DNA from: an uncultured Ruminococcus sp.
Lineage (GTDB): Bacteria; Bacillota; Clostridia; Oscillospirales; Ruminococcaceae
Assembly (NCBI GenBank): GCA_947627445.1
Contig: CANQWA010000005.1
Coordinates: 19,626 to 83,625, forward strand
Reading direction: 5' to 3'
DNA length: 64,000 nucleotides
The notes under the pieces were generated by a model. The model ran no database searches, was not told where the DNA came from, and saw nothing but the letters and a program-made list of their open reading frames with translations. Shown piece by piece: positions 1 to 64,000 of the stretch (positions are counted from its first letter, which is position 1; each line of letters opens with the position of its first letter). The translations under genes were made by a program, and so were the position numbers.

Positions 1-1904
1 AGCTTTGCTATAAGGCACTGGAGGAATACAAAGCCGTGGCGACCCTGGGTCCCATTATCCACAATCAGAATGTGGTAGACGATCTCATCCGAAAAGGCGC
101 ACGTATCATTGACAACATTTCTGAGTTGCATGAAAACGAATGCGTCGTCATCCGCTCTCACGGTGTCAGTGCCAGCGTATATGAGCAGTTGCAGCAGACC
201 GGCAATCCTTATGTAGATGCCACCTGCCCCTTTGTGGCAAAGATTCACAGAATCGTAGAAAAACACACCGCAAACGGCGATTTTGTTCTCATCGCCGGAG
301 ATGCCAAGCATCCAGAAGTAGAAGCGATCGTCGGTCATTGTAAGGGTAATTGCTTTGTTTTTGAAAGTGCAGAGGCTTTAAACGAATTTTTTCAAGGAAA
401 TTCAAGAGACTTGTACAAAAAGCTTGCAATTGTTGCCCAAACAACCTATAATATATTAGTATGGAGAAAGTGTTTAGAAGTTCTTCCAAAAGACGACCCG
501 AATATTATGGTGTACGATACAATTTGCCATGCAACCCAAGTACGTCAGTCCGATGCGGACAAGCTATCCAGAAAGTCGGATCTGATGATCGTTGTGGGCG
601 GCAGACACAGTTCCAATACCGTCAAACTGTATCATGTCTGCAACAGAAACTGTAGGTCCTATCATATTGAAAATTCGGACGAGCTACACACTTTAGACCT
701 ACGTAATGCCGAGCATATCGGTATTACAGCCGGCGCGTCCACACCGGCACATATCATTAAGGAGGTAAAGGAAACCATGACTGACATTATTGAAAACAAC
801 AACCTGGAGGAGGACATCAATTTTGCCGAAGCGCTGGATCAGTCCTTCAGGAAAATACATAACGGGGAGAAAGTAAAAGGCACTGTTTGTTCTGTGAATA
901 ACACAGAAGCGATCGTTGACGTCGGCACAAAGCATACCGGTTATGTACCGCTCAGCGAACTGACAGACGACTCTTCCAAAAAGCCTGCCGACATCGTTTC
1001 TGTCGGCGATGAATTGGATCTGATCGTTACCAAGATCAATGACCAGGAAGGCATTGTAACCCTCTCCAAGAAAAAAGTTGACGAGGCAAAGGGCTTTGAA
1101 GAGATCATCCAGGCAAAGGAAGCAGGCACCATCCTCGAGGGTACTGTCAATGCAGCTGTCAAGGGCGGCGTGATTATCACCTATGCCGGCGTTCGTGTAT
1201 TCATCCCGGCATCCCAGAGCGGTCTGCCCCGTGGTTCCGAAATGGATTCCATCGTCAAAACCAAGCAGCGATTCACCATTCTTGAGGTAAACGAACATAG
1301 AAAGAGAGCTGTCGGCTCCATTAAGGCTGTTCTGCGTGCAGAAAAGGATGCTGCAAAGGAAGCGTTTTGGGCTACTGCAGAAGTAGGTAAGGTATACAAG
1401 GGTGAAGTCAAGTCCCTGACCAGCTACGGTGCATTTGTCGACTTGGGCGGTATTGATGGCATGGTTCACATTTCCGAGTTATCCTGGAAGCGCATCAAAC
1501 ATCCCAGCGAGGTTGTCAATGTGGGCGACTATATTGAGGTTTACATCAAGGAACTGGATCAGGAAAACAACCGTATCTCCCTGGGCTACAAGAAACCCGA
1601 AGACAATCCTTGGGAAAAGTTTAAGGCAAATTACAGCGTTGGTGATGTAATTCCGGTAACCATTGTTTCCATCACACCTTTCGGCGCATTTGCACAGATC
1701 ATCGACGGTGTAGACGGTCTGATTCACATTTCTCAGCTGGCTGACAAGCGCGTTGAGAATGTCAAGGACATCGTTTCTGTGGGCGATACGGTAGACGTTC
1801 GCATCATTGATGTGGATATTGAGAACAAGCGCATTTCCATCTCCATGCGTGCTCTGCTGGAAGACAGCGAGGATCAGGACGAATATGATGCGGACGAGGA
1901 ATAA
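1..1904 (+). CDS. ispH: IspH-ribosomal protein S1 fusion (5' end outside window)
   Basis: Bifunctional protein. The N-terminal part is 4-hydroxy-3-methylbut-2-enyl diphosphate reductase, the last step of the MEP isoprenoid pathway and a 4Fe-4S enzyme. The C-terminal part is a four-repeat S1 RNA-binding protein of the ribosome. The track begins at an internal GTG (36), but the frame is open back to base 3 and reads KALEEYKAVATLGP, so the real start, with the first cluster cysteine, lies left of the window. Two cluster cysteines are visible, in VDATCPFV (about residue 64 of the track ORF) and in the HVCNRNC stretch. S1 domains lie roughly at 277-345, 363-431, 449-518 and 535-604, the last two with the typical GAFVDLGG/GLIHIS pattern. 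This fusion is known in Clostridia. A strong terminator follows. Confidence 0.95.
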   Translation, partial: LCYKALEEYKAVATLGPIIHNQNVVDDLIRKGARIIDNISELHENECVVIRSHGVSASVYEQLQQTGNPYVDATCPFVAKIHRIVEKHTANGDFVLIAGDAKHPEVEAIVGHCKGNCFVFESAEALNEFFQGNSRDLYKKLAIVAQTTYNILVWRKCLEVLPKDDPNIMVYDTICHATQVRQSDADKLSRKSDLMIVVGGRHSSNTVKLYHVCNRNCRSYHIENSDELHTLDLRNAEHIGITAGASTPAHIIKEVKETMTDIIENNNLEEDINFAEALDQSFRKIHNGEKVKGTVCSVNNTEAIVDVGTKHTGYVPLSELTDDSSKKPADIVSVGDELDLIVTKINDQEGIVTLSKKKVDEAKGFEEIIQAKEAGTILEGTVNAAVKGGVIITYAGVRVFIPASQSGLPRGSEMDSIVKTKQRFTILEVNEHRKRAVGSIKAVLRAEKDAAKEAFWATAEVGKVYKGEVKSLTSYGAFVDLGGIDGMVHISELSWKRIKHPSEVVNVGDYIEVYIKELDQENNRISLGYKKPEDNPWEKFKANYSVGDVIPVTIVSITPFGAFAQIIDGVDGLIHISQLADKRVENVKDIVSVGDTVDVRIIDVDIENKRISISMRALLEDSEDQDEYDADEE

Positions 1905-1936
1905 TTCCGAAAAATCTTTTTTCTAAAGAAAACAAC

Positions 1937-1973
1937 AGCGGCAGTGTATGAAAGTCATGCACTGCCGCTTTTC
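1937..1973 (+). terminator. Rho-independent terminator of ispH-rpsA
   Basis: A 10-bp perfect stem (AGCGGCAGTG / CACTGCCGCT) with extra pairing into the loop is followed by TTTTCC, 30 bases after the stop codon. Confidence 0.85.
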
Positions 1974-2012
1974 CTTGCGATATCAGAGTGTGTTCCCATC
2001 AGCGAACACGCT

Positions 2013-2537
2013 CTATTTTTTATTCTCTATGATCCATCTCCAAGGCATATTCTTCCAATACTCCCCGGCATAGTCAATCCCTACCCGCACATCGGTACGC
2101 AGCACAGGGCGAAATCCGTCGTCGGCAATCCAGAGATCCGGACAGGTCACAAAACTGTCACCGTTGAACCTCTTGTCCACTTGCAAATATTTTGTCAGCT
2201 TTGCCGGACCATCATGCACTTCACCGGCACGAAACAGAACTCCCTGTGGCTGCCCGGGTTCGCCGGTGACCACATTCATCAGCCAATGCATTCCATAGCA
2301 GAGATACACATAGACCACACCGCTTTTCCCAAATAACAGCTCCGTGCGGGGCGTTCTTCCTTTGGAGGCATGACACGCCAGATCTTCCTGCCCCCGATAC
2401 GCTTCGGTTTCTGCAATGCGTTCCTGTAGAATCGTTCCATCAGCAAGCCGCCGCAAAAGCAGTTTTCCCACAAGATCCGGTGCAACCTCTAAACAGTCAC
2501 GGTGAAAAAAGGGTTCTCCCAATCGAATCAAATGCAT
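2013..2537 (-). CDS. mpg: DNA-3-methyladenine glycosylase (AAG/MPG family)
   Basis: Base-excision repair glycosylase that removes alkylated purines such as 3-methyladenine. The 174 residues cover the family's usual length. Family-typical blocks are visible: LVGKLLLRRL near the N-terminus, the catalytic-region motif ETEAYRG, then VYVYLCYGMHWLMNVV and GVLFRAGEV. The track starts at GTG 2543, but GAGGAG overlaps that codon, while ATG 2537 has a 5-base spacing, so I prefer 2537 (MHLIRLGEPFF). It stands alone on the minus strand between the ispH-rpsA terminator and a palindromic repeat. Confidence 0.9.
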   Translation of the reverse strand: MHLIRLGEPFFHRDCLEVAPDLVGKLLLRRLADGTILQERIAETEAYRGQEDLACHASKGRTPRTELLFGKSGVVYVYLCYGMHWLMNVVTGEPGQPQGVLFRAGEVHDGPAKLTKYLQVDKRFNGDSFVTCPDLWIADDGFRPVLRTDVRVGIDYAGEYWKNMPWRWIIENKK

Positions 2538-2644
2538 TTTCACTCCTCAATTTAGACGTGCCTTCATCAGAAATGCGCACGGATTTTCAAGCAGATTTTA
2601 ACGAGGGTCGACAAAGCCGATTGATGCCTGCACAGCAGGCGTTC

Positions 2645-2677
2645 CTCCAAAATCCGATGTTCTATCGGATTTTGGAG
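2645..2677. repeat. Palindromic repeat family C, copy 1
   Basis: Perfect 14-bp stem (CTCCAAAATCCGAT / ATCGGATTTTGGAG) with a 5-base loop, 8 bases past the stop of rqcH. Read on the minus strand, the hairpin plus the following GGAACGCCTG resembles the sequence at 55928-55975. It may terminate rqcH transcription, though no long T-run follows. Confidence 0.75.
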
Positions 2678-2685
2678 AAGTAGTG

Positions 2686-4413
2686 TTACAACGGCTTCGG
2701 CGTCACATACAGAGTATGCTGATTCGAAAAGATCACCATACCCGGCTTTGCTCCAGCTGGTTTTTTCACATAACGCACCGGACAATAATCCACCGGCACT
2801 TGTGCGGAATCTCTTGCCTTACTATGATACGCTGCCAGTGCGGCTGCTTCCTCCAGAATTTCCTGCGAGGGTTCTTTGCCGCCTGTCTCCAGTATCACAT
2901 GAGAACCGGGGATATTCTGCGTATGCAGCCAGATATCATTTTTATTGGCAATTTTCAGGGTCAGCTGATCATTTTGGCGATTGTTGCGCCCCACCAAAAG
3001 CCGTTTGCCGTCTGATGCGGTAAATTCCATCGGAGGCAATGCTTTCACCGGTTTTCCTTTCCGGTTCTGCATCCGCAGATAGCCCTGCTCTGCCAGTTCC
3101 TGCCGCAGTTGTTCCAGATCGTTTTCTGTTTCCGCACGGCTCAACACATCCAGTACACTGTCCAGGTATGCCAGTTCTTCCCTGCCCTTGGCAATCTGCT
3201 CTGTGAGAATTTTCTCCGCCGTGCAGGCTTTTTTATACGCCTGATAATATTTCTGCGCATTCTGAGGCGGTGTTAGACGTTCGTCCAATGGAATAGAAAC
3301 CGTGGGACATTCCGGCTGGTAGAAATCCTCTAACCATACTTCTGTATCTCCCTTTTTTAGGCGATACAGATTGGCTGAAATCAGATCCGCCTTCCGGCGG
3401 AAATCCTCCTTTTTTCCGCAAGCTTCCAGTTCTTCAGACTGAGAAACCATTCTCCGCTGAATGCGCTCTGTGGCATGAAGCAGCAGGTGAAACAAATCAT
3501 TGGCTCGCTGTTTCAACCGGGCAGAGCGGTCGCGGCTGGCAAAGAATTCATCCAGTAGTACACTGGCAGAGGGCAGCTCTTTTGTCACCATCAGCGAACC
3601 GTACTGGTGCAGGGGCAGAAAGGAAAAATCCTTAGGCTGACCCTCTCGTGTGCTGACGATGGTAAACACTGTGTTGTTCTGTAAAATGCGTTCTCGGGTG
3701 CGCCGGAGAGCAAAGCACAGGCGGTCTTTCTGATCCCCTGTCAGCGTCTCTGAGCGACACGGCTGCCCCTGACCGGTGTAATACGACCATTCCCGGGCAA
3801 GTACCGGAGAGACCCCCTCAAAGACCTGTAACAGCGTCTTAGACAGTTCCCCTGTCTTTGCCGTTACCCCGGCACAGATCTCTGCATCAGAAGCCGTGAG
3901 AAAATTCAGCCGCTCATCCCGGGGCGGATTACCATAGGGCATTCCTGGAAGAACCAGCCGCTTGCTGGACATGGTGGCATCCACACGCTTCATACTGTCA
4001 ATAACCTTGCCATTTTCATCGATGAGAATGATGTTAGAATATCGCCCCATGATCTCACATGCCAGAGTCAGCTGTACCACATCTCCCAATTCATTGACAC
4101 AGGAAAAATCAAAATATAGCACACGTTCCAGACCGTCCTGCCGGATATTCAGCAGTTTGCCGTTTCCCAGCCGCTTTCGTAGAAGCATACAGAACATGGG
4201 CGGTGTTTTAGGATTTTCCACAGCAATCTGAGTCAGATGTACTCTTGCCCGATCTGCGGCACAGGAGAGTAGAATCTTTGCACTGGTGCTGCGGGAACGA
4301 AACGCCAGGATCAGCTCCTCTCGGGTGGGTTGGTGAATTTTTTCAATGCGTGCATCCACAAGAGTTAACAACTCCTGCCGGATGATGTGCAGATAAGCGC
4401 CGTCTAATGCCAT
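2686..4413 (-). CDS. rqcH: RqcH, NFACT-family ribosome quality control protein
   Basis: Homologue of eukaryotic Rqc2/NEMF. In Bacillus RqcH binds the 50S subunit with a stalled peptidyl-tRNA and adds C-terminal alanine tails that mark the peptide for proteolysis. The 575 residues show the order NFACT-N (MGRYSNIILID near residue 125), a helical and coiled-coil middle, and the C-terminal NFACT-R/DUF814 domain (NDIWLHTQNIPGSHVIL). Start ATG 4413 (MALDGAYLH) follows AAAGGAAAATGAC; the track's upstream extension has no ribosome site. Older annotations call this family fibronectin-binding protein FbpA. The S4-domain partner RqcP is encoded 30 kb away at 34054. Confidence 0.93.
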   Translation of the reverse strand: MALDGAYLHIIRQELLTLVDARIEKIHQPTREELILAFRSRSTSAKILLSCAADRARVHLTQIAVENPKTPPMFCMLLRKRLGNGKLLNIRQDGLERVLYFDFSCVNELGDVVQLTLACEIMGRYSNIILIDENGKVIDSMKRVDATMSSKRLVLPGMPYGNPPRDERLNFLTASDAEICAGVTAKTGELSKTLLQVFEGVSPVLAREWSYYTGQGQPCRSETLTGDQKDRLCFALRRTRERILQNNTVFTIVSTREGQPKDFSFLPLHQYGSLMVTKELPSASVLLDEFFASRDRSARLKQRANDLFHLLLHATERIQRRMVSQSEELEACGKKEDFRRKADLISANLYRLKKGDTEVWLEDFYQPECPTVSIPLDERLTPPQNAQKYYQAYKKACTAEKILTEQIAKGREELAYLDSVLDVLSRAETENDLEQLRQELAEQGYLRMQNRKGKPVKALPPMEFTASDGKRLLVGRNNRQNDQLTLKIANKNDIWLHTQNIPGSHVILETGGKEPSQEILEEAAALAAYHSKARDSAQVPVDYCPVRYVKKPAGAKPGMVIFSNQHTLYVTPKPL

Positions 4414-4507
4414 GTCATTTTCCTTTCTTTGTTCACGTTTCCGTATGAGAAGCAGTCGGCTTCTGTTTTTGCAATACACATCTTTTATTCGGTTCGCATA
4501 GGGATGC

Positions 4508-5341
4508 CTATATCAGAGATTTTGTCACACGGTACTGCAAAATCTCAAAAGAGATCTGTGTAGACAAGCTTTTCAACCCTGCCAAACGAGCATGTTCTTC
4601 CCGTCCTGTCTTATAGTAATAGGGCGTCATCTGAAACAGATTCTGGATATCCTCCGGCTCACTAAGCTTTAGCCAACTGTCCACATATTCCGCCTGGATC
4701 AGTTCAAAGCCCTCCAGAGCATAATCCCGGACGGCATTGGGATAAGGCACATCATAAATTGCCTCTTTCAAGCCCCAAAGATGCTGTTGCCCAGGGATTA
4801 CCATGAGCATCACACCGTTTTTTTTCAGCACCCGGTGAAATTCTGTGCCGCAGTATGGCGCAAAAATCGTCATGAGTACATCGCAGCATTGATCAGACAC
4901 TGGCAGATGATAGACGCTTCCCACAGAAAAATGTCCTTCAGGACAACGTTTTGCTGCTGCATCTGCGGCACTCTTGGAGATATCCACGCCGTAGATCTGC
5001 ATAGGCAGTCTGGCTTGTTCCAGTGTATCAAAAATCCCTGCGGTATAATATCCTTCGCCGCAACCTGCATCCAGCAAGACACCTCCCGGCCTGCCGTACC
5101 GCAGGACAGCCCGCTCCAGAGCATCACGCAGAGGTGCATAGTGTCCTTTGTCCAAAAAGCTCTTTCTGGCACGCATCATCACGGCATTATCCCCCGGATT
5201 CTTGGTGTGCTTCCGATTCGCCGGCAACAGATTCACATAGCCGCTTTTTGCCATGTCAAAGCTATGCCCCTTGGCACAGCTCCAACACCGGTCACGGCGC
5301 TGCATGGGTGCATCACAGACCGGGCACTTCCAGACGCTCAT
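4508..5341 (-). CDS. rlmA: RlmA-type 23S rRNA (guanine-N1)-methyltransferase
   Basis: SAM-dependent methylation of a guanine in 23S rRNA helix 35 (G745 or G748 depending on subgroup). An N-terminal zinc knuckle (CPVCDAPM...CWSCAKGHSFD) is followed by SGYVNLLP, typical of RlmA, then a class I methyltransferase fold with LLDAGCGEGYY as motif I. Its start overlaps the stop of the nif3 gene by 4 bases, so the two are probably translationally coupled. Methylation of G748 by TlrB, a family member, gives tylosin resistance, but nothing here shows that role. The G745/G748 subgroup cannot be decided by eye. Confidence 0.87.
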   Translation of the reverse strand: MSVWKCPVCDAPMQRRDRCWSCAKGHSFDMAKSGYVNLLPANRKHTKNPGDNAVMMRARKSFLDKGHYAPLRDALERAVLRYGRPGGVLLDAGCGEGYYTAGIFDTLEQARLPMQIYGVDISKSAADAAAKRCPEGHFSVGSVYHLPVSDQCCDVLMTIFAPYCGTEFHRVLKKNGVMLMVIPGQQHLWGLKEAIYDVPYPNAVRDYALEGFELIQAEYVDSWLKLSEPEDIQNLFQMTPYYYKTGREEHARLAGLKSLSTQISFEILQYRVTKSLI

Positions 5342-6138
5342 GGCGTGTCACCCCCCATGAAACAAACCGCCGGCGCTTTACCCGAAAAAGCCCGCACAAC
5401 TGCTTCTGGAACTGCCGCCTGAATATGCTCTGCCAAAATTTTCGCAGCAAACTGTTCCGTTTGAAAATGTCCGCAGTCTATGAGCGCCAGCCCGGCATAT
5501 TCCGCCGCATACCAGCGGTCATGCTTGATATCTCCGGTAATCAGTACATCACAGCCCTTTGCCACTGCCAGTTCCAGTATAGAAGCAGCAGATCCAGAAC
5601 AAAACGCCATCCGCCGCAGTTTTTTCGATGTCCTGGAATAGCGCACACCATCACAGTCAAAAGCTTCTCTCAGCTGCTCTGCCAACGCCTCTATTGTCCA
5701 TTCTATCCGGCTGTTATCCATCCATCCAAAGCCTCTGCCATCTGTCCAGGATGGTTCTAACACAGAAGGCACATCCTCCAGAGACAGCCGTTTCTTTAAC
5801 AAATCATGTGCATAGACATTCAACCCTGCCGGAGCTATGTCCAAAGGTGTGTGCACACAAATAGCAGCAATGCCTTTTGCAGCCAACTGGTACACTGGTT
5901 CTTTTCGGGAAAGAGATTTCAACGGTGAAAAGATCACCGGATGATGTGCCACGATCAGCTGTGCACCGAACCGTTCCGCCTCTTCAATGACTTCCATGGA
6001 GATATCCAGCGCCGTCAGAATCCGCTTGGCAGGCATATCCCCATCCCCAACCAGCAATCCCGAATTGTCCCAGGATTCCTGAGAGGAAAATGGTGCAAGA
6101 TCATTGATGACCTGATAAATTTTATTCACTGTCAGCAT
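5338..6138 (-). CDS. Nif3-like dinuclear metal-centre protein (YqfO family)
   Basis: Member of the NIF3/YqfO family, often labelled GTP cyclohydrolase I type 2; the physiological role is not settled. The sequence shows WDNSGLLVG near the N-terminus, IVAHHPVIF with two metal-binding histidines, and a late ADCGHFQTE-like block (LIDCGHFQTEQ) supplying further ligands. At 266 residues it lacks the PII-like insertion found in longer B. subtilis-type homologues. It overlaps trmK by 17 bases and rlmA by 4, so the three genes form one tight unit. The trmK-nif3 pairing is conserved in Firmicutes (yqfN-yqfO). Confidence 0.88.
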   Translation of the reverse strand: MLTVNKIYQVINDLAPFSSQESWDNSGLLVGDGDMPAKRILTALDISMEVIEEAERFGAQLIVAHHPVIFSPLKSLSRKEPVYQLAAKGIAAICVHTPLDIAPAGLNVYAHDLLKKRLSLEDVPSVLEPSWTDGRGFGWMDNSRIEWTIEALAEQLREAFDCDGVRYSRTSKKLRRMAFCSGSAASILELAVAKGCDVLITGDIKHDRWYAAEYAGLALIDCGHFQTEQFAAKILAEHIQAAVPEAVVRAFSGKAPAVCFMGGDTP

Positions 6139-6805
6139 TTGTTATCTCCTCCAACTTTTCTTCTAATGCATCTGCCAGTTTCTTCCATTTCTGAAATTCC
6201 GGATTCTCTCCGGCAGAAAGCTGCTGTGCCACAATCCGAAATCGTTCCAGCTTTCTTTTGGCATATGACTGTATTTCGGGATTTCCGACAGGGAGGAATC
6301 CCACTTCCCGCTCCAAATCAGACAGGACAGCAGTCGTACCAGTGTAGACTGCCAAGAAAATCTGATAAAACCGTTCGCCCTCTTTTACCACGATTTCCTG
6401 CCATCCACCAAAATTGTTTTCTGCCAACCATTGCCGAAGCAATGGCGCTCTGGTCATAGGCTGTAAGATCAGTTTTACCTGCTTTTTCCAAGGACAGTTT
6501 TCCAAAATATGTATGATGGTTTCGCCGCCCATACCGGCAATCACCACATCGGTGATCCCCTCCGGCTGAACAGCCTGCAATCCGTCACAAAGCAGCAATT
6601 CCGCCCGTTCCAGCACACCGGCTTCTGTCAGCGTCCTACGAGCAGCCTCCAGCGGTCCTTTGTGAATATCCGTTGCAATTACCCGCGTACAAATATTCTT
6701 TTGCAGCAAAAATGCTGCCAGATAAGCATGATCCGTTCCCACATCACAAACCATGCCACCCTGCGTCACCAAAGATGCACAGGCAGCAAGACGCTTTGCC
6801 AGCAT
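6122..6805 (-). CDS. trmK: tRNA (adenine(22)-N1)-methyltransferase TrmK
   Basis: Makes m1A22 in tRNAs such as tRNA-Ser and tRNA-Leu. The class I methyltransferase motif I reads VCDVGTDHAYLAAFLL, followed by VIAGMGGETII and ILQPMT, diagnostic of TrmK/YqfN. I start at ATG 6805 (MLAKRLAAC), preceded by AGGAGATGATATT; the track's 14-residue extension has no ribosome site. The protein is 227 residues with a C-terminal helical segment. It is first in the trmK-nif3-rlmA-rqcH run. Confidence 0.9.
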   Translation of the reverse strand: MLAKRLAACASLVTQGGMVCDVGTDHAYLAAFLLQKNICTRVIATDIHKGPLEAARRTLTEAGVLERAELLLCDGLQAVQPEGITDVVIAGMGGETIIHILENCPWKKQVKLILQPMTRAPLLRQWLAENNFGGWQEIVVKEGERFYQIFLAVYTGTTAVLSDLEREVGFLPVGNPEIQSYAKRKLERFRIVAQQLSAGENPEFQKWKKLADALEEKLEEITNADSE

Positions 6806-6847
6806 AATATCATCTCCTAAAAAAACCAAAAACCGGACTTTTTTCAA

Positions 6848-7181
6848 AGGTATTCCTCTAAAAATAAAAAATGATGATAATCATGTCTAAATGTCTATAT
6901 GTAAATGATATCACAAATACCATCATTCATTATTTTAGGTGTGTTTCATGATCGGATATGCTTCCCATCCCACCAGAACTTTACTCTTCTGTTTGAATCC
7001 GGCAAAGAAAAATTTGTGCAAAGCCCAAAACCTCTGCAAACACTGCCTGCATTTCGCAGAATATTTTCGATATCAAAGCTGCCTGGCATGGTAACGGGCT
7101 GAATCGGCTCAATTGCAAGGACTGCCATGTCATGCCAATTTATTTTACCAACCAGTCAACGACAGAAAGAACCAAATAAAA
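6848..7181. other. Intergenic stretch with no convincing gene
   Basis: About 330 bases between trmK and the terminator of the DUF1858 gene. A 60-codon minus-strand frame (6946-7128, MAVLAIEPIQPV) reads somewhat protein-like but has no ribosome site and no recognised domain. It may be a decayed gene. A weak possible trmK promoter (TTTACA, 17 bases, GATTAT) lies near 6870-6900. Confidence 0.4.
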
Positions 7182-7231
7182 TGCTCCGCCGCACATTCAC
7201 CGTCTGTTCCGGGCGAATGTAAGGGGGAGCA
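7182..7231 (-). terminator. Terminator of the DUF1858 gene
   Basis: Interrupted hairpin GCTCC...CATTC / GAATG...GGAGC. On the minus strand it is followed by the T-rich run ATTTTATTT. It begins about 30 bases past the stop of the DUF1858 gene. Confidence 0.6.
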
Positions 7232-7263
7232 ATTCAATTGATCAGAACCCATGAAACAGATTC

Positions 7264-7476
7264 TTACTTTACGTCATCAGCTGCGATTTGCTTGTTTAGC
7301 TCTTCCAGCAGCTCATCCGGATCAATGCCATGCACCATACAGGCTTCTTCTACGGTCTCTCCACGGGAAGCCGGGCAGCCCAGGCAGTGCATACCGATCG
7401 CCATAAACAGCGGTGCTGTCTGCGGCGCAATGTCAAGAATATCACCAATGATGGTATCTTTTGTAATGGTAGCCAT
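7264..7476 (-). CDS. DUF1858 small protein with CxxC motif
   Basis: 70-residue protein that matches DUF1858 as I know it: ITKDTIIGDIL at the N-terminus, a helix ending in MHCLGCPAS, and an ETVEEACMVHGID segment. The CxxC pair suggests a redox or metal/cofactor site; related domains are often attached to hybrid-cluster or nitrite-reductase-like proteins. The function is unknown. AGGAGGTGTTAGAAT precedes the ATG. It appears monocistronic, with its own terminator downstream. Confidence 0.85.
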   Translation of the reverse strand: MATITKDTIIGDILDIAPQTAPLFMAIGMHCLGCPASRGETVEEACMVHGIDPDELLEELNKQIAADDVK

Positions 7477-7630
7477 ATTCTAACACCTCCTGTCTGTTTC
7501 GCTGTATCCATACAGCTTGCAAAATCAGCATGCCCGAAAACATGCGAAACTATACAGACAAAGACCAGCGCAGCGCTGTGTCGCCGGCAGCTATGCAAAG
7601 CTAAGCTGTCAAGCGGAACAAAAGGGCATT

Positions 7631-7912
7631 TTACGCTTCGCCCCTCATCTTTGCAAAACATTCGCTGCAATACACGGGACGGCCCTCACGAGGCTGGAAC
7701 TTCACTCTCGCCTCACCGCCGCAGGAATCGCAGACTGCTGTAAAATATTCCACTTCGCCGCCAGAACGGCTGCCACGCTTTGCATCACGGCAAGCCTTGC
7801 AACGCTTCGGCTCATTGACAAATCCTTTTTCGGCATAAAATTCCTGCTCGCCCGCAGTGAAAGTAAACTCAGCACCGCAGTCCTTACAAACCAAAGTCTT
7901 GTCTTCGTACAT
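7631..7912 (-). CDS. Zinc-ribbon domain protein
   Basis: 93 residues with two cysteine-knuckle units. The first (LVCKDCGAEF...RCKACRDAKR) matches the small bacterial zinc-ribbon family zf-trcl. The second (AVCDSCGGEARV...VYCSECFAKM) resembles the CxxC/CxxCF ribbon often fused to it. It is probably a zinc-binding nucleic-acid or protein adaptor, with no known reaction. It follows the sigma factor gene by 87 bases in the same direction and may be co-transcribed. Confidence 0.8.
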   Translation of the reverse strand: MYEDKTLVCKDCGAEFTFTAGEQEFYAEKGFVNEPKRCKACRDAKRGSRSGGEVEYFTAVCDSCGGEARVKFQPREGRPVYCSECFAKMRGEA

Positions 7913-7999
7913 TGTATAACCTTACCTTTCCCGAGGAATACAGCTTTTGCTCCTCGTGCCGGACATTTCCCGGCAAATCATTCAGAATCTCTGATGCAA

Positions 8000-8584
8000 T
8001 CACACTGCCGCACCAACCTTTTCCGCCTCTGCCCGGAGCTTCCGGCGGATTCGTTGTAATGCGTTGTCCACTGATTTCACAGAAATGCCCAAAGCAGTCG
8101 CCGTCTGTGCATAGGTAGCGCCTGTGGAAATCAGCATGCAAACCTGATATTCCCGTTGGGATAGGCAATTCACCATCGTACAGATCATCCAGGAGACAGC
8201 CGTCCGACTCTGCACCACAGAGTCAGGTGATGCTGCCGAATCCTGTACGTCTGATAAAAGCGGCATGGTATATGTGCCTACAGGTAACGGCAAATTCCGA
8301 TTTTTCCGCAATGCAGATATAATACTGTTGGTAATGCATTTTCCCGCATAGGCTGAAAAAGGAACACCCCGTAAATTTTCGTACCGGCACGCCGCAGAGA
8401 TCAGCCCCAAAAAGCCTTCCTGCGCAAGATCCTCGGCATCGGATCTGTCCTGATACGGACGCACCCGATTCCAAACTACGTTTGTATACCGTATTATCAG
8501 GATCTCCATTGCCTGTCGATTCTGCCGAGCCAGAAGAACAAGTTCCTCATCCGGTAATTGTTCAAAAGGTACCAGCTTCACCAT
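8000..8584 (-). CDS. sigH: RNA polymerase sigma-70 family factor, SigH-like
   Basis: 194-residue sigma factor with regions 2 and 4 only. Region 2 has DEELVLLARQ, DAEDLAQEGFLGLI (core-binding 2.2) and FSAYAGKCITNSIISALRK. Region 4 ends in a helix-turn-helix, TYAQTATALGISVKSVDNALQRIRRKL. This layout matches Spo0H/SigH of Firmicutes, which controls transition-phase and early sporulation genes. Start ATG 8584 (MVKLVPFEQL) follows GGGGAATAT; the longer track start is unsupported. It has its own promoter at 8663-8691 and lies just downstream of ftsZ. The SigH assignment over another small sigma is inference. Confidence 0.8.
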   Translation of the reverse strand: MVKLVPFEQLPDEELVLLARQNRQAMEILIIRYTNVVWNRVRPYQDRSDAEDLAQEGFLGLISAACRYENLRGVPFSAYAGKCITNSIISALRKNRNLPLPVGTYTMPLLSDVQDSAASPDSVVQSRTAVSWMICTMVNCLSQREYQVCMLISTGATYAQTATALGISVKSVDNALQRIRRKLRAEAEKVGAAV

Positions 8585-8662
8585 ATATTCCCCTATCAAT
8601 CCGTGAAATTGTTCAGTTTGCTGTTGCTCAGAATGTGCAAGACAGGTTGTCTGCACTCCTAT

Positions 8663-8691
8663 ATTATATCGAAAAAACACCAGAATGTCAA
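8663..8691 (-). promoter_or_regulatory. Promoter of the sigH-like gene
   Basis: Minus strand TTGACA, 17 bases, TATAAT. It gives a leader of about 70 bases before ATG 8584. Confidence 0.85.
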
Positions 8692-8791
8692 TATCATTAC
8701 TCCTGAAATCGGGTCATTCGTCACAAAACTGTGATTATTTCCAGTTTTTTAAGAGTTGATTTCAGCATATTGCACAAACTGCCGAAAGCCC

Positions 8792-8824
8792 ACAAAAAAT
8801 GCCCGGCACAAAACTGTACCGGAC
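8792..8824 (-). terminator. Terminator of ftsZ
   Basis: Minus-strand stem CCGGTACA / TGTGCCGG with a short loop, followed by GCATTTTTTG. It begins about 20 bases after the ftsZ stop. Confidence 0.8.
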
Positions 8825-8842
8825 AGAATATCCCACAAAAAC

Positions 8843-9991
8843 TCAATGGCGATCCAGAATATTAAAAATAGCTGTCAAATCGTCATCCATTGCACTGCTT
8901 CTCGGCTGTGCCTGAGGCTGTACCGGAGCAGACGGTTTGCCGCCGCTGACCTTTACGTCCTGAATCAGGGGATTGTCCACCTGGATGGGCTCTTCCGTCG
9001 AAGCTTTCTCCCCTGCCTCAGATGCATCATCGTCAATATCAAAACCTGCTGCAATCACTGTAATGGTCATCTCATCCTGCATGTCTTCCTTGAAAGAAGT
9101 ACCGAAGATGAATTCCACATTATCGGCAGCCTTGTCTGTGATCATCTTGGTTGCATTATCCACATCCGTAGACAAGATATCCTCACTCATAGCAATATTG
9201 ATGAGCAGTCGCTTTGCACCAGCAATCGAGGTTTCCAGCAGCGGACTTGCGATAACTGCATTTGCAGCTTCCTTTGCCTTGTCCTTGCCGGATCCGTGAC
9301 CAATCGCCATATGCGCATAGCCAGCGCCCTTCATAATGGTAGAAACATCTGCGAAATCCAGATTGATATAGCCCTCTTCCACAATCAAGTCAGAAATACT
9401 CTTGACACCGGTTTTCAGCACATCATCTGCCAGTGCAAAGGATTCCCGCATCGTCAAAGGCTTGTCCAGACCCTCCAGCAGCTTTTCATTGGGAATCACA
9501 ATCAGGGAGTCTACATACTGACGCAGCTGTTCGATGCCTTTTTCAGCCTGGTTCATTTTCTGTTCCCGCTCAAAAGCAAAGGGCTTTGTCACAACGGCAA
9601 CTGTCAGAATACCTGCTTCTTGTGCCAACCGGGCTACTACCGGAGCAGCACCTGTGCCTGTACCGCCGCCCATACCAGCAGTGATAAACACCATGTCTGC
9701 ACCCTTCAGTGCAGCCTCGATCTCATCTTTGTTTTCCTCAGCACTTTGTTGACCAACGCCCGGTCTATTGCCGGCACCACGCCCCTTGGTCAGCTTTGCG
9801 CCAATCTGGATCTTTGTGGTTGCTTTGGAATTATTCAATGCTTTTGCATCCGTGTTGATCGCAATATACTCAATATCATTGACATCAGAAGATGCCATAC
9901 AGTTCAGGGCATTACCGCCGCCGCCGCCGACACCAATCACCTTGATATTTACATCGGGGTCAAATGCATCTTCGTAGATAAAATCTGCCAT
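8843..9991 (-). CDS. ftsZ: Cell division protein FtsZ
   Basis: Tubulin-like GTPase that forms the Z-ring at mid-cell. The 382 residues show the glycine-rich start IKVIGVGGGGGNALN, the tubulin signature GGGTGTGAAPVVA, the T7-loop region (VDNATKMITDKA and following) and a conserved C-terminal peptide DDLTAIFNILDRH that binds membrane tethers. Start ATG 9991 follows GTAGGAGGAAACAAGAA; the track's 11 extra residues are upstream of this site. It is last in the dcw cluster, has its own plausible promoter, and is followed by a terminator. No ftsA lies between ftsQ and ftsZ. Confidence 0.97.
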   Translation of the reverse strand: MADFIYEDAFDPDVNIKVIGVGGGGGNALNCMASSDVNDIEYIAINTDAKALNNSKATTKIQIGAKLTKGRGAGNRPGVGQQSAEENKDEIEAALKGADMVFITAGMGGGTGTGAAPVVARLAQEAGILTVAVVTKPFAFEREQKMNQAEKGIEQLRQYVDSLIVIPNEKLLEGLDKPLTMRESFALADDVLKTGVKSISDLIVEEGYINLDFADVSTIMKGAGYAHMAIGHGSGKDKAKEAANAVIASPLLETSIAGAKRLLINIAMSEDILSTDVDNATKMITDKAADNVEFIFGTSFKEDMQDEMTITVIAAGFDIDDDASEAGEKASTEEPIQVDNPLIQDVKVSGGKPSAPVQPQAQPRSSAMDDDLTAIFNILDRH

Positions 9992-10085
9992 TTCTTGTTT
10001 CCTCCTACAGGTACTTCTATCCATATTCGTGTCTCAAGCCTCTATATCGCAGGCATAAACCGGAATCTCTGAAAATACACTTATT

Positions 10086-10114
10086 ATCTTACCACATTTC
10101 AGCCAACATTGCAA
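10086..10114 (-). promoter_or_regulatory. Probable ftsZ promoter
   Basis: Minus strand TTGCAA, 17 bases, TAAGAT, about 90 bases before ATG 9991 in the 200-base gap between ftsQ and ftsZ. Confidence 0.5.
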
Positions 10115-10225
10115 GTCTTTTTTGAAAATAAATTTATTTTTCATTTTATGACAAGTTTTTTCCGGCAAAATCACCTATTTTTTATAATATTGACTATATT
10201 TTAACAACTTGTCCGATACAGGCTT

Positions 10226-11149
10226 TTACTGCCAGTCATTCTCCACAGAAACGGTTTCTGTGGTAGTAGAAATCGGATTGCCGCTTTCGTCCGTCTCCGC
10301 TATCGGATCACCATTTTCATCGGTGGCAATGGTCACTATCGGAAGGGTCGTCTGCAATTCCACGGCATCCTTGTCCCGATAGGAGCATTGATTGTCTCCG
10401 ATCATATACAGATAGCCAGTCTTATCCTCTGCCAGCTGACCCATCACCGTCTGTGCCAGCGTGATCTTATATGCCATATCGCTCCAGTTTCCCATGGCAA
10501 AACGAATACGTCCGTCAAAAGTGAGCACAATTTCATATTTATCTTCCAGATCAATGGAAGTGATGGGATATTCCAGATCTTCTGCCATGATCTTTTTCAG
10601 TGACTGAAAGATCTGATCCTTCTGCGGGTCTTTTGAGACAAGCATATCTCCCGCTTCCCGTGTCTCCGGATGATATCCAGTGACGACGGGTAGATCGTCG
10701 TTCATTTCCGGGCTGTTCCGTAAAATCTTTCCAATGGCACTGATCTGTAACGTGCCGTTTTCGTCCACAATATTATAAGAAGCATTGCTGGGCGTCACTG
10801 TGATCACCAGTTTGTCGGGAAATGATTTTTTCACCGTTACCCCGTCCACAAAAACCAGCTGGTTCAGGACGTTTTCCTCTGTTTCCTCCCGGTTCAGGCG
10901 CATCATATTGTCCCCGGTATGTACACCGGAAGCCTTTGCAATATCCTCAGCCGTATACTGAGGTGCGCTTCCGGCAATCTCAATGGTTTGTATGTTAAAA
11001 AACACAGTTCTGGATAGGGCAATGCCAATGCAAACCACCAGTGCCGTTACCACCAAACCATATAGCGAATGCATACGGTTTCGCCGGCGCATCCGCCGGT
11101 TATTTGCATTGTGCTGAATTCCGGTTTTTTCCACATCCTGCATCTGCAT
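10226..11149 (-). CDS. ftsQ: Cell division protein FtsQ/DivIB
   Basis: Bitopic divisome protein linking FtsL/DivIC to septal peptidoglycan synthesis. A basic cytoplasmic N-terminus (NNRRMRRRNRM) is followed by one membrane segment (residues 28-48, LYGLVVTALVVCIGIAL), a POTRA domain (FFNIQTIEIAGSAPQYTAEDI to FVDGVTVKKSFPDKLVITV) and a beta domain ending about residue 265. The tail is acidic and rich in Thr/Glu. ATG 11149 follows GGAGGAACAGCA. The gene is 33 bases downstream of murA. Confidence 0.9.
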   Translation of the reverse strand: MQMQDVEKTGIQHNANNRRMRRRNRMHSLYGLVVTALVVCIGIALSRTVFFNIQTIEIAGSAPQYTAEDIAKASGVHTGDNMMRLNREETEENVLNQLVFVDGVTVKKSFPDKLVITVTPSNASYNIVDENGTLQISAIGKILRNSPEMNDDLPVVTGYHPETREAGDMLVSKDPQKDQIFQSLKKIMAEDLEYPITSIDLEDKYEIVLTFDGRIRFAMGNWSDMAYKITLAQTVMGQLAEDKTGYLYMIGDNQCSYRDKDAVELQTTLPIVTIATDENGDPIAETDESGNPISTTTETVSVENDWQ

Positions 11150-11182
11150 TGCTGTTCCTCCATCCTTCTGGCTGCATTGCCG

Positions 11183-12439
11183 TCAATTCTCCCGGCGTAT
11201 GCTTGCCCCCAACTTTTGAAACGTCTGCTCTATGGCTTCATAGCCTCGATCAATATGGGCAATTTGCCGTATTTCTGTTGTTCCCTGGGCTGCCAGACCA
11301 GCCAGCACCATTGCGGCACCGCCTCTCAGATCCGTTGCCGTCACCGAAGCGCCGCTGAGGAACCGCACGCCTCTTACCACAGCGATCCTGCCGGAAACAC
11401 GAATCTTTGCGCCCATCTTCACCAGGGCATCGACGTGGCGGTAACGGTTCTCGAAGATATTTTCCTCAAACACTGTTACACCATCCGCCACGGAGAACAT
11501 TGCCATCAGAATCGCCTGGACATCTGTCGGAAATCCCGGGTGAGGCATGGTCTGCAAAAAGGGCACTGCCTTTAATCTCCGGGGTGCCATCAGATGTACA
11601 CAATCTGTTTCCTCATAAATCCGGCAGCCCGCCTGGCGAAGCACCGGCAGCACATTCTGCATGGGTTCACCGCTTGTGCCCCGAAGGCAGATGGTTCCGC
11701 CGGTGATCGCTCCCGCACTGAGATATGTGATGCCGGCAATGCGATCCGGCATAATGGCATAGGTACAGCCATGCAGCACTTTGACGCCTTCAATGACAAT
11801 TGTTCCTTCACCGTCACCGGACAAATTTGCACCGCAACTCCGGAGAAAACCAGCCAGATCGCAGATCTCCGGCTCTCTTGCCGCATTGTGCAATGTTGTC
11901 CTTCCCTTTGCCAGCACAGCCGCCAGCATGACATTTTCTGTTGCTCCCACAGAAGGAAAGGGCAGATGAATTTCTGCACCGTGCAGCCCCTTCGGCGCGG
12001 CTGCCTCTAACTGACCACCGCTGATCGTAAACACTGCACCCATCTGCCGCAAGGCTTCCAAGTGCATATCAATTGGGCGTGGTCCAAGCTCACAGCCCCC
12101 GGGATAAGAAACATGACATGTACCCGCCCGTCCCAGCACAGCGCCTAAAAATATAATGGACGACCGCATCTCCTGCATCAGGTTTTCGGGAATGGTATCT
12201 GACCGCAATTCAGGGACAGACACGGTCACCGCATGCTCCTGGATAGCGCATCTGCCGCCCAGATGTGTCAAGATGCGACAGGCTGCAAATACATCCGTCA
12301 GCCGAGGGCAGTTTTTCAATATGGTTTCACCATGACAAAGCAGCGTACCTGCCAGAATGGGAAGTGCGCTGTTTTTTGCGCCATGTAGTAAAATCTCGCC
12401 TTCCAAGGGTACGCCGCCGTCAATTATCAGCTTCTGCAA
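11183..12439 (-). CDS. murA: UDP-N-acetylglucosamine 1-carboxyvinyltransferase MurA
   Basis: First committed step of peptidoglycan synthesis: transfer of enolpyruvate from PEP to UDP-GlcNAc, the target of fosfomycin. The 418 residues include GAKNSALPILAG at the N-terminus and the active-site loop PGGCELGPRPIDMH with the PEP-binding cysteine in place. The start codon is TTG 12439 (reads MQKLIIDGG) behind GAGGTGATGCGGA. Most Firmicutes have two murA genes; only one is visible here. It lies between murG and ftsQ. Confidence 0.94.
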   Translation of the reverse strand: MQKLIIDGGVPLEGEILLHGAKNSALPILAGTLLCHGETILKNCPRLTDVFAACRILTHLGGRCAIQEHAVTVSVPELRSDTIPENLMQEMRSSIIFLGAVLGRAGTCHVSYPGGCELGPRPIDMHLEALRQMGAVFTISGGQLEAAAPKGLHGAEIHLPFPSVGATENVMLAAVLAKGRTTLHNAAREPEICDLAGFLRSCGANLSGDGEGTIVIEGVKVLHGCTYAIMPDRIAGITYLSAGAITGGTICLRGTSGEPMQNVLPVLRQAGCRIYEETDCVHLMAPRRLKAVPFLQTMPHPGFPTDVQAILMAMFSVADGVTVFEENIFENRYRHVDALVKMGAKIRVSGRIAVVRGVRFLSGASVTATDLRGGAAMVLAGLAAQGTTEIRQIAHIDRGYEAIEQTFQKLGASIRREN

Positions 12440-12507
12440 TCCGCATCACCTCGTTTTTATTCTCAGTGTATGCGAAATCCGCCGGGTTGGTTCTTAGGCG
12501 GAACGAC

Positions 12508-13626
12508 TTATACCAACAAAGAAGCGATCACCTTCCAGATACGTTCATTGATATCGGATATCTCGAGAGATTTTGCCTGATGGGACATGTTTGTCAGTTC
12601 GGCAGGGTTATTGTACAAGCGCTCTACTTCCTGAATGATCCGCTGAGGCGAGGCATCCTTTTGTTCTATGACAATTGCTGCACCGGCATCCCCCAGCACA
12701 TTGGCATTATGTAACTGATGATTGCCGGTGACAATGGGTGAGGGTATTAGGATCGACCCTCTGCCAACCGCTTCCAATTCTGCCAATGTGGATGCACCGG
12801 AACGGCAGATCACCAGATCGGCTGCCGCCAGACAGATATCCATATCATGGATATATTCTGTGATCCTCAGCCGGTCGCTGTTTAGCGGAATGCCGGCTTT
12901 TTCCATCGCCTGCGGAAAGCTGTCCTTTCCCATACCGCCGTAACCGTGAATGTGGTTGATATCCAAACCGTTTTTCACATGCCACGGAATCAGCTCTGCC
13001 ATTGCCTCATTGATACAGCCTGCACCCAGACTGCCGCCGAAGGACAAAATACACATTCTGTCATCAAAACCAAGCTTTTTTCGTGCTACCGCCTTATCCG
13101 GCTTTGACATTCCTCCCCGCACCGGCAGACCAGTCACGGTGTACGGACACTGGGGATGCAAAAAATCCAACGCTTTTTCCACTGTCAGCATTACATGGCT
13201 GACCTCTTTGGAAAGCATCTTATTGGTCACACCAGGAAAAGCATTCTGCTCATGAATGGCGCAGGGAATGCCCATTTTTGCCGCTGCATGCAGGATTGGT
13301 CCTGCCACATAGCCCCCTGTACCAATGGCAATATCCGGCTGGAACTCCTTCAAGATCTTCTTTGCTCTGGGCTGAGAGCCAGCAAGATAATATACTGCCT
13401 GAATGTTTCGTTTGATATTTTTCAGGTTCAGCTTTCGCTGAAAGCCTGCTACATGCATGGTTTCCATCCGGTAGCCCGCCTGGGGCACAAGCTTCGCCTC
13501 CATACCATTCGGCGTTCCCACAAATAGAAACTCTGCATCCGGCTGATGCTCCCGAATAATCGAAGCGATTGCCAATGCCGGATTGATATGCCCGCCTGTG
13601 CCGCCTCCTGCTAATAATACTTTCAC
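12508..13626 (-). CDS. murG: MurG, lipid II synthase
   Basis: Membrane-associated GT28 glycosyltransferase that adds GlcNAc to lipid I to make lipid II. The N-terminal glycine loop LLAGGGTGGHINPALA is diagnostic, followed by IGTGGYVAGP and the donor-site block RSGASTLAELEAVGRGSILIPSP. I place the start at GTG 13626 (VKVLLAGGG) because GGAGGCTTTTCT sits just upstream; the track's extra 21 residues are not typical of MurG. The result is 372 residues. It directly follows ftsW; murD is absent from the usual position upstream. Confidence 0.95.
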   Translation of the reverse strand: MKVLLAGGGTGGHINPALAIASIIREHQPDAEFLFVGTPNGMEAKLVPQAGYRMETMHVAGFQRKLNLKNIKRNIQAVYYLAGSQPRAKKILKEFQPDIAIGTGGYVAGPILHAAAKMGIPCAIHEQNAFPGVTNKMLSKEVSHVMLTVEKALDFLHPQCPYTVTGLPVRGGMSKPDKAVARKKLGFDDRMCILSFGGSLGAGCINEAMAELIPWHVKNGLDINHIHGYGGMGKDSFPQAMEKAGIPLNSDRLRITEYIHDMDICLAAADLVICRSGASTLAELEAVGRGSILIPSPIVTGNHQLHNANVLGDAGAAIVIEQKDASPQRIIQEVERLYNNPAELTNMSHQAKSLEISDINERIWKVIASLLV

Positions 13627-13709
13627 AGAAAAGCCTCCATTCTTAGAATCTGCCCTCATCAGAAATCCATCGGAAAAATGCGTATGCATCTTCTTGTGAA
13701 GATAGATTC

Positions 13710-14951
13710 TTATCCTATTTCCCCTGTTTGCTGCCGAGAGCCGACCGTATCCGTTGTCACTTTTCCTTTCACACGATACCGTGTCCGGGAGATATTTAGA
13801 ACAATCCCCATTTCTGCCAATTGCAGAATCAATGCCGTTCCGCCGTAGCTAAAAAAAGGCAGACTGATACCGGTATTTGGAATCAGATTGCTGACAACCG
13901 CAATATTCAGAAATGCCTGTAATCCGATATGTGTCGTCAGACCGATGGCAACCAGCATACCGAATTTATCTCTGGCGCAGGAAGCAATATGAAATCCTCG
14001 GATCACCAGAAGAATAAACAGCAGCACTACCGTCAGTGCCCCCACAAAGCCCAGTTCCTCACAAACAATGGAAAATACAAAGTCGTTCTGTGTTTCCGGG
14101 AGGTACAGATATTTCTGCCGGGATTCCCCCAGCCCCAGTCCGAAAAATCCGCCTGAGCCGATGGCAATGAGAGACTGACATGTCTGCCAGGTGTCATTCA
14201 GGCTATCGGAAAAGGGATCCCGCCAGGATTGGAGACGCTTTCCAATATAGTCATAGCTGTCCATCATCAGAAATCCGATCAAAGCAGCGGCAGCCATTGC
14301 AATCAGACCAACGATAAACAGCTGCTTCAGACTTGCACCGCCTACAAAAATCAGAATAATACAGAGACATGCCACAATGACTGTTGCAGAAAGATGCGGT
14401 TCTTTGATCAGAAGTGCAGCCACCAGCGCCATAGCAAGAAGCAGCGGCAGCGTGCCCTTCAAGAAGAAACGCATGTTATCATAATTCTTATCAATCACAT
14501 AGGCAAAGAAAATGACAATGCCGATCTTCATCAGTTCCGAGGGCTGAAAGTTAAAGCTGCCAATGACAATCCATCGGGTTGCACCCTTTTCTGTAAAGCC
14601 AATGCCCGGTATAAAAACCATTATCAACAGTATGACAGGTATCACATAGGCGCAGATCGCAATCAACGGCTTCTGGAATATATGATAATCCACTGCACAG
14701 AGAACGCACATGATGACCAGCCCTAAAATGGCATTTTTGATTTGATTGTATGCATAAAATGTGCCTGCTTCACCTTTGGCGATTGCCCATGCGTAACTGG
14801 CAGAAAACATCATGATAATACCGATAACCAGCAGCGCAATGACGATCAGAAAAAATGCAATGTCCACTTCGCCGTACCGGATATCTCTCTGCCACAGGGG
14901 TAGATTAAACCGATGCTTCTTTTTTGCTGTTTTTGCAGTCACCTCTGCCAT
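13710..14951 (-). CDS. ftsW: FtsW/SpoVE, SEDS peptidoglycan polymerase
   Basis: SEDS-family glycosyltransferase that polymerises lipid II at the septum with its cognate class B PBP (here the SpoVD-like protein). The 413-residue protein has about ten membrane segments starting at residue 31. Typical blocks are present: FNFQPSELMKIG, the extracellular LPETQNDFVFSIVCEELGFVG and NTGISLPFFSYGG. Start ATG 14951 (MAEVTAKTAKK) follows GGAGGCTGCAT. In spore formers the dcw copy may be SpoVE rather than FtsW, which cannot be separated by eye. Confidence 0.93.
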   Translation of the reverse strand: MAEVTAKTAKKKHRFNLPLWQRDIRYGEVDIAFFLIVIALLVIGIIMMFSASYAWAIAKGEAGTFYAYNQIKNAILGLVIMCVLCAVDYHIFQKPLIAICAYVIPVILLIMVFIPGIGFTEKGATRWIVIGSFNFQPSELMKIGIVIFFAYVIDKNYDNMRFFLKGTLPLLLAMALVAALLIKEPHLSATVIVACLCIILIFVGGASLKQLFIVGLIAMAAAALIGFLMMDSYDYIGKRLQSWRDPFSDSLNDTWQTCQSLIAIGSGGFFGLGLGESRQKYLYLPETQNDFVFSIVCEELGFVGALTVVLLFILLVIRGFHIASCARDKFGMLVAIGLTTHIGLQAFLNIAVVSNLIPNTGISLPFFSYGGTALILQLAEMGIVLNISRTRYRVKGKVTTDTVGSRQQTGEIG

Positions 14952-14985
14952 ATGCAGCCTCCTTTCCTTCGTGGGATGTCCCATC

Positions 14986-16014
14986 CTATATGAATACCAG
15001 TAAAAATCCGAGAATTCCGGTGATCAGCCCGAACAGTGAAAATGTAATGACAATTTTGTATTCACTGAAACCGCTCATCTCAAAATGATGATGAATGGGT
15101 GTCATCTTAAAAATTCTTCTGCCTTCGCCGGTTTTTTTCTTGGTATATTTGAAATATGTCACCTGGATCATCACAGACAGTGCCTCCAGGATATACACCA
15201 GCGCCACGAGAATCATGGTCAGATGCTCATGAGTTGCCAGACCGACTGCCGCAACGGAAGCACCCAAATACATAGAACCGGTATCTCCCATAAAGCATTT
15301 TGCCGGATGAAGATTCCACACCAAAAAGCCCAGACAGCCGCCTGCCAATGCTGTAGTGAAAAGGGTATATGTTTCCATATGAAGCTTGCTGCAAATCAGC
15401 GTCAGCAGCAGCATGGAGACCAGCGTCACTGTTCCGCAAAGGCCGTCTACACCGTCCGTGAGATTGACTGCATTGGTCAGATACAAAATCACCAGCACCA
15501 TCAGCGGATAATAGAACCACTTGATATCCAGATCCACAAAACCCAGTCCGATCACCGTACTGGTATCTCCCAGAAAATACATGGCTGCCAGCCAGAGTAT
15601 CGCTGCCACAACTTGCAAAACGATCTTCTGCATGGGCTTTAATCCCTCGTTCTGCTTCTTTGCCACCTTGGCAAAATCATCAATAAAGCCGATGATGCCA
15701 AACAGCAGACAAAACAGCAGACAACTCAGCACCTGCAATGCTTCCCGATCCACCAGCAGTGATGTGACATCGGTCACCTTGACAAACCGGTATACGGCAT
15801 AACCCGCCGCTGCAGCAACCATACTTCCTACCATAAACAGAATACCGCCCATAGTGGGTGTACCCTGTTTGTTTGCGTGCCATTTCGGTCCGAATTCTAC
15901 TTTGATGGGCTGCCCGAATTTTAGCTTATGCAGCCAGGGCAACAAAATTTTTCCGCCAAAGGCTGCCACTGCAAATGCCAGCAATCCTACAGCTATGTTG
16001 ATCCAGAACGGCAT
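14986..16014 (-). CDS. mraY: MraY, phospho-MurNAc-pentapeptide transferase
   Basis: Integral membrane enzyme that forms lipid I from UDP-MurNAc-pentapeptide and undecaprenyl phosphate. Signature blocks are GTPTMGGILF near the N-terminus, GFIDDFAKV with the catalytic aspartates, NLTDGVDGL, GDTGSMYLGA and TPIHHHFEMSG near the C-terminus. AGGAGGA abuts ATG 16023, so I prefer ATG 16014 with 9-base spacing (MPFWINIAVG, 342 residues). Either start nearly touches the murF stop, pointing to coupling. ftsW follows directly rather than murD. Confidence 0.94.
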   Translation of the reverse strand: MPFWINIAVGLLAFAVAAFGGKILLPWLHKLKFGQPIKVEFGPKWHANKQGTPTMGGILFMVGSMVAAAAGYAVYRFVKVTDVTSLLVDREALQVLSCLLFCLLFGIIGFIDDFAKVAKKQNEGLKPMQKIVLQVVAAILWLAAMYFLGDTSTVIGLGFVDLDIKWFYYPLMVLVILYLTNAVNLTDGVDGLCGTVTLVSMLLLTLICSKLHMETYTLFTTALAGGCLGFLVWNLHPAKCFMGDTGSMYLGASVAAVGLATHEHLTMILVALVYILEALSVMIQVTYFKYTKKKTGEGRRIFKMTPIHHHFEMSGFSEYKIVITFSLFGLITGILGFLLVFI

Positions 16015-16019
16015 GTGAC

Positions 16020-17375
16020 TCATTCCTCCTGTCCGAAAATTATCTCCATACATTCCTCCAGATGCATTCCGCGGCTCGCCTTAAACAACAGAATATCTTT
16101 CGGTCGGAGATACGCTTTCACCGCTTCACAAAGCTGCACCTGATCCAGAAATGCCGCTGCCTTTACAGGAGCAGCCGCCGGTGCAAGATGCTCTGATGAT
16201 TCCTTCCCATAGCAGAACAGCATATCCACGCCCGATGCAGAAACCATATTCCCCACCATGGCATGAAGCCGTCCCGACATTGCACCCAACTCCAGCATAT
16301 CTCCCAGCACAGCGATCCGTCTGCCGCTGCAAGGCATTTCTTTCAGCACATTCAGCGAAGCACGCATAGAATCCGGACTGGCATTATAACAGTCTGCAAT
16401 GATGGTATATGCACCCCGGCGTAAAATATTCTGCCGCAATCCCACTGTATGATATCGTTCCAGTGCGGCACAGATCTGTTCCGGTGCAATACCGGCAAGC
16501 TGTCCCACACAAAATGCTGCCAGCGCATTCATAATATTGTGGTCACCGGCACAGGGCAATGTCACCGGATAAGCTTTTCCATCCTGTGTCAGAACGGAAA
16601 AGTCCGTTTTTTCTGCACGGTGCACGATTTCCACTGCCCGGATATCTGCAGCATCCGTATGTATGCCATAGGTGAGAACCTTTCGCTTTAGGGAACCCTT
16701 CAGCGGTGCCAGGAGTTTATCATCCCCATTGACCACCAAAGGCGCATCTGCCGTCATGCCGTCTAAGATCTCCAGCTTTGCCTGTAAGATACCTTCCTGA
16801 GATTTCAAATTCTCGATATGGGAATATCCGATATTGGTGATGACGCCGACTGTGGGCTGTGCTGTTGAAGAAAGCCGGCTGATCTCTCCAAAGTGGGACA
16901 TGCCCATTTCAATGACCGCAGCCTCATGGCTGCGGTCCAGTCTCATAAGCGTTTTGGGTAAGCCGATCTCATTGTTCAGGTTGCCCTGGGTTTTCAGGGT
17001 AACAAACGCCGATTCCAACACACAGGCGATCATTTCCTTTGTAGTGGTTTTTCCTACGCTGCCAGTAATCCCCACCAGAAAGGGCTGGAATTTCTTCCGG
17101 TAAAACGCGCCGATTTTCAAAAGTGCAAGTGCTGTATTCTCTGTCACCAGACAAGGACATCCTTCAATGGGATGATCTGTCACAGCAGCAACTGCCCCTG
17201 CACCAATCGCTTCCGGCACAAAATCATGTCCGTCAAAGCGTTCTCCCCGAAGCGCCAGAAACAAACAGCCCTCCGGCAAATCCCGTGTATCTGTGCTGAC
17301 ACAAGAGATCCTTGCTTCCAGCGGTATCTCACAGTCCAGCACGTCTCCCAATTCTGACAGCATAAATGCTTCCAT
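16020..17375 (-). CDS. murF: MurF, UDP-MurNAc-tripeptide-D-Ala-D-Ala ligase
   Basis: ATP-dependent ligase that completes the UDP-MurNAc-pentapeptide. Mur-ligase order is visible: N-terminal substrate domain (CVSTDTRDLPEGCLFLALRGERFDG), ATP loop GITGSVGKTTTKEMIA, central VIEMGMSHFGEISRLS and C-terminal domain with DCYNASPDSMRASL and AVLGDMLELG. 451 residues; ATG 17375 follows GGAGGAGTTTTTAG. It lies 51 bases after murE. Confidence 0.95.
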   Translation of the reverse strand: MEAFMLSELGDVLDCEIPLEARISCVSTDTRDLPEGCLFLALRGERFDGHDFVPEAIGAGAVAAVTDHPIEGCPCLVTENTALALLKIGAFYRKKFQPFLVGITGSVGKTTTKEMIACVLESAFVTLKTQGNLNNEIGLPKTLMRLDRSHEAAVIEMGMSHFGEISRLSSTAQPTVGVITNIGYSHIENLKSQEGILQAKLEILDGMTADAPLVVNGDDKLLAPLKGSLKRKVLTYGIHTDAADIRAVEIVHRAEKTDFSVLTQDGKAYPVTLPCAGDHNIMNALAAFCVGQLAGIAPEQICAALERYHTVGLRQNILRRGAYTIIADCYNASPDSMRASLNVLKEMPCSGRRIAVLGDMLELGAMSGRLHAMVGNMVSASGVDMLFCYGKESSEHLAPAAAPVKAAAFLDQVQLCEAVKAYLRPKDILLFKASRGMHLEECMEIIFGQEE

Positions 17376-17426
17376 CTAAAAACTCCTCCGATTAAAAACC
17401 TGTTTTGTCTCTATGGTGTGCTGGCA

Positions 17427-18869
17427 CTACCGCTCCGGCACGTGGGGCAGACATTCTCTCACAATCTCCCGTTCATCCATATGAATATGCAAACCGCCGC
17501 TGAGGATCTGATAATCCTCATGCCCCTTTCCGGCAAGAACGATCACATCCTCCGGCTGTGCCAATTGCATACTACGCAGAATGGCTTCCTTCCGGTCTAC
17601 AACCACCTCATAAGGCACATCACGGTCTGTCAAACCCGTCAAAATTTCTGCAATGATTGCCTCGGGGTCTTCATCTCTGGGATTATCCGAAGTGACGATC
17701 AGCAAATCGGCGTATTTCGCCGCAGCTTTCGCCATTTTCGGACGCTTAGTATTGTCTCGGTTGCCGCCGCAGCCAAAGAGACAAATCAGTCTTCCTTTGG
17801 TGTACTCCTTGACACTGCGAAGAATATTTTCTATCGCATCCGGCGTATGGGCATAGTCACAGATCACGGTAAAATCTCTCCCGGTAGGAATCACTTCACA
17901 TCTGCCCCGGACACCGCTGCAGGTTTCCAATGCGGAAAGGATCTGTTTCAGCGGCAGCTTCCTTGTACAGCAGACAGCCAAAGCCGCCAATGCGTTGGAA
18001 ACGTTGAACATCCCAATGAGCTGAAGATTCACAGGAAAGGACTTATCATTGCAGCACAACCAGAAGCTTGTGCCGTCGGCTCTCAGCTTAATGGCATCCG
18101 CATAATAATCACCCCGTCCTTCAGTGCTATAGGTTTTTTTCGGACAGGAGATCTCCTCATAAAGCCTTTTTCCATAAGCATCGTCTATATTGATCACAGC
18201 ATAGTCGCATCGATGAAACAGCAGCTTTTTCGCCTGATAATAATTCTCCATGGTACCGTGATAATCCAAATGATCCTGGGTCAGATTGGTAAATACCGCA
18301 GCATCAAAATGAGTCACGCCGATCCGCTGCTGCACCAGACCAAAGGAAGAAACCTCCATGACTACATAGTCACAGCCTTCCTCTGCCATCCGGGCATACA
18401 GCGCCATGAGATCATACACAAAGGGGGTCGTATTCTCTGTATGAATAATCTTGTCACCGATCTCATTCTGTATCGTACCAATCAGTCCCACCTTATAGCC
18501 GCTTCTGGTCAGAATGTGCTTGATTACATTGGTGATGGTGGTTTTTCCGTTGGTTCCGGTCACACCAATAAAGTGCATCTTCCGTTCCGGATGTCCAAAC
18601 CAGGCTGCACAGAGCTTACCGTATAATGCCCGGGTATCCTCTGTGAGGATCTGCCGGTCTCCCAGCCCCAGATCGTGATCCGCAATGACAGCCGCAGCAC
18701 CCTTGTTCAAGACCTCTTCTGCCACTGTATGACCGTCAAAGCGTTCTCCCCGGATGCAGGCAAAGATCATACCCGGCTGTACCTTCCGGGAATCATCCGT
18801 CAATCCGGTGATTTCCTGATCCGGCAGAGCGGTCTCTGTCTCATGTTCCAGCAATGTGTATAACTGCAT
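17427..18869 (-). CDS. murE: MurE, UDP-MurNAc-tripeptide ligase, meso-DAP type
   Basis: Adds the third residue to UDP-MurNAc-L-Ala-D-Glu. The ATP loop is GVTGTNGKTTITN. The C-terminal motif TSDNPRDEDP carries DNPR, the signature of meso-diaminopimelate-specific enzymes, so the peptidoglycan is predicted to be A1gamma type. Two ATG codons (18875 and 18869) follow GGGGAAGGA; I prefer 18869 for spacing, giving 480 residues. A 211-base gap with a small hairpin separates it from spoVD. Confidence 0.94.
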   Translation of the reverse strand: MQLYTLLEHETETALPDQEITGLTDDSRKVQPGMIFACIRGERFDGHTVAEEVLNKGAAAVIADHDLGLGDRQILTEDTRALYGKLCAAWFGHPERKMHFIGVTGTNGKTTITNVIKHILTRSGYKVGLIGTIQNEIGDKIIHTENTTPFVYDLMALYARMAEEGCDYVVMEVSSFGLVQQRIGVTHFDAAVFTNLTQDHLDYHGTMENYYQAKKLLFHRCDYAVINIDDAYGKRLYEEISCPKKTYSTEGRGDYYADAIKLRADGTSFWLCCNDKSFPVNLQLIGMFNVSNALAALAVCCTRKLPLKQILSALETCSGVRGRCEVIPTGRDFTVICDYAHTPDAIENILRSVKEYTKGRLICLFGCGGNRDNTKRPKMAKAAAKYADLLIVTSDNPRDEDPEAIIAEILTGLTDRDVPYEVVVDRKEAILRSMQLAQPEDVIVLAGKGHEDYQILSGGLHIHMDEREIVRECLPHVPER

Positions 18870-19087
18870 GCTCATTCATTCCTTCCCCTTGCAGCATACC
18901 GAAATCTGCAAGTACGTGATCGAAATTCTATGATAGATTCTCGGGGGTATTTTTGGATATGATCTGAAATACTTGGATGGCAAGCCGATTTTTCGCAGGC
19001 ATACTTTATGCCTGGCAAAGAAAAATAACGCAGGAATGCGGAAAAGCGGCTTATCAGACAAGCGCTCTGCGATCGTGTCAACACCCC
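18870..19087 (-). other. Gap between spoVD and murE with a small hairpin
   Basis: A perfect 8-bp hairpin (CAGGCATA / TATGCCTG, 3-base loop, 18996-19014) lies here without a following T-run. No convincing promoter or ORF is seen. Confidence 0.5.
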
Positions 19088-21418
19088 CTAATCGTTGACC
19101 TCACCGGCAACCAATGTCAATGTCACAGAAGTGCCCTTCTGCACCTGTGTTCCCTCAGCCACAGACTGATACTGCACCAGTGCACCCGAACTGCTTGCTG
19201 AAGCACCCACTACCGCATAATTCAGCCCATAGTAAGATAGCGTCTCATTTGCCTGTGACAGGGTCATACCGATGAGTGCAGGCATCTTCACCAGATCACG
19301 TGTCATATTATCCTCGGTATACAGGATCACCTTACAGCCCTTTGCAACCGTCGTACCTGTGGTGGGCGACTGTGCCTTAACAGCCGTTCCCTCCCCCACG
19401 ATTTCATAGGTCAGTCCCAGTTCTTCCAGAGAAGCCTTGGCACTGTTCAGAGAAGCATCCTGAAGCAGCGGAACAGAAACATTCATCTCCGCATATTCCT
19501 CTTCCGTATAAGACGGATAATAGCCCAGATGAGGCAGGATATTCTCCATGATCTCTCTGGCATAAGGTACAACAACATCAGAGCCGTAGTAGCCGATCTC
19601 CGGATTGGGATAATCCGCCTGAATCAACATGATCACTTCCGGATCATCTGCCGGTGCAAAGCAGCAGTAAGACGAAACATAGTCATCTTCGATTGCCGTA
19701 TTACGAAGCTCCGCCGTACCGGATTTGCCGCCGATGCGATAGCCCTGAATGTAGACATTGTGAGAAGGATTGTTATTGACAACCGCTTCCAGCTGTTCCC
19801 GAACCGTCTTTGAGGTTTCCTCTGAAACCACCTGCCGCTTGACTTCTACGCTGTTTTGCAGCACGGTATTGCCATAGCAGTCCACAATGTGATCGACCAC
19901 ATAAGGCGTCACCAGATTGCCGCCGTTGATTGCTGCAGAATAAGCAGTGATCAGTTCTAAGGTGCTCAGCTCATTGGTCTGACCGAAGGCACTGGATGCC
20001 AGGTCAACCTTGTTCATATTTTCCAACTCGACATAGACACCAGAAACCTCGCCCGGCAGATCAATACCGGTTCGTTCCGTCAGTCCAAAGCCCTTGAAAT
20101 AATAGGAAAAACGCTCGCCGCCCAGCCGCAGACCGATCTCCATAAAGGCGGGGTTGCAGGAATTGGTCAGTGCCTGTGTAAAGTTCTGCGAACCGTGACC
20201 GGTTCTCTTGGAGCAACCGATCTCTGCGTCCACTACCTGTAAAAACCCCTGACAGAAAAATCTGTCTGTATCCAGATCAACCAAATCCTCTTCAAAAGCG
20301 GAGGCAGTTGTCACGATCTTGAATGTGGAACCGGGAGGATTAATCTCACCGATTGCCTTGTTGCGCCACTGCTTTTCCCGTGCCTCCAAATAAGCTTCCC
20401 GGTATTCCTCCTTCGGCAGTTCTGCCAGTTCCTTGGCAGTTACCGGATCAAATATCTCAGAAGGATTATTCAGATCAAAAGAAGGATAGGTCGCCATGGC
20501 ATAGATTTCGCCGGTTTTTGGGTTCATAATGATACCCGTTGCCCGATCCTTAACCTCGTATTGCTGCACTAACTCTCCCAGACTCTTTTCCAGATAATAC
20601 TGCATGGTGGTATCCAGAGTCAGATACAGCGAAGCCCCATCCTCGGCATCATAAGTTGTCGAATACCGATAGGGCATTTCTTCACCGTTGGCAGCCTGAG
20701 CAGAGATTACTCTGCCGTCTACACCGGAGAGATAGTCATCATACTGATATTCCAGACCATACTGTCCGTCGCCGTCACCGTTGGTAAAACCGATCACCGC
20801 CGCAGCAAGCTCATTCTGCGGATAATACCGTCGTGTGGTCGCCTGTGTACCAATAAAGGAGAGATTCAGCTGATCAAAATATGCCGTCAGCTCGTCTGCC
20901 ACATCCTTTTCCACCTGAGTTTGCAGCACATAATATCTGCCCTCTTTCAGAAACGCTTCTTCTACCTCTGCGGCAGAGATCTCCAGCTTTTCGGATAAAA
21001 AAGTCGTAATGGACTCCTGAAGCTGATCCAGATTCACGATATTGGCAGCTTCTCCTCCAGATTCGCTGATTTTTTTCTCATTGGATTTCTCAATATCCTC
21101 CATCTGCTCCCGGAATAATTGGGGATCCATATAGACATCATAGACTGTTGCACTCCACGCAAGGGCTGTTCCCTCTGCATCGTAGATGGCACCCCGATTG
21201 GCGTCCAGGGTCATTGTACCAAAATGATAGTTATTTGCCAGCGCCTCATACCGCTCATTCTCCATCACAGACACCTTGAACAGATTGCCTGCTACTGCAC
21301 AGCCAAACAGCACCAGTACAATAAGAACCACCATATTGGCACGACGCTGCATCCGAGAAGGTGCAGAAAGCGGTGCTTTATCTTCTGGATAATGCTTGTA
21401 TTTACGTTTCAATCCCAT
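19088..21418 (-). CDS. spoVD: SpoVD/FtsI-type class B penicillin-binding protein with two PASTA domains
   Basis: Transpeptidase that crosslinks septal or spore-cortex peptidoglycan with the SEDS partner. 776 residues: short basic cytoplasmic tail, one membrane segment (about 30-49), PBP dimerisation domain, transpeptidase domain with the three active-site motifs STFK (in PPGSTFKI), SCN (in TNSCNPAFM) and KSG (in GGKSGTAEL), then two C-terminal PASTA repeats (about 645-705 and 710-770). Start ATG 21418 follows GGAGCGGTATA; the longer track start is unsupported. Position between ftsL and murE plus PASTA repeats fits either FtsI/PbpB or SpoVD. A weak promoter (TTGATG, 17 bases, TTATAT) may lie near 21450-21480. 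Confidence 0.88.
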   Translation of the reverse strand: MGLKRKYKHYPEDKAPLSAPSRMQRRANMVVLIVLVLFGCAVAGNLFKVSVMENERYEALANNYHFGTMTLDANRGAIYDAEGTALAWSATVYDVYMDPQLFREQMEDIEKSNEKKISESGGEAANIVNLDQLQESITTFLSEKLEISAAEVEEAFLKEGRYYVLQTQVEKDVADELTAYFDQLNLSFIGTQATTRRYYPQNELAAAVIGFTNGDGDGQYGLEYQYDDYLSGVDGRVISAQAANGEEMPYRYSTTYDAEDGASLYLTLDTTMQYYLEKSLGELVQQYEVKDRATGIIMNPKTGEIYAMATYPSFDLNNPSEIFDPVTAKELAELPKEEYREAYLEAREKQWRNKAIGEINPPGSTFKIVTTASAFEEDLVDLDTDRFFCQGFLQVVDAEIGCSKRTGHGSQNFTQALTNSCNPAFMEIGLRLGGERFSYYFKGFGLTERTGIDLPGEVSGVYVELENMNKVDLASSAFGQTNELSTLELITAYSAAINGGNLVTPYVVDHIVDCYGNTVLQNSVEVKRQVVSEETSKTVREQLEAVVNNNPSHNVYIQGYRIGGKSGTAELRNTAIEDDYVSSYCCFAPADDPEVIMLIQADYPNPEIGYYGSDVVVPYAREIMENILPHLGYYPSYTEEEYAEMNVSVPLLQDASLNSAKASLEELGLTYEIVGEGTAVKAQSPTTGTTVAKGCKVILYTEDNMTRDLVKMPALIGMTLSQANETLSYYGLNYAVVGASASSSGALVQYQSVAEGTQVQKGTSVTLTLVAGEVND

Positions 21419-21798
21419 TATACCGCTCCTCCTTTTTCGGCGCCTGTTTCTACATATTTCGATATAATAGAAGCAGGCGGGAAACATCAATGATTACCCC
21501 GCCTGTTAAACCGCCGTATACCGGCGGGAATATTCGATTTTGCGGCAGTTCATGACGCATGCCGCAAAATACACGTGTATTGGACGAAGCAGCATCTGCG
21601 TGAGATGGCTATCTGTCCAATAGCCTCATTTGTCACCACGACAAAGGCATACTCTCATCCGAACCCGAATAATTGCTCAGTTCTTTTGTATCTATATACT
21701 AACGGCGTTTTTTTCTATCTTTCGCAAATGCGATCGCCGATAGCAGCAATAATAATTGTTGGGAGAATCTCCGTTTCACTATCCTCATTCTATGCGGC
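21419..21798 (-). other. Structured 380-base gap inside the dcw cluster
   Basis: No ORF has coding support here. On the minus strand, after ftsL, one reads: a long-range pairing ATTGGAC / GTCCAAT (about 21580-21624), then a perfect 11-bp stem ATTTTGCGGCA / TGCCGCAAAAT (21537-21570), a CCGCCGGTATACGGCGG palindrome and an AGGCGGG / CCCGCCT pair (about 21475-21505). The first stems could end the mraZ-rsmH-ftsL transcript; whether the whole is a regulatory RNA is unknown. Confidence 0.5.
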
Positions 21799-22242
21799 TT
21801 ATCCCTTGAGATATGCCACAATGTCCTCAAACTTTCGTTTGATCTTCACAAAGATATTCTGTTCTCCGTCTTCGATGACAACTTCATCTTCTAATTGGAT
21901 TTGCAGATACTGAATCTGGGATTTGTCTAATTGCTGAAGTCCCAGACGATCCTCTGCATATTCTTTGATATTACTGATGGAGGCTTTTCCCTCCAGCTCT
22001 GTCTGCATCCGCACATTCTCGCTGCGCAATATATTCAGTTCAGACGTGGCAGCGGAGATCTCATTGTAGATCTCATTCTGCTGCACATAGCTGTTGATCA
22101 CCACACTGAACAGCAGAAGTGCCAGCACACCGACCAGAACGATCTTAAAGGCTATGCCTTGTCTGGAAGGATCAAACCGAAACACAAAGATACCCGTTGA
22201 CGGAATCTTATCTGCCGGGGTCTGCTCCAAATCTTGTTTCAT
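21799..22242 (-). CDS. ftsL: FtsL-like septum formation protein
   Basis: Small bitopic divisome protein. 147 residues: cytoplasmic N-terminus, one membrane segment (about 32-52, FKIVLVGVLALLLFSVVI), then an extracellular leucine-zipper coiled coil (NEIYNEISAATSELNILRSE and on) ending in EYAEDRLGLQQLDKSQIQYL, the pattern of FtsL/DivIC. Start ATG 22242 lies 4 bases after the rsmH stop, with GGAG about 11 bases upstream. The acidic/basic C-terminal tail is longer than usual. Sequence is poorly conserved in this family, so the call rests on topology and position. Confidence 0.82.
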   Translation of the reverse strand: MKQDLEQTPADKIPSTGIFVFRFDPSRQGIAFKIVLVGVLALLLFSVVINSYVQQNEIYNEISAATSELNILRSENVRMQTELEGKASISNIKEYAEDRLGLQQLDKSQIQYLQIQLEDEVVIEDGEQNIFVKIKRKFEDIVAYLKG

Positions 22243-22246
22243 TTGC

Positions 22247-23173
22247 TCAGCAGCTCCTTTCCAGAACACGCAGCTTTGCACTGTGGCTGCGCCTATTTTG
22301 CACAAGTTCTGCATCGGATGCAGTAATAGGCTTTCGACAGATCAGTTTCGCCTGAGGCGTTCTGCCGCAGACACATTGCGGAAAATCCGGGGGACAAATA
22401 CACCCCTGACACCAAGCCGCAAACTGCCTCTTGACCATACGGTCTTCCAGTGAATGAAAAGTAATAACAGCCAGCCGGCCTCCGGGTTTCAGTACAGAAA
22501 ACGCCGCCTGCAATCCTTTTTCCAGATGTTCAAACTCGCCGTTAACGGCGATGCGAATTGCCTGAAATGATTTCTTGCAAGGATTTTTGCTCCGGCGAAC
22601 CTTTGCCGGTACGCTGCTTTTGATCAGCTCTGCCAATTCTAACGTGGTGTGAATGGGCTGCGTTTGACGCACTTCCACGATCCGCCGCGCAATACTTCTG
22701 GCATAGCTTTCTTCCCCATAGGTATATAAGATACGAGACAGTTCCTGTTCCGATGCCGTATTCACCAGTTCCTCGGCTGTCATACCCATTCGACTCATAC
22801 GCATGTCCAACGGTGCATCCTCATGATAGGAAAAGCCTCGGGAGCCTTCGTCCAATTGATAGGAAGAAACACCCAAATCCAGCAGCACACCATCTACAGC
22901 AAAAATGCCCATTTTTGCAAGCACCGACTGCATTTTATCATAATTACTGTGTACCACTGTTGCAGGATATCCCTTCAGCCGCTGGGTTGCGGCACGCACT
23001 GCATCTGGGTCACGGTCAAAGCCAATAAGGCGACCGCCCCCTGTCAATTGTTTTGCAATTTCAATGGAATGACCAGCGCCGCCAACCGTTCCGTCTGCAT
23101 AGATGCCGTCCGGTTGAATCTGTAATCCATCCAGTACCTCCTGAAGCAGCACGGGAATATGCACAAATTCCAT
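22247..23173 (-). CDS. rsmH: RsmH, 16S rRNA (cytosine1402-N4)-methyltransferase
   Basis: Methylates C1402 in the 16S rRNA decoding centre. MraW signature blocks: EFVHIPVLLQEVLDGL at the N-terminus, DGTVGGAGHS as the SAM-binding loop, GVLLDLGVSSYQLDEGSRGFSY, and C-terminal FHSLEDRMVKRQF. 308 residues, full length. Second gene of the dcw cluster, 12 bases after mraZ. Confidence 0.95.
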   Translation of the reverse strand: MEFVHIPVLLQEVLDGLQIQPDGIYADGTVGGAGHSIEIAKQLTGGGRLIGFDRDPDAVRAATQRLKGYPATVVHSNYDKMQSVLAKMGIFAVDGVLLDLGVSSYQLDEGSRGFSYHEDAPLDMRMSRMGMTAEELVNTASEQELSRILYTYGEESYARSIARRIVEVRQTQPIHTTLELAELIKSSVPAKVRRSKNPCKKSFQAIRIAVNGEFEHLEKGLQAAFSVLKPGGRLAVITFHSLEDRMVKRQFAAWCQGCICPPDFPQCVCGRTPQAKLICRKPITASDAELVQNRRSHSAKLRVLERSC

Positions 23174-23185
23174 CGCAGCCTCCTG

Positions 23186-23602
23186 CTAAAAGCCTGCTTC
23201 CGTCAGAACATCCCGCATATCTTCCGGCTTGAGGGAAGCATTCATTTCTTCCCAGCGGGACTTGTCCCAGATTTCAGCTTTGTTATGTGCGCCAATCACC
23301 ACAACGTCCTTTTCCAAACCGGCAAAGGCACGCAGATCCTGAGGCAGAAGCACACGTCCCTGCTTATCCGGTACAAGTTCACCAGCGCCGGAGAAAAGCC
23401 AGCGCTTTACCTGACCTCCCCTGGACTCTGGAATAGATGCAATCTTTGCAGAAAGCCGATCCCATTCCTCCTGGGAATACACGGTCAAACATATCTGATC
23501 CAAACTTTTGGTCACATAAAAAGATGATCCGAGGATCTCACGGAGCTTGGTGGGAAAATTCAGGCGACCCTTGGTATCGATATTATGATGAAACGTACCC
23601 AT
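23186..23602 (-). CDS. mraZ: MraZ, transcriptional regulator of dcw
   Basis: DNA-binding protein of the SpoVT/AbrB-like fold that in other bacteria represses its own dcw operon. Two MraZ repeats are visible: HHNIDTKGRLNFPTKLREIL and, later, DKQGRVLLPQDLRAFAGLEKDVVVIG. I start at ATG 23602 (MGTFHHNID) to match the family N-terminus; the ribosome site there is poor, so an upstream TTG start is possible. 138 residues. First gene after the strong promoter at 23712-23740. Confidence 0.93.
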   Translation of the reverse strand: MGTFHHNIDTKGRLNFPTKLREILGSSFYVTKSLDQICLTVYSQEEWDRLSAKIASIPESRGGQVKRWLFSGAGELVPDKQGRVLLPQDLRAFAGLEKDVVVIGAHNKAEIWDKSRWEEMNASLKPEDMRDVLTEAGF

Positions 23603-23711
23603 AAGGGAAGCCAATGATCTTCGCCGCCTTTCCGTCAAAAATGCGGCACGACACATTTACCCACAAAGCAACATTGTGTCTCCACTTTTCACCGCTACAA
23701 TTGATATTTCT

Positions 23712-23740
23712 ATTATACATTATCTGATTAGAAAAATCAA
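23712..23740 (-). promoter_or_regulatory. Promoter of the dcw cluster (mraZ)
   Basis: Minus strand TTGATT, 17 bases, TATAAT, with a leader of roughly 100 bases before mraZ. The leader contains AGTGG-like text (TGTAGCGGTGAAAAG and GGAGACACAATG) where MraZ boxes would be expected, but I cannot identify a clear repeat. Confidence 0.8.
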
Positions 23741-23803
23741 GGCTCTGAGAGAGAAAAAACGGTAGAATTATGTCCGAATTTTTTTCCACTTTTTGTACGC
23801 ATT

Positions 23804-23882
23804 CTACAATTTCACAGAGAAAATCTCATTTTTTCCGCAGTGGGGAAAAATGGGGCAGAAAAATAATGCGATGAAATTGTAG
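23804..23882 (+). promoter_or_regulatory. Long inverted repeat ahead of a small ORF
   Basis: A perfect 11-bp inverted repeat (CTACAATTTCA at 23804-23814, TGAAATTGTAG at 23872-23882) encloses an inner TTTTTCC / GGAAAAA stem. The second arm ends at the start of the ribosome site AGGGAGGAGG, so folding could affect initiation at 23894-23900. Confidence 0.55.
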
Positions 23883-23893
23883 GGAGGAGGAAT

Positions 23894-24040
23894 GTGGTGG
23901 TGAAAGATACCTGCCACTGTTCGGAAGAAATTCCCTCCATCCAAATCAGAAAAAAGCCTGACGCACATCAAGATCGCCGCTCACACAAACAGATTCTTTC
24001 TGCCATGCACATCAAAAAATTCGCCCTCCATGCGGCTTGA
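23894..24040 (+). CDS. Small basic ORF of unknown function (48 aa)
   Basis: Too short for the supplied track. Three in-frame GTG codons (23894, 23897, 23900) follow GGGAGGAGG, an excellent ribosome site. The predicted peptide begins VVVKDTCHCSEEIPS and is rich in His, Lys and Arg, with no membrane segment. The stop codon lies in the loop of a terminator hairpin (24022-24049). A structured leader, strong ribosome site and terminator together suggest a real small transcript, but I recognise no family and see no strong promoter. Confidence 0.4.
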   Translation: MVVKDTCHCSEEIPSIQIRKKPDAHQDRRSHKQILSAMHIKKFALHAA

Positions 24041-24057
24041 TGGAGGGCGTTCTTGTT
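24022..24057 (+). terminator. Terminator overlapping the small ORF's stop
   Basis: Perfect 9-bp stem CGCCCTCCA / TGGAGGGCG with a 10-base loop, followed by TTCTTGTTGTTG. Confidence 0.7.
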
Positions 24058-24092
24058 GTTGTTTGGTATGGTCTATGTGTTTTTGGATAAAC

Positions 24093-24125
24093 TGAGGGCG
24101 AACCGGTGTATACGGCTCGCCCTCA
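24093..24125 (-). terminator. Terminator of tuf
   Basis: Perfect 9-bp stem TGAGGGCGA / TCGCCCTCA with internal pairing in the loop. The minus-strand tail is GTTTATCC, so the T-run is weak. It begins about 33 bases after the tuf stop. Confidence 0.65.
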
Positions 24126-24157
24126 TCATGCATTTGCCCGCAGGCAGAAAGCATCAA

Positions 24158-25357
24158 TTATTCGTTGATAGCAGTTACAACGCCGGAACCTACAGTTCTG
24201 CCGCCCTCACGGATAGCAAAACGCAGACCCTCTTCGATAGCGATCGGAGAGATCAGTTCAACGTCCATCTCTACGTTATCGCCAGGTGTGCACATTTCAA
24301 CATCAGCCGGCAAACTGATAATACCGGTAACATCTGTTGTTCTGAAATAGAACTGCGGTCTGTAGTTGTTAAAGAACGGTGTGTGACGGCCGCCCTCTTC
24401 CTTCTTCAGAACATAAACCTGACCCTTGAACTTGGTGTGCGGGTGAATAGAACCCGGCTTGCACAGTACCTGACCACGCTCTACCTGATCACGTGTAATA
24501 CCACGGAGCAGTGCACCAACGTTATCACCAGCCTCTGCAAAGTCCAGAGACTTACGGAACATTTCCAGACCGGTAACAACGGTGTTCAGGTTTTCGTCAG
24601 ACAAACCAACGATCTCAACAGGCTCGTTCACATTCAGCTTTCCGCGCTCTACACGGCCGGTAACAACGGTACCACGGCCAGAGATGGTCATTGTATCCTC
24701 GATCGGCATCAGGAACGGCTTTGCATCGTCACGCTCAGGAGTCGGAATATACTCGTCAACAGCGTTCATCAATTCAATAATAGGCTTGTAAGCTTCGTTT
24801 GTAAGGTCATCCGGAGCTTCCAGAGCAGCCAGAGCAGAACCAGTGATGATCGGAATATCATCACCCGGGAACTCGTACTCGCTCAAAGTCTCACGGATAT
24901 CCATCTCAACCAGTTCCAGCAGCTCAGGATCGTCTACCTGGTCTGCCTTGTTCATGAACACAACGATTGCCGGCACACCTACCTGACGAGCCAGCAGGAT
25001 GTGCTCCTTTGTCTGAGCCATCGGACCGTCAGAAGCAGCAACTACCAGGATAGCGCCATCCATCTGAGCTGCACCAGTGATCATATTCTTTACATAGTCA
25101 GCATGTCCGGGGCAGTCAACGTGTGCATAGTGACGTTTGTCTGTCTCATACTCAACGTGAGCGGTGTTAATTGTGATACCACGCTCTCTCTCCTCCGGAG
25201 CCTTATCGATCATATCGTAAGCCTCATACTGTGCCTGACCCTTCATAGCCAGAGTCTTTGTGATAGCAGCAGTCAGAGTGGTTTTACCGTGGTCAACGTG
25301 ACCGATGGTACCGATGTTTACGTGGGGCTTGTTTCTTTCAAATTTAGCCTTTGCCAT
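24158..25357 (-). CDS. tuf: Elongation factor Tu
   Basis: GTPase that carries aminoacyl-tRNA to the ribosome. 399 residues with P-loop [10 protein letters not shown], switch region [29 protein letters not shown] and MNKADQVDD (NKxD). Start ATG 25357 ([10 protein letters not shown]) follows GAGGAGGAACATTCCA. Last gene of the str operon, with an additional promoter of its own. A 442-codon plus-strand ORF over the same span is a shadow. Confidence 0.98.
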
Positions 25358-25416
25358 TGGAATGTTCCTCCTCAATTATAAAATTCTGAGTGTTCACTTC
25401 AAAAAGTGTCACACTT

Positions 25417-25445
25417 ATTGTACCAGATTTCAAAAGAAAATGCAA
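25417..25445 (-). promoter_or_regulatory. Internal promoter for tuf
   Basis: Minus strand TTGCAT, 17 bases, TACAAT, in the fusA-tuf gap. Confidence 0.7.
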
Positions 25446-25484
25446 GTCTTTTTTGGAAAAATCATCAATTTTTCAAAAAAATTC

Positions 25485-27560
25485 TTACTTTTTTCTGTCA
25501 GACATGATTTTTTCTGCGATATTCTTCGGAACTTCCTGATAACTATGGGGTTCCATGGTATACTGACCACGTCCCTGTGTGTTGGAACGCAGATCGCTTG
25601 TATAGCCGAACATCTCAGACAACGGTACCAGCGCATCTACCTGTACAGATCCGGTACGGGCTTCCTGACCCTGGATCTGACCGCGGCGAGAGCTAAGGTC
25701 GCCGATAACTGTACCGGTATAATCGTCCGGAACAGTAACAGAAACCTTCATGATCGGTTCCATCAGAATGGCATTTGCCTTTTTCATTGCCTCCTTGAAG
25801 GCGATAGAACCTGCGATCTTAAATGCCATTTCGGAGGAGTCAACTTCGTGATAAGAACCATCATACAGTTCTACCTTGACGTCAACAACCTCATAACCAG
25901 CAAGAATGCCAGCTTGCATAGCGCCGCGGATACCAGCATCGACTGCCGGGATATATTCCTTCGGAATTGCACCGCCAACAACCTTGTTGGTGAATTCGTA
26001 GCCCTTACCGGATTCGTTTGGCTCAACACGGATCTTGACGTGACCGTACTGACCAGAACCACCGGACTGCTTCTTATATTTGTAGTCCACATCGGCATTG
26101 CCCTTGATGGTTTCCTTATAGGATACCTGGGGCGCACCAACGTTAGCCTCTACTTTGAATTCACGAAGCAGACGATCTACGATGATGTCCAGATGCAACT
26201 CACCCATGCCGGCGATAATGGTCTGACCAGTCTCTTCGTCTGTCCATGTGCGGAACGTGGGGTCTTCTTCTGCCAGCTTTGCCAGCGCTATACCCATCTT
26301 TTCCTGACCTGCCTTGGTCTTCGGCTCAATCGCCAACTGGATAACCGGCTCCGGGAATTCCATGGATTCCAGAATAACCGGGTTGCTCTCAGCACAAAGT
26401 GTATCACCTGTGGTGGTATTTTTCAGACCGATAGCAGCAGCGATATCGCCTGCATATACCGTTTCGATATCTTTTCTGTGATTGGAGTGCATCTGTACGA
26501 TACGTCCCATACGCTCCTTGTTATCCTTGGTCGCATTCAGGACGGTATCGCCGGCATTGACTGTACCGGAATATACACGGAAGAAGCACAGCTTACCGAT
26601 AAACGGGTCAGTTGCAATCTTGAATGCCAGTGCGGAAAACGGCTCTTCATCCGAAGAATGACGCACGGTTTCCTCCCCGGTATCCGGATTAACGCCCTTG
26701 ATTGCCGGAACATCCAGCGGAGAAGGCATATAATCCACAACGGCATCCAGCATTTTCTGTACGCCCTTATTCCGATAAGAAGTACCACAGACTACCGGAA
26801 CCATGGTGTTGGCGATGGTGGACTTACGGATGCAAGCCTTGATCTCATCAATGGTGATCTCCTCATCATTAAAGAACTTCTCCATCAGCTCGTCATCCTG
26901 TTCAGCCACATGCTCCATCAGGTTCTGACGGTATTCTTCAGCCTTTTCCTTCATATCATCCGGAATTTCTTCTACACGGATATCCTTACCCAGGTCATCA
27001 TAATAGATATAAGCCTTCATCTCAACCAGATCGATGATACCCTTAAAGTCATCCTCAGCACCGATGGGCAACTGGATTGGAACAGCATTACACTTCAGTC
27101 TGTCCAGCATCATATCTACGACATGGTAAAAATCCGCACCCATGATGTCCATCTTGTTGACATAAGCCATACGAGGAACCTGATATTTATCCGCCTGACG
27201 CCATACCGTCTCAGACTGGGGTTCAACGCCGCCCTTTGCGCAAAATACGGTAACAGAACCATCCAGCACACGAAGAGAACGCTCTACCTCAACGGTAAAG
27301 TCTACGTGTCCCGGTGTATCAATGATATTGATTCTGTGCCCAGCCCAGTAAGCTGTGGTGGCTGCAGAAGTAATCGTGATACCACGTTCCTGCTCCTGAG
27401 CCATCCAGTCCATGGTAGCGGCACCCTCATGGGTTTCGCCGATCTTGTGGTTGATGCCGGTATAGAACAGAATACGCTCAGTTGTCGTTGTCTTACCAGC
27501 ATCAATATGCGCCATGATGCCGATATTTCTGGTTTTTTCCAGAGAACAATCTCTTGCCAT
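25485..27560 (-). CDS. fusA: Elongation factor G
   Basis: Translocation GTPase. 691 residues with P-loop [47 protein letters not shown] and the NKMD motif in [12 protein letters not shown], followed by the domain IV/V blocks [10 protein letters not shown] and [17 protein letters not shown] 27560 follows AGGAGGAAGATGAGCT, 18 bases after rpsG. The 757-codon plus-strand ORF here is a shadow. Confidence 0.98.
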
Positions 27561-27578
27561 AGCTCATCTTCCTCCTGA

Positions 27579-28049
27579 TTACCAACGATAGTGAGCAAAT
27601 GCCTTATTTGCCTCAGCCATCTTGTGTGTATCATCGCGCTTCTTGCAGGCACCGCCGGTGCTGTTCAGCGCATCGAGAATCTCTCCTGCCAGACGCTCTT
27701 TCATGGTCTTTTCGTTGCGCAGTCTGGAATACTTGGTGATCCAGCGCAGACCCAGTGTCTGACGGCGTTCCGGACGGACTTCCATCGGAACCTGATAAGT
27801 CGCACCGCCCATACGGCGTGCCTTGACTTCCAGAACAGGCATTACATTTTCCATCGCCTGCTGGAACATTTCCAGGGCATCCTTGCCAGTCTTTTCAGCG
27901 ACAATATCGAATGCACCGTAAACAATCTTCTGGGCTACGCCCTTTTTGCCGTCGATCATAACGTTGTTGATCAGACGAGTCACGAGCTTGGAGTTGTAGA
28001 TCGGATCCTCCAGCACGTCACGTTTTGCGATTTTACCTCTTCTTGGCAT
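27579..28049 (-). CDS. rpsG: 30S ribosomal protein S7
   Basis: Primary 16S rRNA-binding protein that nucleates the 30S head. 156 residues: [29 protein letters not shown] at the N-terminus, [22 protein letters not shown] in the middle, NKAFAHYRW at the end. In other bacteria S7 can autoregulate the str operon by binding the intercistronic mRNA. Confidence 0.98.
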
Positions 28050-28249
28050 TTTCGCTTCCCTCCTTCACATAATGCATGAATTCACAGGTACTCGTTCGGG
28101 CGGAAACCTCCGCCGACCGTCAGGGCCAATGGAGAGGAATCAATCCGGCATCTGATGCCATCTATATCCAAATCTCCACAGTTCCCGTGGTGATCTTAAG
28201 TTATCCTGTTTTGTCCGAGCCCGAGGGCTCATGTCATCTGACCGGAATC
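28050..28249 (-). promoter_or_regulatory. 200-base rpsL-rpsG intercistronic region
   Basis: Unusually long for this gene pair. It contains two perfect small hairpins, GAGCCC / GGGCTC (about 28216-28229) and GGCGG / CCGCC (about 28098-28113). In E. coli S7 represses translation by binding the equivalent region; a similar role here is inference only. Confidence 0.4.
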
Positions 28250-28672
28250 TTACTTCTTGCCGGCCTTCGGTCTCTTGGCACCGTACTTGGAACGAGCCTG
28301 CATTCTGTTAGCAACGCCCTGTGCATCCAGAGTACCACGGATGATGTGATAACGCACACCAGGCAGATCTTTTACACGACCGCCGCGAATCAGAACTACG
28401 CTGTGTTCCTGCAGATTGTGGCCGATACCCGGAATGTAAGAAGTAACCTCATAGCCGTTTGTCAGCTTAACTCTGGCGATTTTTCTCATAGCAGAGTTCG
28501 GCTTCTTCGGTGTTGCAGTACGAACTGCTGTGCAAACGCCTCTCTTCTGCGGAGAACTCTGATTTGTGGTCACTTTCTTCTTGGCATTATAGCCCTTCTG
28601 CAGTGCCGGAGCGGTAGATTTGTACTGCTGTACCTTTCTTCCCTTCCGAACCAATTGATTAAACGTAGGCAT
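28250..28672 (-). CDS. rpsL: 30S ribosomal protein S12
   Basis: Decoding-centre protein and site of streptomycin-resistance mutations. 140 residues starting [13 protein letters not shown], with [28 protein letters not shown] and [28 protein letters not shown]. The KPNSA block carries the wild-type lysine linked to streptomycin sensitivity. ATG 28672 follows AGGAGGAAGATT. First gene of the str operon. Confidence 0.98.
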
Positions 28673-28736
28673 AATCTTCCTCCTTTTCTGAAAAAAATAT
28701 CCTGCACGCCCAGACAAGGCTGACGCGTACCATAAT

Positions 28737-28765
28737 ATTATAGCTTATTCTCCCTCCTATGTCAA
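28737..28765 (-). promoter_or_regulatory. str operon promoter
   Basis: Minus strand TTGACA, 17 bases, TATAAT: a consensus promoter about 65 bases before rpsL. Confidence 0.9.
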
Positions 28766-28794
28766 TGTGTTCATGAAAAATTTACAATAAAAAA

Positions 28795-28841
28795 CACACG
28801 CTTCCAGAGGTCAGCATAGGACTGACTTCTGAAAGCGTGTG
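28795..28841 (-). terminator. Terminator downstream of the LRR-dockerin gene
   Basis: A long imperfect stem starting CACACGCTT and closing AAGCGTGTG. On the minus strand it is followed by GTTTTTTATT. It separates the secreted-protein gene from the str promoter. Confidence 0.8.
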
Positions 28842-28851
28842 GTCTATCCAT

Positions 28852-28903
28852 TAGGGCAAACCCGCACAAAGCCGATAGGCGCTCTTTGTGCGGTGTTGCC
28901 TTA
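28852..28903. repeat. Palindromic repeat family A, short copy 1 (MITE-like)
   Basis: 52-base hairpin element flanked by TA on both sides: GGCAAACCCGCACAAAG / CTTTGTGCGGTGTTGCC with two mismatches and the loop CCGATAGGCGCT. The right-hand TA forms part of the TAA stop codon of the LRR-dockerin gene. Related to copies at 42877, 46807, 52735 and 56285. Confidence 0.8.
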
Positions 28904-31366
28904 GAGCTTCACATAAAGCAAGCTCTTCCAATCTGCATCACCAGGCGGCGGAACGGCATATCCCATCGATTGCAGAGACACATACCAGAGAATGCAATAG
29001 GCGTCCATCGTGGTCACCTCACCATCCTTATCCACATCCGCACGCCATGATGTTTCCTCGTCGATTTCTTCTCCCATGGACTTGTGAGAATTTGCCATCA
29101 GTGCCAGAAATGCATCTGCCATCTGAATGCCGCCGTCCAGATCGAGATCCCCTTTCGTCCATGTATCAGTGATATTGGTGGTTACAGTTGTGGTAATCGT
29201 TGTATGCATCGTGATCGTACTGAATTCTTCCCCCGTAGTTCCCTCGATATAAGTCCCCTCAATAAAAGGCGGTGTGACAATACGTGTTGTCGATTCTCCG
29301 GTTAACTGCGTATCTACAGTTTCCTGTTGTATCGCCGTATCCGTTGTTTGATAGAATGTGGTTTCCTGTGCATTCGTATCCGTCGTTGTCATGCTTTCTG
29401 TGGAACTGTCAACACAATCCGTAGTCGTAGTCGTAGCCGCAGCAGTATCCGTTTCAACTGCTCCCTGCTGGATGGGTGAAAACCGATCGCCTGTCCGGTG
29501 AAACGTATTGTAATAATTCCTTAGTGTCGAATCTTCAAAGCCAATATACGCCACACCCTTGTTGTTGTCCGGAAAAGTCTTTTCCGACATGGTGATCTCG
29601 CAGGACGGGTTATTCACACGCATGACCGTCAGATTTTCGCAATCCCAGAAAGCCTCGTCTGCAATACGTTCAACGTTGACAGAAAGCACGACGATTTCCA
29701 TATCTGTGCAGCCGCGAAACGCCCCAAATCCGATCCGTTTGATATTGACATTGCTGCTGCTGTACAGCCAGGTCTTCAGTCCGGTACAGCCTGCAAACGC
29801 CTCGCTGGGAATTTCCTCCATCTGACAGTTCAAATCAATGCCTGTCAGTCCGGTACAGCCATAAAATGCATCTGTTCCCATAGTTTCCAGACTGCCCGGC
29901 AGATGCAGCAGCCCTTGCAAAGCGCTATCGGCAAATGCCGATTCTCCGATGGTAGTCAGCCCAGAAGGGAACGTAAATTCTTCTAATGCTGTGCAGTCCT
30001 GAAATGCATTCCTGCCGATCACTGTCACAGATTCCGGAACATATACCTGATTCAACAGATTACAGAAGGCAAATGCGCCGTCCGAAATTTCTTTCATTCC
30101 CTCAGGAAGCGTGACCTCCGTCACTGTTTTCGTATCAGACAAAAAGCCGCTGGCAATGGTTCTGACTTCTTCCGGAATGACAATACTATTGCGAACGCCT
30201 GCATATTTCAGCAGAACATTGCCGCAGATGATCCATTCCCCGGTTTGATTGTTCATCCAGCCAGTTTCCCAGAAAGCATCCTTCCCGACAGACCGCAGCC
30301 CAGAGGGCAGCGAAAGCTCCTCCAGACAGGGGCAAATGGAAAATGCATAGTCTCCGATCGTTGTCAGACTCTCTGGAAAATACACCGCATCCAGACTGGT
30401 ACAATGGCTGAATGCATATTCTTCGATGGTGGTGACGGATTCCTCCAGCCACACAATCTCCAGGAGCTTACAATTATAAAAAGCATTCTTTGGAATGACT
30501 TGCAGATTTTTTCCCACGATCACTATATACAGGGATTGGCAATTCTGAAAAGCACCTGCTCCCATCTTTTGCAGCGAATCGGGCAAAGTAACAGTACGCA
30601 GCGAAGCACACTCTGCAAACGCCATTTCCTCCAGCGTTCTCAGATTGGCATTCAATTCCATCTTACTCAGTTTGGTACAGCCAGAAAACGCATAGGCTCG
30701 TATTTGTCGCAGAGAATCCGGCAGGTCTACGTCTGTTAGAGCGGTACATTTTTCAAAACTGCCCTTACCGATATACAGCAGTGTTCCCGGCAGTTCCACC
30801 TGTTGCAGTTTATCAAAGTCCTCACATAAATAATCGCACAGGACGGTAACGCCTTCCGGTATGGTCAGCTGTTGGGCATTCCGATCCGCCCATACAGCAA
30901 CCGTATCACCAAGAACCGCAACATCTCCCTCATAATTTTGCAGCCAGGCAGTGCCTTTCATTAGATCCTCGCCGGCATAGATCACACTATCTCCCCCTGT
31001 GATCTCTGTGAGATTGGTGCAGTTGCGAAAGGCATCGTTACGCAGAGTCGTAATACTGGTGGCAATTTCCACCCGTTCCAGATCCTGATTTTCCGCAAAA
31101 GCAGCTGTATCAATGGTAGTCACATAATGTCCGTCGATCACCGATGGAATGCGCAAATCCGTCCTGCCTGCTTCTGCACCGGTGATGACCGCATTGCCTG
31201 TTTCGTCCACGCTGTAGTAAAAGCCATCATATGCCGGCAGTCCCTCCTCTGCCGATACGAAAATCATCTGAGGTGTGATACGAAACAGCACCAAAACAAA
31301 AGCGAAAAACACAGCAAGCAGCTTATTTATCCTTTCCTGAATCATATGTAAATATCCTTTCATCAT
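28901..31366 (-). CDS. Secreted BspA-type leucine-rich-repeat protein with C-terminal dockerin
   Basis: 821 residues. An N-terminal hydrophobic stretch (LLAVFFAFVLVLF) ending at VSAEE looks like a signal peptide. More than ten LRR_5/BspA-type repeats follow, each close to a CTALTDVDLPDSLRQI-type pattern with AF(x)GCT turns (about 90-610). A Thr-rich linker (TTTTTDCV...) leads to a type I dockerin with two calcium loops, DLDLDGGIQMADAF and ADVDKDGEVTTMDAY (about 745-810). BspA-like repeats bind proteins or host/cell surfaces; a dockerin would tether the protein to a cohesin scaffold. No catalytic domain is visible. ATG 31366 follows GAAAGGAAATT. A paralogue lies next door. Confidence 0.9.
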   Translation of the reverse strand: MMKGYLHMIQERINKLLAVFFAFVLVLFRITPQMIFVSAEEGLPAYDGFYYSVDETGNAVITGAEAGRTDLRIPSVIDGHYVTTIDTAAFAENQDLERVEIATSITTLRNDAFRNCTNLTEITGGDSVIYAGEDLMKGTAWLQNYEGDVAVLGDTVAVWADRNAQQLTIPEGVTVLCDYLCEDFDKLQQVELPGTLLYIGKGSFEKCTALTDVDLPDSLRQIRAYAFSGCTKLSKMELNANLRTLEEMAFAECASLRTVTLPDSLQKMGAGAFQNCQSLYIVIVGKNLQVIPKNAFYNCKLLEIVWLEESVTTIEEYAFSHCTSLDAVYFPESLTTIGDYAFSICPCLEELSLPSGLRSVGKDAFWETGWMNNQTGEWIICGNVLLKYAGVRNSIVIPEEVRTIASGFLSDTKTVTEVTLPEGMKEISDGAFAFCNLLNQVYVPESVTVIGRNAFQDCTALEEFTFPSGLTTIGESAFADSALQGLLHLPGSLETMGTDAFYGCTGLTGIDLNCQMEEIPSEAFAGCTGLKTWLYSSSNVNIKRIGFGAFRGCTDMEIVVLSVNVERIADEAFWDCENLTVMRVNNPSCEITMSEKTFPDNNKGVAYIGFEDSTLRNYYNTFHRTGDRFSPIQQGAVETDTAAATTTTTDCVDSSTESMTTTDTNAQETTFYQTTDTAIQQETVDTQLTGESTTRIVTPPFIEGTYIEGTTGEEFSTITMHTTITTTVTTNITDTWTKGDLDLDGGIQMADAFLALMANSHKSMGEEIDEETSWRADVDKDGEVTTMDAYCILWYVSLQSMGYAVPPPGDADWKSLLYVKL

Positions 31367-31441
31367 AATTTCCTTTCACCTGGGCGGCATCATATAAAGA
31401 TTGCCGAAAAGATGTACGCTAAACCCTATGAGAACAAGTTT

Positions 31442-32785
31442 TTATAACCGTTCAAGCACACTGTTATTTCCCATTGCGATCTGAGAAGATATCAGAAGCA
31501 CTTGGTAGGCATCCTGACTGTTAATATCTTCGTTCATGTCAAAATCCGCTGCATACCTCTCATTAATGGTTAATTCCGGCGAAATCCCCATGGCATAATT
31601 GGAGTCAATCATAAAAATCTGAAAAGCGTCCTGAGATGTGATATTGCCGTCTCTGTCAAAATCTCCCCGAAGCTGCCCGAAGGCTCTAAAACAGCGCTCA
31701 TACTTTTGCGCATAAACCTTTGCGGTAGAGCCGACCATTCCATGGATCACTGCAGCTTCATCCATAGTCTGTGCGTCGTCGTAGATCCTGCAAATGGGAT
31801 TTCGGATCGTCACCTGCTGCAGGCTGGTGCAGCCGTCAAACGCTCCCTGACCCAGCTCTCCGACGGATTCCGGAAGCTCGATGGATTCCAGTGCCGTACA
31901 GTTCTGGAACACATAATTATAAATCACCCGCACACTGTCCGGAATCTCCACTGTTTTTAAGCTTCTGCATTCGGAGAACACCGCATTATCCAGCTGTTGC
32001 AAAGAAGCTGAAAGCCGGACGGATTCCAGCGATCGGCAGAAGCTGAACGCATGATTTTCCAGTACCTTCACATTGTCCGGAATTGTCACATCCGTCAGAG
32101 AAATACACGAATGAAAGGCATATTCCCTGATGGCAGTCAAGCTGTCCGGCATCTCTATCTGTCGTAGATTCTTACAATTATCAAAGGCAAAGGCATCAAT
32201 CAATGTCAGCGAGGCGGGAAGCCGGACGATCTCTGCGGTTTTACGGTCGGAAAATGCAAAGCCGCCAATCACCCGGACTGTATCCGGCACAATGACTTCC
32301 GTTTCATCAGCAGTGTACGCCAGCAGGATTCCCTGACCTACCACAACAAAGGAATCCGTCTGCTCGGACAGCCAGAGTGTTCCCTGGACAATGCCCCATC
32401 CAACATCCTCCACCGTATCCGGGATGTACAGGGTTTTCAGCTTTTTGCAGTTACTGAAAGCATAGTCGCCAATCTTTCGCACACTGTCCGGCAGGATCAA
32501 CGTTGTCAGCTTAGAACAGTCCCGGAAAGCGTGATTTTCGACCGCAGTGACCGGGCAGCCATCAATCGTCTCCGGGATTACGGCTTCTACGATAGAAGCT
32601 CGTGCAGATTTGATGGTCACTTCTCCCTTTTCGCTAACTGTATAATAGATATAGTCCTGATATAACATATCTGAACTGCTTGCTCCGGATACAGGCAGAG
32701 GCAGCGTGTATGTGAATCCAATCAGCAGCGACAGCAGAATACACAGCAGCAATCTGCCATACCGCCGCCCGGTACACAAGCGCAA
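31442..32785 (-). CDS. Secreted BspA-type leucine-rich-repeat protein with dockerin, second copy
   Basis: 447 residues, a shorter paralogue of the preceding gene. Signal peptide at residues 8-35 (LLLCILLSLLIGFTYTLPL, cleavage near SGA). LRR_5 repeats run from about 60 to 340 (CSKLTTLILPDSVRKIGDYAF and similar). The dockerin has loops DFDRDGNITSQDAF and ADFDMNEDINSQDAY, the second lacking the usual glycine of the loop. The start codon is TTG 32785 behind GGGAGGGAAAGCCA. The stop codon is followed on the minus strand by AACTTGTTCTCAT, the end sequence of repeat family B. Confidence 0.88.
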   Translation of the reverse strand: MRLCTGRRYGRLLLCILLSLLIGFTYTLPLPVSGASSSDMLYQDYIYYTVSEKGEVTIKSARASIVEAVIPETIDGCPVTAVENHAFRDCSKLTTLILPDSVRKIGDYAFSNCKKLKTLYIPDTVEDVGWGIVQGTLWLSEQTDSFVVVGQGILLAYTADETEVIVPDTVRVIGGFAFSDRKTAEIVRLPASLTLIDAFAFDNCKNLRQIEMPDSLTAIREYAFHSCISLTDVTIPDNVKVLENHAFSFCRSLESVRLSASLQQLDNAVFSECRSLKTVEIPDSVRVIYNYVFQNCTALESIELPESVGELGQGAFDGCTSLQQVTIRNPICRIYDDAQTMDEAAVIHGMVGSTAKVYAQKYERCFRAFGQLRGDFDRDGNITSQDAFQIFMIDSNYAMGISPELTINERYAADFDMNEDINSQDAYQVLLISSQIAMGNNSVLERL

Positions 32786-32975
32786 TGGCTTTCCCTCCCT
32801 TCAGAACCCGCCCCATGGAGCTGCACAAGAATGCACTGGGACGAATCCGCATCTTCTGAAAATGTGAAAAATCATTTTATCTATCTTCCAGTATCATCTA
32901 TCTTTATGATAATTACAATGCATCGATGGAAAATGTTGCATTTTCTCTGAAAAAAACCTCATTTTTGTCTATCTA

Positions 32976-33020
32976 CACAAAAAACGGACTGCCGCATTGT
33001 ATATCTGCAGCAATCCGTTT
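32976..33020 (-). terminator. Terminator of the sugar-transferase gene
   Basis: Stem AAACGGA / TCCGTTT with an inner CTGC / GCAG pair, followed on the minus strand by TTTTTTGTGT. Confidence 0.8.
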
Positions 33021-33058
33021 GTAAAAATCTTGCCATGGGAAATATATGTATGATTTCC

Positions 33059-33781
33059 TTACCTTGCGCCGTCTTTACGCAGCACCGCACCGACTGTTTT
33101 CAGCAGGATCTTCACATCCGTTGCCACAGAACGCTCACGAATATATTTCAGATCCAACTCAACCCAATCATCAAACATGATGTTGCTTCTGCCGGAACAC
33201 TGCCAATAACAAGTAATACCGCCTTTGACATCCAGACGATGCTGATGGTAAGGAGAATACTTCTCCACTTCACGGGGCAACGGCGGACGAGGACCAACCA
33301 GACTCATGGAACCGCCCAGTACGTTGAAAAACTGGGGAAGCTCGTCCAGACTGGTGCTTCTCAGAAACTTGCCGACTTTGGTAATACGGGGATCATCCTT
33401 CATTTTAAAAACAGGCCCATCGGCTTCGTTTTGTTTGGCCAGTGCTTCCAGCTTTTCCTCGGCATCTACACACATGGTACGGAACTTATACATGGTAAAA
33501 TGCCTGCCGTTTTCCGTCACACGCTCCTGCTTGAAAATGGGACTGTGACGGTCATCGAGAAAAATCGCCAGTGAAATCACTGCCATGGGGATCGCTGCCA
33601 AAGCAATGGCAAAAGCAGAGCCGACCACATCCATACAGCGTTTTGCCCATAAATAACTGCGAGATACAGATTCCGCTTGTTCTCTGCGGCGCAGCAGATA
33701 AGAATTTCTGACACGTCTTTCTGTCAAGATCATGTCCTGCGGCAGGTAATCATCCTGCTGTAGATAGTTCGTACTTTCCAT
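33059..33781 (-). CDS. Bacterial sugar transferase (undecaprenyl-phosphate glycosyl-1-phosphate transferase)
   Basis: Initiating phosphoglycosyltransferase for exopolysaccharide, capsule or glycan synthesis; it moves a sugar-1-phosphate to undecaprenyl phosphate. 240 residues with a basic cytoplasmic start, one membrane or re-entrant helix (about 52-72), then the catalytic core: KQERVTENGRHFTMYKFRTM, DPRITKVGKFLRSTSLDELPQFFNVLGG and MSLVGPRPPLPREVEKY. The WcaJ-type N-terminal multi-helix domain is missing, as in the short RfbP/PglC-like group. The sugar cannot be predicted. Single gene with a strong promoter and structured leader. Confidence 0.9.
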   Translation of the reverse strand: MESTNYLQQDDYLPQDMILTERRVRNSYLLRRREQAESVSRSYLWAKRCMDVVGSAFAIALAAIPMAVISLAIFLDDRHSPIFKQERVTENGRHFTMYKFRTMCVDAEEKLEALAKQNEADGPVFKMKDDPRITKVGKFLRSTSLDELPQFFNVLGGSMSLVGPRPPLPREVEKYSPYHQHRLDVKGGITCYWQCSGRSNIMFDDWVELDLKYIRERSVATDVKILLKTVGAVLRKDGAR

Positions 33782-33836
33782 AAAAATCCCTCCATCTCAA
33801 AAGCTGTCAACTATGTTTTTTTCTCCAAAAATGGAC

Positions 33837-33882
33837 GTACTTCTAAAGTACTTGACGGAATTCTCCCTCTGATATCCGTCAA
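33837..33882 (-). promoter_or_regulatory. Structured leader of the sugar-transferase gene
   Basis: Two consecutive minus-strand hairpins, TTGACGGA / TCCGTCAA and GTACTT / AAGTAC, lie between promoter and ribosome site. The second is followed by GTCCATTTTTGG, so attenuation is possible but unproven. Confidence 0.4.
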
Positions 33883-33893
33883 ACTATACTAAA

Positions 33894-33922
33894 ATTATAG
33901 TACTTTTTATGGATTTTGTCAA
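33894..33922 (-). promoter_or_regulatory. Promoter of the sugar-transferase gene
   Basis: Minus strand TTGACA, 17 bases, TATAAT. Confidence 0.85.
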
Positions 33923-34053
33923 TAGTCTAAATTTCACAAGAATTGCATTTCTCCCATTCGGTTTTTATACATTCTACCGACAAGTGCCGAATTGCAATGG
34001 GAAATGGCACCATTGCAGGAAAAACGCCGGAAATTCCGACTTTTTTCTGTATT

Positions 34054-34296
34054 TCACGAGAGAACTGTATACAACTCCGGCGCTCCTTCCTTTGTCACGT
34101 ACTCAGACACCTGTTCTACCCGGACTGTCAGTTCCTTTTGTCCCATCTGAATGGAGATGACATCTCCCACCTTTACATCATAGGATGCACGAGCAATCCT
34201 ATCGTTTACCAGCACCTTGCCGGCGTCACATGCCTCGTTCGCAACGGTACGCCGCTTAATGAGTCTGGAAACCTTCAGATATTTGTCAAGACGCAT
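34054..34296 (-). CDS. rqcP: RqcP, S4-domain ribosome quality control factor
   Basis: 80-residue Hsp15-like S4 RNA-binding protein (B. subtilis YabO/RqcP) that works with RqcH in alanine tailing on obstructed 50S subunits. The S4 signature is MRLDKYLKVSRLIKRRTVANEACDAGKVLVNDR. ATG 34296 follows AAAGGAGGCGTGAT and nearly overlaps the mazG stop, the same mazG-rqcP order as B. subtilis yabN-yabO. The longer track start lies inside mazG. Confidence 0.9.
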   Translation of the reverse strand: MRLDKYLKVSRLIKRRTVANEACDAGKVLVNDRIARASYDVKVGDVISIQMGQKELTVRVEQVSEYVTKEGAPELYTVLS

Positions 34297-34297
34297 A

Positions 34298-35089
34298 TCA
34301 CGCCTCCTTTTCCGTTTGAAATCGCTTCCACAGTGTGGTCCAATCCTCCTGAGAGATATCCGCCAGCGAGTTGTTTGTCTCCTCTGCATATGCAAACATC
34401 CGGACAAAGCGCTCTGTGGTATCGGTCAGTGCCTGCTCTGCCTGTAAGTCCAACAAGTGGCACAAACCGGCACAGCAGAACATCAGATTCCCCAGCGCTT
34501 GTTCCATTTTTTCCTTTTCCGAAAAGCAGATGGCCCTTTCCAGTTCCTGCCAGCATTCCTTCATGATCATCATGGATGCCAGATGATTCCAAAAATGAGG
34601 ATTTTCCTTCGCTGCCCGTTTAAAAGTTTTCTGCGCACGCATCAGCGCCGGAAGCGTTTTTGGAACAGCTCGCAGTGTTTCTGTGCGTGTCGTCTGATTC
34701 TTGGATTTCTCCTTAATGGCATCCCAATTTTTCAGCACCTCTTCTGTCGTATCCGCTTGTACCGTGCTGAATACATGAGGATGTCTTGTAATCAGTTTCT
34801 GACAGATGTCGGTGCAGACATCTTCCATCGTAAATCTGTCGCTTTCCCGTTCGATCTGTGTATGGAACACTACCTGAAGCAACAGATCCCCCAGCTCTTC
34901 CCGAAGCATTTCCGGATCATCCTGATCAATGGCGTCTATCACCTCATAAGTCTCTTCGATGAGATCCATCCGAATCGAGCTGTGGGTCTGCTCCTTATCC
35001 CATGGGCAGCCATCTTCACAGCGAAGCAGGCTGACAATCTCTACCAGATCATCCAGGGTATAACGTTCTTTTATTTCATAAGGGATCAT
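34298..35089 (-). CDS. mazG: Nucleoside triphosphate pyrophosphohydrolase MazG
   Basis: Hydrolyses noncanonical or excess (d)NTPs to NMP and PPi. The 263 residues show the all-alpha MazG repeat LRCEDGCPWDKEQTHSSIRMDLIEETYEV followed by the EELGDLLLQVVFH metal-binding block; a second, weaker MazG module occupies the C-terminal half. The N-terminal tetrapyrrole-methylase domain of B. subtilis YabN is absent. Tight neighbour of rqcP. Confidence 0.9.
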   Translation of the reverse strand: MIPYEIKERYTLDDLVEIVSLLRCEDGCPWDKEQTHSSIRMDLIEETYEVIDAIDQDDPEMLREELGDLLLQVVFHTQIERESDRFTMEDVCTDICQKLITRHPHVFSTVQADTTEEVLKNWDAIKEKSKNQTTRTETLRAVPKTLPALMRAQKTFKRAAKENPHFWNHLASMMIMKECWQELERAICFSEKEKMEQALGNLMFCCAGLCHLLDLQAEQALTDTTERFVRMFAYAEETNNSLADISQEDWTTLWKRFQTEKEA

Positions 35090-35105
35090 AAGCAGTTCCT
35101 TTGCA

Positions 35106-36113
35106 TTAGTTTGCGTCTACAAAGCCTACCTTCCGGTAAACCTTCCGGACAATACGGGAGGAATAAGCCAGTGCCTTGGCATCTGATTGGGTGTAACATT
35201 CTTTGAGGTATGCTTTATCGGCAATGAGCCGTGCGTATTCCTCCTGCATGGGATGCAGATGATCTGCCACTGCTTCACCTACAGCCAGCTTGAAATCGCC
35301 GTAGCCTTTACCCTCGAATTCCCGTTCGATTGCATCGAAATCCTTGCCAGTAACACTGGAATAAATGGTCATCAGGTTATTGATACCGTCCTTGCCCTCT
35401 GCATAGCGGACAGAAGCCTCACTGTCGGTGACAGCACGTTTGCATTTCCGAATAATGGTATCTTTATCATCCAGGATCAAAATGCAGGCGTTGGGGTTGG
35501 TATCAGATTTGGACATTTTTTTGGTGGGATCCTGCAATGACATGATCTTTGCCCCTAATGGCGGAATGTACGGTTCAGGCAGGGTGAAGAATTCCCCATA
35601 GCGCTGATTGAACCGCTGTGCAATATCCCGTGTCAGTTCTAAATGTTGTTTCTGATCGCCGCCCACCGGTACAAGATCCGCATTATACGCCAGAATATCT
35701 GCCGCCATGAGAACCGGATAGGTAAACAATCCGGCATTGATGTCATCCGGGTGTTTCTGGCTCTTATCCTTGAACTGCGTCATACGGGAAAGCTCTCCGA
35801 ACTGTGTGTTGCAGTTCAAAATCCAGTTCAGCTCCGCATGTGTCCGCACGTGGCTCTGGATAAAAAGAATCGATTTTTCCAGATCAATGCCGCATGCCAG
35901 CAGCAAGGCATATGCCTGCAAGGTGTTCTGCCGCAGCTTCACCGAGTCCTGCCGGACGGTAATCGCATGCATGTCTACCACGCAGTATATGCAGCGGTAT
36001 TCGTCCTGAAGAGGTCCCCAGTTCCGGATTGCACCAATATAATTGCCCAGGGTAAATGTTCCTGTGGGCTGAATGCCGCTGAAAATCAGTTTTTTGTTTT
36101 CCTGTTCTGCCAT
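35106..36113 (-). CDS. trpS: Tryptophanyl-tRNA synthetase
   Basis: Class Ic synthetase charging tRNA-Trp. 335 residues with the HIGH-like motif SGIQPTGTFTLGNYIGA, GDQKQHLELTRDIAQRFN, and KMSKS in full (DPTKKMSKSDTN). Start ATG 36113 (MAEQENKKL) follows AAAGGAAGTGCCATAT; the upstream GTG lies too close to the ribosome site. No T-box leader is seen, since the hypothetical gene upstream ends only about 85 bases away. Confidence 0.95.
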   Translation of the reverse strand: MAEQENKKLIFSGIQPTGTFTLGNYIGAIRNWGPLQDEYRCIYCVVDMHAITVRQDSVKLRQNTLQAYALLLACGIDLEKSILFIQSHVRTHAELNWILNCNTQFGELSRMTQFKDKSQKHPDDINAGLFTYPVLMAADILAYNADLVPVGGDQKQHLELTRDIAQRFNQRYGEFFTLPEPYIPPLGAKIMSLQDPTKKMSKSDTNPNACILILDDKDTIIRKCKRAVTDSEASVRYAEGKDGINNLMTIYSSVTGKDFDAIEREFEGKGYGDFKLAVGEAVADHLHPMQEEYARLIADKAYLKECYTQSDAKALAYSSRIVRKVYRKVGFVDAN

Positions 36114-36199
36114 ATATGGCACTTCCTTTCTGAAGCCTGCTCCAAAAACAAGCAGTATTTCCTGATTATCTGTCTACAGATTGCTGTGCGGACAGATTC

Positions 36200-36727
36200 T
36201 CATTTTGCCTGTCCCGCAGAGCGATCCTTCAGTTGTGCGGAACGCAGTTCACGCATTACCTGCTGATACAGGAAATATACCGCCTGCATATCACTGCTTT
36301 CCTCTTTGATCTCTGCCGGGAGAATGGTCTTTTTGTAAACACCCTTTTTTGTCAGCAAAAAGATGTTATGCGGCTCTCCGGTAGGCAGTTCAAAGGAAGT
36401 CGTTCTCTCACACTCTGCCAGAATACGGGGTGCATTTGCTGTCAGAATACGACCAGCCTGTACCAGAGACTGATACCGCTGGGATGCGCCTGTGTATGAA
36501 CTGCCGTTGTTGAAATACAGATTCACTGCACCGTTGATAAATACCACCAGTGTGGAAAGAGAAGTGGGGTTCACCGGGATATCCATGATAACGCCATAAA
36601 CGCTGTTTTCATTATGGATCATTCCGGCAAACTGCTTTGCAGGGAAATGCAATGCTGCACCTCTCATCATCAGATAGTTTTCGGTCACCAGATAGTGAGT
36701 CTGTACCTTACGCTTTTTCTGTGCCAT
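36200..36727 (-). CDS. Conserved-looking hypothetical protein
   Basis: 175 residues, start ATG 36727 (MAQKKRKVQTHYL). Not recognised. It has no signal peptide, no clear membrane segment and no cysteines beyond one. A central hydrophobic beta-rich part (VYGVIMDIPVNPTSLSTLVVFING) and ELPTGEPHNIFLLTKKGVY suggest a compact globular domain; the C-terminus is a charged helix. Codon use resembles its neighbours. It lies between an aminotransferase gene (18 bases) and trpS in the same direction. Confidence 0.75.
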   Translation of the reverse strand: MAQKKRKVQTHYLVTENYLMMRGAALHFPAKQFAGMIHNENSVYGVIMDIPVNPTSLSTLVVFINGAVNLYFNNGSSYTGASQRYQSLVQAGRILTANAPRILAECERTTSFELPTGEPHNIFLLTKKGVYKKTILPAEIKEESSDMQAVYFLYQQVMRELRSAQLKDRSAGQAK

Positions 36728-36744
36728 AATTGTATTTTCCTTTC

Positions 36745-37938
36745 CTAATCTAAGATTTCTCTTGTCATTCTGCCCAGAATCTCGATGCCCTGAACGATCT
36801 GTTCATCGGAGGGCGTGGAATAGTTCAGACGGATGCAGGGAGATGTTTCGCTTTCATCCACCAGAAATGCACTGCCCGGAACAACGGCAATTCTATACTG
36901 TTCTACAGCCTGTGTACAGAATGCCGGAACATCGCATTCCTCCGGCAGCGTACACCAGAGAAACAGTCCGCCCTCCGGCATTTCCCAGCGAATGCGCTTG
37001 GAAAAATGCTGCCGGATGCCATCTGCCATCAGGCTGCACTTCCGACGGTATACCGCCCGCAGGCCATCCAAATAGCTTTCCATATCCGTGGTTTCCAGAA
37101 ATTCTGCACAGACAATCTGCGCCCAGATATTGGTATGCACATCCGAGACCTGCTTGCACACCGTCATTTTGGAAATGATCTCTTTAGGCGCACTGGTATA
37201 GCCCACACGAAGTCCCGGTGCGAGAATCTTGGAAAAGGTACCCGTATAGATCACACGATGCTCGGTGTCCATGCTTTTGATGGAGGGCAGCGGCTCACCG
37301 GAAAAGCGGAGATCACCGTAGGGATTGTCCTCTAAAATCACCAGGTCATAGCGGCAAGCCAAATCATACAAGCCCTTGCGTTTTGCCAGAGACATCACTC
37401 TGCCTGTGGGATTCTGGAAGTTGGGGATCACATAGACCAGTCTGGGATTGGGATTCGCTTTGATCTTTTCTTCCAACTCTGCCAAATCCATACCGTCCTC
37501 TTCCATGGTCACGCCTACTAAGTTTACACCGTAAGAACGAAAGGCATTCAGCGAACCAATAAAGCTGGGAGATTCGCAGAACATGGTATCGCCCCGATTC
37601 AAAAGCACTTTACAGCTCAGCTCATTACCCTGCTGTGCGCCGGAGGTGGTGATCAAATCATCGACCGCCGAATGAAAACATTTTTGATCTGCCATACGCG
37701 CCTTCAGCAGCTCACGCAGCCGGGGATACCCCTCTGTAATATTGTATTGCAGGGCTAAGATAGGATCCTTTTCCATCAGTCTGGCGGAGATCTGACGGAT
37801 CTGCTCTACCGGAAAGGCTTCTGGTGCAGGATTGCCTGCTGCAAGAGAGATTACCCCAGGCATACCGGTAAATTTCAGGATCTCACGAATCGCCGACGGC
37901 TGCAATGCATCGACATTTTCCGAAAATCTATATTGCAT
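36745..37938 (-). CDS. PLP-dependent aminotransferase, class I/II (2-aminoadipate transaminase-like)
   Basis: Fold-type I aminotransferase of 397 residues. It shows ISLAAGNPAPEAFP at the N-terminus, TTSGAQQGNEL, PNFQNPTGRVMSLAKRKGLYDLA, and the PLP lysine in YTGTFSKILAPGLRVGY. This is the LysN/Aro8-like group, also found as the C-terminal half of MocR regulators; no GntR domain is attached here. Substrate cannot be assigned. It has its own promoter; the hypothetical gene and trpS may be read with it. Confidence 0.85.
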   Translation of the reverse strand: MQYRFSENVDALQPSAIREILKFTGMPGVISLAAGNPAPEAFPVEQIRQISARLMEKDPILALQYNITEGYPRLRELLKARMADQKCFHSAVDDLITTSGAQQGNELSCKVLLNRGDTMFCESPSFIGSLNAFRSYGVNLVGVTMEEDGMDLAELEEKIKANPNPRLVYVIPNFQNPTGRVMSLAKRKGLYDLACRYDLVILEDNPYGDLRFSGEPLPSIKSMDTEHRVIYTGTFSKILAPGLRVGYTSAPKEIISKMTVCKQVSDVHTNIWAQIVCAEFLETTDMESYLDGLRAVYRRKCSLMADGIRQHFSKRIRWEMPEGGLFLWCTLPEECDVPAFCTQAVEQYRIAVVPGSAFLVDESETSPCIRLNYSTPSDEQIVQGIEILGRMTREILD

Positions 37939-37977
37939 TTTGGTTACTTCCTCTCTGTCATTTAGAATCTACCCTTT

Positions 37978-38006
37978 ATTATAACACATATTTTCCGCCT
38001 TCGCAA
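37978..38006 (-). promoter_or_regulatory. Promoter of the aminotransferase gene
   Basis: Minus strand TTGCGA, 17 bases, TATAAT, about 35 bases before the start codon. Confidence 0.75.
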
Positions 38007-38174
38007 CATAAATTTATGAAGAAATGCACATTTTTTCTCTTGTGGGGAGCAGTTTCAACCCAGGAAAACAGCATTTACCGAACTGAAGGATATTTTCAGG
38101 TTGCCGCAAAGTGTTTACCATGCTGTTTTTTTGGACTGTTATGCCTGGAAAGAAAAAAGAGATAGGAGAAATTT

Positions 38175-39815
38175 ATGCTGAAACAACAATCCTTTCAGAA
38201 GGGCGCAGTCATTCTGCTGCTTTCCGCTGTGATCGCAAAGCTGCTGGGCGCATGCTTTAAGATCCCACTCACCAATGTGCTGGGCGGCACGGGCATGGGA
38301 TATTTCAGCAGCGCCTATGGGTTGCTGCTGCCAGTATATGCTCTATCTGTCACCGGATTGTCGGCAGCAGTGGCACAGGCGGTTTCACGGGCAGCTGCGC
38401 TTTCCCATTACAACGAGGTGCGGCGTATCCATACAGTAGCACGGCTTTCCTGCGGCATCTTCGGACTGCTGCTCAGCGGCATGATGCTCCTTCTTGCCGA
38501 ACCCTTTGCTTTTCGCATCGCAGTTCAGCCAAATGCACTGTTTTCCATACTTGCCATTGCTCCAGCATCGCTGTTCGGCTGTCTGACTGCGGTAGAACGG
38601 GGATACTGGGAGGGGCTGCAAAACATGACACCCACTGCCATTTCCCAAGCCATTGAAGCGGTAGCAAAACTGGGACTGGGACTGTGGTTCTGTTGGTGGG
38701 CTCAAACCCATCCGGAGATCGTCTGCGCATGGGTCCCTCCCGATGTACCTCTTTCGGCATTGACCGCAGCGGCAGCCGTTCTGGGCGTGACCTGTTCTAC
38801 TCTCATCGGATGGCTGTATTTTCTCATCCGTGGCATGTCCGGAAAACACAAGCTCCCCGCCGGTACAGATACCGCCTCTTCTATGTTTGTGATTCTCCGG
38901 CGTCTGCTGTATGTGATGATCCCCGTGGCACTTGGCTCTCTGGTGACCAATCTGACCTCTCTGCTGGATCTGGTCACTATGATGCATTGTCTGGGGCGGG
39001 CACAGACTTTCTATCCGGAAGCATTGGCACAACGTTTTGGCACAATCGCTGCAAGCCCGGATTTTCCAGCCTTTGTCTACGGTTCATTTACCGGCATGGC
39101 GGTCACGGTATTCAATCTGATACCCTCTGTGACAAATATGCTGGGAAAAAGCGCACTGCCCCGCACGGCAGCTTTATGGGCGACTCATGACAAAGCTGCT
39201 GTTGCCGCCCACGCCCGCACTGTGATCTCCGCAGCAGCGCTGATTGCTCTCCCGGCTGCCGGAGGACTGGCAGTGCTGGCAGAACCGGTGATGTTGGTGC
39301 TGTACGACGGCAGACCGGAGGAAGCTGTCATTGCTGCCAGCGCACTCCGGTCGCTGCTTCCGGGTATGGTCTGTCTTTGCCTGACTTTTCCCCTTTGCAG
39401 TATTTTGCAGGGCTTGGGAAAAGCCGTTCTGCCGGTAAAATATATGCTGGCAGGTGTGATCGTCAAGCTGGCTGGCAATCTGCTGCTGATCTCTCACCCG
39501 GCATTCTGCATCACCGGTGCAGGAATCGCCACCAGTGCCTGCTACATACTCCTATTGATCATGATTCTCTGGGGGCTGCGCCGTGTTCTCGGAGAGAAAA
39601 TAGGTATTGGAGAGGCACTTCTGCCCTTTCTCCTCGCCACAGCCGTCTGTACTTTGACAGCGCTTCTCATCTATCGATGCACGTGTACCTGGAAGCCCTA
39701 CTACACCGCTGCACTCTGCACAGCAGGCGGTGGGTGCAGCTATGGCGTGATGCTATGGCTGATACGAAGATTTTTCTCTTCAAAAAGAAAGGCATCTCCT
39801 AATCCCGTTTCTTGA
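38175..39815 (+). CDS. SpoVB-like MOP-superfamily lipid flippase
   Basis: Multidrug/oligosaccharidyl-lipid/polysaccharide exporter family, close to SpoVB and the lipid II flippase MurJ/Amj group in role. 546 residues with about 14 membrane segments. The N-terminus QSFQKGAVILLLSAVIAKLLGACFKIPLTNVLG is typical of SpoVB, as are YALSVTGLSAAVAQAVSR and the repeat-like second half. ATG 38175 follows GATAGGAGAAATTT. Convergent with gtrA, overlapping by 17 bases. It may flip lipid II or another undecaprenyl-linked glycan; the substrate is inference. Confidence 0.85.
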   Translation: MLKQQSFQKGAVILLLSAVIAKLLGACFKIPLTNVLGGTGMGYFSSAYGLLLPVYALSVTGLSAAVAQAVSRAAALSHYNEVRRIHTVARLSCGIFGLLLSGMMLLLAEPFAFRIAVQPNALFSILAIAPASLFGCLTAVERGYWEGLQNMTPTAISQAIEAVAKLGLGLWFCWWAQTHPEIVCAWVPPDVPLSALTAAAAVLGVTCSTLIGWLYFLIRGMSGKHKLPAGTDTASSMFVILRRLLYVMIPVALGSLVTNLTSLLDLVTMMHCLGRAQTFYPEALAQRFGTIAASPDFPAFVYGSFTGMAVTVFNLIPSVTNMLGKSALPRTAALWATHDKAAVAAHARTVISAAALIALPAAGGLAVLAEPVMLVLYDGRPEEAVIAASALRSLLPGMVCLCLTFPLCSILQGLGKAVLPVKYMLAGVIVKLAGNLLLISHPAFCITGAGIATSACYILLLIMILWGLRRVLGEKIGIGEALLPFLLATAVCTLTALLIYRCTCTWKPYYTAALCTAGGGCSYGVMLWLIRRFFSSKRKASPNPVS

Positions 39816-40296
39816 ACACCACCAGTTTGCTGAACAAATAGTTCAAGATTAGGATGACCACCTGGGCTGCAATCTTCACCATGAAGGAACGCCATGTCAC
39901 AATTTTTCCGTTTACCGTGGCAAAAAAATGATTCCCAAGCTCCATCATGGCAAGCTCCAGAAAATATGTCACAAACCGTGCGCTGTAAAACATGACAAAT
40001 TCCCGCCAGAACGCCGCCTTGGTATGCGTCCCGCTTTTAAATACATACTTTTTGTTGGTAAAAAATGCAAATGTCACAGCGACGATCCAGGAGATTGTCG
40101 TTGCCAGAAAGGTATTGAGCCATCCCGCCACATGGAGCTGATTGAACAGCGCCGTAGGAAGCACTTGAAAAATCAGGGAAACGACTGTAGTCAGACCGCC
40201 CACGATAATATACATCCACACGGATTCATGGTCATACCACAGCTTTTGGATGGGCTTTGGCATTCTGGAGATCACCCATGCAATTAATTTTTCCAT
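39799..40296 (-). CDS. GtrA-family membrane protein
   Basis: 165 residues with four predicted membrane segments, matching GtrA (YIIVGGLTTVVSLIFQVLP at TM1, NTFLATTISWIVAVTFAFFTNKKYVF across TM2). GtrA proteins move or present undecaprenyl-phosphate-linked sugars in surface polysaccharide modification. Start ATG 40296. Convergent overlap with the flippase gene. Confidence 0.85.
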   Translation of the reverse strand: MEKLIAWVISRMPKPIQKLWYDHESVWMYIIVGGLTTVVSLIFQVLPTALFNQLHVAGWLNTFLATTISWIVAVTFAFFTNKKYVFKSGTHTKAAFWREFVMFYSARFVTYFLELAMMELGNHFFATVNGKIVTWRSFMVKIAAQVVILILNYLFSKLVVFKKRD

Positions 40297-40347
40297 TTCA
40301 TATCCTTCCTTTCATGGTATATCAAACGTAAAATATTCGTAAAGTCC

Positions 40348-40376
40348 TTGATTCTTTTGTGATTTTATGGTATGAT
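40348..40376 (+). promoter_or_regulatory. Promoter of the CNNM-type gene
   Basis: TTGATT, 17 bases, TATGAT, about 45 bases before GTG 40425. Confidence 0.65.
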
Positions 40377-40424
40377 GTAGCATACAGACATGGATAACTT
40401 GTCAGATTCTTAGGAGGAAACATT

Positions 40425-41675
40425 GTGGTTTACGTCATACCGATTCTGATATTACTCATTCTTTCTTCGCTATTTTCCAGTACAGAAACTGCCTTTGCCT
40501 GTGTAAACAAGATACGCATGAAGCATCTGGCAGACAACGGCGACAAACGTGCCGGGACTGCGCTGAAAGTCGCCAACAAATATGAGCAAGCGCTGACTGC
40601 TATCCTGGTGGGTAATAATATCGCCAACATCGGCTCTTCCTCTTTGGCAACGGTTTTATTCACAAGGTATTTCGGCTCGGCTGGTGCAGCCATTTCCACC
40701 ATCGTGATGACCATTCTGGTACTTACCTTTTGCGAGGTGCTGCCCAAGTCTTACGCCAAATCCCACGCAGACAAATTTGCTCTTGGCTTCGCCGGCATTC
40801 TCTCCAAATTTATCATTCTGATGACACCCTTTGTCCTGCTGTTCGATCTGATGTCCCGTGCGTTCCAATCGAAAGATGAAACGCCGTCTGTGACAGAGGA
40901 TGAACTGAAATATATCATTGATGAGATCGAAGAGGAGGGTGTTCTGGAGGAACAGGAAAGTGATCTGGTGATCTCTGCTCTGCAATTTGACGAGACATTG
41001 GTCACCGATATCCTCATTCCACGTGTCCGGATCGCTGCCCTTTCATCAGATGCCACCATTGACGAAGCCAGAGATCTGTTTCTGAACAGTCAGTTCTCCC
41101 GGTTTCCCGTCTATGAAAAAAATTTGGACAATATCATCGGCATGATCACCAACAAAGACTTTTTCCGGCTGATATGCGGTCAGTTTCAGACATTGCAGGA
41201 GATCACACACGATGTGATCTATGTGCCGGAAACCAAATGCATCAGTGAAGTCCTGAAAGAAATGCAGCGTGCCAAAACGCATCTTGCCATTGTGGTAGAT
41301 CAATACGGCGGCACAAGAGGCATGGTGACACTGGAGGATATTATTGAAGAACTGGTGGGAGATATCTATGATGAAAGCGACGAGGTTCTTCACGAGCTTC
41401 AAAAAATTGAGTCTCATGTCTACACAGTCACCGGATCTGTCAGCATCAGCGACGTCTGCGGCAGGCTGGATGAGGAGGATAAACCAGAAAAGATTCCTGA
41501 AACAGATTCTACCACCATCGGCGGATGGGTCATGGAGCTTCTGGGACATATTCCGAAGCCAGGAGAAACTGCTTCCAGCGGGTTATTCCATTTCACGGTG
41601 CTGGAATCTGACAATCAGACGGTAAAATTAGTCCAGTTAAACATGACACCGGAAACAAAACCGGAAGAAAAATAG
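40425..41675 (+). CDS. CNNM/HlyC-CorC family membrane protein (DUF21-CBS-CorC)
   Basis: 416 residues in the family order: DUF21/CNNM membrane domain with about four segments (residues 1-135; SSTETAFACVNKIRMKHLADNGDKRAG is typical), two CBS domains (about 190-310; DILIPRVRIAALSS and RAKTHLAIVVDQYGGTRGMVTLEDIIEELVGDI) and a C-terminal CorC/HlyC domain (about 330-405). Such proteins take part in Mg2+ or other divalent cation extrusion; older labels say hemolysin. GTG start behind AGGAGGAAACATT. It is convergent with a CorA-type gene, so two divalent-cation genes adjoin. Confidence 0.9.
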   Translation: MVYVIPILILLILSSLFSSTETAFACVNKIRMKHLADNGDKRAGTALKVANKYEQALTAILVGNNIANIGSSSLATVLFTRYFGSAGAAISTIVMTILVLTFCEVLPKSYAKSHADKFALGFAGILSKFIILMTPFVLLFDLMSRAFQSKDETPSVTEDELKYIIDEIEEEGVLEEQESDLVISALQFDETLVTDILIPRVRIAALSSDATIDEARDLFLNSQFSRFPVYEKNLDNIIGMITNKDFFRLICGQFQTLQEITHDVIYVPETKCISEVLKEMQRAKTHLAIVVDQYGGTRGMVTLEDIIEELVGDIYDESDEVLHELQKIESHVYTVTGSVSISDVCGRLDEEDKPEKIPETDSTTIGGWVMELLGHIPKPGETASSGLFHFTVLESDNQTVKLVQLNMTPETKPEEK

Positions 41676-41680
41676 ACATA

Positions 41681-41713
41681 AAACGTCCCCGATGATCTCG
41701 GGGGCGTTTTTCC
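41681..41713 (+). terminator. Terminator of the CNNM-type gene
   Basis: 12-bp stem AAACGTCCCCGA / TCGGGGGCGTTT with one wobble pair, then TTTCC. It could serve both converging genes. Confidence 0.85.
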
Positions 41714-41732
41714 TTTATCGGAGGAATTTCTT

Positions 41733-42662
41733 CTATTTTTTCTTATACAACAACAGGATCATCGCCACCATTGCAGTCAGTACAATAGCAGCCACTGTCG
41801 GGATCCAAGTAAACTGCGCACCGGGCAGATCTGACGTATTCATCCCATAAAAGCTGAACACCATGGTCGGGATCGCCAGAATAATCGTAATGATAGTCAA
41901 CCGCCACATCACAATATTCAGATTATTGGAGATCACAGAACCGAATGCCTCTACGATCCCTGCCAGAATGCCTGAATAAATGGTTGCCATCTCCTGCGCC
42001 TGTTTCAGTTCAATGAGGACATCCTCCAGCAGATCCTGATCTTCCTCATAGAGTTTGACGACTCTGCCTCGAAGAATCTTATTCATGGTCACATCATTGG
42101 ATTTTAGGGACGTAGAAAGATAGATTAGAGACTTTTCCAGTTCCAGCATCTGGATCAGCTCGTGGTTTTTCATAGCACCATGAAGCTTTCTCTGCATGAC
42201 TGTGGAGGTCTTGTCGATCTGCTTCAGATAGATCAGGAATGAAGCTGTGATGTTCATCATCAGCCGAAGCACGAACTGTGTCCGGAACTGGGTCTGGATA
42301 TTCCGCAGTCTGCCTTCTACAACATCGTCGATCACTTTATTCTCCCGCAGAGAAATGGTAAACACGTTCTGTTCCGTGAGAATGATGCCCAGAGGCATGG
42401 TGTAGAAGATCAGCGTATCGTCCTTCTGCACATCAGAAACAGCCGTGTCTACGATGATCAGTGTCTGGTTTTCCTCCTGTTCCACACGGGAGGATTCCTC
42501 TTCGTCCAGGGAGGATTTCAGAAAATCGCTGTCCAGTCCGTACTTGTCAATGAGCATTTTTCGCTCCTGCGCTGTGGGATCTACCACAGATACCCAGCAG
42601 CCGGGCACAATGTCCTCCAACTCGATCAAACGGCTGTCAACGGTTTTATAGTAAGAAATCAA
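41733..42662 (-). CDS. CorA-family divalent cation transporter
   Basis: CorA/MIT-type Mg2+ (or Co2+/Zn2+) channel. 309 residues: cytoplasmic alpha/beta funnel domain, long helices (residues 150-250), then two C-terminal membrane segments joined by the signature FYGMNTSD. The last residues are LLLYKKK. I place the start at TTG 42662 (reads MISYYKTVDS), 8 bases after AAAGGTGG; the track's GTG 42674 sits inside that ribosome site. The mRNA leader is about 140 bases and holds a 25-codon peptide gene. Confidence 0.88.
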   Translation of the reverse strand: MISYYKTVDSRLIELEDIVPGCWVSVVDPTAQERKMLIDKYGLDSDFLKSSLDEEESSRVEQEENQTLIIVDTAVSDVQKDDTLIFYTMPLGIILTEQNVFTISLRENKVIDDVVEGRLRNIQTQFRTQFVLRLMMNITASFLIYLKQIDKTSTVMQRKLHGAMKNHELIQMLELEKSLIYLSTSLKSNDVTMNKILRGRVVKLYEEDQDLLEDVLIELKQAQEMATIYSGILAGIVEAFGSVISNNLNIVMWRLTIITIILAIPTMVFSFYGMNTSDLPGAQFTWIPTVAAIVLTAMVAMILLLYKKK

Positions 42663-42698
42663 ACCGGATACCACCTTTCTGCAAGGCAGTCCGATTCC

Positions 42699-42776
42699 TT
42701 AGCGGCGGCACTGCCCTGTTTTGTTTTGTTGTATGTTTTTCTGCATCTGTTGCAAAGGATATGGGTCAGCGTTCAT
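42699..42776 (-). CDS. Leader peptide (uORF) upstream of the CorA-type gene
   Basis: 25-codon ORF missing from the track. ATG 42776 follows AGGAGG with 6-base spacing, as good a ribosome site as any gene here. The product starts MNADPYPLQQMQ and ends GQCRR. It lies between the promoter (42810-42838) and the corA start, ending 36 bases upstream of TTG 42662. The N-terminus has an acidic residue followed by proline (ADPYPL), similar in layout to MgtL of enterobacteria (EPDP), a peptide through which low Mg2+ alters ribosome behaviour and mgtA expression. Downstream, GGCAGT / ACTGCC can pair across the uORF stop, and CCTTT within the uORF could pair with the corA ribosome site AAAGG. Role as a Mg2+ sensor is inference. 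Confidence 0.6.
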   Translation of the reverse strand: MNADPYPLQQMQKNIQQNKTGQCRR

Positions 42777-42809
42777 ACCGCACCTCCTCTTTCTTTTTAT
42801 TACATTCCT

Positions 42810-42838
42810 ATTATACCAGAAAAAAACCAGTTTGACAA
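42810..42838 (-). promoter_or_regulatory. Promoter of the CorA-type transcript
   Basis: Minus strand TTGTCA, 17 bases, TATAAT, about 30 bases before the leader peptide ATG. Confidence 0.8.
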
Positions 42839-42876
42839 GATGATTTCTGTAAAATTCACATAATTTTATGCAAAAT

Positions 42877-42927
42877 TAAGGCAACACCGCACAAAGCCGT
42901 CAGGCGTTCTTTGTGCAGTGTTGCCTT
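42877..42927. repeat. Palindromic repeat family A, short copy 2
   Basis: 51 bases, TAAGGCAACACCGCACAAAG / CTTTGTGCAGTGTTGCCTTA with one mismatch and the loop CCGTCAGGCGTT, flanked by TA. It lies just past the 3' end of pflA and may end the pfl transcript. It is followed directly by GAACTTGTTC, the end of repeat family B. Confidence 0.8.
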
Positions 42928-42967
42928 AGAACTTGTTCCGTAGCTTTTTCCACACCAATCTCGTTAT

Positions 42968-43723
42968 TTATCCCGAATGCATGGTTTCCTGCAAACGTGC
43001 TTTCAAGCCCTCCATAATGATCTCCTTGGCATGGATCGCCTGTTCCTTGGTCGCAGGCTCTACACCATGAAGCGGATATTCTATCCCCAGATTCTCATAT
43101 TTCACTTCGCCCATGGTATGATAGGGCAACACATCCAGTGCTTTGAGATTATCCAAGCCTCCGATAAAATACCCCAGCTCACGCAGATATTTCTCATTCA
43201 GCGTTATGCCTGGCACAACCACATGACGAATCCAGAGAGGAATTTTTTTCATTTTCAGATATTCCGCAAATTCCAGAATATGCTTGTTTTCCTGCTTTGT
43301 CAGCTTTTTATGCTCCTCCGGGTCAATGTGCTTGATATCCAGCATCACCAGATCCGTCACCGCCATCAGCCTGTCATATTCCGCCTGCTTTTCCGGTCGG
43401 TACATAATGCCTGACGTGTCCAGACAGGTGTGGATTCCTTTCTTCTTTGCTGCCTCAAACAGCGCCGTGAGGAATTCCATCTGCACCAAGGGTTCACCGC
43501 CGGTCGCCGTAATACCGCCGCCGTGAAGAAATTCCTTGACGCCGTCATATTCCTCCAGGATAGATTCTACACTGCGCAGATTTTCGCTTCGTCCTTTTGC
43601 CCACGTATCCGGATTATGACAATACAGGCAGCGCATGGGACATCCCTGAAAAAAAACCACAAACCGGATACCCGGGCCGTCTACCGTGCCAAAGCTTTCC
43701 GTCGAATGCACATATCCTTCCAT
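42968..43723 (-). CDS. pflA: Pyruvate formate-lyase activating enzyme
   Basis: Radical SAM enzyme that abstracts hydrogen from the glycine of PFL. The 4Fe-4S motif is QGCPMRCLYCHNPDTW (CxxxCxxC); GGGITATGGEPLVQ and DIKHID follow, as in PflA. I start at ATG 43723 (MEGYVHSTES), 6 bases from GGAGG; two earlier ATGs lie in or next to the ribosome site. 251 residues. Last gene of the pfl operon, 104 bases after the glycyl-radical gene. Its target glycine is in that separate small protein. Confidence 0.95.
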   Translation of the reverse strand: MEGYVHSTESFGTVDGPGIRFVVFFQGCPMRCLYCHNPDTWAKGRSENLRSVESILEEYDGVKEFLHGGGITATGGEPLVQMEFLTALFEAAKKKGIHTCLDTSGIMYRPEKQAEYDRLMAVTDLVMLDIKHIDPEEHKKLTKQENKHILEFAEYLKMKKIPLWIRHVVVPGITLNEKYLRELGYFIGGLDNLKALDVLPYHTMGEVKYENLGIEYPLHGVEPATKEQAIHAKEIIMEGLKARLQETMHSG

Positions 43724-43827
43724 CATTTTCCTCCTTTTCAAAAAGATACAGCAAAGGGCGCACGAGATGTACGCCCATTGTCTGTTCCCGCATACCGCAG
43801 GATCTTTTCAGTTGACAAAATGATGCA

Positions 43828-44067
43828 TTACAGACCAGCGTGGAATGTTCTGTTGATGACATCATCCTGCTGTTCCTTTGTCAGCTTGATAAAGTTAACA
43901 GCATAGCCGCTGACACGAATGGTCAACTGCGGATACTTTTCCGGATGCTGCTGTGCATCCAGCAGAGTCTCACGGTTCAGTACGTTTACGTTCAGGTGAT
44001 GACCGCCTTTTTCCGCATAGCCATCCAGCAGACCTACCAGATTTTCAACTTGTTTTTCGTTTGCCAT
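43828..44067 (-). CDS. Stand-alone glycyl-radical domain of pyruvate formate-lyase
   Basis: 79 residues that align with the C-terminal end of full-length [24 protein letters not shown], then [19 protein letters not shown] with the radical glycine at about residue 54, and [17 protein letters not shown] 44067 has its own site, GAGGAGG with 8-base spacing, so it is a normal gene and not the tail of a frameshift. The core PFL gene upstream lacks this domain. It resembles E. coli GrcA/YfiD and T4 Y06I, which replace a damaged radical domain, but here it is expected to be the only radical domain supplied by the operon. Confidence 0.92.
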
Positions 44068-44109
44068 AATAAAATCCTCCTCTAAAAATATAGTGTGAAA
44101 TTGTAAAGC

Positions 44110-44319
44110 TTACGCTTCATCTATCAGTTCAGTTGGCTGACAACATGCCATATTCCCTTTCGAGCAATCCATGCTGCGATAGGTTTTCACATTCATGCCT
44201 TCTCCGACCAGATCTTCCTGAGAAACGGTCAGATGACCGCTTCCGTCCTCCATGAGCTTTTCGATCATATCTACCAACTCATCGGATTTATCATGATCTT
44301 TCAGTTCGTGCTGTGCCAT
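44110..44319 (-). CDS. Unknown 69-aa protein inside the split pfl operon
   Basis: ATG 44319 follows AAAGGAGG with 9-base spacing. The acidic N-terminal half reads DELVDMIEKLMEDGSGHLTV; the C-terminal half has a cysteine cluster, MDCSKGNMACCQPTE (Cys 52, 59, 60). I recognise no family. The first half lines up without gaps with residues 9-27 of the glycyl-radical protein ([19 protein letters not shown]): 7 identities in 19 plus several similar residues. It could be a diverged duplicate of that segment that gained a cysteine tail, or chance. Its place between the two PFL parts suggests a role in assembly, activation or protection of the enzyme. Confidence 0.7.
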   Translation of the reverse strand: MAQHELKDHDKSDELVDMIEKLMEDGSGHLTVSQEDLVGEGMNVKTYRSMDCSKGNMACCQPTELIDEA

Positions 44320-44424
44320 GACACTGCGCCTCCTTTCTCTGATTGCAAAAGAATTTCAGGAATCCAACACGATTGCTCAACACTCGTCTTACAAGCATTT
44401 CGGATCGTGTCAGAACACCCGGCG

Positions 44425-46515
44425 TTATTCTTTCCCTTCCATAGCCTCCCGGATAGAAGCAATATCAATATCACCTGCAAATACAGCAGTGTCCTTGCCC
44501 AATGCATCCGGAATAATGGTAAAGGTATTGGAAATGCCATCCTGTGCGTTTTTCCACGGCAGCTTAGCAACAGAAGCCATAGAAGAAGCTGCACCGTGAG
44601 TATCACGACCGTGCATCGGATTTGCACCCGGTGCCAGCGGTTCGCCCTTCTTTCTGCCGTCCGGTGTATTACCGGTCTTCTTGCCGTATACCACGTTGGA
44701 AGTAATGGTCAGAATAGAAGTGGTGGGAACACCGCCTCTGTAGCAATAGTTGCTGCGAATCATATCCATGAACTTGTTCAGAATCTCAACTGCAATACTG
44801 TCTACACGATCGTCGTTGTTGCCGTATTTGGGGAAATCGCCCTCAATCTCGAAGTCGGTCACTACACCGAACTCGTCACGAATACACTTTACCTTTGCAT
44901 ACTTGATAGCGGACAAAGAGTCAGCAACGACAGACATACCAGCAATACCGGTTGCGAAATAACGCTTGACATCTCTGTCATGGAGCGCCATCTGAAGTGC
45001 CTCATAACAATACTTATCGTGCATGTAATGAATGCAGTTCAGGGTATCTACATACAGCTTAGCCAGCCATTCCATCATGTCGATATACTTGCTCATCACA
45101 TCATCATAATCCAGATAATCGCCTTCTACCGGACGATACTTGGGTCCCACCTGATTGTGTTTGCCGGTCTTGGCGTCGATTCTCTCATCTACACCGCCAT
45201 TGATCGCATACAGCAGGCATTTTGCCAGGTTTGCACGAGCACCGAAGAACTGCATTTCCTTACCCACACGCATAGAGGATACGCAGCAAGCAATAGCATA
45301 GTCATCACCGTGTGTCACACGCATCAGGTCATCGTTCTCATACTGGAAAGAAGAAGTGTTGATAGAGAGCTTTGCACAATAACGCTTGAATGCATCCGGC
45401 AGTCTTCTCGACCACAGAACGGTCAGGTTCGGCTCCGGTGCAGTACCCAGGTTCTCCAGGGTATGCAGATAGCGGAAACTGTTCTTGGTTACCAGCGTTC
45501 TGCCGTCAATGCCCATACCGCCGATGGATTCCGTTACCCACTGAGGGTCGCCGGAAAACAGTGCGTTGTATTCTGGTGTTCTTGCAAACTTCACCATACG
45601 CAGCTTCATAATGAAGTGGTCGATATACTCCTGTGCCTGCTCTTCTGTCAGTGTGCCGTTGTCCAGATCACGCTGGATATAGATATCCAGGAATGTGGAG
45701 GTACGTCCAAGGCTCATTGCTGCGCCGTTCTGATCCTTAACAGCACCCAGATATGCAAAATATGTCCACTGGATGGCTTCCTTTGCATTTGTTGCCGGAG
45801 CGGAAATATCATAGCCATACTTGAGCGCCATTGCCTTCAGAGCCTTCAGAGCCTTTACCTGCTCTGCCAACTCTTCACGCAGACGAATCTTTTCCTCGGT
45901 CATGGTGCCGGAAGTCACGGATTTCTGGTATTCCTTATCCTCGATCAGACGATCCACACCGTAGAGAGCCACACGGCGGTAGTCACCAATGATACGGCCT
46001 CTGCCGTAAGCATCCGGCAGACCGGTGATGATGGCATTGTGACGAGCAGAACGCATTTCCGGTGTATATACATCAAAAACGCCTTCGTTATGTGTCTTTC
46101 TGTATTCACGGAAAATATAGCTGATTTCTGGATCAACCTTATAGCCGTAGGATTCGCATGCTGTTTCAGCCATACGAATGCCGCCGAAGGGCTGAAGAGA
46201 ACGCTTCAAGGGCTTATCGGTCTGCAAGCCAACGATGGTTTCCAGGGACTGGTCAATATAGCCGGCTTCGTGGGAATTGACCTTGGATACAATTTTGGTA
46301 TCCATGTCGATGACGCCGCCGTTCTCACGTTCCTTCTGGAACAGAGCCAGTACCTGTTCCCACAGCTTTTTTGTGGCGTCTGTCGGACCTGCCAGGAAGC
46401 TTTCGTCACCCTCATAGGGAGTATAGTTCTTCTGGATGAAGTCACGCACGTCAACGCTGGTTTCCCAGGCACCGCCGACAAAGCCTTCCCATGCCTTTGT
46501 TGTTGTTTCTGCCAT
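44425..46515 (-). CDS. pflB: Pyruvate formate-lyase core without glycyl-radical domain
   Basis: Formate C-acetyltransferase catalytic barrel converting pyruvate and CoA to acetyl-CoA and formate. 696 residues with [10 protein letters not shown] near the N-terminus, [12 protein letters not shown], and the catalytic cysteine pair at about 410-411 ([13 protein letters not shown]). It stops after [15 protein letters not shown] plus about 20 unrelated residues (ending IREAMEGKE), exactly where full-length PFL would continue into the ~60-residue radical domain. That domain is encoded separately at 43828-44067. ATG 46515 follows AAAAGGAGTTTTTCAT. The 775-codon plus-strand ORF is a shadow. Confidence 0.95.
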
Positions 46516-46656
46516 ATGAAAAACTCCTTTTCGCTGAAATATCAGCAGAATTTAGTTTGAACTTATGCAAAATTCCGCCGCACAAAATCCCATTTCAGAT
46601 TTGTGTAAAATGCCGATTTCTGTAAAGATTGTCCGGCTTCATTTTGTTCTGTCTTA

Positions 46657-46685
46657 ATAATAACATATCTTAATAAGAATGTCAA
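46657..46685 (-). promoter_or_regulatory. Promoter of the pfl operon
   Basis: Minus strand TTGACA, 17 bases, TATTAT, with a leader of about 135 bases before ATG 46515. Confidence 0.8.
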
Positions 46686-46806
46686 TAGCTTTCGCAATAT
46701 TTCCCAAAAAAATTTTTTCCGAGACTGGTTTTTTTGTTTTTCCGCAGAAATCAAAGGCAGTTTTCATTAAAAAGAAAAGTGAATCTCCTTTTTTGATTTA
46801 CTTTTT

Positions 46807-46984
46807 TAAGGCAACACCGCACAAAGATGGTGCGGCAGATGCGCCGTCAGATTTTTTATCCGATTGGTTAGAAACGGCGCAGACATACGGACGTATGGTA
46901 AGGAGTTTCTGTGCAAGATGACGGAAAATAAGCAAGCAGATGACGTGCAAAGCCGCCAGGCGTTCTTTGCGCGGTGTTGCCTTA
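46807..46984. mobile_element. MITE-like repeat family A, 178-bp copy
   Basis: Terminal inverted repeats TAAGGCAACACCGCACAAAG and CTTTGCGCGGTGTTGCCTTA (one mismatch) with TA on both sides, the hallmark of Tc1/IS630-type insertion. The left subterminal part (ATGGTGCGGCAGATGCGCCG) and right part (AGCAGATGACGTGCAAAGCC) are shared with the copy at 52735-53067. No transposase is encoded. It separates the pfl promoter from the CmpB promoter. Confidence 0.85.
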
Positions 46985-46999
46985 ATGAAATCCAGAAAT

Positions 47000-47029
47000 T
47001 TGACAGGGCGCATCGGGCTATGATATAAT
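47000..47029 (+). promoter_or_regulatory. Promoter of the CmpB-like gene
   Basis: TTGACA, 18 bases, TATAAT, beginning 16 bases after the repeat element ends. Confidence 0.8.
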
Positions 47030-47073
47030 AAATCCGTTCTGAAATTCATTTGAAATTGTGAGAAAGGAAACAT

Positions 47074-47625
47074 ATGATGAAATTTTCCGCCAAAAATCTG
47101 TGGGTAAGGCTTTCACAGGGGCTGTTGTTTATCATGATCTGCGGTTGGATCGGCTGGGTCTATGAAACCATTTTTACCTCTATATTATGGGGGGACTTCT
47201 GCGGATTCTTCGCCCGGGGACTGCTGCATATTCCGGTATGCCCTATCTACGGCTTTTTTTCGCTTCTGCTCCTTGCAATTTTTCAAATTCCCTGGTTCAG
47301 AAAGCTGACCGGCTGGAAACGAATCCTGTCAGCCGCCGTGACTGGCATTATCGTCAGTACGCTTTGTGAGCTTTTGGCAAGCTATCTGATGGAGGCAATA
47401 CTGGGGGAATTTTTATGGAGCTATGAGGGATGGTTTCTGAACTTTCAGGGACGCATTTCTCTGCCCAGCAGTCTGCTGTTCGGCGGACTGACGCTGCTGC
47501 TGCTCACATGGGTTGTACCGCTGTTCCGGAAAATGACCCACCGTCTCCCAAAGGCTGTTACCGCTTTGCTGGGCACTCTCTGCGGCATTGTGATGGTGAC
47601 AGATCTGGCGATCACCCTGCTGTAA
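47074..47625 (+). CDS. CmpB-type putative ABC transporter permease (small membrane protein)
   Basis: 183 residues with about five membrane segments. Features of the ABC_trans_CmpB family: GWIGWVYETIFTSILWGDFCGFFARGLLHIPVCPIYGFFSLLLL at the N-terminus and GRISLPSSLLFGGLTLLLL later. The family name implies transport, but no ATPase is nearby and the function is unknown. ATG 47074 follows GAAAGGAAACAT. Confidence 0.78.
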   Translation: MMKFSAKNLWVRLSQGLLFIMICGWIGWVYETIFTSILWGDFCGFFARGLLHIPVCPIYGFFSLLLLAIFQIPWFRKLTGWKRILSAAVTGIIVSTLCELLASYLMEAILGEFLWSYEGWFLNFQGRISLPSSLLFGGLTLLLLTWVVPLFRKMTHRLPKAVTALLGTLCGIVMVTDLAITLL

Positions 47626-47667
47626 AAAAATTTTTCCCATTTTTCGGGAGGTTTTATCAAAACGCCC

Positions 47668-47696
47668 TTGCAAAACTTCCCGTTCTATGGTATGAT
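47668..47696 (+). promoter_or_regulatory. Promoter of the cellobiose phosphorylase gene
   Basis: TTGCAA, 17 bases, TATGAT, about 85 bases before ATG 47783. Confidence 0.65.
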
Positions 47697-47782
47697 AATA
47701 ATATATCAGCAGAAACCGGATTTTCCCCGGAAAAAGCTGCTGTATTGTCCTGAAAATTTGAATGCAAAGGAGCTTTCTGACT

Positions 47783-50182
47783 ATGCAGTACGGTTATTTT
47801 GACCTCAAAAACAAAGAATATGTCATTGACCATCCGGACACCCCTGCACCCTGGGTGAATTATCTGGGTTCCCCGGAATACGGTGCCATGATCTCCAACA
47901 ATGCTGCCGGTTACAGCTTTGTAAAATCCGGCGCAAACGGCAGAATCAGCCGCTATCGCTTTAACTCTATGATGGCACTTCCCGGCAGATACATCTATCT
48001 CCGGGACAATGACACGGCGGATTATTGGTCTGCTTCTTGGCAGCCGGTGGGAAAACCGCTGAATACTTATAAGAGTATATGCCGTCACGGCACAGCATAT
48101 ACTGTACTTTCTGCGGCGTATGCCGGTATCCGTTCCGATGTTACATATTATGTCCCCATTGGTGCAACTTATGAGGTATGGCGTGCAGTAATCACCAATG
48201 ACAGCACCAAACCCCGGAATCTGTCTGCTTTTGGTTTTGTCGAATTTACCAACGACAACAACTATGAACAGGATCAGGTCAATCTCCAGTATACTTTATT
48301 TATTACACGCACCAGCTTTGAAGAAAATAAAATTCTCCAGCACATCAATGAAAACAGCGGCAAGGATGAGACCGGTTCTAATCATCAGGAGCGTTTCTTC
48401 GGTATGGTAGGCGCACCGATCACCGGTTATAACGGCAATCTGGACAGCTTTATCGGTCCGTACCGCACCTATTCCAATCCCATTGCCGTCGAACGGGGCA
48501 AATGTAACGGTGAGATGAACTACAACTCCAATTCCTGCGGCGCACTCCAGAGCGAAATCGTACTCCAGCCAGGCGAGTCCAAGGAGCTGATTTATATTCT
48601 GGGTCAGAAGAACAATGCCGAGGCAAATGCCATCCTTTCTGCATACGAAAAAGCCGGCAAGGTAGACGAAGAGATCGCTGCGCTGAAATCCTTTTGGCAC
48701 GGCAAGCTGGACAACTTTCAGGTCGATACACCTTCGGAATCCTTTAACAACATGATCAATGTCTGGAACGCTTACCAGTGCTTTATCACCTTTATCTGGT
48801 CACGTGCCGCTTCCTTTGTATACTGCGGTCTGCGTAACGGCTACGGCTATCGGGATACCGTTCAAGATATTCAGGGAATTATCCATCTGGATCCCGACCT
48901 TGCCGCAGATAAGATCCGCTTTATGCTGTCTGCACAGGTAGACAACGGCGGCGGTCTGCCTTTGGTAAAATTTGATCACAATGCCGGTCATGAGAATACA
49001 CCGGACGATCCGGAATACGTGAAGGAAACCGGACACCCGTCCTACCGTGCCGACGATGCCCTGTGGCTGTTTCCCACCATCCGCAAGTATGTAGGCGAAT
49101 CCGGTAATAAAGCATTCTATGATGAAGTCATCGTTTATGCCAACGGCGGTGAGGATACCGTTTATGATCATCTAAAGCGTGCCATCCGCTTCTCGATGGA
49201 GCGTCTGGGCGATCACAATATGCCTGCCGGTCTACACGCAGACTGGAATGACTGTCTTCGACTCGGCAAAAAGGGAGAATCCACTTTTGTGGCATTTCAG
49301 CTGTATTATGCCATGTCCATGATGCGTGAGTTGGCAGCAGAGCGCAGTGACAGCGACTACATTTCTTATCTGGATCGCACGCAAAAGGCGCTGAGTGACG
49401 CCCTGGAGCAATGCTGGGATGAAGATCGCTTTATCCGCGGCATCCGTGAGGACGGCGTTGTGGTAGGTGCGAAAAAAGATCCCGAAGCTTCCATGTGGCT
49501 GAATCCCCAGAGCTGGAGTATCATTTCTGGCTTTGCTTCCCAGCAGCAGGGCGTCCAGGCTATGCAGTCTGTGGCTGACATTCTGGATACACCTTATGGT
49601 GCAAAACTGTTGGATCCGCCTTATGTGGACAACTATTTCGATGGTGCACTGATGCATATTTTCAATCCAGACACCAAGGAAAACGGCGGTATTTTCTCAC
49701 AGTCCCAAGGCTGGCTGATCCTGGCAGAGAGTCTCCTGGGTCACGGCAACGCTGCATTCCGCTATTTTGAAGAAAGCTCACCAGCCACTATGAACGACAA
49801 GGCAGAACAGCGTGTGCTGGAGCCCTATGTCCACGGACAGTTCACGGAGTCCACCGCTTCTCCTTATGCAGGACGTTCTCACGTACACTGGCTGACCGGT
49901 ACGGCTTCTACTGTCATGGTTGGCTGTGTCGAGGGCATTTGCGGCATGCGTCCGGATGCAGATGGTCTGCATATTTCCCCCTCTGTTCCGGCAGCGTGGG
50001 ATGGCTTTACCATGAAAAAGAACTTCCGGAGCAAACATCTCTTGATTACGGTAAAAAATCCGGGTCACGTACAGAGCGGTGTGGTTTCTCTGACATTGAA
50101 CGGCAAAAAACTGGAAGGCGACTACGTTCCGGCTTCTGCTCTGGCTGACGAGAACACCATAGAAGTTGTTCTGGGGGGGTAA
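47783..50182 (+). CDS. cbpA: Cellobiose phosphorylase (GH94)
   Basis: Cytoplasmic phosphorolysis of cellobiose to glucose-1-phosphate and glucose, saving one ATP per disaccharide. 799 residues, full GH94 length. The N-terminal beta-sandwich has YFDLKNKEYVIDHPDTPAPW and SNNAAGYSFVKSGANGRI, characteristic of cellobiose phosphorylases. The barrel carries the general acid in GLHADWNDCLRLG, with RNGYGYRDTVQDIQG upstream. The product is close to the Ruminococcus albus type as I remember it. ATG 47783 (MQYGYFDLK) follows AAAGGAG; the track's ATG 47762 precedes that site. No signal peptide. A half-dockerin peptide gene follows by 4 bases. Confidence 0.95.
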   Translation: MQYGYFDLKNKEYVIDHPDTPAPWVNYLGSPEYGAMISNNAAGYSFVKSGANGRISRYRFNSMMALPGRYIYLRDNDTADYWSASWQPVGKPLNTYKSICRHGTAYTVLSAAYAGIRSDVTYYVPIGATYEVWRAVITNDSTKPRNLSAFGFVEFTNDNNYEQDQVNLQYTLFITRTSFEENKILQHINENSGKDETGSNHQERFFGMVGAPITGYNGNLDSFIGPYRTYSNPIAVERGKCNGEMNYNSNSCGALQSEIVLQPGESKELIYILGQKNNAEANAILSAYEKAGKVDEEIAALKSFWHGKLDNFQVDTPSESFNNMINVWNAYQCFITFIWSRAASFVYCGLRNGYGYRDTVQDIQGIIHLDPDLAADKIRFMLSAQVDNGGGLPLVKFDHNAGHENTPDDPEYVKETGHPSYRADDALWLFPTIRKYVGESGNKAFYDEVIVYANGGEDTVYDHLKRAIRFSMERLGDHNMPAGLHADWNDCLRLGKKGESTFVAFQLYYAMSMMRELAAERSDSDYISYLDRTQKALSDALEQCWDEDRFIRGIREDGVVVGAKKDPEASMWLNPQSWSIISGFASQQQGVQAMQSVADILDTPYGAKLLDPPYVDNYFDGALMHIFNPDTKENGGIFSQSQGWLILAESLLGHGNAAFRYFEESSPATMNDKAEQRVLEPYVHGQFTESTASPYAGRSHVHWLTGTASTVMVGCVEGICGMRPDADGLHISPSVPAAWDGFTMKKNFRSKHLLITVKNPGHVQSGVVSLTLNGKKLEGDYVPASALADENTIEVVLGG

Positions 50183-50186
50183 TTCT

Positions 50187-50348
50187 ATGATCATCCGGAA
50201 ACGTTTCCTGCCTTTCCTGCTTTCCGGTACGATGATCTTCGGCGCAGCAAAGCTAAGCGGTCAGTCTGTCATCCATGCGGATTGTGATGCCGATGGTGTC
50301 ATTGATGCCAGAGATGTGCTGTATCTGTTATCTCAGGTGAACCAATAA
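50187..50348 (+). CDS. 53-aa secreted peptide with a single dockerin repeat
   Basis: ATG 50187 (MIIRKRFLPF) follows GGGGGGT, 4 bases past the cbpA stop. Residues 1-33 form a signal peptide (KRFLPFLLSGTMIFGAAKL). The mature part is only about 20 residues and reads DCDADGVIDARDVLYLLSQ, one calcium-binding half of a type I dockerin. A normal dockerin has two such repeats. It may be a functional mini-dockerin, a decoy for cohesins, or the scar of a larger deleted protein. The frame in the track begins upstream inside cbpA. Confidence 0.6.
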   Translation: MIIRKRFLPFLLSGTMIFGAAKLSGQSVIHADCDADGVIDARDVLYLLSQVNQ

Positions 50349-50532
50349 AACCAGAATCCATTTTTACAGACGCAGACTGCCAGATAGCTTTTGCTGTTTT
50401 ATGGGGTTGAAAGCATCTCGTCAATTCCCGTACTACCACATGCTCCGTACAATATTGCCATAAAAAATCTCTTTTTTTCTTTTCCTCAACAGTGTTCGAC
50501 ATCATTCGACAAATCCATATGCTATACTATAT

Positions 50533-50640
50533 ATGGCAGCTGATTCAGCTGACTATTCTATTTCTTTTTTTGTTCTACAGCACCTCACTCTTCAGCTGGT
50601 TCTCAAGCAGGCTGATGGAATGAGGTGTTTTTTCTTCCTT
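50533..50640 (+). ncRNA. Possible small RNA or long-leader terminator
   Basis: A strong hairpin, CACCTCA...TCAGC / GCTGA...TGAGGTG (50581-50627), is followed by TTTTTTCTTCC. It lies 230 bases past the last ORF, and a possible promoter (TTCGAC, 17 bases, TATATA) ends near 50532. A transcript of about 105 bases would result. It could instead end the cbpA transcript. I recognise no RNA family. Confidence 0.35.
50581..50638 (+). terminator. Rho-independent terminator
   Basis: Outer stem CACCTCA / TGAGGTG, inner stem TCAGC / GCTGA, then TTTTTT. Confidence 0.75.
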
Positions 50641-50698
50641 GTTTTGCCATATATCCAAATGAACAAGATTCAACACAAAATCTCGTGTAAATCACATA

Positions 50699-50727
50699 TT
50701 GCATTCTGGGCAGTGAAAAGATATAAT
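50699..50727 (+). promoter_or_regulatory. Promoter of the GH25 lipoprotein gene
   Basis: TTGCAT, 17 bases, TATAAT, 37 bases before ATG 50765. Confidence 0.75.
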
Positions 50728-50764
50728 AGGAGAAATGATAGGAATACGACAGAAAGGTATAGAT

Positions 50765-52045
50765 ATGAAAACAAAACATGTTTTGCTCTATATGACGGTT
50801 CTGTGTCTGCTGACCGGCTGCGGAAGCCGGAGGATTTCCGACATGTCAAACAGCAGCATCGGAACCACTTTGCCGACATCATCAACGGATGCTGCCACCC
50901 CTGTTACAACCACCAGTGCTGCCGCCCAAAAGGCACCTGAGGATCTTGTGATGGAATGCCTGAAATCTACCGAGGTTTACGAAGAGATCGCCCTCTCTGA
51001 TTTTATTACCGAAACCAATGCGGAACTCATCGACGGCTCGGTTTTCCTGGACACCACCGAAACAGGTACACATAAGGTGAATGTTCCCTGCTTGTATCAA
51101 GGGCAAGTATACACGAAAACGCTCCGATACACCGTAGAAGATACCACGCCGCCGATCATTCTCAGCGGCGGCTGGTCTGCAAATCATCTATGCGGAACAA
51201 CATTTGATCTGGGCGACTATGTGGGGTTTGCAGACAACTATGATAAAACGCCGACACTCACCTATTCGGGTGAAATCGATCCGGATTCTGTTGGCACTTA
51301 CCCGATCACGGCTACCATACAAGACAGCTCTGGAAATTCGGAATCGTGGGAGCTGACGGTAAATGTCGTAAATGAACTGCCTCCATACGAGGACAACAAT
51401 CCCCGTGTGGATTTCAGCGATTTTATCGCCCAATATGACAACGGAAACGTCCGCTTTGGCATAGATGTTTCTGCATGGCAGGCAGATATCGACTTTGATG
51501 CAGTCCGTGATGCCGGCTGCAGCTTTGTGATCATCCGCATCGGCACTTACTATGATGCAATCAAAATGGATGATTATTTCCGTATCAATCTGGAACATGC
51601 GGCGGCGGCAGGACTTGATGTTGGAATTTATTATTACACCACAGACAGAAGCGTTGACGGCATAAAAGAACATGCCAGATGGATTACCGATCAACTGGAC
51701 GGTCAGGAACTGGACTTTCCCATTGTCTTTGACTGGGAGGATTTCAGCAGCTTCCAGGAATACGGCATGAGCATCCGTGATCTCAATGACCTCTATGAGG
51801 TATTTGCGGACGAAATGGAAAGTTATGGCTATTCCGCCATGCTTTACAGCAGCAAGAATTTTCTCAACAATTTCTGGAGTGAAAAAACAAAGGCATCTCA
51901 TCCTGTCTGGCTTGCCCACTACACGGATGAGACGGATTATGCCGGCAATTTTTCCATCTGGCAGGCGAGCGCTTATGGACGCATTCCTGGTATTGCCGGC
52001 GATGTAGATATGGATATTCAGTATCTGGATATGCCAATGGATTGA
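50765..52045 (+). CDS. Lipoprotein with GH25 muramidase domain
   Basis: Predicted surface-anchored N-acetylmuramidase. The start ATG 50765 (MKTKHVLLYM) gives a lipobox LLTGC with the lipidated cysteine near residue 19. A Ser/Thr linker follows, then an Ig-like segment (about 125-215; EDTTPPIILSGGW and TVNVVNELPP) resembling DUF5011/cadherin-like domains. The GH25 domain occupies about 230-425, with catalytic aspartate in FGIDVSAWQ, the acidic DWEDF pair, and the closing IWQASAYGRIPG...DMDIQY. 426 residues. It probably remodels the organism's own cell wall. Monocistronic, with promoter and terminator visible. Confidence 0.92.
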   Translation: MKTKHVLLYMTVLCLLTGCGSRRISDMSNSSIGTTLPTSSTDAATPVTTTSAAAQKAPEDLVMECLKSTEVYEEIALSDFITETNAELIDGSVFLDTTETGTHKVNVPCLYQGQVYTKTLRYTVEDTTPPIILSGGWSANHLCGTTFDLGDYVGFADNYDKTPTLTYSGEIDPDSVGTYPITATIQDSSGNSESWELTVNVVNELPPYEDNNPRVDFSDFIAQYDNGNVRFGIDVSAWQADIDFDAVRDAGCSFVIIRIGTYYDAIKMDDYFRINLEHAAAAGLDVGIYYYTTDRSVDGIKEHARWITDQLDGQELDFPIVFDWEDFSSFQEYGMSIRDLNDLYEVFADEMESYGYSAMLYSSKNFLNNFWSEKTKASHPVWLAHYTDETDYAGNFSIWQASAYGRIPGIAGDVDMDIQYLDMPMD

Positions 52046-52060
52046 TTCGAGTGAAAATAA

Positions 52061-52100
52061 AAAATCTCCTACAGCAAACCGCTGCAGGAGATTTTCGTTT
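52061..52100 (+). terminator. Terminator between the GH25 gene and SASP
   Basis: Stem AAAATCTCCT(A)CAGC / GCTG(C)AGGAGATTTT, then CGTTTT. It can act in both directions. Confidence 0.85.
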
Positions 52101-52173
52101 TACCCGGCTATACCGATTCAGAGAAATGCCTCTGCCGAATAGCCGGTTTTAGGGAGGGAAACTTGTTCTTTGC

Positions 52174-52353
52174 TTACTGCATCTTGTAGGCGTCGATCAT
52201 CTTCTTGACCATCTGACCGCCAATAGAACCTGCCTCACGAGAAGTCAGGTCACCGTTGTAACCCTGCTTCAGAGTTACACCGACCTCACTGGCAGACTCC
52301 ATCTTAAAACGTTCCATTGCTTCTTTACCCTTCTGCGTAAATTCACCCTTCAT
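52174..52353 (-). CDS. Alpha/beta-type small acid-soluble spore protein
   Basis: 59 residues, just below the track's cut-off. SASPs coat and protect DNA in dormant spores. The C-terminal half has the diagnostic block NGDLTSREAGSIGGQMVKKM, matching the SASP pattern (D-TSR-NGSVGG), preceded by SEVGVTLKQGY. ATG 52353 follows AAAAGGAGAATGAGCC. A forespore-type promoter may lie at 52493-52521. With SpoVD- and SpoVB-like genes this supports a spore-forming lineage, but not sporulation itself. Confidence 0.9.
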   Translation of the reverse strand: MKGEFTQKGKEAMERFKMESASEVGVTLKQGYNGDLTSREAGSIGGQMVKKMIDAYKMQ

Positions 52354-52359
52354 GGCTCA

Positions 52360-52734
52360 TTCTCCTTTTCTTTTTTTAAGAATCTGTCTTCGCAAGAACA
52401 TGCGCACGCATTTCTTGTCAGGACAGGTTCTGATCTGCTGCGGCGTATCGAAACCATTGCTTCAAACTGTTTTCTTTCCTGCGCCGCAATAGTATTATAT
52501 CGCAAAACAAAATAACTATCACAGGTACTTTTTTTCTGTTTTCATACAAGGCTTTGCCGAAAAAGGAAAATGCTGCCTTTGGAACGTATGTGTGCCTTGA
52601 ATCAATGGAAGATAATGGGCGAATTCCTTATTTCCGGTGTGCTGCATGTCAGTGACATGGACAAGACCGATGGCTGCTGCTTTGGCTGACGCAATCGAAT
52701 GAGGGAAATAGGAACAAAATCATTTAGGCTAACC
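52360..52734. other. Gene-free stretch upstream of SASP
   Basis: Apart from the possible SASP promoter I see only a 39-codon plus-strand frame (about 52571-52690) with no domain and ordinary composition, which I do not call. Confidence 0.4.
52493..52521 (-). promoter_or_regulatory. Possible forespore promoter for SASP
   Basis: Minus strand TGATA, 17 bases, TATAATA. This is loosely like SigG/SigF sites, but also near a vegetative -10. Confidence 0.3.
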
Positions 52735-53067
52735 CGCACAAAGATGGTGCATCAGATGCGCCGTCAGATTTTTCGTTAAATCAGAACTTGTTCTCATCGG
52801 ATATTGCACCTGTCTTTTCGGCAAATTTTGCCGATTGCTGCGTGGAAAAAGCTCACCATACGGCAGGTTGCTTTCGCTTTTTTGCCTTGCCCTCGTCATA
52901 ATGTTGCTCGAAAATCCATGCACAAATCCGATGAGAACAAGTTCTAAAACCAAAAGCGGAGGGAATACTTGGTGTATTCACGAGCATTTTGGTGAAATAT
53001 GACGGAAAACAGACAACGCAGATGACGTGCAAAGCCCATAGGCGCTCTTTGTGCGGGTTTGCCTTTA
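52735..53067. mobile_element. MITE-like repeat family A, 333-bp copy carrying a nested insertion
   Basis: Ends TAGGCTAACCCGCACAAAG and CTTTGTGCGGGTTTGCCTTTA match the other family A copies. The first ~50 bases are nearly identical to the left part of 46807-46984 and the last ~90 match its right part. The extra length is a nested family B element (52783-52945). The final TA is part of the TAA stop codon of the GH43-dockerin gene (53065-53067). Confidence 0.82.
52783..52945. mobile_element. Repeat family B, 163-bp element with perfect 20-bp inverted ends
   Basis: Left end AGAACTTGTTCTCATCGGAT and right end ATCCGATGAGAACAAGTTCT are perfect reverse complements. It interrupts the family A element. 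Partial ends recur at about 31427-31441, 42927-42936 and 55910-55925. No coding sequence inside is convincing. Confidence 0.75.
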
Positions 53068-55764
53068 TTGAAGTAATTCTCGTTTCATCAGGCACAAATC
53101 AAATACATTGAGTCTGCCATCCTGGCGTAAATCTCCTGCTTCCCAGTTATCCAAATGAACATCCGGTACTGCCAGCAACCATTTCTGAAGCAATACAGCA
53201 TCTGCTATATCCAGCTTTCCGTCAGCGTTTACATCGCCACGTATTTCTGTATCTTTGGAGGCAGGCTCTATCACGAACTTCTGTCCTGTGCCGCCCCAGT
53301 ATTCCCACTGACATAGATTTGCCCCGTCATCCGTGCTAATATTATAGACATCAACGCACCGTTTTCCACCAGATGACAAAGTCAGTATGGAATACGAACC
53401 GTCCTTATTTGCGATCAAACTGAATTTTTGTGAGTCATCGCCTGAATAATCCAAAAACGCAACGTTTGCGCCGTCTTCAGAAGCATGATTTTCCACCGTA
53501 AGAGCCTTTCCGTCCACGGTGGTTATGGTATAATTGCCATCGTCAAGACGGGTGAATGTGAGGCTCTGGAATTCGCCCTGAACTGCATTGCCGGCGTTTT
53601 CAGTGACAAATAAGCCGCTGTTGACATTTCTTACGGTATAGTTGCTGCTGTTCACCTGCGGATAAACCGGCTGTATGCTCCAGAGCTGACAATCACCGCC
53701 CCAATATTCCCATTGATCAATATTTGCGCCGGATTCTGTTGACATTTCAAACACATCAAGCCCCGATTGATCATCAGAGCATTTGGATACAATTCCATAA
53801 CGGCTACCGTCACGGATCAGTTTCCACAGTTGATTATCACTGCCTGTAAACGTCTGCAATTCCACATTCAGACCATTCGTTCCGCTGTTTTCGGAAACCG
53901 AAACGCACTTGCTCTCATCTACCATGGAGACAATGCGGCAGTAACCGTCATCTTCGGCAATGATTCGCCATTCCTGCGGACTTCCGCCAAGTTTGCTCCA
54001 CTGCTGAATATTTGTCCCGTCGGCAGGATTTCCGTTTTCGAGGTCGAGCAGCATATTGCTGCCAATATTTCTGATTGTATAGGAAACGCCGCTGAACAGT
54101 TCCGTATCGCCGATCTTAACCGATGAGCCGTACCCTTGTGCAGAATCTGCATGGTAAACAAGCTGGCTGTTTTTTTGGATAAGATCGACCGTATCTTCTG
54201 CGGCATCATACGCCGTTTTTTTGCTGCCCCAGATGCAGGTATTATTGCCGGTTGCAGTGAAAGTCATGCGCTGTGTCATTTCTGCGGATTCGTCTGCCTG
54301 TACAAGAAATGCGCCCTTATATGTCACGCCGCCAATGGATACGCTCATATACGGCGTTCCGTTCTGCATTTGCCATGTACCCGATATATCCCCCGATATT
54401 GTGCCGTCTGCATGCAGTTTGATATTTTTAGGCTTCTCAACATCTGCGCTTTTTTCATTTTCAAATTTCTGATTCAGCGTATGGAAAATAAACTCATAAT
54501 CCCCGATAACCGCTGTTTCGCTGTGACCGTATGCGGAAAGGGTTTCTCCGGCGTATTCATAAGGAGCAGCTGTAATCCAGCCATCCTCATTCATAATAAG
54601 TTGATGTACACGAACCTCATGGAATCCATATGGATCGTCAAATTTTGTATGATAGATAACATACAGTTTACCGTCGTCATCCATCAGTGCAGAATTATGT
54701 CCCTGTGCCTTGAACGGACGGTCGTTGCAATTCCACTGATAGTTGCTCATCAGCCGTTCTCCGATTGTACCGCCAATATTGTCACCGCCTCTGGGATAAA
54801 TCGCACTGTTTCCGTTCTGATCCACAAACGGACCTGTCGGCGATTCGCTGCGGAAAATCCGCATATTGTATCCGCCGTTGGAATTGAAATATCCATATGA
54901 CAGGAAGAGATAATAATACCCCTTGCCGCTGTCTGGAGACTTCATGTATCGGATATACGGTCCCTCTCCGGATACATAATTTCCGCCGGCGATTTTTTTA
55001 CCCATGTATGCGTCGGATTCATTCGCTTTTGTCTCATACTGCACATGGTAGTCACGCAGTCCTGTATTCTCGTCCAGTTCCAACATATAGATTCCACCGA
55101 ACCATGAGCCGTAGACCATATGCAGATTGCCGCTTTCATCATAAAATACCGCAGGATCTATGGCATTCGTTCCATAAGCCGCATTCCATGAGCCGTTTGA
55201 AAGATATCTGCTGATATCGGGATTATTTCCGAGGACTTTAGGTACGTCGGTCTGGTTGACATGATTCACGGAATTATTGGTAAATCCGGAATATACAATA
55301 GAACCCTGATACGTGTAAGGACCGTCTATCTGATCAGAGGTGCAAAGGACTATGGAAGAATTCCAGACCTGACCGTTTATAGAGAGATACATGCAATATT
55401 TTTTCATTGACGGATTATAGATAATATCAGGTGCCCACATATTTCCAGCCAGATCGTAACCGCTCGTAGTATTTGACCATTTTTCCGGAATGGCGAGATC
55501 GGTATAGATATTTGGAAAAAATGTGGTGTTAGTAGAGCCAAGATTGGAATTAGCCGCAGCTGTCCAGTTTTCAAGGTCATTGGAACGTGCTGCCCCAAGA
55601 TGCGAACCAATGATGTAATAGCTGCCGTCTTCCAGCTTTACAATAGACGGATCATGCACCGATGCTCTGGTAAAGTTTGCTGCGTCTGCCGTGATGACAG
55701 CGGCAGTATTTGCGAGAAGCAAACAGCTCGCCGTCAGTGTCGAAATGCATTTTTTCCATTTCAT
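53065..55764 (-). CDS. GH43 endo-arabinanase with ricin-type lectin modules and dockerin
   Basis: Secreted, predicted cellulosomal endo-1,5-alpha-L-arabinanase. 899 residues. Signal peptide 1-28 (ending TADA). The five-bladed GH43 domain (about 30-410) shows all three acidic residues: HDPSIVK (base), AIDPAVFYD and SGEGPYIR (acid). The GH43 C-terminal domain known from Bacillus Abn2-like enzymes follows (about 430-530). Two ricin/CBM13-like trefoils (about 545-690 and 695-830) have repeated QxW-type motifs (NIQQWSKLGG, NIDQWEYWGG, NLCQWEYWGG). A type I dockerin closes the protein (GDVNADGKLDIADAVLLQKW, then GDLRQDGRLNVFDL). ATG 55764 follows GGAGGAATTACA. The stop codon adjoins a family A repeat. 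Confidence 0.93.
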   Translation of the reverse strand: MKWKKCISTLTASCLLLANTAAVITADAANFTRASVHDPSIVKLEDGSYYIIGSHLGAARSNDLENWTAAANSNLGSTNTTFFPNIYTDLAIPEKWSNTTSGYDLAGNMWAPDIIYNPSMKKYCMYLSINGQVWNSSIVLCTSDQIDGPYTYQGSIVYSGFTNNSVNHVNQTDVPKVLGNNPDISRYLSNGSWNAAYGTNAIDPAVFYDESGNLHMVYGSWFGGIYMLELDENTGLRDYHVQYETKANESDAYMGKKIAGGNYVSGEGPYIRYMKSPDSGKGYYYLFLSYGYFNSNGGYNMRIFRSESPTGPFVDQNGNSAIYPRGGDNIGGTIGERLMSNYQWNCNDRPFKAQGHNSALMDDDGKLYVIYHTKFDDPYGFHEVRVHQLIMNEDGWITAAPYEYAGETLSAYGHSETAVIGDYEFIFHTLNQKFENEKSADVEKPKNIKLHADGTISGDISGTWQMQNGTPYMSVSIGGVTYKGAFLVQADESAEMTQRMTFTATGNNTCIWGSKKTAYDAAEDTVDLIQKNSQLVYHADSAQGYGSSVKIGDTELFSGVSYTIRNIGSNMLLDLENGNPADGTNIQQWSKLGGSPQEWRIIAEDDGYCRIVSMVDESKCVSVSENSGTNGLNVELQTFTGSDNQLWKLIRDGSRYGIVSKCSDDQSGLDVFEMSTESGANIDQWEYWGGDCQLWSIQPVYPQVNSSNYTVRNVNSGLFVTENAGNAVQGEFQSLTFTRLDDGNYTITTVDGKALTVENHASEDGANVAFLDYSGDDSQKFSLIANKDGSYSILTLSSGGKRCVDVYNISTDDGANLCQWEYWGGTGQKFVIEPASKDTEIRGDVNADGKLDIADAVLLQKWLLAVPDVHLDNWEAGDLRQDGRLNVFDLCLMKRELLQ

Positions 55765-55785
55765 TGTAATTCCTCCATCATGCAT

Positions 55786-56101
55786 TGATAAAAATCATTT
55801 ACGGATTGAACGTACTATAATTATAACATGATTATAACACAATAAGCATTTTATTTTAATGACGGATGTGCTCATTTTTATGACTTTTTGTGGCATTTTT
55901 TAGTTCTAATATGAGAACTTGTTCTCACTCCTCCAAAATCCGACAGAACATCGGATTTTTGGAGGAATGCCTGTGATGCTCTTCTGTCAAATGGTGCAAA
56001 ATAAATGCATTTTGGACGAAAATATCATTTGAATCGATTGCTGCAAGATGTACCATATCATGAGTCCCATATGACATTTGAATGAAATGCCGAAATAAAA
56101 A
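55786..56101. other. Intergenic region between the GH43 gene and tRNA-Pro
   Basis: It holds the GH43 leader (several TATAAT-like words near 55815-55845, no clean -35), the GAGAACTTGTTCTC palindrome of family B (55910-55923) and family C copy 2. No ORF. Confidence 0.5.
55924..55975. repeat. Palindromic repeat family C, copy 2
   Basis: CTCCAAAATCCGA / TCGGATTTTTGGAG hairpin followed by GAATGCCTG. It is homologous over about 45 bases to the hairpin after rqcH (2645-2677, read on the minus strand). It directly follows the GAGAACTTGTTCTC palindrome. Confidence 0.7.
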
Positions 56102-56152
56102 CGAATTTGTTCATATAATGTCATTGACTTTGTCAGGACGATATGGTATAAT
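56102..56152 (+). promoter_or_regulatory. tRNA-Pro promoter within a duplicated 51-base segment
   Basis: TTGACT (56124-56129), 17 bases, TATAAT (56147-56152), 8 bases before the mature tRNA. The segment starting GAATTTGTTCATATAATGTC matches the reverse complement of 63762-63812 at about 42 of 50 positions. Confidence 0.8.
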
Positions 56153-56160
56153 AGAAAATA

Positions 56161-56238
56161 TCGAGGTGTAACTCAGTTTGGTAGAGTGCTTGCTTTGGGA
56201 GCAAGATGCCGCAGGTTCGAATCCTGTCACCTCGACCA
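56161..56238 (+). tRNA. tRNA-Pro (anticodon TGG), CCA encoded
   Basis: Acceptor stem TCGAGGT / ACCTCGA followed by CCA. The anticodon arm is CTTGC-TTTGGGA-GCAAG, giving anticodon TGG, and the T arm contains GGTTCGAATCC. All stems close. Single tRNA gene with its own promoter and terminator. Confidence 0.95.
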
Positions 56239-56243
56239 TATCA

Positions 56244-56286
56244 GCACCGTAATTTTTGACACAGTCGAATTACGGTGCATTTTTGT
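56244..56286 (+). terminator. Terminator of tRNA-Pro
   Basis: Perfect 11-bp stem GCACCGTAATT / AATTACGGTGC, then ATTTTTG, 6 bases after the CCA end. Confidence 0.85.
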
Positions 56287-56343
56287 GAAATATGACAGAA
56301 AATAGGCAAGCAGTTGACGTGCAATCTTTGTGTGGGTTTGCCT
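56285..56343. repeat. Family A repeat, right-end fragment
   Basis: TGAAATATGACAGAAAATAG and GACGTGCAA followed by CTTTGTGTGGGTTTGCCT match the right ends of the copies at 46984 and 53067. The left half is missing. It lies in the leader of the pectate lyase gene. Confidence 0.75.
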
Positions 56344-56373
56344 GAATAAATAAAGAAGAAAGAAGAGGATACG

Positions 56374-59109
56374 ATGAAGAAAAGAAGCTATGCCGCATTG
56401 ACGGCGGCAGCCCTGCTGTGCAGCACCTTGCCTGTGTTGCCGGCAAAGGAGGTCTCGGCGGCGGAAACAGCCTATCCGGCGCAGTATTTCCGTCTGGGTA
56501 TGGCGGATACGGATGCCAATGTCACGGCTTCCGGCACAACTCTTGTACCGTCTGCCATGAAGGGCACCGCTGCGGAAAAATGGTCGCTCAACTGGGTGAG
56601 TGACGGTGTGTTTGAGATCGTCAATGCCGCTGATGGTCTGCTGCTGACGGCAGAGGGTTCGGGTGTGGCACTGGAAAAAGACACGGACAGCGAAAATCAA
56701 CGCTGGGAGATCAAGGGTGTGGCACAGGACTTTGACGGCTATGATCTCTATTACCGTGTCACCGGCACGAACGGCACTTCACTGACCTACACGGAAAATG
56801 CCGGCTTTTCCCTGGCGGACTATACCGGAGATACATACCAGCAATTCAAGCTCAATCTGGACGGTCTGGAGGGCTGGGCTGCCAATGCGAACACCTCTGC
56901 CGGAGAGAAAGCCGGTACGATTGGCGGTCTGCTTGGTGAAGTTGTGTATGTGGACAATGCGGATGACCTCGAAAAGCAGCTGAACACTGACAAGGCGCAG
57001 ACCATTGTCATCACAAGTGACATTGACATGCAGAAAAAGGGAAATACCCGTGTCCGTGACAACAAGACCATTGTCGGCTGCTACGGGAGCCATACGATCT
57101 ATGACAGCCAGTTCCGGACAAATGATGCCTATGGTGCGGAGGACGATTCCCCCTCGGATAACATCATTTTCCGCAATTTGAAAATGGTTGCCAAGAACGT
57201 TCCCAACCGCATTTTGATTAACATCTGGTCATCAAGGCAGATCTGGATCGACCATATTTATTTTGAGTCGCAGCTGACCTATGACCGCACCGGAGACGGG
57301 CAGGACGAAGTGGGCAAGTTCATCTGGATCAACACGCCCTATGACAGTTACATGGATGCCAAGGACCGCCTGCGCAGTCCGGATTATGTGACGATCTCGT
57401 ATTGTCACTTGAAAAATCGTTACTGGACGGTCGCTTACGGCACACAAAATGATGAGCTGACCCGTGACAGGACGACACTGCTCTATAACTGGTGGGATGA
57501 GAATGTGCGCCGCTGTCCGCAGCTTGGCAATGGTGCGGCACATATCTATAATAACTACTACTCCGCCTACGGTACGGGAGCAAATGGCTCCGCAACAAGC
57601 GGTATCATCGGCGGCGACGGGTCGGATATGGTATCGGAGAACAACTATTTTAACGGCTACAATATGCAGCAGGCATTCATGATGGGCGGCGGCAAAGACC
57701 CATGCCGGGATGCCGGTTCGTATCTGTCGGAGGGGCTGGATGCGGCGCCGGCTGCGGTGAAGTTTACCCCGCAGACAACATCGAGCTGGTATCCCAACAA
57801 AACCAGCTATGGCTATTCGCTCCTCGATGCCTATAACACGAAAAACACCGACACCAAGGCATTCTGCACGGCGTATTCCGGTGATCAGATGAAAGCGAAT
57901 AGCATGAAATATATCACGGATGCAGAATTTACAGACTGGATTACAACTGCCTATCCCTCGCCGTTTTTGCGTCATGTGGATTTTTCAGCAGTCGTTCCGG
58001 CAGTGTTCACAAGCGGTTCGGTATATCGGCTGAAAAATGTCAATTCCGGGCTGTATATGCAGGTAGAGGGTGCTGCTGCGGAAAACGGTACCAATGTGCA
58101 GCAGTGGGGCACGGCGGACGGTGTCACGCATGACCTCTGGAAGCTGATCGACGAGGGAGAGGGCTATTACAGCCTGATCTCCGCAGTCGGTGACGGCGGA
58201 ACATATGCGCTCGACATTGCCGGAAAGAAAACCGCTGATGGCACAAATGCGGACATTTACCAGTACAACGGCGGCGACAATCAAAAATTTATGCTCACGG
58301 CAAATCCGGATGGTTCGTATAAACTCCGGACGAAGATCACGGGCGGAAAGTCTGCCATGGAAATTGCTGATGCCGGGACAGGTTCGGGCGACAATGTACA
58401 GCAGTGGACAATCAACGGAAATGCCTGTCAGGACTGGTTTTTAGAAGCAGCGGATGATCCGGGCTGCCGTATGGACACAGAGCTGGCATATGAATTTGAA
58501 AACGCCAATTCCGGCATGGTGATGGACATTACCGGCGGGGAAATGGCAGAAGCCACCAATGTGCAGCAGTGGACAACAGGGCATTTTGCCTCGCAGAAAT
58601 GGAAACTCGAAGCATTTTCTGGCAGCGGAAATTACTACTATATCCGGAGCATGGCAGATGAGAATTATGTACTCAAAGCCATGAGTGGGGAAAGCGGCGG
58701 CAACCTTGCTATTGTACCGTATTCCTCCAAGGATTCTGCGATGCTATTCAAATTCTCGAAAAATCCAGACGGCAGCTATCTCATCCGGACGAGAGTTTCC
58801 CGTGATGCGGCAGTGGTGGAAATTGCCAATGCCGGAACGGGTTCGGGCGACAATGTGCAGCAGTGGGAACTGAACGGAAATGCCTGTCAGAAGTGGGTAC
58901 TGAACACAGAAAAGCTACCCAAAGCGATCAAGGGCGATGTCAATGCCGATGGCACATTCGATGTTGCAGATGTTGTACTTTTGCAGAAATGGCTGCTTGC
59001 TGTTCCGGAGACGCATCTTGCGGACTGGAAGGCGGGAGACCTTGATGAAGATGAAAGGCTGGATATTTTTGATCTGGCAATGATAAAACGTTTGTTGATC
59101 AACGGCTGA
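56374..59109 (+). CDS. PL1-family pectate lyase with ricin-type modules and dockerin
   Basis: Secreted, predicted cellulosomal pectin-degrading enzyme. 911 residues. Signal peptide 1-30 (ending VSAAE). An N-terminal ricin-like segment (about 38-165) precedes the parallel beta-helix lyase domain (about 185-540), with IVITSDIDM, WIDHIYFES and the RRCPQLGNGAAHIYNNYY block; the catalytic arginine expected here seems present, but the second arginine of the usual RxPxxR is a glycine. Two ricin/CBM13-like trefoils follow (about 548-695 and 700-845; NVQQWGTADG, NVQQWTTGHF). The dockerin (853-911) has GDVNADGTFDVADV and GDLDEDERLDIFDL. Its last 48 residues are identical to those of the GH26 protein. 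ATG 56374 follows GAGGATACG. Confidence 0.92.
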   Translation: MKKRSYAALTAAALLCSTLPVLPAKEVSAAETAYPAQYFRLGMADTDANVTASGTTLVPSAMKGTAAEKWSLNWVSDGVFEIVNAADGLLLTAEGSGVALEKDTDSENQRWEIKGVAQDFDGYDLYYRVTGTNGTSLTYTENAGFSLADYTGDTYQQFKLNLDGLEGWAANANTSAGEKAGTIGGLLGEVVYVDNADDLEKQLNTDKAQTIVITSDIDMQKKGNTRVRDNKTIVGCYGSHTIYDSQFRTNDAYGAEDDSPSDNIIFRNLKMVAKNVPNRILINIWSSRQIWIDHIYFESQLTYDRTGDGQDEVGKFIWINTPYDSYMDAKDRLRSPDYVTISYCHLKNRYWTVAYGTQNDELTRDRTTLLYNWWDENVRRCPQLGNGAAHIYNNYYSAYGTGANGSATSGIIGGDGSDMVSENNYFNGYNMQQAFMMGGGKDPCRDAGSYLSEGLDAAPAAVKFTPQTTSSWYPNKTSYGYSLLDAYNTKNTDTKAFCTAYSGDQMKANSMKYITDAEFTDWITTAYPSPFLRHVDFSAVVPAVFTSGSVYRLKNVNSGLYMQVEGAAAENGTNVQQWGTADGVTHDLWKLIDEGEGYYSLISAVGDGGTYALDIAGKKTADGTNADIYQYNGGDNQKFMLTANPDGSYKLRTKITGGKSAMEIADAGTGSGDNVQQWTINGNACQDWFLEAADDPGCRMDTELAYEFENANSGMVMDITGGEMAEATNVQQWTTGHFASQKWKLEAFSGSGNYYYIRSMADENYVLKAMSGESGGNLAIVPYSSKDSAMLFKFSKNPDGSYLIRTRVSRDAAVVEIANAGTGSGDNVQQWELNGNACQKWVLNTEKLPKAIKGDVNADGTFDVADVVLLQKWLLAVPETHLADWKAGDLDEDERLDIFDLAMIKRLLING

Positions 59110-59152
59110 TATTTGTGTGAAGAAATGCTGTGTACGTTTATTCGTATGCAGC
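58990..59152 (+). repeat. Dockerin 3' cassette, copy 1
   Basis: 163 bases covering the second half of the dockerin, the stop codon and 43 bases of 3' flank. They recur inverted at 60904-61066 with about two mismatches. Similarity drops sharply upstream of TGGCTGCTTGC and ends at GTATGCAGC. Confidence 0.88.
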
Positions 59153-59329
59153 TTTTCATGATAAGGAAACCAATCCTCATGTGCATATCATCATATATTC
59201 CACAAATGAGCGTGAAGGATTTCTGAGAATCATGGCATCGAAAAAATCCGCAGCGGCTTTGCAAATGATATTTATCAGGATGAATTGCATCATCTGTATC
59301 AGCAGCAAACAGATTTGCGGAATGAGTAA
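59122..59329 (+). pseudogene. Fragment of a MobP-type relaxase
   Basis: Only a piece remains: YVYSYAAFHDKETNPHVHII carries the HxH metal motif of the relaxase, then STNEREGFL. A one-base deletion shifts the frame, and the next frame reads GIEKIRSGFANDIYQDELH to a stop at 59327. There is no N-terminus; the 5' part runs into the 3' flank of the pectate lyase gene. It is a remnant of a mobilisable or conjugative element. Confidence 0.7.
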
Positions 59330-59439
59330 ACCCGCTTCCACAAAACTGAAACATCCCCCTCTGTACAAAACAGCGTAAAAGTGGTAAAATAGAAGCATAG
59401 AAAACGCTGTGCGAACAGCACTCGGAGGGTGAAATCAAA

Positions 59440-59949
59440 AATGCGGAAAATTGAGTATGTTACGCAATGAAAGACTGATCACACCAAGCGGATTATCGCT
59501 TGTCGGACAGGTGCTCGGGTATCGGAGTGTCGATGCATCAACAGATTCTTGACGGAAATGTCGATATGTTTCTGTCCTGCGGCTATGAGCCGTCATCGCT
59601 GGAAAACGGCTGTGTTCCTGTGGATATTGATGTTTCCCCATTTGACAATTCCGGCAGTCATAAAGCTGGCGTTTCACGCACCGACAAGAATTCTGACGGC
59701 TATGCACTGATTCTGAAACGCACGATGATCGCTTACAATATTTTGCGTATCATCGGAACAGCGGCGATGAAAGGCAATGATATGCCCATCCGCCGCAGCA
59801 CGATCAAACGCAGAAGAATCCGGACTGTGATTGACAATCTGATTCTGATTGCAGGACATCTGACAGATCATGCCCGAAAACTGCGCATTACTCTCAGGCA
59901 CTGTAACGGCTGGATTTGTACCTTTCTTAGAGACGCTGAATCATTTTGA
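59440..59949 (+). pseudogene. Degenerate IS1380-family transposase
   Basis: Pieces in several frames: MRKIEYVTQ at 59440, then RLITPSGLSLVGQVLG, then VPVDIDVSPFDNSGSHKAGVSRTDKNSDGYA, which matches the DDE region of IS1380 transposases (LDVDVTPFDNS-EGVSRTYKGYDGYAP). After that, most of the central domain is deleted and the text jumps to the C-terminus (MIAYNILRIIG, RRRIRTVIDNLILIAGHL). Clearly inactive. Its 3' end abuts the truncated IS5 copy. Confidence 0.75.
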
Positions 59950-59971
59950 GTTTTGCGGAATCAGGTTTTTA

Positions 59972-60597
59972 TCAATCCTTATCGTAGAATCTCTGCTCTT
60001 TTCTGCTTTTACGAGGTGGAATCACTGTAATCATACCGTTTTCTTCGGCAAATTCTACGATTTCGCCAGAATCATATCCGCAATCAGCAAGTAAGTATTC
60101 TGCATCCATCCCCGTTATTAGATCGACAGCTTTTTTGCAATCAGCTCTGGTACCCTCCGTGATAAATATTCTGCCCGGCATACCATTCGCATCCACGGCA
60201 AGGTGAATTTTTGTGTTGAGCCCCCTTTTGTTTTGCTCATTTCTTGATTCCCGCCTTTTGCACCTGCTGCGTGCGGATGCACTTTGCAATGACTCGCATC
60301 AATCATAAGCCACTCGAAATCAGGCTGATCTATGAGCTTTTCGAGAATTTTCTCCCATATTCCTGCATCTCTCCATCGACGAAAGCGCTGATGAACAGTT
60401 CCCCACTTCTCGTAGGATGGTGGGAGATCTCGCCAAGGTGCTCCTGTGCGCAGAATCCAGAAAACGGTGTTTATCAATAAACGATTATCTTTTGCGATTC
60501 CGCCCCATTGTCCGCGCTGTCCGGGTAAAATTGGCTCTAAAATCGCCCATGCTTCATCTGAAATATCATGTCTATGTTGACTATTATTTGCCATCAT
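59972..60597 (-). mobile_element. IS5-family transposase (two-frame), C-terminally truncated
   Basis: ORF A (60597 to about 60220) begins ATG ATG GCA and has DEAWAILEPILPGQRGQWGG and WRDLPPSYEKWGTVHQRF. ORF B continues in the -1 frame (TKIHLAVDANGMPGRIFITEG, LLADCGYDSGEIVEF). The switch lies at AAAAGGGGG (60221-60229), where IS5/IS427-group elements use programmed frameshifting. ORF B stops at QRFYDKD, about 45 residues early, so the catalytic glutamate block (RHLVEN) is missing. A promoter precedes it (60627-60655). The second DDE aspartate region is present. Probably a dead copy cut by the junction with the IS1380 remnant. Confidence 0.85.
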
Positions 60598-60626
60598 AGT
60601 TGCTCCTCTCGGTATTGGTGGTATCT

Positions 60627-60655
60627 ATTTTAGCACATTTATGGAATTATGTCAA
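60627..60655 (-). promoter_or_regulatory. Promoter of the IS5 transposase
   Basis: Minus strand TTGACA, 17 bases, TAAAAT, just inside the presumed IS end near GATAGTGTCTACCC. Confidence 0.65.
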
Positions 60656-60679
60656 TCTCGGGTAGACACTATCTAACGA

Positions 60680-60903
60680 AGGCGTTCATGTTGACAACAT
60701 GGAGGGCGTGATCATGCTGCGGACAACAATGTCTCCGAACGTCTATTTTCAGCAGCTTGGCAGAGCATTGTCGAGAACTACAAGAAAAATCCGAAAGCAT
60801 TTACTGTATATACCGACCCTAAAACCGCATCTGCACGGAATTTCAAAGTAGAAAGCGATCATATATGGTATGATTATAATAACAGCAGGAATGTAAAAGA
60901 AGT
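60680..60903 (+). pseudogene. Unidentified gene fragment
   Basis: A plus-strand frame with coding character reads ADNNVSERLFSAAWQSIVE, then NPKAFTVYTDPKTASARNF and DHIWYDYNNSRNVKEV. It runs into the inverted dockerin cassette at 60904. A VDNMEGV stretch in another frame just upstream suggests a frameshift. Start and end are both lost. I recognise no family; the context suggests part of the same mobile element as the relaxase fragment. Confidence 0.45.
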
Positions 60904-61066
60904 GCTGCATACGAATAAACGTACACAGCATTTCTTCACACAAATATCAGCCGTTGATCAACAAACGTTTTATCATTGCCAGATCAAAAATATCCAACCT
61001 TTCATCTTCATCAAGGTCTCCTGCCTTCCAGTCCGCAAGATGCGTCTCCGGAACAGCAAGCAGCCA
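60904..61066 (-). repeat. Dockerin 3' cassette, copy 2 (inverted)
   Basis: Inverted, near-identical copy of 58990-59152. It includes the end of the GH26 dockerin, its stop codon and 43 bases downstream. Confidence 0.88.
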
Positions 61067-62608
61067 CTTCTGGAGCAGAACAACATCAGCAACCGAGAAC
61101 TCTCCGTCACTGTTGACATCCCCTTTGACTACAGTCGAAGTTGGAAGATAAGTACTCCAATCAGGCAGTTCATCGAGGGTAATCACATATTCACTCTGAT
61201 AGTTTTTCTGTAGTATTTCTGTTTCGGTAAACTCATCAGAAAACTGTCCGTCTTTCGTAATGAATCCACCATTCCATGTGTTAAACCAAGCCCATTTTGC
61301 ATTTGTCGAAATTGCATTGTCAATATCAAATATTGTACCATTTTCTGTTAATGCGATTATTTTGTTTCCACCGGAATAATCCAAAATTTCCGAAAACTTT
61401 GCAGTATGTGCCGTATACGCATGAGTGTCTGTGTAAATATCCTCACCAATAATATCCACATATTCCTCTCCCGGATACCAGTCAGCAGATTGACCGTTCC
61501 ATACCCAGATTAGATTATTACAGCCATACACATCTGTGAGCTGCTCATAAAGATATTTCCAGAACGACTTATATGCATTCGCACCTTTAGCTCCCCACCA
61601 GAACCAACCGCCGGAAGCCTCATGGAGTGGTCTCCACAACACTGGAACACCAGCATCCTGCAATCGATTTATCTGCTTTGCAATTTCTGCAATATCTGCA
61701 TCTATCAATGCTTTACCTTCCGGATCACTGCCATCCATTACAGCAGCAATATCGAATGTCGTATTAACAGTACTAAATCCACTCCACCAACGTGGAGTGC
61801 CATTATCAGCCGGACCTTCTTTTATGTATTTATCCGGTGCATTCCAATGCCAACAGAATGTAACGATACCACCTTTTTCATGAAACTCAATTGCACGCTC
61901 TACTGCCTGAGAACGTGAACCTTTTTCTGTACGTGAGGGGCAGTAATCCATCATATCCAGTCCAAGTATGGCAGGGAATTTTCCGGTAACATCATATATT
62001 GCTTTGAATTCATCGCTATCCAATCCATTGTCTGCTACCTGACCTGAAAGAATCTGCTTTCCATAGCCCTCACAAAGATAAGAAAACAGTGCTTGTGTTT
62101 CTGCATTTGCATTCGGATTGATGAGGGTATTGCTTACCTCATAAACAGAATCCGGAATTGCTTCTGCAGCTTCAATTCTGATGCAATCGACCGTCATCCA
62201 GCCCCACGATTTTGTGATGGAAATTTCATGTATTCCTGATGTCATCATGATGCTGCTCAAAACAGCACCAGAAAAGGCGTTCCCTTTGCTTTCAAAAGTT
62301 CCGGTAAAGTCACCATCTATCAGCACATTATTGACTTTATCACCGCCGATCCCCTTAGACGTAACGATGATATTGTAAAAGCCGTCTGTCGGGATCTCTA
62401 CCGTGAAAGTAATCACATCGGTATCATCTGCAAAATTTCCAATCACTTTTCCGCCGGATACATCTGCTTCATCATAACTTTGCAATGTTCCGCTAATTGC
62501 AGCATCCTCTGCTTCATATAGCGTGCCATTTTCAGCACAAACAGGGATTGCTGATGCTTCCAGAAGCATTGACAGTCCGACTGTCAATGCTATTAGTTTT
62601 CTTTTCAT
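60947..62608 (-). CDS. GH26 beta-mannanase with CBM35-like module and dockerin
   Basis: Secreted, predicted cellulosomal endo-beta-1,4-mannanase. 553 residues. Signal peptide 1-26 (LLEASAIPVCA). A CBM35-like carbohydrate-binding module (about 30-150) starts LYEAEDAAISG and ends WGWMTVDCIRIE. The GH26 barrel (about 165-480) has GLDMMDYCPS, WHWNAP, the acid/base in WRPLHEASGGWFWWG and the nucleophile in ALTENGT. The dockerin (495-553) has GDVNSDGEFSVADV and GDLDEDERLDIFDL. ATG 62608 follows AAAAGGAGAAACTATCT. It lies directly downstream of an araC-type gene and probably responds to it. Confidence 0.93.
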   Translation of the reverse strand: MKRKLIALTVGLSMLLEASAIPVCAENGTLYEAEDAAISGTLQSYDEADVSGGKVIGNFADDTDVITFTVEIPTDGFYNIIVTSKGIGGDKVNNVLIDGDFTGTFESKGNAFSGAVLSSIMMTSGIHEISITKSWGWMTVDCIRIEAAEAIPDSVYEVSNTLINPNANAETQALFSYLCEGYGKQILSGQVADNGLDSDEFKAIYDVTGKFPAILGLDMMDYCPSRTEKGSRSQAVERAIEFHEKGGIVTFCWHWNAPDKYIKEGPADNGTPRWWSGFSTVNTTFDIAAVMDGSDPEGKALIDADIAEIAKQINRLQDAGVPVLWRPLHEASGGWFWWGAKGANAYKSFWKYLYEQLTDVYGCNNLIWVWNGQSADWYPGEEYVDIIGEDIYTDTHAYTAHTAKFSEILDYSGGNKIIALTENGTIFDIDNAISTNAKWAWFNTWNGGFITKDGQFSDEFTETEILQKNYQSEYVITLDELPDWSTYLPTSTVVKGDVNSDGEFSVADVVLLQKWLLAVPETHLADWKAGDLDEDERLDIFDLAMIKRLLING

Positions 62609-62693
62609 AGATAGTTTCTCCTTTTACTGGCGATGATTTCCGATACTCCATGTCATTTCTGTCCAAGACAGAAGAGTATATATAGATATTGTT

Positions 62694-62699
62694 ATTATA
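62694..62699 (-). promoter_or_regulatory. Possible activator-dependent promoter of the GH26 gene
   Basis: A consensus -10 TATAAT on the minus strand with GATACT 17 bases upstream, a poor -35. This fits, but does not show, a need for the neighbouring AraC regulator. Confidence 0.4.
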
Positions 62700-62782
62700 C
62701 CACAAAAAAATCTGTCAGTATCGCCATTTTAGAACTTTTTTGTCCCAATTGGAAGAAAATATCAGAGCCGGTAGCATTTGCT

Positions 62783-63687
62783 TTACTTTGCATTCTTTCT
62801 GTATTCCTTTGGCAACACTTGATAACGGTCTTTAAAAGCAGAAGTAAACTTACTCTGGCTTTGATAGCCAACCTGCTCACTGATCTGAGCCATATTCAAA
62901 TCTGTTTCCAAAAGGAGTCTGGCAGCCAATTCCATACGATATTCTTTGATATATGCAGCAATGGAATTACCATAAACTGATTTAAATACATCTTTCAAAG
63001 TAGTAGGGTTGATTAAAAATTGTCGTGCCAATATTTCAATGCTGAAACGCTGACTTATGTTCTCTATCAAAAAGTCGTGTACCTTTCGGACTACCTCTAC
63101 TTGCTTCGATTGATATTCTGTCAATCGACTGCACTGACTGAGTTCCATTTTACTAAGATAAAAAAGCAATTCTATACATTTTATTTTTTGATAGGAAAGA
63201 GATAGGCTGTCCGGCTGTTCGTAGAGAGCTGAGAAAATGGCATCTGTCTGTGCATCACCGCCAAAAGAAGCAGATTTATTGTTTAGCCAGAATTTATCAT
63301 AAAACATTTTTTGGCAAATTCCAGTCCCTTCCAACAGTTCAGGAGGATTATCAGCAAGTTCTTGAAAGTCAAAACATAAAGTCAGACCTTCACAATATTC
63401 AGTGGGGAGAGAAATTGTAGAGTGAGCGCATGTGTCAAGGGTAGTTAGTGAGAAGTTTCCAGGACCCAGATAAACATGGGTTCCGTTTCCAAATTTCCAA
63501 TCAATCCGTCCAGCACGGCAATAGTTGATTTCCATAACATGGCTCAGTTCAGGATGATGTATAGAAAATCTTGGCTCTTTAATTGTAATGAAATACAGTT
63601 CGATACCGGGAAAAGGTCAACCTTTTCCATATGATTGTCAGAAATTGTCCTCAATGTATTTTTAATCTGATGTAATTCTTTATCCAT
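62783..63687 (-). pseudogene. AraC-family regulator with a frameshift near its N-terminus
   Basis: The C-terminal half (about the last 100 codons) is a standard AraC pair of helix-turn-helix units: FSIEILARQFLINPTTLKDVFK and NMAQISEQVGYQSQSKFTSAFK. The track starts at an internal ATG (63535), but coding continues upstream in frame as GIELYFITIKEPRFSIHHPELSHV, then joins, after a -1 shift at a CTTTTCCC run near 63608-63616, to MDKELHQIKNTLRTISDNH. The true start is ATG 63687 behind GAGGGGTGATGATT. One lost T in the run would explain it: a real mutation, a slippery site or a sequencing error. If intact it would be about 301 residues, a likely activator of the adjacent mannanase gene. Confidence 0.8.
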
Positions 63688-63761
63688 AATCATCACCCCT
63701 CTACACTCTTGCGTCAATTTCGCAGCAATAATCCTTTTTCACATCGTGGATGTACAATTTA

Positions 63762-63812
63762 AGTATACCACATAGTCCTGATTAAGTCAACGACATTATA
63801 TGAACAAATCCG
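63762..63812 (-). promoter_or_regulatory. AraC-gene promoter within the duplicated 51-base segment
   Basis: Minus strand TTGACT (63785-63790), 17 bases, TATACT (63762-63767). The upstream GATTTGTTCATATAATGTC is shared with the tRNA-Pro promoter at 56102-56152. Confidence 0.75.
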
Positions 63813-63852
63813 TTATATATTCGCTCAAACGCCGTATCTATGGGCTTTATCA

Positions 63853-64000
63853 TCATCGGTGGTAGAAAGATATATTATCGAAATCCGGTTTTCTTCTACC
63901 AGATTTTCTACCAAAATCGCTCATTTTTCGTTCTCTTTTTCTCGCTATAAATTTTTCGATATTATATTTTATAATCTTGATGTTTGCGATTCTCCTGTCA
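63853..64000 (-). CDS. Possible 3' end of a gene entering from the right edge
   Basis: An open minus-strand frame runs from the edge to TGA at 63853-63855. The product is very basic (KFIARKRERKMSDFGRKSGR). AT-rich, no domain recognised, and short enough to be chance. Confidence 0.25.
   Translation of the reverse strand, partial: DRRIANIKIIKYNIEKFIARKRERKMSDFGRKSGRRKPDFDNISFYHR

Follow-up and report, generated by a model that had tools for sequence, protein, structure and literature searches.

A conserved Asp-Pro leader peptide ahead of corA in Ruminococcus as a candidate Mg2+-dependent translational attenuator

In the literature that we found, the sensing of Mg2+ by destabilisation of the ribosome is an enterobacterial story. 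MgtL is a short uORF in the leader of the Mg2+ transporter gene mgtA of E. coli and Salmonella, and ribosomes drop off on its E-P-D-P sequence at low Mg2+, in consequence of which mgtA is expressed (PMC11552253, PMC11282234). The E. coli mgtL, which we read directly from the genome record, encodes 17 residues and starts with M-E-P-D-P. Efficient translation of mgtL represses the transporter, a P-type ATPase, by Rho-dependent termination. As for MgtQ of Salmonella mgtB (PMC8092293), acidic codons are reported to destabilise the ribosome, and a helix switch frees or hides the ribosome binding site of the transporter gene; this uORF has 8 codons with Asp2 and Glu5, lies inside an operon, and is reported not to need its proline codon. 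CorL precedes corA in E. coli and Salmonella, and translation of this uORF is reported to be inverse to corA expression (PMC11552253). CorL involves Rho-dependent termination and a UUG start, and the annotated E. coli uORF ahead of corA, ysgD, is LDTPSRYWLTILSSRINS, which contains no D/E-P. In translational attenuators of the Erm type, the position of the ribosome on the leader ORF picks between two helices, one of which hides the Shine-Dalgarno (SD) sequence; the signal there is a ribosome-stalling drug, and there is no D-P code. The M-box (ykoK, RF00380), an Mg2+ sensor in Mg2+-transporter leaders of Firmicutes, is a folded RNA aptamer.

Here, we analysed the leader of a corA gene in the window (the whole stretch of 64,000 nucleotides of an uncultured Ruminococcus sp. 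that was analysed), and the features of the locus are listed in Table 1. The initial annotation had described a 25-codon ORF with a consensus SD sequence and the start MNADPYPL in a 140-base leader, ahead of a transporter gene starting at 42662. The uORF was found exactly at these positions on the minus strand (start ATG, 42776-42774; stop TAA, 42701-42699), with its SD sequence 6 bases ahead of the ATG, in a leader of about 140 nt as counted from the end of the promoter at 42810 to corA. The promoter is of the strong sigma-70 type with an extended -10. The start of corA was assigned to the TTG at 42662-42660 by alignment of gene starts, especially with the ATG of the relative L007, in agreement with the annotated start. 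The product has the GMN motif (YGMN in the sequence) and matched Pfam CorA (7e-47, 160 bits); the score with NCBIfam corA (TIGR00383), 104 bits, was below the cut-off of 200.75, and the protein is therefore called 'CorA-family' and not 'CorA equivalog'. By family membership, Mg2+ is its probable substrate. The M-box covariance model (RF00380) had no match in the corA leader or in the genome, the whole-genome search gave no match to MgtE either, and bL31 was present in the genome. No intrinsic terminator was found in the leader. A CNNM/CorC-type gene (40425-41675) adjoins corA in the convergent orientation, and a near-perfect inverted repeat, AAGGCAACACTGCACAAAG...CTTTGTGCGGTGTTGCCTT (42880-42932), either a terminator or a dispersed element, sits between a gene of the radical-SAM activating-enzyme type and the corA promoter.

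Table 1. Features of the corA locus in the window
Feature	Position	Strand	Basis
corA, CorA-family divalent cation channel, 309 aa, stop included	41733..42662	-	Pfam CorA; NCBIfam corA
corA Shine-Dalgarno AAAGGTGG, predicted P2 partner of CCTT	42671..42678	-	GAAAGG invariant in 15 leaders; P2 covariation
Predicted P1 3' arm GGACTGCCTTG; its CCTT is the anti-SD of the sequestrator helix P2	42682..42692	-	pairing, covariation
Predicted P1 (antisequestrator) 5' arm CAGGGCAGTGC, under a ribosome terminating at the uORF stop	42708..42718	-	pairing, covariation
uORF, 25 codons, MNADPYPLQQMQKNIQQNKTGQCRR, stop TAA	42699..42776	-	direct sequence reading, translation
N-terminal code M-N-A-D-P-Y-P, proposed ribosome-destabilising part	42756..42776	-	same peptide in 14/15 leaders
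uORF Shine-Dalgarno AGGAGG	42783..42788	-	direct sequence; GGAGG kept in 15/15 leaders
Promoter of the corA transcript, TTGTCA, 17 nt, TATAAT	42810..42838	-	11/12 consensus match

The gene corA was present in all 16 genomes of the genus, and an SD-led uORF preceded the orthologue in 15 of them, R. callidus ATCC 27760 included; L017, the most divergent member of the genus, has corA without the uORF. In a pattern search of the whole genome of the window, SD-M-x-x-D-P-x-P occurred exactly once, and this single occurrence and the 15 of 16 congeners together argue that the uORF is not due to chance. Absence of the uORF from close relatives had been proposed in the initial annotation as a test that could overturn it, and the idea survived this comparison. 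The peptide starts with MNADPYP in 14 of the 15 leaders and with MRADPYP in the remaining one (L015). Across the 15 species, no difference was observed at the first or second position of codons 3-7 (A-D-P-Y-P), and codons 3, 4, 5, and 7 (Ala, Asp, and both Pro) varied synonymously at the third position. Residue 8 is Leu, Ala, Val, or Arg, and beyond residue 7 the peptides could not be aligned across the genus. The alignment thus supports a constraint on A-D-P-Y-P at the amino-acid level in 15 of the 16 members, and, as far as comparison can tell, the pattern is as expected for a peptide that the ribosome reads, and not for a working small protein. The uORF has 13 to 31 residues in most species; in L003 / L087 the frame has 82 codons, still ending at the P1 arm described below, and no TATAAT was found in the upstream stretch examined there. 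TATAAT lies 39-85 nt ahead of the uORF in 14 of the 15 relatives, with L003 as the sole exception.

Across species, a segment of the GCTGCCTTT type lies just ahead of the corA SD sequence GAAAGG and has two pairing options, namely, the upstream AAAGGCAGC-like arm (P1) or the downstream SD sequence (P2). Comparison of the leaders thus shows two predicted helices that are conserved and mutually exclusive. For P2, which was scored at fixed columns with no fitting, covariation was 0.266 vs 0.153 +/- 0.023 in shuffles (0 of 500 as high), and slid registers gave at most 0.147. For P1, it was 0.339 vs 0.222 +/- 0.028 in shuffles (slid registers, at most 0.137), numbers that lean in favour of P1 because its arms were picked by pairing. 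P1 was kept in L008, L006, and L015 despite quite different sequences. Although the uORF varies in length from 13 to 82 codons, all 15 leaders have the start of the P1 5' arm close to its stop codon, at -20 to +7 nt. When a ribosome was parked at the uORF stop in the prediction, the SD-unpaired probability fell from 0.51 to 0.27 in the window, from 0.60 to 0.01 in L004, from 0.57 to 0.01 in L008, from 0.63 to 0.01 in L015, and from 0.86 to 0.70 in L007; that is, the predicted accessibility of the SD sequence was cut wherever it had been appreciable, and about two-fold in the window, where P2 is weak with a core of 4 bp. In the sister clade (L009-L014, L016), the P2 hairpin reaches up to 15 bp, spans the start codon region, and outcompetes P1 at equilibrium; P1 there would therefore have to act during transcription. 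Of the pairings suggested in the initial annotation, that of GGCAGT with ACTGCC on either side of the uORF stop was confirmed, and it is maintained in relatives through compensatory changes. The switch idea stands as to two alternative helices, but in relatives the SD sequence pairs with CCTT(T) in the 3' arm, downstream of the uORF stop. The anti-SD suggested earlier, CCTTT at codons 7-8 of the uORF, was rejected because it is unconserved among relatives.

The uORF probably encodes a regulatory leader peptide and serves as an Mg2+-dependent translational attenuator of corA. We infer that the uORF is translated, that ribosomes abort at D-P, that Mg2+ is the signal, and that control runs in the following direction. 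A-D-P-Y-P would destabilise the translating ribosome, as E-P-D-P does in MgtL, and at low Mg2+ ribosomes would stall or drop off around codons 4-7. With its 5' arm left uncovered, P1 would form and occupy the anti-SD, and the SD sequence of corA would be open, so that CorA would be made. With sufficient Mg2+, the uORF would be completed and the ribosome would terminate over the 5' arm of P1; the 3' arm thus freed would pair with the corA SD sequence (P2), and CorA synthesis would fall. Note that the conserved part of the uORF in the window has one acidic residue only (D4), position 2 being N instead of the D seen in most of the class, and the destabilising effect may therefore be weaker than that of MgtL.

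When compared with the known systems, M-E-P-D-P-T-P-L-P of MgtL aligns without gaps with M-N-A-D-P-Y-P-L-P of L003-L005, with D4, P5, P7, L8, and P9 in common, whereas E2 of MgtL corresponds to N2, and the Ruminococcus uORF thus has no acidic residue at position 2. As in MgtL, efficient translation of the uORF is expected to repress the transporter; unlike in MgtL, the gene downstream is corA, the organism is Gram-positive, and the leader anatomy points to SD sequestration as the output. MgtQ appears to be the closest in mechanism, since the ribosome binding site that it releases is sequestered in the way predicted here; it belongs to another gene family and another phylum. Alternative leader structures from which translation of the uORF could select are present as the predicted P1 and P2, and by its anatomy the uORF would belong with the leader peptides of the MgtL/MgtQ type. 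The likeness to MgtL in DP-x-PL, from which the same kind of sensor had been proposed, was borne out, in that M-x-x-D-P uORFs recur before CorA class-wide and related ones before MgtE and CNNM (see below); the proposal for the Ruminococcus corA leader is supported by this comparison.

Outside the genus, SD-M-x-A-D-P-[Y/W/C]-P was found at 27 places in a scan of 85,462 genomes. All short Clostridial uORFs among them lie ahead of a CorA, MgtE, or CNNM gene (corA in Ruminococcus, CNNM in L084, which is the L025 locus, and MgtE in L075), and the remaining places belong to other phyla or lie within long frames. Searches with M-x-x-[D/E]-P-x-P gave further cases for MgtE (L040, L046) and CNNM (L025, L042). 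In the census of corA in the class, an SD-led M-x-x-[D/E]-P uORF was present in 16 of 68 leaders from 11 families (as coded by the tool) and in 1 of 239 control genes (p 1e-10), with a mean of 0.12 such uORFs per shuffled leader set. The starts were MDADPKRT, MDADPGEK, MDADPRAC, MDADPGNL, MDSDPGGS, MDCDPGGS, MDCDPDSN, MDTDPDTN, MDADPHTN, MSADPYPN, MNPDPCGK, and others. In other subfamilies, CorA genes with high scores (most of L214-L243) had no uORF, except for L238 (MDIDPYP) and L243 (MDTDPYP), 281-287 nt from the gene. In the census of mgtE, M-[DEN]-x-x-P-x-P was present in 20 of 84 leaders vs 0 of 184 controls (p 1.5e-11), a motif refined on the same data; with the motif that had been set in advance, [D/E]-P with two prolines, the numbers were 11 of 84 vs 3 of 184 (p 2.6e-4). 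The p values of both censuses ignore the relatedness between genomes and are hence optimistic; the occurrence in many families is a stronger argument for an association with Mg2+ transporters. Gene starts in the censuses were picked automatically by SD strength; some leaders were thus misplaced, and L040 was missed. Since none of the 30 best-scoring CNNM loci had an M-x-x-D-P leader uORF near the gene, the association with CNNM comes from two loci only, L025 and L042. The strict mgtE-type pattern gave no support outside the class: 300 genomes of the phylum, nearly all from outside the class, yielded 6 matches, none of them ATG-started or leader-like.

In two mgtE leaders, L040 (1941-2099, minus strand) and L046 (1590-1751, minus strand), an M-box lies just upstream of an M-D-x-D-P-L-P uORF, and two kinds of Mg2+ sensor are apparently arranged in tandem there. 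In 15 aligned mgtE leaders (e.g., L097:2806-2930 and L114:443-567), a 12-bp helix pairs the SD/start of the uORF, GGTGGTAGTTATGG, with the distal CCATAACTACC; both sides changed in a compensatory manner at 6 of the 12 pairs, the helix had no Rfam match, and a short hairpin lies over the mgtE SD sequence. Several CNNM proteins themselves start with LDP/LEP (MLDPDS, MLDPSY, and LEPGG in L119-L127; MNLEPEP in L052). A destabilising sequence at the N-terminus has been reported for E. coli CorC (PMC12421838), and the start of a CNNM protein may by analogy limit its own synthesis at low Mg2+. In L023, L024, and L037, all of one genus, serine-recombinase-like genes are preceded by a frame of 55 aa that is conserved and has D-P at the equivalent position (MQIDPFPV.../MLIDPLPI...); a small protein of a mobile element is more probable here than a leader.

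Other explanations of the Ruminococcus leader were weighed. The conserved part of the uORF has two proline codons, Salmonella mgtP is reported to be controlled by charged tRNA-Pro, and proline codons are of importance in mgtL (PMC8092293, PMC11552253). In the manner of classical attenuation, the uORF might thus respond to how much charged proline or aspartate tRNA is available, or to EF-P activity, with Mg2+ acting only indirectly. We regard this as rather unlikely, because the uORF has no run of one amino acid, the genes downstream are for Mg2+ transporters and not for amino acids, and the class-wide constant is D4-P5 and not the number of prolines (MDADPKRT, MDADPGEK, and MDADPRAC have one). 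A constitutive helper, which would act without sensing by re-initiation at corA or by keeping the mRNA open, would leave unexplained why conservation stops after the first 5-7 residues and why conserved alternative helices hide the SD sequence under a ribosome at the stop. In its favour, the uORF stop and the corA start are only about 35 nt apart in the window, and re-initiation leader peptides that raise translation have been proposed (PMC4833913); in other families, however, the stop is 14-126 nt away, and we judge a helper to be unlikely.

That the RNA itself senses Mg2+ as a riboswitch, with the uORF being incidental, is very unlikely. Mg2+ riboswitches exist, as in the M-box upstream of the two mgtE uORFs, and for gamma-proteobacteria a corA motif has been put forward as a candidate riboswitch (PMC6429828), but the conserved block of our leader is protein-coding, and it has, the two helices aside, no conserved unpaired core able to bind an ion. 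A riboswitch was also rejected as a candidate in the search of the leader, as no Rfam family matched it, the sole match nearby was a chance miRNA below the threshold, and the genome lacks the M-box. MgtR and MgtU are small peptides that regulate Mg2+ transporters (PMC8092293), and the product of the uORF could likewise be a small protein acting in trans on CorA or elsewhere; this is hardly credible for a peptide that is unrelated between species past residue 7 and has 13-31 residues in most species.

An Mg2+-dependent translational attenuator that would work like MgtL/MgtQ, but is new in being Gram-positive, translational, and spread over several transporter families, is thus the best explanation of these comparisons. 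The literature that we searched (main texts, few of them from subscription journals) gave no account of such uORFs in Clostridia. PMC6429828 analysed Clostridium novyi and lists uORFs, and it is possible that its supplementary tables already list some of these without a name. We lean towards a class-wide Mg2+ regulon of Clostridia that is read by the ribosome, in which a shared N-terminal uORF code, with the variants M-D-x-D-P (CorA), M-D-x-x-P-L-P (MgtE), and M-D-A-D-P (CNNM), would control the translation of several unrelated Mg2+ transporters, at times in tandem with the M-box, the code having been reached independently of, or anciently shared with, enterobacterial MgtL. The naturally varied set of uORFs could teach which N-terminal residues make the ribosome abort, and the attenuator could explain how transporters are controlled in genomes without the M-box, such as this Ruminococcus genome. 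The same peptide code before CorA, MgtE, and CNNM in many families of Clostridia suggests a general role for the ribosome as an Mg2+ sensor in Gram-positive gut anaerobes.
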